A stretch of DNA of 15,249 nucleotides from Weeksellaceae bacterium (GTDB taxonomy: Bacteria > Bacteroidota > Bacteroidia > Flavobacteriales > Weeksellaceae): assembly GCA_022701475.1 (NCBI GenBank), contig JAKOOI010000561.1, positions 1 through 15,249 on the forward strand, written 5' to 3'. The translations under genes were made by a program, and so were the position numbers. Every line of letters starts with the position of its first letter. Position 1 is the stretch's first letter. Below are positions 1 to 15,249 of the stretch, piece by piece. The notes beneath the pieces were generated by a model. It was not told the DNA's origin. It saw only the letters and a program-made list of their open reading frames with translations, and searched no databases.

Positions 1-29
1 GGTCGCGGGTTCGAGTCCCGGCCGGATCG
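1..29 (+). tRNA. tRNA-Asp, 3' part only (cut by window start)
   Basis: The sequence is nearly identical to the 3' half of the complete tRNA-Asp at 63-136: variable-loop end, T arm with loop TTCGAGT, and acceptor strand CCGGATC at 22-28 followed by discriminator G29. The 5' half and anticodon are outside the window, so Asp is assigned by identity to the neighbour. One base differs: G21 here against T128 in the second copy. This turns the bottom T-stem pair from G-T into G-G. No CCA is encoded. A 33-nt AT-rich spacer separates the two copies, suggesting one tandem transcript. Confidence 0.85.
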
Positions 30-62
30 CAGAAAGTTTTCTCAATTTACTTTAAAAAAATT

Positions 63-136
63 GATCCGGTAGTTCAGCTGGTTAGAATGCCGCCCTGTCA
101 CGGCGGAGGTCGCGGGTTCGAGTCCCGTCCGGATCG
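63..136 (+). tRNA. tRNA-Asp (anticodon GTC)
   Basis: A complete 74-nt cloverleaf can be drawn. The acceptor stem GATCCGG (63-69) pairs with CCGGATC (129-135), with discriminator G136. The anticodon stem CCGCC (90-94) pairs with GGCGG (102-106) around loop CTGTCAC, giving anticodon GTC at 97-99, which reads Asp codons. The T arm has the standard TTCGAGT loop. The next bases are CA rather than CCA, so the 3' CCA must be added enzymatically. This is the last gene of a tandem tRNA-Asp set and is followed directly by a terminator. Confidence 0.96.
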
Positions 137-138
137 CA

Positions 139-169
139 AATCCTGTAAATCATTTTACAGGATTTTTTT
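139..169 (+). terminator. Rho-independent terminator of the tRNA-Asp unit
   Basis: A perfect 11-bp stem, AATCCTGTAAA (139-149) with TTTACAGGATT (154-164), closes a 4-nt loop and runs into a T run (163-169). It starts 2 nt after the tRNA discriminator base. Confidence 0.9.
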
Positions 170-200
170 GTTTATGTACTGTGTTTATATTCTATATTCT

Positions 201-285
201 GGATCATGCACAAAAGTTGGGGACTAAGCAAAAAGTTTAGTTAACCTGAAAAGAAAGAAAGGGATCACGCGCAAAGGTTGGGGAC
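201..285 (+). repeat. Tandem 24-nt motif resembling an insertion-sequence end
   Basis: Two direct copies (201-224 and 262-285, 61 bp start to start) share 21 of 24 bases, and all three differences are transitions. Both begin GGATCA and end GTTGGGGAC. A weaker copy (17 of 24) lies in inverted orientation at 835-858. Several short motifs repeated at each end in inverted orientation is the layout of IS21-family termini, but no transposase gene is present, so family membership is only a suggestion. Confidence 0.5.
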
Positions 286-388
286 CTTTCAGAAAGCAGA
301 TCATTATTTAAAGCAAAGGCCTGAATAAAACCGGCTGATCTTATGTATTAAATACCGGACGACAATATGTAATAATGATTGCTATATA

Positions 389-433
389 ACCAGGATTTTT
401 TACTCATAAAAATCCTCTTGCTGATTCCCTGGT
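389..433. repeat. Nested inverted repeat next to the REP-like cluster
   Basis: AGGATTTTT (392-400) pairs perfectly with AAAAATCCT (408-416) around a 7-nt loop. An outer pair, ACCAGG (389-394) with CCTGGT (428-433), shares bases with the inner stem and so is an alternative or nested fold. The outer arm abuts the first REP-like hairpin at 434. The role is unknown: possibly an element boundary or a weak terminator. Confidence 0.4.
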
Positions 434-591
434 CTGCTCCAAAGGAGCAGTATCTGTGTAGTCTGAATACAAAATGAAATCAGGACCCCGGAGGAGTCCT
501 ATCTTCTGCAGCCAGTATTGAGATAGCATACCTATGGCATGCCAGCGACCCTGTGTCCGCTTGCTACACAGATGGTATTCCTCCGGAATAC
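434..591. repeat. REP-like cluster of three hairpin units in mixed orientation
   Basis: Three hairpins share the same geometry: a lead sequence, one spacer base, then a 7-bp stem around a 3-nt loop. Unit 1 (434-461, minus) reads CTACACAGAT, A, then stem CTGCTCC/GGAGCAG. Unit 3 (564-591, plus) reads CTACACAGAT, G, then stem GTATTCC/GGAATAC. Unit 2 (483-511, minus) has a related lead and stem GGACTCC/GGGGTCC with one mismatch. The leads of units 1 and 3 match over 10 bases while their stems differ yet still pair, so pairing has been maintained. This resembles REP/BIME repeats mobilised by RAYT (Y1 transposase) proteins; no RAYT gene is in the window. Confidence 0.65.
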
Positions 592-821
592 TGCTTTACT
601 TCATCATCAGATCTCATGTCTTATGATACATGACACAAAGCAGATCAAATTCCCGTTTTTCCCTAAAGCAGAAGAAAGATGTTCCGGGACCAATGATTTT
701 TTGGTTGTTAAGGATGAAGAGGTTTTTATTTCTTTCCAGTGCAAATGAGAAAGTGTAAGACCGTATACAAAGAACATCATAACTTCAGAAACTTACTTGT
801 GAAGACTTGCTAAGAAAGTTG

Positions 822-883
822 ACTGATCCGTTTTCTCTCCAACATTTGATACTGATCCGTTTTCTGGATCAGTGTCTGATCAG
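822..883. repeat. TGATC repeat cluster, possible right end of a relic element
   Basis: ACTGATCCGTTTTCT occurs twice (822-836 and 851-865). The second copy forms a perfect inverted repeat, ACTGATCC (851-858) with GGATCAGT (866-873), and the palindrome CTGATCAG follows at 876-883. Read on the minus strand, 835-858 resembles the motif at 201-224 (17 of 24 bases, sharing GGATCA and GTTGG). The two clusters therefore face each other across about 600 bp, as the ends of a mobile element would. Confidence 0.45.
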
Positions 884-943
884 TGTTTCCCTGTGACCAT
901 AGGATCATTTTAGACTGAAGTTACAGTCAGAGACTGCTTTCAT

Positions 944-1066
944 AGCCCGGATCGCAGCGGTTACCCCACAGCAGGACCGGCGGGTCGGGGAGCGCCGGAT
1001 TTGGTAAGGGAAAGTGTTGGCTGCGCTGGAGCGAGGAGTATGAGCGGAGAGCCGGAAACAGCTCCT
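944..1066 (+). repeat. GC-rich intergenic element resembling a dispersed flavobacterial repeat
   Basis: This stretch of about 120 bp is clearly more GC-rich than its surroundings. It begins AGCCCGGATCGCAGCGG and ends with GAGCGGAGAGCCGGAAACAG followed by CTCC. From memory, many Flavobacteriia genomes carry intergenic repeats with similar ends (an AGCCC-GAT-AGCGG start and an AGCGGA-AGC-GGA-AGCTCC end) around a variable hairpin. I could not verify this by search. No open frame fits. It may be a mobile non-coding element or a structured RNA. Confidence 0.4.
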
Positions 1067-1306
1067 TGAAAAAATACACGGCCAGTTAAGATAGCCTCAC
1101 TCCATGCCCGGATCAACAAATTATAAATGCGAAAAATACCACCGTGTTCCGATGGTACTGTTGAGTGATGTATAATGAGTTCATGGTTTTGTGTCTTTTT
1201 AGGGAAATGATCCCTTTATTTTTACCTATGGCTCCTGTAATGGTAGCCTGTACAGCATTTTCAAGGTTTATACGCTGCAAAAATACTGCTGTTTATGATA
1301 AGTGGT

Positions 1307-1361
1307 ACTACACTTTTGTGTAGATTTGTACCCTGACTATAAAAACTACACTTTCGGGTAG
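1307..1361 (+). promoter_or_regulatory. Tandem operator-like repeats and promoter of the LuxR-type gene
   Basis: Two related sites lie 38 bp apart: a perfect inverted repeat CTACAC-TTTT-GTGTAG (1308-1323) and an imperfect one CTACAC-TTTC-GGGTAG (1346-1361). The first overlaps an exact Bacteroidota -7 element, TAGATTTG (1321-1328). The second overlaps a near match, TTAATTTG (1362-1369), that ends 5 nt before the ATG. Dyads over the -7 region suggest an operator, plausibly autoregulation by the LuxR-type protein encoded next. No clear -33 TTG was found at the usual spacing. Confidence 0.55.
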
Positions 1362-1374
1362 GTTAATTTGTATT

Positions 1375-2133
1375 ATGGAAGAAACGGAGAAATTTTTTAA
1401 CGATAATAATAAAATAATGTCAGGTACAGGGATTGACTATTCACAGATGAATAACTATCTTGAAGCCGTAAAAGCTTTTGCACGCATGTCTTATCAGAGC
1501 CTTTATATTATTGACTATCTGACACAATCGTTCGAATACGTTTCTGATAACCCGCTGTTTCTCTGTGGTATGACCTCAGAGGAAGTGAAAAATATGGGCT
1601 ACGAATTTTATTTTCGCAACGTAAGGCCTGCTGACCTTCAGATGCTTCTCGCCGTTAATGAAGCCGGATTTGAATTCTATCAGAAACTCCGGGTGGAAGA
1701 ACGGAAAAAGTATATGATCTCTTACGATTTCAATCTCATAAGCGAAAAAAAGAATGAGATCCTCATCAATCATAAGCTTACTCCTTTTTTCCTGGCAGAA
1801 GACGGTAAAATATGGAAAGCGATCTGTATGGTATCCTTATCCAATGCCCAGTCATCAGGAAATATCGTCATCAGCAAAGAAGGAACGGATAATCTCTGGA
1901 GGTATGACCTGGATACAGCCCAATGGATAGCCGAAGAAAAGAAACGATTGACCGAGCGTGAACAGGAAATACTGAGCCTTTCGTCAAGCGGACTGAAAAT
2001 CAATGAAATTGCTGACAGGATATTTGTTACTCCTGATACCGTAAAATTCCACAGAAAAAGGCTTTTCGAAAAAATAGGGGTCAGCAATATTGCAGAAGCC
2101 ATTGCCTACGCAAAGAATAACAAGCTGCTTTAA
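1375..2133 (+). CDS. LuxR-type transcriptional regulator with N-terminal PAS-like domain
   Basis: The 252-residue protein ends in a GerE/LuxR helix-turn-helix (about 190-252), starting LTEREQEIL and containing the recognition region VTPDTVKFHRKRLFEKIGV. Residues about 40-155 look like the PAS-type sensory fold common in Bacteroidota LuxR proteins (IIDYLTQSFEYVSDNP, then a PADL motif near residue 85). There is no phospho-acceptor receiver domain, so it is not a classical response regulator; the ligand is unknown. ATG 1375 is preceded within 5 nt by a -7-like element, so an in-frame ATG at 1417 remains possible. It stands alone, 119 bp ahead of the transpeptidase gene. The dyads upstream suggest it controls itself. 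DNA binding is well supported; target genes cannot be read from the sequence. Confidence 0.9.
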   Translation: MEETEKFFNDNNKIMSGTGIDYSQMNNYLEAVKAFARMSYQSLYIIDYLTQSFEYVSDNPLFLCGMTSEEVKNMGYEFYFRNVRPADLQMLLAVNEAGFEFYQKLRVEERKKYMISYDFNLISEKKNEILINHKLTPFFLAEDGKIWKAICMVSLSNAQSSGNIVISKEGTDNLWRYDLDTAQWIAEEKKRLTEREQEILSLSSSGLKINEIADRIFVTPDTVKFHRKRLFEKIGVSNIAEAIAYAKNNKLL

Positions 2134-2186
2134 CAAAATACCGGGAAAAGTATCTTCAGGGCAATTCTTAAAAGCAGTCTCAGGCA

Positions 2187-2216
2187 TTGTATGATATAAT
2201 TTAGGTCTGATATTTG
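2187..2216 (+). promoter_or_regulatory. Promoter of the L,D-transpeptidase gene
   Basis: TTG (2187-2189), 19 bp, then GATATTTG (2209-2216), which matches the TAnnTTTG -7 element at all but the first base. The predicted start near 2220 leaves a leader of about 33 nt before ATG 2253. This suggests the gene is not simply read through from the LuxR-type gene. Confidence 0.5.
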
Positions 2217-2252
2217 TACTGAATAGCGGAAATATTTCGTCTTTTACCACTT

Positions 2253-3296
2253 ATGAAAAACATATCCGTTAAAAAATCATTTCTATCCGCTTTATGTGTA
2301 GCGTTTATGCTGCTTTCCTGTAAAAAGGAAATTGAAAAAATCAACGATAAAATAAATGACGCTTCATCATCGGTGACAGAGCAGACAGATCCCGAAAAAG
2401 AAGATTCGGTAATTGAAAAAAAGGATTCCGTGGTGCAAAAAGAATCGCTGCCGCCGGCGATGCAGGAAGATGGATTCTATAATGCTTTCATCTTTCCTAA
2501 AAACAAAAAGATGAAAGATTCCTTATTTGCTGTTTTCAATAAAAAATATTCTGCAGGGGAAAGATATGCCATCTATGCCCTGAACCGGCTGGACTCAAAG
2601 AATAAATGGAATGCCGATACGCTGGTTGTTCCCGCAAAAATCGATACGACTTTGATGGAGTATTCGCCTTTTCCGATGCAGATCGATGTACTGAGCCCTG
2701 TGAAGAAATTCGTGGTGTTTTCCTATCCGATACAGGCGTATGGGGTATATACGAACGGGACATTGGTAAAATGGGGGCCTACGAGTATGGGTAAGAAAAC
2801 CGCTAAGACAAAAACGGGACTTACCTTTGCCAACTGGAAGAAAAAACTTGCCATCTCCACGGTAAGCAGCGAATGGAAACTCCCTTATAATTTCAACATT
2901 TTCAATATCGACGGTATCGGATGGCACCAGTATGATCTTCCGGGATACCCTGCTTCCCATTCCTGCCTGAGACTGCTGATGAAAGATGCCCAATGGCTGT
3001 ACAGCTATGCCGATACCTGGGTACTGAATCCGGGAGGGGCAACAACAAAAGCAAAAGGCACCCCGGTAATGGTATACGGCGATTATCCGTGGGGAAAAAG
3101 AAAGCCATGGAAAAAGCTGCTGAATGATCCCAATGCCAATATTGTTTCTGTAGAGGAAATGACCAAAATGATAGAACCGAATATTGCAAAAATCCTGAAA
3201 GAGCAGGACAACCGGGAGAAAGTGGTAGATTCCATAAAAGCCGCAAAAGCCGTGCTGGAGCAGATGCCTGAAGATCCGAAAATGCAGGCTCCTTAA
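2253..3296 (+). CDS. L,D-transpeptidase (YkuD family) lipoprotein
   Basis: The 347-residue protein has a lipoprotein signal (lipobox LLSC, Cys23), a charged low-complexity linker (about 24-70), and a YkuD-type catalytic domain (about 145-275). The core reads GWHQY (His225) and ASHSCLRL (His236, Cys238, Arg240). Cys238 is the expected nucleophile for a 3-3 or lipoprotein-to-peptidoglycan transpeptidation on envelope peptidoglycan. In most family members the motif is SHGC; here Gly is replaced by Ser237. The C-terminal 70 residues are helical and lysine-rich, after the domain. The gene has its own promoter and ends in a 4-nt convergent overlap with the next gene. The envelope location is inferred from the lipobox; the exact reaction is unknown. 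Confidence 0.88.
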   Translation: MKNISVKKSFLSALCVAFMLLSCKKEIEKINDKINDASSSVTEQTDPEKEDSVIEKKDSVVQKESLPPAMQEDGFYNAFIFPKNKKMKDSLFAVFNKKYSAGERYAIYALNRLDSKNKWNADTLVVPAKIDTTLMEYSPFPMQIDVLSPVKKFVVFSYPIQAYGVYTNGTLVKWGPTSMGKKTAKTKTGLTFANWKKKLAISTVSSEWKLPYNFNIFNIDGIGWHQYDLPGYPASHSCLRLLMKDAQWLYSYADTWVLNPGGATTKAKGTPVMVYGDYPWGKRKPWKKLLNDPNANIVSVEEMTKMIEPNIAKILKEQDNREKVVDSIKAAKAVLEQMPEDPKMQAP

Positions 3297-3817
3297 TCTT
3301 TTTTTTCAAAATGAAGAGTGGACTCTTCAGCAAATCTCCTCAGCTTCAGCATCTCCTCTTTTCCTTTGTACCGCCCGAACCTTCCGGCAATATAAGTAAG
3401 GGCGATCAGGAAGAGCATAACGAAAGATGCGGTAAGGGCCCATGGGAATTCATGGCTGTTGATCTGTTTTTCCACATAGTACATGGAAATGAAAACCATC
3501 CAGAGGATTGAAAAAGAAAAATACAGGAACATAAAAAACGTCCATACTGCGGAACTTGGCCCGAACACACCCAGGATCGAAGTCTTATCATCTTCTGTCT
3601 CTATCCGCAGGGATAGCCTTGGCTTCCAGTAATTATCGTATTCCGTTTCTACGCAAATGGTTGCTATCTCCTTATTGATGTTTCCTGAAAATTCATCTTT
3701 ATGTTCACTGAGATATTTTCTCAGATTATCGGCATATTCCTCTTTTGTTAAATCGGTAAACATGGTGAACCTTGGCCTGGTTCTTATTTTGTCTAGTGTT
3801 GTTTCCTCTGTATCCAT
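3293..3817 (-). CDS. Small membrane protein with two transmembrane helices, function unknown
   Basis: The 174-residue protein has a soluble N-terminal part (about 1-88) followed by two hydrophobic helices (about 91-114 and 125-147) and a short basic tail (GRYKGKEEMLKLRR). The N-terminal region includes KEEYADNLRKYL and a stretch of predicted strands around FSGNINKEIATICV. I do not recognise a named family. The layout, with a compact domain followed by a helical hairpin, is common among unassigned membrane proteins of flavobacteria. There is no signal peptide. The stop codon overlaps that of the convergent transpeptidase gene by 4 bp (3293-3296), so the two transcripts must run into each other. 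A later in-frame ATG (Met19) is an alternative start. Confidence 0.75.
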   Translation of the reverse strand: MDTEETTLDKIRTRPRFTMFTDLTKEEYADNLRKYLSEHKDEFSGNINKEIATICVETEYDNYWKPRLSLRIETEDDKTSILGVFGPSSAVWTFFMFLYFSFSILWMVFISMYYVEKQINSHEFPWALTASFVMLFLIALTYIAGRFGRYKGKEEMLKLRRFAEESTLHFEKKD

Positions 3818-4097
3818 ATTTGATTATTAAGAGATTGCAGATCTGGATTTCATCGGAATCCTTTTTCTGTTACGGCATTGCTGATATTCTTTGCAACAGA
3901 TTACCATCAACAATTTCGGTGCCTCACTGACAGGATTGCAGTTTTTACAGAAAATTCACCTGTAAATTGCATCATTTCACAGGATTATATTGCAGAATAT
4001 TTAATAAAGGTAACCATAACCATATTCTCTGAAGATCGCCCGGAATTGTCTGTGAATTGACATTTATATACTCTTTTCTGTTCTTTACCGAAAATAT
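3818..4097. other. Intergenic stretch with no convincing gene
   Basis: This lies between the start of the two-helix membrane protein and the terminator at 4098. The only open frame (3878-4060, plus) begins with TTG and shows no domain. A short inverted repeat, TTTACAG (3944-3950) with CTGTAAA (3960-3966), and a repeated ACAGGATT motif (3930-3937 and 3979-3986) are present. No exact TAnnTTTG match is apparent in front of the minus-strand gene. Confidence 0.6.
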
Positions 4098-4132
4098 AAA
4101 GGGCTGCCCGAATTTCTGGACAGCCCTTTTTT
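4098..4132. terminator. Terminator downstream of the esterase gene, possibly bidirectional
   Basis: AAAGGGCTG (4098-4106) pairs with CAGCCCTTT (4121-4129), and C4108-C4109 extend the stem with G4118-G4119 after one mismatch. The plus strand has a T run at 4127-4132. On the minus strand, the direction of the esterase gene ending at 4149, the stem is followed by TTTATATTTTC, a weaker U-rich tract. Confidence 0.75.
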
Positions 4133-4148
4133 CCAATTTTCCAATTTT

Positions 4149-4787
4149 TTATTTTGAAAAGAAATCCATCAGGTCGATATAATTCTTCTGGTTGACACCA
4201 TGGCCGCTCATATATTCTCTGAACGTAAAATAGCAGCTCAGGTCATACAGCAGATCGGCCGCTTTTCTTCCCCATTCCAGCGGGATAACGGCATCATCGG
4301 TACCATGGGAAATAAAAAACCGCAGTCTTTCCAGTTTTTTCTTGTCTTTCACGATATCCGTAAGCAGTTTTTCTTCCGGGTAGCTGCTGAGGCAGGCCAC
4401 CAGGTTAAACAGGTCCGGATATTTCAGGGCAAGGGCATAGCAGAGGATCCCGCCCTGGCTGAAGCCGCACAGATGGGTTTTGCCTTCCGTAATTCCATAA
4501 TGATTGATAATTTTTAAGATACTTTCCAGCACACTTTGCAGGGATGCGTTGGCCTGGTCGATGTCAACAAATTTTTCAGGATTATTAAAATCGATATCAT
4601 ACCAGGAATAACCCTCGAACTGCGTAGTGCCGGGTGCCCTGAAGCTTACCAGGATCCAGTCTTTGGGAAGGGTTTCCTGAAAGCTGAACAGATCCTGCTC
4701 ATTGCTGCCATAGCCGTGAAGCATAAAGAGGATCTGGGTATCAGGATGTATCGTTTCGGGTTCTCTTACAAGATAATCTAAATTCAT
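4149..4787 (-). CDS. Alpha/beta-hydrolase, phospholipase/carboxylesterase family
   Basis: The 212 residues match the usual size of this compact serine hydrolase family (YpfH and acyl-protein thioesterase relatives). The nucleophile elbow is GFSQGG (Ser110). The oxyanion region is HGYGSNEQDL (from His24). The likely acid is Asp165 in HGTDDAVIP, and the catalytic His is 196 in SGHGVN, so the complete triad is visible. There is no signal peptide, so it is expected in the cytoplasm acting on small carboxylic esters or thioesters; the true substrate is unknown. An exact -7 element (TATATTTG, 4792-4799) ends 4 nt before the ATG, so the mRNA may be leaderless. A possible 38-residue gene lies 45 bp upstream on the same strand. 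Confidence 0.9.
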   Translation of the reverse strand: MNLDYLVREPETIHPDTQILFMLHGYGSNEQDLFSFQETLPKDWILVSFRAPGTTQFEGYSWYDIDFNNPEKFVDIDQANASLQSVLESILKIINHYGITEGKTHLCGFSQGGILCYALALKYPDLFNLVACLSSYPEEKLLTDIVKDKKKLERLRFFISHGTDDAVIPLEWGRKAADLLYDLSCYFTFREYMSGHGVNQKNYIDLMDFFSK

Positions 4788-4791
4788 ACTG

Positions 4792-4799
4792 CAAATATA
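4792..4799 (-). promoter_or_regulatory. -7 element of the esterase gene, only 4 nt from the ATG
   Basis: On the minus strand this reads TATATTTG, an exact TAnnTTTG match, followed by CAGT and then the start codon at 4787. With the usual spacing, transcription would begin 0-2 nt before the ATG. No -33 TTG was seen at 17-23 bp. Confidence 0.6.
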
Positions 4800-4832
4800 A
4801 ATAATAATCGGAATGAACGGAATGCCTTCCGG

Positions 4833-4949
4833 CTATCTGAAACCAGGAAGTCTTTTACGTACTTCGGGACCTGCTGTAAAAGGGGAATAATCTTCGAGAA
4901 CAAACCCAGGAAATCTTTTGCCGATTTGATATTTTTTAGAAATCTTCAT
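4833..4949 (-). CDS. Possible 38-residue protein, function unknown
   Basis: This open frame runs from ATG (4949) to TAG. It encodes a basic, proline-containing peptide that starts MKISKKYQIGKRFPGFVLED and ends with RKRLPGFR, so the motif KR(F/L)PGF occurs twice. Codon use is like that of the neighbours. A near -7 match (TACGTTTT, 4964-4971) lies 14 nt upstream on the minus strand. There is no signal peptide or membrane helix. It lies 45 bp upstream of the esterase gene, which has its own -7 element. It could be a small conserved protein or chance; I do not recognise the family. Confidence 0.4.
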   Translation of the reverse strand: MKISKKYQIGKRFPGFVLEDYSPFTAGPEVRKRLPGFR

Positions 4950-4992
4950 TGGAAATTTTACATAAAACGTATTTTTATATTGATAAAAAACC

Positions 4993-5000
4993 TATATTTG
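4993..5000 (+). promoter_or_regulatory. -7 element of the lipoprotein gene
   Basis: TATATTTG, an exact TAnnTTTG match, lies 25 nt before ATG 5026 and gives a leader of about 20 nt. GGAG just before the ATG (5020-5023) may aid translation. No -33 TTG was found at the standard spacing. The region is shared with the possible promoter of the small minus-strand frame. Confidence 0.6.
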
Positions 5001-5025
5001 GGACATTAAAAATCTATTTGGAGAA

Positions 5026-5481
5026 ATGAAGCAATTTTACAAATCAAAAAGTTTACTCAGGCTTTCCTTTTTACTGGCCATCTTATTTTCTGTCATTTCA
5101 GTGGTCAACTCCTGCAAGGATAAGGATGAAGACGAAGAATATGTGGACCATATTGTAATGTTTGAGGCCAAAATTAATACAAAGGGACCTACACCGGCTC
5201 CTAATCCTCCAGTGTACGGAACTTTCAAAACAGTGGTTACACAGGTGGGTACCAATCCTACCACGACTTTTAATCCAACCGGTACTACGTGGAGCTCCGG
5301 CGAACAGTTCGTCAACTCCAGCCTGTCCCAGCTGAACCTGGCAGCGAATGCCGTTCTTCCTTATTCGGATTCTGAACTGATTATCAACATCTGGGTAGAC
5401 GGGGAAATCGTAAAAACCCAAAAAGTGATAGGAGTAGGTGAGAAAAGCGCTTCCATCTATTACAGTTTTGTAGGACTTTAA
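5026..5481 (+). CDS. Secreted lipoprotein, probably surface-exposed, function unknown
   Basis: The 151-residue protein has a long hydrophobic signal ending in VVNSC (lipid-modified Cys30). Directly after the Cys comes KDKDEDEE; an acidic stretch at this position acts as a lipoprotein export signal to the cell surface in several Bacteroidota, so surface display is likely by analogy. The mature part has a Thr/Pro/Asn-rich section (about 50-90) and a strand-rich C-terminal half (SELIINIWVDGEIVKTQKV) suggestive of a small beta-sandwich. No catalytic motif is seen and no family is recognised. It is a single-gene unit with its own -7 element and a strong terminator. Confidence 0.85.
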   Translation: MKQFYKSKSLLRLSFLLAILFSVISVVNSCKDKDEDEEYVDHIVMFEAKINTKGPTPAPNPPVYGTFKTVVTQVGTNPTTTFNPTGTTWSSGEQFVNSSLSQLNLAANAVLPYSDSELIINIWVDGEIVKTQKVIGVGEKSASIYYSFVGL

Positions 5482-5503
5482 GAATAGAACTTATCCCATA
5501 TAC

Positions 5504-5532
5504 AAAGGTCGTCTGTGCAGACGGCCTTTTTT
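5504..5532 (+). terminator. Rho-independent terminator of the lipoprotein gene
   Basis: A 12-bp stem (5504-5515 with 5518-5529, one G-T pair, core CGTCTG/CAGACG) closes a minimal loop and ends in a T run (5527-5532). It starts 22 nt after the stop codon. Confidence 0.9.
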
Positions 5533-5573
5533 ATTGCTTTCCGGTAAGCTCATCTCAGAGAAGGCTGGACTTC

Positions 5574-5609
5574 AATAAAAAAAGCATAGAATCTGCATTC
5601 CATGCTTTT
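5574..5609 (-). terminator. Rho-independent terminator of tyrS
   Basis: On the minus strand, AAAAGCAT (5602-5609) pairs with ATGCTTTT (5580-5587), extended by a 4-bp inner stem after one mismatch, and is followed by a run of T (complement of the A run at 5577-5583). It lies about 40 nt downstream of the tyrS stop codon. Confidence 0.85.
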
Positions 5610-5647
5610 CTTATTACTGTAAGCGGTCGTTTTAAAAAGTCAGATCT

Positions 5648-6943
5648 TTAGATGGCCTTTACGATAAAGTAGCTTTTCTTTCCTTTCTGAAGGAGCAGGA
5701 ACTTACCGTCAATCAGATCGCCTTCATTGGCAGTAAAAGTATCGTTCACCTTTTGTTTATTTACCGAGATGGCATTGCCCTTGATCTCTCTGGAAGCTTC
5801 ACTCTTGGATTTCAGAAAACCGGATTTTTCCGAAAGAAGATCCACAACAGGGATTCCCAGCACATCGGCTCTGGAAAGTTCTTTCTGAGGCACTCCGTCA
5901 AAAACCTCCAGGAAGGTATCTTCGTCCAGGCTTACCAGGTCTTCTGCCGTAGAACGTCCGAAAAGGATTTCAGAAGCTTTTACGGCTTTTTCATATTCTT
6001 CACGGCTGTGAACCCATACGGTAACTTCTTCAGCCAGCTTTTTCTGAAGCTTCCTTTCGTGGGGAGCCGTTTTGTGTTCTTCCACTAAGGTCTCAATTTC
6101 CTCTTTGTTCAGAAAAGTATAGAACCTGATGAATCTTTCCGCATCATCATCAGTAGCGTTCAGCCAGAACTGGTAGAATTTATAAGGAGAGGTTTTCTTT
6201 TTATCGAGCCAGTAATTTTCCCCGCTTTCGGATTTACCGAACTTGGATCCGTCTGCTTTGGTAATCAGAGGAACCGTGAGGGCAAATGCTTCTCCCTGCG
6301 CTTTCCTGCGGATCAGTTCTGTCCCGGTCGTGATGTTTCCCCACTGATCGGATCCGCCCATCTGCAGCTTCACATTGTTGTTCTGGTAGAGGTGGAGAAA
6401 ATCGTAGCCCTGGATCAGCTGGTAAGTGAATTCCGTGAAGCTCATTCCGTCTGCACCGCTTTCCCCGGAGAACCTCTTTTTTACGGAATCTTTGGCCATC
6501 ATGTAGTTTACGGTAATATTTTTACCTACATTTTTGGCAAAATCCAGGAAAGAGATATTTTTCATCCAGTCGTAGTTGTTTACCAGTTCCGCTCTGTTGT
6601 CCCCTTCTCCGGAGAAATCCAGGAAGCGGGAAAGCTGGTTTTTCAGGCAGTCCACATAATGCAGCAGGGTAGCTTCATCCAGAAGGTTCCGTTCTGCAGA
6701 TTTGCCGGACGGGTCGCCGATCATTCCGGTGGCGCCGCCTACCAGGGCAACAGGCTTGTGGCCATGCTGCTGGAAATGGGCAAGGATTTTAATCTGGATC
6801 AGACTTCCGATATGCAAAGAATCGGCGGTAGGGTCGAATCCGATATATGCCGTAGTGACCTCTTTGTTCAGCTGTTCGTCGGTTCCGGGCATCATATCGG
6901 CAAAAAGACCGCGCCATTTAAGTTCTTCTATAAAGGAATTCAT
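5648..6943 (-). CDS. tyrS: Tyrosine--tRNA ligase
   Basis: The 431-residue class I aminoacyl-tRNA synthetase charges tRNA-Tyr in the cytoplasm. Visible signatures are the HIGH-type motif as HIGS (44-47) after [12 protein letters not shown], the tyrosine-site region [13 protein letters not shown] (about 175-187), GGSDQWGN (196-203), the KMSKS-type loop as KFGKS (234-238), and a C-terminal S4 RNA-binding domain (about 362-420). The length is normal for the bacterial TyrS family and nothing is missing. It is a single gene with its own -7 element and terminator, divergent from the sigma-factor gene. There is no room for a T-box leader (about 20-nt leader), so tRNA-sensing control by that route is unlikely. 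Confidence 0.98.
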
Positions 6944-6968
6944 TGTTTTAACTTTAAAATTTAAGGGG

Positions 6969-6976
6969 CAAAGATA
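6969..6976 (-). promoter_or_regulatory. -7 element of tyrS
   Basis: The minus strand reads TATCTTTG, an exact TAnnTTTG match, 25 nt upstream of the start codon (predicted leader about 22 nt). A -33 TTG at 17-23 bp is not evident. Confidence 0.55.
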
Positions 6977-7050
6977 ATAAATTCATCAGTAAGGCTAAGG
7001 AAGAAAGACAAAATTTAAAACAGACGGATTGCTGTTTGGTACCCTTGTTT

Positions 7051-7081
7051 TTGCGGATTCCGTACAAATCCGTTATATTTG
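7051..7081 (+). promoter_or_regulatory. Promoter of the sigma-factor gene (full -33/-7)
   Basis: TTG (7051-7053), 20 bp, then TATATTTG (7074-7081) is a textbook Bacteroidota promoter. The -7 element ends 6 nt before ATG 7088, so the predicted transcript has at most about 3-4 untranslated nt. It also rules out the in-frame TTG at 7079, which lies inside the element, as a likely start codon. Confidence 0.7.
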
Positions 7082-7087
7082 TTTATC

Positions 7088-7648
7088 ATGAACGACGAAC
7101 AACTCTTCCTGCTCATCGGCAAAGCCAAGGCAAAGGACCAGAAGGCGCAGACCCGGCTCATCAATATTTTTTGGGTGGATGTCTTTTCCTTTGTGATGAA
7201 GAAAGTGCATGATGAAAACGATGCCGATGAGATCACGGTCAACGTTTTTTCAAAAGTCCTCTCAAAGCTGGAGATGTACGATCCGCATTTCCAGTTCAAA
7301 ACCTGGATACTGACCATCGCGCAGAATACCATCATCGATTTCTGGAGACGCCGGAGCCGTGAGAACCAGGATCCCACCGAAAACCTGGAAGAAGTAAAGA
7401 ACCAGTACGCCAAATCCCCCGAAGAGCTGATGATCTCCGATGAAGAACAGAGAAAGATCATCAAAACCATCGAATCGCTGGATGCCAATTACCAGGACAT
7501 CATCAAGCTGCGGTTTTTTGAGGAAAAAAGCATTAAGGAAATCGCAGAAGAACTGGGGATTTCCGTAGCCAATACGAAAGTCCGGGTAATGCGTGCTAAA
7601 AAAGTATTGGCGGAACTGCTGAAAGATAATGAGTTCGAGGACCATTGA
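7088..7648 (+). CDS. RNA polymerase sigma factor, ECF (sigma-70 group 4) type
   Basis: The 186-residue protein has sigma region 2 (about 25-92, including DEITVNVFSKVLSKLEMYDP and FKTWILTIAQNTIIDFWRR) and sigma region 4 (about 122-178, with the helix-turn-helix IKEIAEELGISVANTKVRVM). Region 3 is absent, as in ECF factors. It would redirect core polymerase to a small set of promoters. No anti-sigma gene is adjacent: the next gene is convergent and encodes a secreted protein, so control by a classical anti-sigma partner is not evident. I chose ATG 7088 over TTG 7079 because the latter lies within the -7 element. The stop codon is 45 bp from the convergent gene's stop, with no strong terminator visible. 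Confidence 0.92.
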   Translation: MNDEQLFLLIGKAKAKDQKAQTRLINIFWVDVFSFVMKKVHDENDADEITVNVFSKVLSKLEMYDPHFQFKTWILTIAQNTIIDFWRRRSRENQDPTENLEEVKNQYAKSPEELMISDEEQRKIIKTIESLDANYQDIIKLRFFEEKSIKEIAEELGISVANTKVRVMRAKKVLAELLKDNEFEDH

Positions 7649-7693
7649 AACAATTCCTTATCCTGTTTATCAGGTTGGAAATCCGCTGATCGA

Positions 7694-8326
7694 TTACAAA
7701 TACACTTTCTCTTTCGTCTCAGGCAGAAGGATTTCCCTTCTTTTTTCCTGGTTTCTGTTTTGAAGATTTATTTTTAATCCCCTTTTTACAAATGTTTCCT
7801 TTTGAGATTTTCCGTACTCTTTGGTATTTTCAACTTCCTTTTCAAAAGTCAGCCGGCCGGTGGACAAGTTAAAATCAACATCTGTCCAGTATTCTTCCGG
7901 CTTTCCGCTGCCTGAAGAGTAGCCGATCAGCTCAAAACGGCCGTTCTGAAATCTGTATTTATCCGTATAGCCCCATTTCCAGCTGCTTCCTCCTGCCTGG
8001 GTAATCATAAGAACGCCGTTCCGGATCTCGGTTTGCTGATAAGGATCGCCCATCATTCCTCCATCCCGGCTTTTAAGCAGGGCATTCCGGGATTTCTCCA
8101 GGATTTTCCACTTCCCATCGACTTTTTTCAGAATCTGTATTTCACGGATATTTCCGTATTCGGCAGTGTCTTTTGTATTGTAAATCATGACTTTTTCCGG
8201 AACCCGGTCACCGTCAAGATCACCTTCAGCCGTCTCAATAACCGTTGAACCTTCCGGCTGGAATTCTTTCTGGGCAAAAGAAAGTATACTGAACATCATC
8301 AGCAATACGCAAAGTATGGTCTTCAT
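7694..8326 (-). CDS. Secreted protein with acidic DxDGD motif, function unknown
   Basis: The 210-residue protein has a cleavable signal peptide ([19 protein letters not shown], cleavage near residue 18). Residues 35-44 read [10 protein letters not shown], a calcium-binding-loop-like motif found in FG-GAP/VCBS-type repeat proteins; here it occurs only once. The middle part is strand-rich with many Gly and aromatic residues ([17 protein letters not shown]). The C-terminus is basic and charged. It is probably periplasmic or outer-surface. No enzyme motif is visible. It is transcribed divergently from lipA and convergently with the sigma factor, so it is a single-gene unit. The family is not recognised beyond the motif. 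Confidence 0.8.
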
Positions 8327-8343
8327 AATTTAAATTTAAGTTT

Positions 8344-8372
8344 TAAAATTACGAAATTATGGGTTTCATCAA
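8344..8372 (-). promoter_or_regulatory. Probable promoter of the secreted-protein gene
   Basis: On the minus strand: TTG (8370-8372), 18 bp, then TAATTTTA (8344-8351), which differs from TAnnTTTG at the last base. It lies 17 nt upstream of ATG 8326. Confidence 0.4.
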
Positions 8373-8385
8373 TTTATGTCTTTGA

Positions 8386-8414
8386 TTGTTTCGATAAAAA
8401 AATCACTAACTTTG
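8386..8414 (+). promoter_or_regulatory. Promoter of lipA
   Basis: TTG (8386-8388), 18 bp, then TAACTTTG (8407-8414), an exact TAnnTTTG match. An alternative TTG at 8382-8384 gives 22 bp, also within the accepted range. The predicted leader is about 17 nt. Confidence 0.7.
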
Positions 8415-8434
8415 ACCCTCAATTTGAGAGAGAC

Positions 8435-9301
8435 ATGGAGAATTTAGTTCAGGATACGACCGTTCAGAAACCAAAATGGATCCGGGTAAAGCTTCCTACC
8501 GGGAAGAATTACCGGGAACTGAGAACTTTGGTGGATAAATATAAGCTGAATACCATCTGCCAGAGCGGAAGCTGCCCGAATATGGGCGAATGCTGGGGAG
8601 AAGGGACGGCAACTTTCATGATTTTAGGGAACATCTGTACCCGGAGCTGTGGATTCTGCGGCGTCAAAACCGGTAAACCGCTGGATGTCAACTGGGATGA
8701 GCCTGAAAAGGTGGCCCGTTCCATTAAATTAATGAAAATCAAGCATGCCGTACTGACATCGGTAGACCGTGACGACTTAAAGGACATGGGGTCTATCCTT
8801 TGGGGGGAAACGGTAAATGCCGTGAGAAGGATTTCCCCGGGAACCACCATGGAAACCCTGATTCCGGATTTCCAGGGAATTACAAAGCATCTGGCCCGGC
8901 TGGTTGAGGTGGCCCCGGAAGTCATTTCCCATAATATGGAAACGGTAAAAAGGCTGACCCGGGAAGTAAGGATACAGGCAAAGTATGAAAGAAGCCTTGA
9001 AGTACTGAGGTACCTGAAAGAAGCCGGACAGCGCAGAACCAAGACCGGAGTGATGCTGGGACTGGGGGAAACCAGAGACGAAGTATTTCAGACCATCGAG
9101 GATATCCGGAATGCGAATGTGGATGTTATTACTTTAGGCCAATACCTGCAGCCTACCAAAAAGCATCTTCCGGTAAAGAAATTCATCACGCCTGAGGAGT
9201 TCGATGAATTCGGGGATTTTGCCAGAAGCTTGGGATTCAGGCATGTGGAAAGTTCGCCGCTGGTAAGAAGTTCCTATCACGCAGAGAAACATATTCATTA
9301 A
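8435..9301 (+). CDS. lipA: Lipoyl synthase (radical SAM)
   Basis: The 288-residue cytoplasmic enzyme inserts two sulfur atoms into protein-bound octanoyl groups to make the lipoyl cofactor of 2-oxoacid dehydrogenases and the glycine cleavage system. The auxiliary [4Fe-4S] cluster ligands are Cys42, Cys47 and Cys53 ([13 protein letters not shown]), and the closing RSSY motif is at 278-281. The radical-SAM cluster ligands are Cys68, Cys72 and Cys75 (CTRSCGFC). Length and motifs are complete. There is no lipB or lplA alongside; it is a monocistronic gene with its own promoter and terminator, divergent from the secreted-protein gene. GAGAGAG just before the ATG may act as a weak ribosome-binding site. 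Confidence 0.98.
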
Positions 9302-9311
9302 ATAAAAAGAT

Positions 9312-9340
9312 AAAATCGCTTCACCGGAGCGATTTTTTTT
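9312..9340 (+). terminator. Rho-independent terminator of lipA
   Basis: AAAATCGCT (9312-9320) pairs perfectly with AGCGATTTT (9328-9336) around a 7-nt loop and leads into eight T (9333-9340). It starts 10 nt after the stop codon. Confidence 0.92.
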
Positions 9341-9518
9341 TATTGCCGGGCGGGCCGGCAGCACATGGCAGCGTTCTGTACTGCTGTTTTTATTGTACGA
9401 AGAAGTGAATATAGTACATATTCAGGGCATTCCGGTTAAAGCATAAGTGGCGGTTTCCCCCGAATTTTGCATTCACAATTAATAGGTAAACAGATAAAAA
9501 TTCATAAAAGGAATTGCA

Positions 9519-10709
9519 ATGAAGATTGACAAAAGAATTATTCCGCTGGCCATCGGCGGACTGGGGATAGGAACTACGGAATTTACGGTAATGGGCCTGC
9601 TTCCGGATATTGCACGCAGCCTGCAGATCAGCATCCCGGAGGCAGGGCATCTTATTTCGGCCTATGCTTTCGGAGTGGTAGTAGGGGCTCCGCTGCTGAT
9701 CGGGTATTCCGTAAAGTTTCCGCCCAAAAAAGTACTGATCGCACTGATGGTGATTTTTACCGTGTTCAATGCGCTGTCTGCAGTGGCGCCGGATTATACC
9801 ACCATGCTGGTAATCCGTTTCCTTTCCGGTCTCCCGCACGGGGCATTTTTCGGAACCGGAACCGTGGTAGCGGCACGGATGGCCGGAAAAGGAAAGGAAG
9901 CCTTTTATATTTCGCTGATGTTTACCGGCCTTACCGTGGCCAATCTGGCTATGGTGCCATTGGTTACCTATATCGGGCATATGTACCACTGGCGCTGGTA
10001 TTTTGCCATTGCCGCTGCCATTGGACTGGTAGCCCTGCTGTTCCTGAAGCTCTGGCTCCCATTGCTGGAGGCCAATCAGGATACCCATTTCATGGAAGAG
10101 CTTAAATTCCTTAAAAAGAAACAGGCCTGGCTGGTGCTGATGATTACCGGAATCGGTTTCGGAGGGCTGTTTACCTGGTTCAGCTATATCACGCCCCTGA
10201 TGACCATTGTATCCGGTATCCAGGAGAACCGGATGGCTTATGTGATGATCCTTGCCGGCGCCGGAATGGTGGTGGGGAACCTCGCCGGCGGCTATGTTTC
10301 CGACAGATTGAGCCCCGAGAAAACCTGCATCCTGCTGATGACCCTGATGATGGCAGCACTCGGAGGCGTATTTTTCCTTTCGGAACACCAGTATATTTCC
10401 CTGGCCTTAACATTTATATGCGGCGCTCTGTCAATGTCGGTGGCCGCGCCTATCAACATCATGATGATGAAAGCGGCCCCGAAAAGCGAGATGATGGCTG
10501 CCGCCTTTATGCAGGCTGCTTTCAACATAGCCAATGCCATGGGCGCATTCCTGGGAGGCATTCCGCTGGAGCATGGTTATTCCTATAATTATCCATCCCT
10601 GGTAGGAGTGGGAATGACACTGATCGGATTGGTAATTGCCGTACGATATAAACAGAAATACGGTTCGCAGGCAACGCCGGAAACAAAAATAGCTGCCGGA
10701 CATATGTAA
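9519..10709 (+). CDS. MFS exporter, AraJ-like (DHA1-type) family
   Basis: The 396-residue integral membrane protein has hydrophobic segments compatible with 12 transmembrane helices. The N-terminal signature GTTEFTVMGLLPDIA (18-32) and LSGLPHGAFFGTG (103-115) are characteristic of the AraJ/YdhP/PbuE branch of drug-proton antiporter-like MFS proteins, which export sugars, purines or drugs. The substrate cannot be told from sequence. A proline/glycine-rich fifth-helix region is present (GLTVANLAMVPLVTYIG). The short His/Met-containing tail is ordinary. It is a single gene, with about 200 bp to lipA and its own downstream hairpin. I saw no clear -7 element in the upstream region. A long antisense open frame across it is a shadow of its GC-rich codons. 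Confidence 0.92.
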   Translation: MKIDKRIIPLAIGGLGIGTTEFTVMGLLPDIARSLQISIPEAGHLISAYAFGVVVGAPLLIGYSVKFPPKKVLIALMVIFTVFNALSAVAPDYTTMLVIRFLSGLPHGAFFGTGTVVAARMAGKGKEAFYISLMFTGLTVANLAMVPLVTYIGHMYHWRWYFAIAAAIGLVALLFLKLWLPLLEANQDTHFMEELKFLKKKQAWLVLMITGIGFGGLFTWFSYITPLMTIVSGIQENRMAYVMILAGAGMVVGNLAGGYVSDRLSPEKTCILLMTLMMAALGGVFFLSEHQYISLALTFICGALSMSVAAPINIMMMKAAPKSEMMAAAFMQAAFNIANAMGAFLGGIPLEHGYSYNYPSLVGVGMTLIGLVIAVRYKQKYGSQATPETKIAAGHM

Positions 10710-10799
10710 GCCTGTCTGAAAGCCTGATGATTGCAGAAAGAGTTTGATGTCATATGAATTCATGCGGCCATCCTTTAAAATCCTTGAGGAATCTATAAG

Positions 10800-10834
10800 A
10801 AAATCCGTCCCACAGTAATTGTGAGACGGATTTT
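10800..10834. terminator. Bidirectional terminator between convergent genes
   Basis: AAAATCCGTC (10800-10809) pairs with GACGGATTTT (10825-10834), and a further CACA/TGTG inner stem follows one mismatch, with loop GTAAT. T-rich tracts follow on both strands (TTTTATATTT on plus, TTTTCTTATA on minus). It sits between the ends of the MFS gene and the SpoIIAA-like gene and can serve both. Confidence 0.85.
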
Positions 10835-10858
10835 ATATTTATTTGAAAAGGATGAAAG

Positions 10859-11239
10859 CTAGGCTTCCACCTCATTTCCGTTAGTACACCAGTACAGGGC
10901 GTTGTAAAGATTGTCTTTAGGAAAAGATTTAAATTCTCCCGGCATCACGACACTGAAAATGTCCGTGAATTTCTGTACGCCTTCCTTATCGGTTACAATA
11001 GCGGCGCGGTTCCAGTTCGTCATGTTCTTTATTCCTAAAAGGGCATCCTGCAGCCATGCTCCCATGGTAAAATTATCCAGGTCCGTATTCAGGTATAAAA
11101 GATAATTCAGCTCATTATACTGGTCCACTTTCTGCTTTACGCGCGGGATTACCAATTTTTCAAAGTCTTCTTTGGTGATCTCTCCTGTTGCATTGAAGGC
11201 TGCAACATTTTCCGGGGCTTCTGGTATTATCGTTATCAT
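10859..11239 (-). CDS. SpoIIAA-like / STAS-family protein
   Basis: The 126-residue soluble protein resembles the SpoIIAA-like (STAS/SEC14-type, DUF3478) family. It shows an N-terminal strand, then a helix with the family's GEITKEDFEKLVIPRV (19-34), a central strand with YLLYLNTDLDNFTMGA (46-61), and a later NWNRAAIVTDKEGVQKFTDIF (75-95) followed by a PGEFKSFP turn. Family members are small cytoplasmic proteins whose structure resembles anti-sigma-factor antagonists; their role is mostly unknown. There is no partner kinase or phosphatase next door. A possible link to the sigma factor at 7088 is only speculation, since that factor is of ECF type and 3 kb away. Upstream I see no exact -7 match. 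Confidence 0.85.
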   Translation of the reverse strand: MITIIPEAPENVAAFNATGEITKEDFEKLVIPRVKQKVDQYNELNYLLYLNTDLDNFTMGAWLQDALLGIKNMTNWNRAAIVTDKEGVQKFTDIFSVVMPGEFKSFPKDNLYNALYWCTNGNEVEA

Positions 11240-11337
11240 ATTGTTATAGATTGTGGTTTGTCTGATGGTGATAACAAAAATTAAACCAATGTAATATTCC
11301 GTTCACATTGCAGGGAGAAGTATTTTTATCTCAGCAA

Positions 11338-12015
11338 TCAGAGGATCTCGTATTTCGTTTTAATGCTGTATTTCAGCTTGATGTTTTCAATATTGTCAAA
11401 CGAATAATCGACTCCGGTATCTGCTGCTTCCATCTGTACATTGCTTACACGGGCAGATTTGTATAGGGCAGGAAGCACCATGTCACTGGTATAATCTTCT
11501 ATTTCCGTAATTTCCAGCGGTGTGCCGGCTTTTTTACCGATGCTTTCCAGCAGGTAATCCGCTTTCTCTTTTGCCGCCTTCAGTGCATTGATTTTTACCG
11601 TTTTCCTGAAATCCGCAATTTTCGTGTTTTTGATTTCTGCGATATTGATATTGCTTACCCACTTCTGGTTCAGGTTTTCAAACAGGGAAGACAGGTCTGT
11701 TTTCTTATCCGCTTTGAACTGGAAGTTCTTAGTGAAAATTTTGGTCTTCGAATAGAGGTTCTGGTACATTGCCTTGAACTTGATGTCTTCGTTTCTTATG
11801 CCGCTGCTTTTCAGGATGTCAAACAGCTTTTTCTCATTGCCGGCCAGGTCATTCTTATTGTCCCCTTTGATGCCGATACTGAAAATGATTTCATCCGGTT
11901 CCACTTCCATTTCCGCAACGCCTGTTACTTCAATGCTGTTTTTCTTTATTTCCTGTGCGTTGATCAAGCTGGTGAAAGCTAAAAACCCTGCTAATAAAAA
12001 ATGTTTCAGTTTCAT
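11338..12015 (-). CDS. SIMPL-domain (DUF541) exported protein, shorter paralogue
   Basis: The 225-residue protein starts with signal peptide MKLKHFLLAGFLAFTSLINA (cleavage before Q21). The SIMPL/DUF541 domain fills the rest: NSIEVTGVAEMEVEPDEIIFSIGI (26-49), a central coiled section, then KTVKINALKAAKEKADYLLESIGKKAG, the family's late helix. SIMPL proteins are envelope proteins of uncertain role; one (SIMPL/IRAK1BP1) gave the name, and bacterial members such as BP26 and YggE are linked to stress or multimeric channel-like assemblies. I chose ATG 12015 over an in-frame ATG at 12054 because it starts a perfect signal peptide and because the -7-like element lies between them. Two direct repeats lie 61 bp upstream, as for the other SIMPL gene. 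Confidence 0.9.
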   Translation of the reverse strand: MKLKHFLLAGFLAFTSLINAQEIKKNSIEVTGVAEMEVEPDEIIFSIGIKGDNKNDLAGNEKKLFDILKSSGIRNEDIKFKAMYQNLYSKTKIFTKNFQFKADKKTDLSSLFENLNQKWVSNINIAEIKNTKIADFRKTVKINALKAAKEKADYLLESIGKKAGTPLEITEIEDYTSDMVLPALYKSARVSNVQMEAADTGVDYSFDNIENIKLKYSIKTKYEIL

Positions 12016-12040
12016 AATTTCCTGTTTTAAATTTCTATGG

Positions 12041-12048
12041 TAAAGGTA
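12041..12048 (-). promoter_or_regulatory. Variant -7 element of the shorter SIMPL gene
   Basis: The minus strand reads TACCTTTA, which is TAnnTTTG with A in the last position, starting 26 bp from the ATG. No -33 TTG is present at the usual spacing; the repeat pair takes that place. The same arrangement is found at 13563-13570. Confidence 0.5.
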
Positions 12049-12075
12049 CGCCAATCAGAAAACCGGAAAGGGGAA

Positions 12076-12109
12076 ACTTGGTGAACGGGAGGTCTGACTG
12101 GGTGAACGG
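12076..12109 (-). promoter_or_regulatory. Direct-repeat operator of LytTR type, upstream of the shorter SIMPL gene
   Basis: ACTTGGTGAACGG (12076-12088) and ACTGGGTGAACGG (12097-12109) match at 12 of 13 bases and start exactly 21 bp apart. The nearer edge is 61 bp from ATG 12015 and leaves 27 bp to the variant -7 element. Two imperfect direct repeats two helical turns apart just above the -33 position is the typical site of LytTR-family activators. The binding protein is inferred, not seen. Confidence 0.65.
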
Positions 12110-12128
12110 AATAAAAACCATTCTTTGT

Positions 12129-12479
12129 TTACCGGTGGGTCAGCGTAATGGATTTTCCGGCAGGCGTAATGAGCTTTCTTTTGTCCGGAAACAAGTCTGT
12201 ACTGATGACGATGCCTTCCGGAGTTTCGGAAATCATGTAACGGTTTGAAGCTGAAAATGAACCATGGGCATAATGTTCAAACAGCTTTACGGAATCGCCT
12301 TCATGAACAGAATAAAAGTCAACTTTATAAAGGCCGGCCCGGGCCTGGTGATATTTGTAGACGATGTTCTCATCCGGATTGCCCGAAATGATTTTCGTCT
12401 CACTGAAGTTTTTTTGTTCCAGGAAGGAGCAGCTCTGAAAGGCAATGGCAGCAAGCAGGAGAGATAAAAGTATTTTCAT
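12129..12479 (-). CDS. Small lipoprotein, function unknown
   Basis: The 116-residue protein has a lipoprotein signal ending in FQSC (Cys17). The residue after the Cys is Ser, followed by FLEQKN; an acidic surface-export stretch is not obvious. The mature part of about 100 residues is strand-rich (VYKYHQARAGLYKVDFYSV, GIVISTDLFPDKRKL) with no recognised motif. It sits between the two SIMPL genes, all on the minus strand, but has an exact -7 element of its own (12499-12506) and lacks the direct repeats in front of its neighbours, so it may not share their control. The 113-bp gap to the shorter SIMPL gene contains that gene's operator and promoter. Confidence 0.82.
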   Translation of the reverse strand: MKILLSLLLAAIAFQSCSFLEQKNFSETKIISGNPDENIVYKYHQARAGLYKVDFYSVHEGDSVKLFEHYAHGSFSASNRYMISETPEGIVISTDLFPDKRKLITPAGKSITLTHR

Positions 12480-12498
12480 GATTGGGTGTTGTTTTATA

Positions 12499-12506
12499 CA
12501 AAATTA
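12499..12506 (-). promoter_or_regulatory. -7 element of the small lipoprotein gene
   Basis: The minus strand reads TAATTTTG, an exact TAnnTTTG match, starting 20 bp from ATG 12479 (predicted leader about 16 nt). No -33 TTG was seen at standard spacing. Confidence 0.55.
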
Positions 12507-12592
12507 GGGAATGCTGATGCGTTGGCTGTTAACTGAATTTCAATTAATGTTAAGGTTTTGATCCGAAAAATAAAAAGCTTTTCATAATTATT

Positions 12593-13537
12593 CTAAAACA
12601 ATCTGAACCGCTTCCTGTCTCTTTTTGAGGCATTAATTTCCGCCGCTTTTTCTCTTTCGGGATTTCTTTTAATGCTGAGTTTTATTTCATAAAGTATCTG
12701 GATCACTGGTTCGTGGATCACCGGATTAATCACAAAATCGAATTCCTTATCCAGTACAGGCTGATAATACATGGTTACGGACTTGGCCGCCGGATTTACA
12801 TTGGTAAACCGGGCAAGCGCCAGCGATGAACTGTTGTAGGCTTCATACGATTTATACATTTCCGTGGGCAGAAGCGTCCTGAAGCCATCATTTATACTTT
12901 TTGTTGCATAGGCAAAATCTTCTCCGGAAAAATACGCCAGGCTTTTCATCTTTTCCTCCAGGGATATTTTGGCTTTGGCCATCAGTTCTTTACGGATATT
13001 TTCGAGGTTAGCGGCAAAATAATCTACCCGTACAAGATCATAAATTTCATTCTTTGATAAGATGGCAATAAAATCATTAAGCTGGGAAGGATCCTGGAAT
13101 TCAATATGGATATTTTTCTTCAGCTCAAATCCGGCCGGCACCTCATTGTACGTTTTTTTGCTCGACGTTTTCTTTTCAGCGTTATACTGATAAACCGGAA
13201 CAAAAGAGATCATATCCACATAAGTTTCCGCTTCTTGGTAAGCTTTGATCCGGAGGATGGAATTATTGATCCGGTTTTCCATAAGGCTGTTTACTTCTTC
13301 AGCACTTTCACCGACCTGCGTAACACTGAAAATGGCGACGTATTTTTCAGCTTTTACATTGGCCATTCCTTTTACACTGATGATCCTCTCATTCTGATCA
13401 GGATCGGCAACAGGGGAAGCAATATTGATGGTCGTTTCAGGATATTGGAGCTGGTGCCGGTAGTTGATATTCCCGGAAACCTGTGAATATACGGTTTGCG
13501 ACAGCATTAAAGTTGCGGATAAAGCGATGTTTTTCAT
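12593..13537 (-). CDS. SIMPL-domain (DUF541) exported protein, longer paralogue
   Basis: The 314-residue protein has a signal peptide (MKNIALSATLMLSQTVYSQ). The SIMPL pattern starts at RIISVKGMANVKAEKYVAIF (51-70), includes SAEEVNSLMENRINNSILRI, a strand pair around DMISFVPVYQY, then FELKKNIHIEFQDPSQLNDF and the late helix NIRKELMAKAKISLEEKMKSL. After the domain it has a C-terminal extension of about 80 residues ending in a strongly basic tail (KRDRKRFRLF). It is much more divergent from the shorter paralogue than a recent duplicate would be. The gene is divergent from the sensor kinase and shares its intergenic operator. Its promoter layout is the same as that of the shorter paralogue. Confidence 0.82.
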   Translation of the reverse strand: MKNIALSATLMLSQTVYSQVSGNINYRHQLQYPETTINIASPVADPDQNERIISVKGMANVKAEKYVAIFSVTQVGESAEEVNSLMENRINNSILRIKAYQEAETYVDMISFVPVYQYNAEKKTSSKKTYNEVPAGFELKKNIHIEFQDPSQLNDFIAILSKNEIYDLVRVDYFAANLENIRKELMAKAKISLEEKMKSLAYFSGEDFAYATKSINDGFRTLLPTEMYKSYEAYNSSSLALARFTNVNPAAKSVTMYYQPVLDKEFDFVINPVIHEPVIQILYEIKLSIKRNPEREKAAEINASKRDRKRFRLF

Positions 13538-13562
13538 GAGTATTAAATTTAAAATTCTGCTG

Positions 13563-13570
13563 TAAAATTA
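13563..13570 (-). promoter_or_regulatory. Variant -7 element of the longer SIMPL gene
   Basis: The minus strand reads TAATTTTA, again TAnnTTTG with A in the last position, and again starting exactly 26 bp from the start codon. No -33 TTG is seen. The match with 12041-12048 in sequence type and position argues for common activation. Confidence 0.5.
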
Positions 13571-13597
13571 GGTTCGGGATCCGGAAAAGAACGGCAG

Positions 13598-13629
13598 ACT
13601 TGGTGAGCCTGCGATTTCACTTGGTGAAT
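13598..13629. promoter_or_regulatory. Direct-repeat operator of LytTR type in the divergent kinase/SIMPL promoter
   Basis: ACTTGGTGAGC (13598-13608) and ACTTGGTGAAT (13619-13629) start exactly 21 bp apart, as at 12076-12109. The pair lies 61 bp from the SIMPL start codon (13537). It leaves 27 bp to the minus-strand -7-like element and 26 bp to the plus-strand one at 13656, so it is central between the two promoters and could activate both. This is consistent with autoregulation of the kinase locus. Confidence 0.68.
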
Positions 13630-13655
13630 CGTTTTCAGCAAATTACAGATATGCC

Positions 13656-13663
13656 TATCTTTG
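13656..13663 (+). promoter_or_regulatory. -7 element of the sensor kinase gene, 4 nt from the ATG
   Basis: TATCTTTG is an exact TAnnTTTG match followed by TTTT and the ATG at 13668, so the transcript is predicted to be essentially leaderless. No -33 TTG is present at 17-23 bp; the direct repeats end 26 bp upstream. Confidence 0.6.
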
Positions 13664-13667
13664 TTTT

Positions 13668-15249
13668 ATGAAACGGCTTCGATCTTTTTTCGTTTTCTTT
13701 TTAATAATCTTTGGAAATACGGCTTATTCCCAGAGCGGTAATGTTGTACAGGAGGTGAAGGTACAAAGCAAAAAGCTGGAAAAGGCAGTGGATACCAAAG
13801 ACGAATCCGCACAGGCCGATTCCTACTATAACATCGGTGAAACCTTCTTTAAAGACGGAAACTTCCGCAAAAGTGAAGAATATTATACAAAGGCTAAAAC
13901 CATTTATGAAAAATTAAACGACCGGCCCAATATTGAAAAGACAAGCCGCAAACTGGCGCAGTCTCAGGAAAAGCAGAATAAAATTGCACCGGCCATCAGC
14001 AATTACAGCAGGGCAGCGGAAACAGGGGTTTCACAAAGCAAAGCCGTGAATTCCAATGATGCCGCAAGGCTCTCGGCAGCTTCTCCGGAGGTGAAGGCCG
14101 AAGCCATCCAAAGCAATATCCTGATGAGTGCAAAGCAGAACGATCAGGCAGATCTTGCCGTAAGCTACAGCCAGATGGCAGAAGTAAACGTACAGCAGAA
14201 CAACATAGCCGGGGCTGAAAAAAACCTGAACCGGGCGTATACGATCTCCAAGACGGAAGCTCCGCAGCAGGCGTTGGAAATCAACCGGAAACTGACGGAT
14301 TTTTATGTGGAAAACAAGAAACTGGACAAAGCGATTGAAACCCAGAAGGCGGTACTGAAAGAAGGATTCGTAAAGGACAATTCCCGCAAAGAAGCGGAGC
14401 AGCTGCGCGAACTGGCAGATCTTTATCTGAAGAAAAAAAATCCAGCACAAGCCATAGCCGCCTTAAAACAGTCGTATGCCATCGCCCTGCAGAAAGGGCA
14501 TACCCTGGAAGCCCGGGAAAGCGTACATACCCTGGACAGCCTCTATGCCAGCCAGGCAGATCCTGAAACTTCCATACAGCTGTACCGGAGTTTTTTGCAG
14601 AAGCTGCCGGACCTGGTTTCCAGGGACCGGAGCCTGGTGGATACTAAAATCCTGGAAGATACCGAACAGCGCATCAGCCAGCTGGAAAAGGAAAAAGAAC
14701 TGAAGGATGAGCTGATCCGGAAGAAAAATATTTTCAATTATAGCCTGATCGGGGCCTTGGTTTTACTGACCGGGCTGGTGGTCTTTATTCTGCTGATGCT
14801 GAAAAAAGTACAGGTACGGAATAAAAAAATTGCCCTTCAGTCGCTCCGCCGGGAAATGAACCCGCATTTTATTTTCAACAGCCTGAACAGTGTCAACCAC
14901 TTTATCGCGATGAACAACGAACTGGAAGCCAACCAATACCTGACCCGTTTCTCCAGGCTGATGCGCGGGGTGATGGAAAATTCCACCGAAGATTTTATCC
15001 CGTTCCAGCAGGAACTCGATCTTCTCCGGAATTACCTTGCCCTGGAAAAGACCCGTTTCTCCGATAAGTTTGATTATGAGATTGAAATTGATGAAAACCT
15101 GAATACCCAAAACCTGAAAATTCCGGGCATGCTGGTTCAGCCTTTCCTGGAAAATGCCGTCTGGCACGGATTGCGGTACCGGGACTCCATGGGCTTTCTG
15201 AAGCTTACTTTTGGAAAGGAAGCGAAGTACCTGAACATTATCATCGAAG
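13668..15249 (+). CDS. LytS/YehU-type sensor histidine kinase with TPR sensor region (3' end beyond window)
   Basis: An open frame of 527 codons runs off the window end. It has a signal peptide (MKRLRSFFVFFLIIFGNTAYSQ), a helical TPR-like region (about 50-330, e.g. DSYYNIGETFFKDGNFRKSEE), a coiled coil (about 330-352, ISQLEKEKELKDELIRKK), one transmembrane helix (about 358-378), and a His_kinase (LytS/YehU class) domain. The phospho-accepting His is His400 in REMNPHFIFNSLNSVNHFI. The ATPase N-box is ENAVWHGL (Asn496). The window ends just before the expected G1 box. Such kinases phosphorylate LytTR response regulators, often encoded next. The TPR part would lie in the periplasm, where it could sense a protein or envelope state. 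No upstream in-frame start exists, and an exact -7 element is 4 nt before the ATG. Confidence 0.93.
   Translation, partial: MKRLRSFFVFFLIIFGNTAYSQSGNVVQEVKVQSKKLEKAVDTKDESAQADSYYNIGETFFKDGNFRKSEEYYTKAKTIYEKLNDRPNIEKTSRKLAQSQEKQNKIAPAISNYSRAAETGVSQSKAVNSNDAARLSAASPEVKAEAIQSNILMSAKQNDQADLAVSYSQMAEVNVQQNNIAGAEKNLNRAYTISKTEAPQQALEINRKLTDFYVENKKLDKAIETQKAVLKEGFVKDNSRKEAEQLRELADLYLKKKNPAQAIAALKQSYAIALQKGHTLEARESVHTLDSLYASQADPETSIQLYRSFLQKLPDLVSRDRSLVDTKILEDTEQRISQLEKEKELKDELIRKKNIFNYSLIGALVLLTGLVVFILLMLKKVQVRNKKIALQSLRREMNPHFIFNSLNSVNHFIAMNNELEANQYLTRFSRLMRGVMENSTEDFIPFQQELDLLRNYLALEKTRFSDKFDYEIEIDENLNTQNLKIPGMLVQPFLENAVWHGLRYRDSMGFLKLTFGKEAKYLNIIIE

Follow-up and report, generated by a model that had tools for sequence, protein, structure and literature searches.

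Two pairs of short direct repeats lie upstream of two SIMPL genes in the stretch of DNA analysed here, which is 15,249 nucleotides long and is referred to below as the window. The question raised by this locus is whether the repeats are operators and, if so, which regulator reads them and what it does to the genes on either side. An earlier note on the same DNA had proposed a LytTR regulon, and our comparative analysis indicated that this reading is well supported. We consider it highly likely that the repeats are the operators of a two-component circuit, consisting of the TPR kinase at 13668 and an orthologue of the LytTR regulator encoded downstream of it in relatives, which would activate its targets and tune its own operon.

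The window corresponds to contig C391, which ends at 15249, of a 3.09-Mb assembly (G000; 602 contigs, 73% complete). The SIMPL1 gene (11338..12015, minus strand) encodes a 225-aa protein of the PF04402/DUF541 family, with an N-terminus that is signal-peptide-like by eye, and the SIMPL2 gene (12593..13537, minus strand) encodes a 314-aa PF04402 protein. The two SIMPL proteins scored 63.6 and 27.5 bits against the Pfam gathering score of 25.2. A small lipoprotein-like ORF of 116 aa (12129..12479, minus strand) belonged to no Pfam family and had 52-56% identical counterparts in several relatives. The sensor kinase gene (13668..15248, plus strand) was cut by the contig end, and 527 aa of its product were visible. 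By eye, the kinase has a signal-peptide-like start and one TM segment, with the TPR region between them, and Pfam recognized a His_kinase domain (PF06580, E 2e-21) carrying NPHFIFN. LytS-type kinases carry a multi-TM membrane sensor domain. The Pfam search detected no LytS/YehU-type membrane sensor domain at E 0.001 and TPRs were present instead; thus the designation LytS/YehU-type, given in the earlier note, holds for the catalytic domain only. Elsewhere in the window, positions 1307-1364 contain a 20-bp sequence repeated imperfectly in direct orientation (85%, 38-bp period), with CTACAC/GTGTAG in its first copy. The two copies immediately precede a LuxR-type regulator gene at 1375 and are possibly the own operator of that gene. 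A tRNA-Asp gene was located at 63-137, and the 97% identity of positions 1-31 to 108-138 suggests that the contig starts within another tRNA gene.

By direct reading of the sequence and a pattern search, the 9-bp repeat ACTTGGTGA was located at 12076-12084, 13598-13606 and 13619-13627, and ACTGGGTGA, which is ACTTGGTGA with one mismatch, at 12097-12105. Operator 1, ACTTGGTGA-N12-ACTGGGTGA (12076..12105, plus strand), lies upstream of SIMPL1 and recurs at the SIMPL1 gene of relatives, and operator 2, ACTTGGTGA-N12-ACTTGGTGA (13598..13627, plus strand), is common to the divergent SIMPL2 and kinase genes. The start-to-start period was 21 bp in both pairs. On the minus strand, the start codons of SIMPL1 and SIMPL2 begin at 12015 and 13537, each 61 bp from the near edge of its repeat pair. 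On the same strand, the TAnnTTTA element was TACCTTTA (12048-12041) at SIMPL1 and TAATTTTA (13570-13563) at SIMPL2, with its near end 26 bp from the ATG in both cases. All of these values, including the repeat starts at 12076/12097 and 13598/13619, agreed with the earlier note. The 13598 pair, in addition, precedes the kinase ATG by 41 bp, and a consensus -7 box, TATCTTTG, is present on that side, which the earlier note had missed. The predicted -7 boxes of the SIMPL1 (12041..12048, minus strand), SIMPL2 (13563..13570, minus strand) and kinase (13656..13663, plus strand) promoters were 28, 28 and 29 bp from the operator edge, respectively.

Single 9-mers with at most one mismatch occurred five times in the window against a shuffle mean of 2.9, which is not beyond chance. 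The spaced pair with at most two mismatches was found at just the two window places in the 3.09-Mb assembly, and the reversed-pattern control yielded none; at three mismatches, one further match was obtained against four for the reversed control. The spaced repeat pair is real and far beyond chance. It is unlikely that the two SIMPL promoters arose by a recent duplication, because 38 of 93 ungapped positions of the two upstream regions were identical outside the repeats and the SIMPL1 and SIMPL2 proteins were barely alike (28% over 81 aa, E=0.005). This result was consistent with the view of the earlier note that the shared geometry is not mere duplication. The presence of two similar copies close together might also point to a mobile or dispersed intergenic repeat, or to a promoter-duplication remnant, with no regulatory role. 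Against such a repeat stand the two places in the assembly and the distribution in relatives. In 60 genomes of the genus, identified as Chryseobacterium from named relatives, the pattern matched 161 times and its reversed control 11 times; of the 161 matches, 150 were within the window or the fetched module loci. The 11 matches outside equalled the reversed control, so the stray genome hits that the earlier note had named as a possible refutation stayed at background level.

The operator pattern and the kinase were inherited together within the genus. The pattern was present in 58 of the 60 Chryseobacterium genomes, and the kinase was detected in the same 58 (E below 1e-218); the two genomes with neither gave weak matches to other kinases only, the best being 2e-14 and 1e-15. 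A second draw comprised 197 family genomes, 50 of them genus members, and overlapped the first draw of 60. The pattern and the kinase were each found in 43 of these 50 genus members, and the same seven lacked both. Presence or absence of operator and kinase agreed in 60/60 and 50/50 genomes of these overlapping draws, in which the genomes are related, so that the counts are not independent events and relatedness inflates all of them. In the seven module-less genomes, the regulator orthologue was absent: three had no match at E 1e-30, and four had matches of 37-38% identity. SIMPL1 was found in 0/7 of them at E 0.001, with positive controls found in 3/3. For DUF4139, five of the seven gave no match and two gave 28-29% paralogues; the module-bearing genomes G000 and G009 also held only 27-28% paralogues, which makes DUF4139 less telling. 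Loss of the repeats from relatives that keep the genes, which had been named beforehand as another refutation, did not arise, since the seven repeat-less genomes had no kinase, regulator orthologue or SIMPL1. Operators also stayed with relocated genes, as in G053, where SIMPL1 was about 209 kb from the kinase. At L080, L083, L130, L135 and L125/L126, SIMPL1, SIMPL2 or DUF4139 was missing from the locus or had moved, and the remaining or moved genes kept an operator, with the exception of the kinase of G062 (L125). SIMPL1 was not in the gene listings of L080, L130 and L135. Neither SIMPL1 nor the DUF4139 orthologue is a universal component of the module.

The earlier note had placed a LytTR regulator gene next to the kinase, just past the window. 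The kinase regions of 57 relatives and further loci were fetched. In 56 of the 57 loci, the kinase gene is followed in the same direction by an orthologous 244-aa receiver-LytTR gene; in the exception, the contig ends inside the kinase. These orthologues were 86-100% identical to the copy in L072, which scored 57.3 bits for Response_reg and 46.5 bits for LytTR against curated Pfam cut-offs of 30.2 and 22.6. The regulator carries FVRVHRS, which fits the LytTR motif quoted as FhRhHRS in the accessible part of PMC4227749, and its best NCBIfam models, BtsR and LytR, were both far below cut-off. Of these loci, 30 had an approximate kinase-regulator gap of up to 250 bp, 19 one of 250-1500 bp and seven one of 1.8-2.6 kb. 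At some loci a gene lay between kinase and regulator; that at L077:8761-9480 is a PA3715-family protein (NCBIfam NF052451), its counterpart in L131 was 50% identical, and in L067, L070, L071 and others, ORFs comparable in length and location were judged by position and start only. The adjoining regulator was thus borne out in the relatives. In the window's own 73%-complete assembly, where the contig ends inside the kinase gene, the regulator orthologue was not found, and the search returned eight weaker matches, the best at 33%.

We then compiled the sites in the window and 59 fetched loci from 58 genomes, allowing three mismatches. This yielded 150 sites, none of which was at three mismatches, with the consensus [AG]ACTTGGTGAA-N7-TTT[CG]ACTTGGT[GA][AG][AG]. 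The genes on the target side were SIMPL1 (57), DUF4139 (26), SIMPL2 (12), the VWA-like p397 (8), the amidohydrolase p584 (8), p191 (8), a third SIMPL (4), a VWA protein (3) and the small lipoprotein (1). Twenty of the 150 sites served the kinase only, and three had no labelled gene. Labelled targets never occurred on the kinase side, nor labelled kinases on the target side. The regulon containing SIMPL genes that had been proposed therefore kept SIMPL1 and SIMPL2 and proved wider, also taking in DUF4139, VWA-like, amidohydrolase and other genes. By family names alone, a stress or envelope role is suggested for the targets; the DUF4139 protein scored above the cut-off of the NCBIfam model 'mucoidy inhibitor MuiA family', and SIMPL1 was far below that of 'oxidative stress defense protein'. 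In all 58 loci the operator was 39-60 bp upstream of the kinase start, which was extrapolated from the alignment where the alignment stopped short of residue 1. The suggestion that the circuit possibly controls itself was strengthened by this result.

Co-inheritance of a locus does not by itself identify the binder, and a different regulator might bind the repeats, the neighbouring LytTR gene being a passenger. Candidates would be another LytTR protein, such as one of the eight weaker matches in the window's assembly, the LuxR-type gene at 1375 or an ECF sigma factor at 7079. This explanation appears improbable to us, because the operator was absent from the seven module-less genomes even though four of them hold the 37-38% paralogue, because it fronts the kinase gene itself in every one of the 58 loci, and because a direct repeat with a period of about 21 bp is the LytTR signature in the published accounts accessible to us. 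The orthologue beside the kinase remains the preferred candidate binder.

The position of the promoter elements relative to the operator was then compared between site classes. Target-only sites had a TAnnTTTn box towards the target, 28-29 bp from the operator edge, in 88/88, and a box on the other side in 1/88. At kinase-only sites, T[AT]nnTTTG was at 29-30 bp on the kinase side in 20/20, with a box on the other side in 3/20. Shared sites had a target-side box in 28 of 39 and a kinase-side box in 38 of 39; the other 11 lacked a target-side box by the strict pattern. These counts indicated that the boxes go with the side where a gene starts. Across all labelled target sites, the target-side -7 box was at 28-29 bp in 116 of 127, a fixed phase that further argues against a dispersed repeat. 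The earlier note had taken the distance from operator to ATG as the fixed quantity, which did not hold. Among the 150 sites, the first ATG at 50-80 bp was at 60-62 bp in 67 and at 67-69 bp in 33, and 30 had none in this range; what is fixed is the distance from operator to -7 box, which was 28-30 bp in both directions. According to the accessible part of PMC9723704, the flavobacterial sigma-A box occupies positions -12 to -5; by this measure, the operator would span roughly -40 to -70 for the promoters on both sides. The kinase boxes were TATCTTTG in 35 cases and TTACTTTG in 23. In the TATCTTTG promoters, the last base of the box was 5 nt before the A of the ATG, with TTTT between them in 33 of 35 and other four-base strings in the remaining two; a leaderless mRNA is thus predicted, including for the kinase gene of the window. 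For the two SIMPL genes of the window, transcription is predicted to start about 21 nt before the ATG. In Flavobacterium psychrophilum, 5.5% of the mRNAs examined were leaderless according to the same part of PMC9723704.

The direction of control was assessed from the sequence of these promoters. A TTG 16-23 bp upstream of the box was found in 0/88 target-only promoters (shuffled expectation 0.19), in 2/28 target-side promoters at shared sites (0.21) and in 24/58 kinase promoters (0.17). Among the kinase promoters, this -33 TTG was present in 22/35 with TATCTTTG and in 2/23 with TTACTTTG, and the window's own kinase promoter has none. The target-only boxes ended in A, not the consensus G, in 85 of 88. 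The lack of a -33 TTG, together with the off-consensus box, suggests that the target-only promoters are activator-dependent. At shared sites, 20 of 28 target boxes ended in the consensus G, so that the description as weak boxes applies to target-only promoters and not to all targets. The argument for activation is accordingly weaker for shared targets and for one kinase clade.

These promoter features also bear on the alternative that the LytTR regulator binds and represses, or represses one side and activates the other, for example by silencing the SIMPL genes or by negative feedback on the kinase. Precedent exists in the LytTR protein CoxC, which represses from direct repeats overlapping the -35 box according to the accessible part of PMC11347149; the sites face targets and kinase in opposite orientation, which allows different outcomes per side, and many kinase promoters look self-sufficient, as the 22 with TATCTTTG and a -33 TTG illustrate. 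However, the near edge of the operator, 28-30 bp from the -7 box, places it upstream of the core promoter and not over it, and the target-only promoters, all without the TTG, are as expected of activator-dependent ones. Repression on one or both sides is therefore unlikely, though clearly less so than a different binder, and activation of the targets is preferred.

Outside the genus, five of 147 other family genomes had a kinase match at E 1e-60 or better. Operators were found at the kinase in G088, G093 and G124. In G062, a perfect operator was present at a DUF4139 gene on another contig, and its kinase had no recognisable operator. In G137, neither pattern nor matrix detected an operator; this genome carried two copies of a drifted repeat, AATGGGTAA, with the 21-bp period retained, and TAGCTTTG was 29 bp away on one side and TTACTTTA 30 bp away on the other. 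The plain pattern was matched in 35 of the 147 genomes, 31 of which had no kinase; among the matches listed for those kinase-less genomes, all had two mismatches. Of 296 genomes of the order searched at E 1e-75, 11 from outside the family had regulator orthologues, and all 11 belonged to a single genus, Flavobacterium by its protein names. All 11 loci carried operator-like sites, 17 in total above a PWM score of 8, with scores of 21.3-47.5 compared with a shuffled maximum of 1.3 over 680 strands. The target-side box was at 28 bp in 17/17 of these sites, and in 11 of the 17, one per genome, the opposite side, identified by coordinates as that of the kinase, carried a box at 30-31 bp. The operator was conserved between the families while kinase identity fell to 40-44%. 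As far as the comparative data reach, these results refuted a dispersed repeat or duplication remnant without regulatory role, which we regard as having almost no chance of being correct, because the repeat is non-dispersed, phased and conserved.

At E 1e-100, the regulator orthologue was present in 82 of 398 Flavobacterium genomes. In the accessible part of PMC10197871, a coevolution study of Flavobacterium johnsoniae, Table 2 gives mutations in a LytTR gene or a histidine kinase in all five lines, namely in the LytTR gene FJOH_RS09515 in lines 2 and 5 and in the histidine kinase FJOH_RS09520 in lines 1, 3 and 4. The two have neighbouring locus numbers, and the main text of the article uses 'histidine kinase' a single time, in Table 2. 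The coding bases reported there (C at 44, G at 46) did not fit, by eye, the N-termini of the Flavobacterium orthologues, and we do not claim that this pair is the present module.

What can be read directly is the operator, its co-inheritance with the module, the two-sided promoter geometry and the regulator gene in relatives. From these we infer binding by the regulator and activation. In the proposed mechanism, the phosphorylated regulator would bind the pair with the 21-bp period as a head-to-tail dimer, at a distance of about 40-70 bp before the start sites. Once bound, it would switch on the target promoters, which are those of SIMPL1 and SIMPL2 in the window and, in other species, those of DUF4139/4140, VWA-like, amidohydrolase and small secreted proteins. 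From its opposite end, this operator would tune the kinase-regulator operon. The circuit very probably switches on a handful of poorly understood secreted proteins plus its own sensor. At every labelled site in the Chryseobacterium and Flavobacterium loci, targets were at one end and the kinase at the other. A bolder reading, which we offer tentatively and hold to be somewhat less likely true than false, is that the asymmetric operator is readable from both ends, with almost equal spacing to the -7 box, what looks to be the usual LytTR orientation tuning the kinase-regulator operon and the inverted one activating the target promoters, of which most have no -33 element, and that the SIMPL, DUF4139/4140, VWA-like and associated secreted proteins are interchangeable parts of one envelope system sensed by the periplasmic TPR domain.

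In the open-licence PMC literature, we found neither a description of this particular circuit nor a regulatory context for SIMPL/DUF541 and DUF4139/4140 proteins in Bacteroidota. For the SIMPL/DUF541, DUF4139/4140 and VWA-like families, the analysis supplies a common control site at a precise position together with a candidate sensor, and induction or removal of a single regulator could be used to approach their function. In addition, a Bacteroidota LytTR operator pattern is available for scanning, and the shared, target-only and kinase-only sites form a clean natural set in which to ask if an asymmetric LytTR dimer can work both ways.

Compared with known systems, the locus represents a new LytTR two-component regulon and not a new kind of system. 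The accessible parts of the published accounts describe LytTR sites as 9-bp direct repeats, mostly with a 12-bp spacer, most often 10 bp upstream of -35 (4-11 bp in S. mutans) and with autoregulation (PMC6193735), or as two direct repeats of 9-11 bp with an 11-13 bp spacer (PMC4847170). The operator here, with 9-bp repeats and a 12-bp spacer, is within these ranges and lies just upstream of the -35/-33 element position, as LytTR operators do. It resembles the AgrA, SilA, YpdB and HdrRM operators, for which the accessible parts of PMC4227749, PMC2766830, PMC4847170 and PMC6193735 describe a pair of direct repeats, each about 9 bp long and separated by about 12 bp, immediately before the promoter. 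As with HdrRM and others in these sources, an operator is present at the regulator's own operon, and the targets are few and near the regulator gene. The repeat in the kinase direction, TTCACTTGG, shares CACTT with ACCACTTAC of PMC6193735; no common consensus exists according to the accessible part of PMC4847170. Unlike the published operators, the present one has its own repeat consensus, bacteroidotal promoter elements and a TPR kinase sensor, and it is an asymmetric operator between divergent kinase and target promoters, at near-equal distance to both -7 boxes. The targets also differ, being secreted proteins from families of unknown function; by domain membership in Pfam and NCBIfam, the SIMPL and DUF4139 proteins belong to the SIMPL/DUF541 and MuiA-type DUF4139/4140 families. 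An LRS of the HdrRM type consists of a LytTR regulator and a membrane partner without a kinase/receiver pair, and this assignment was rejected because a histidine kinase and a receiver domain are both present by Pfam. In protein architecture, the system is close to YpdA/YpdB and BtsS/BtsR of E. coli, which likewise pair a PF06580 His_kinase with a receiver-LytTR regulator; in contrast to these, the kinase described here has a TPR region in place of a LytS-type membrane sensor domain by Pfam.
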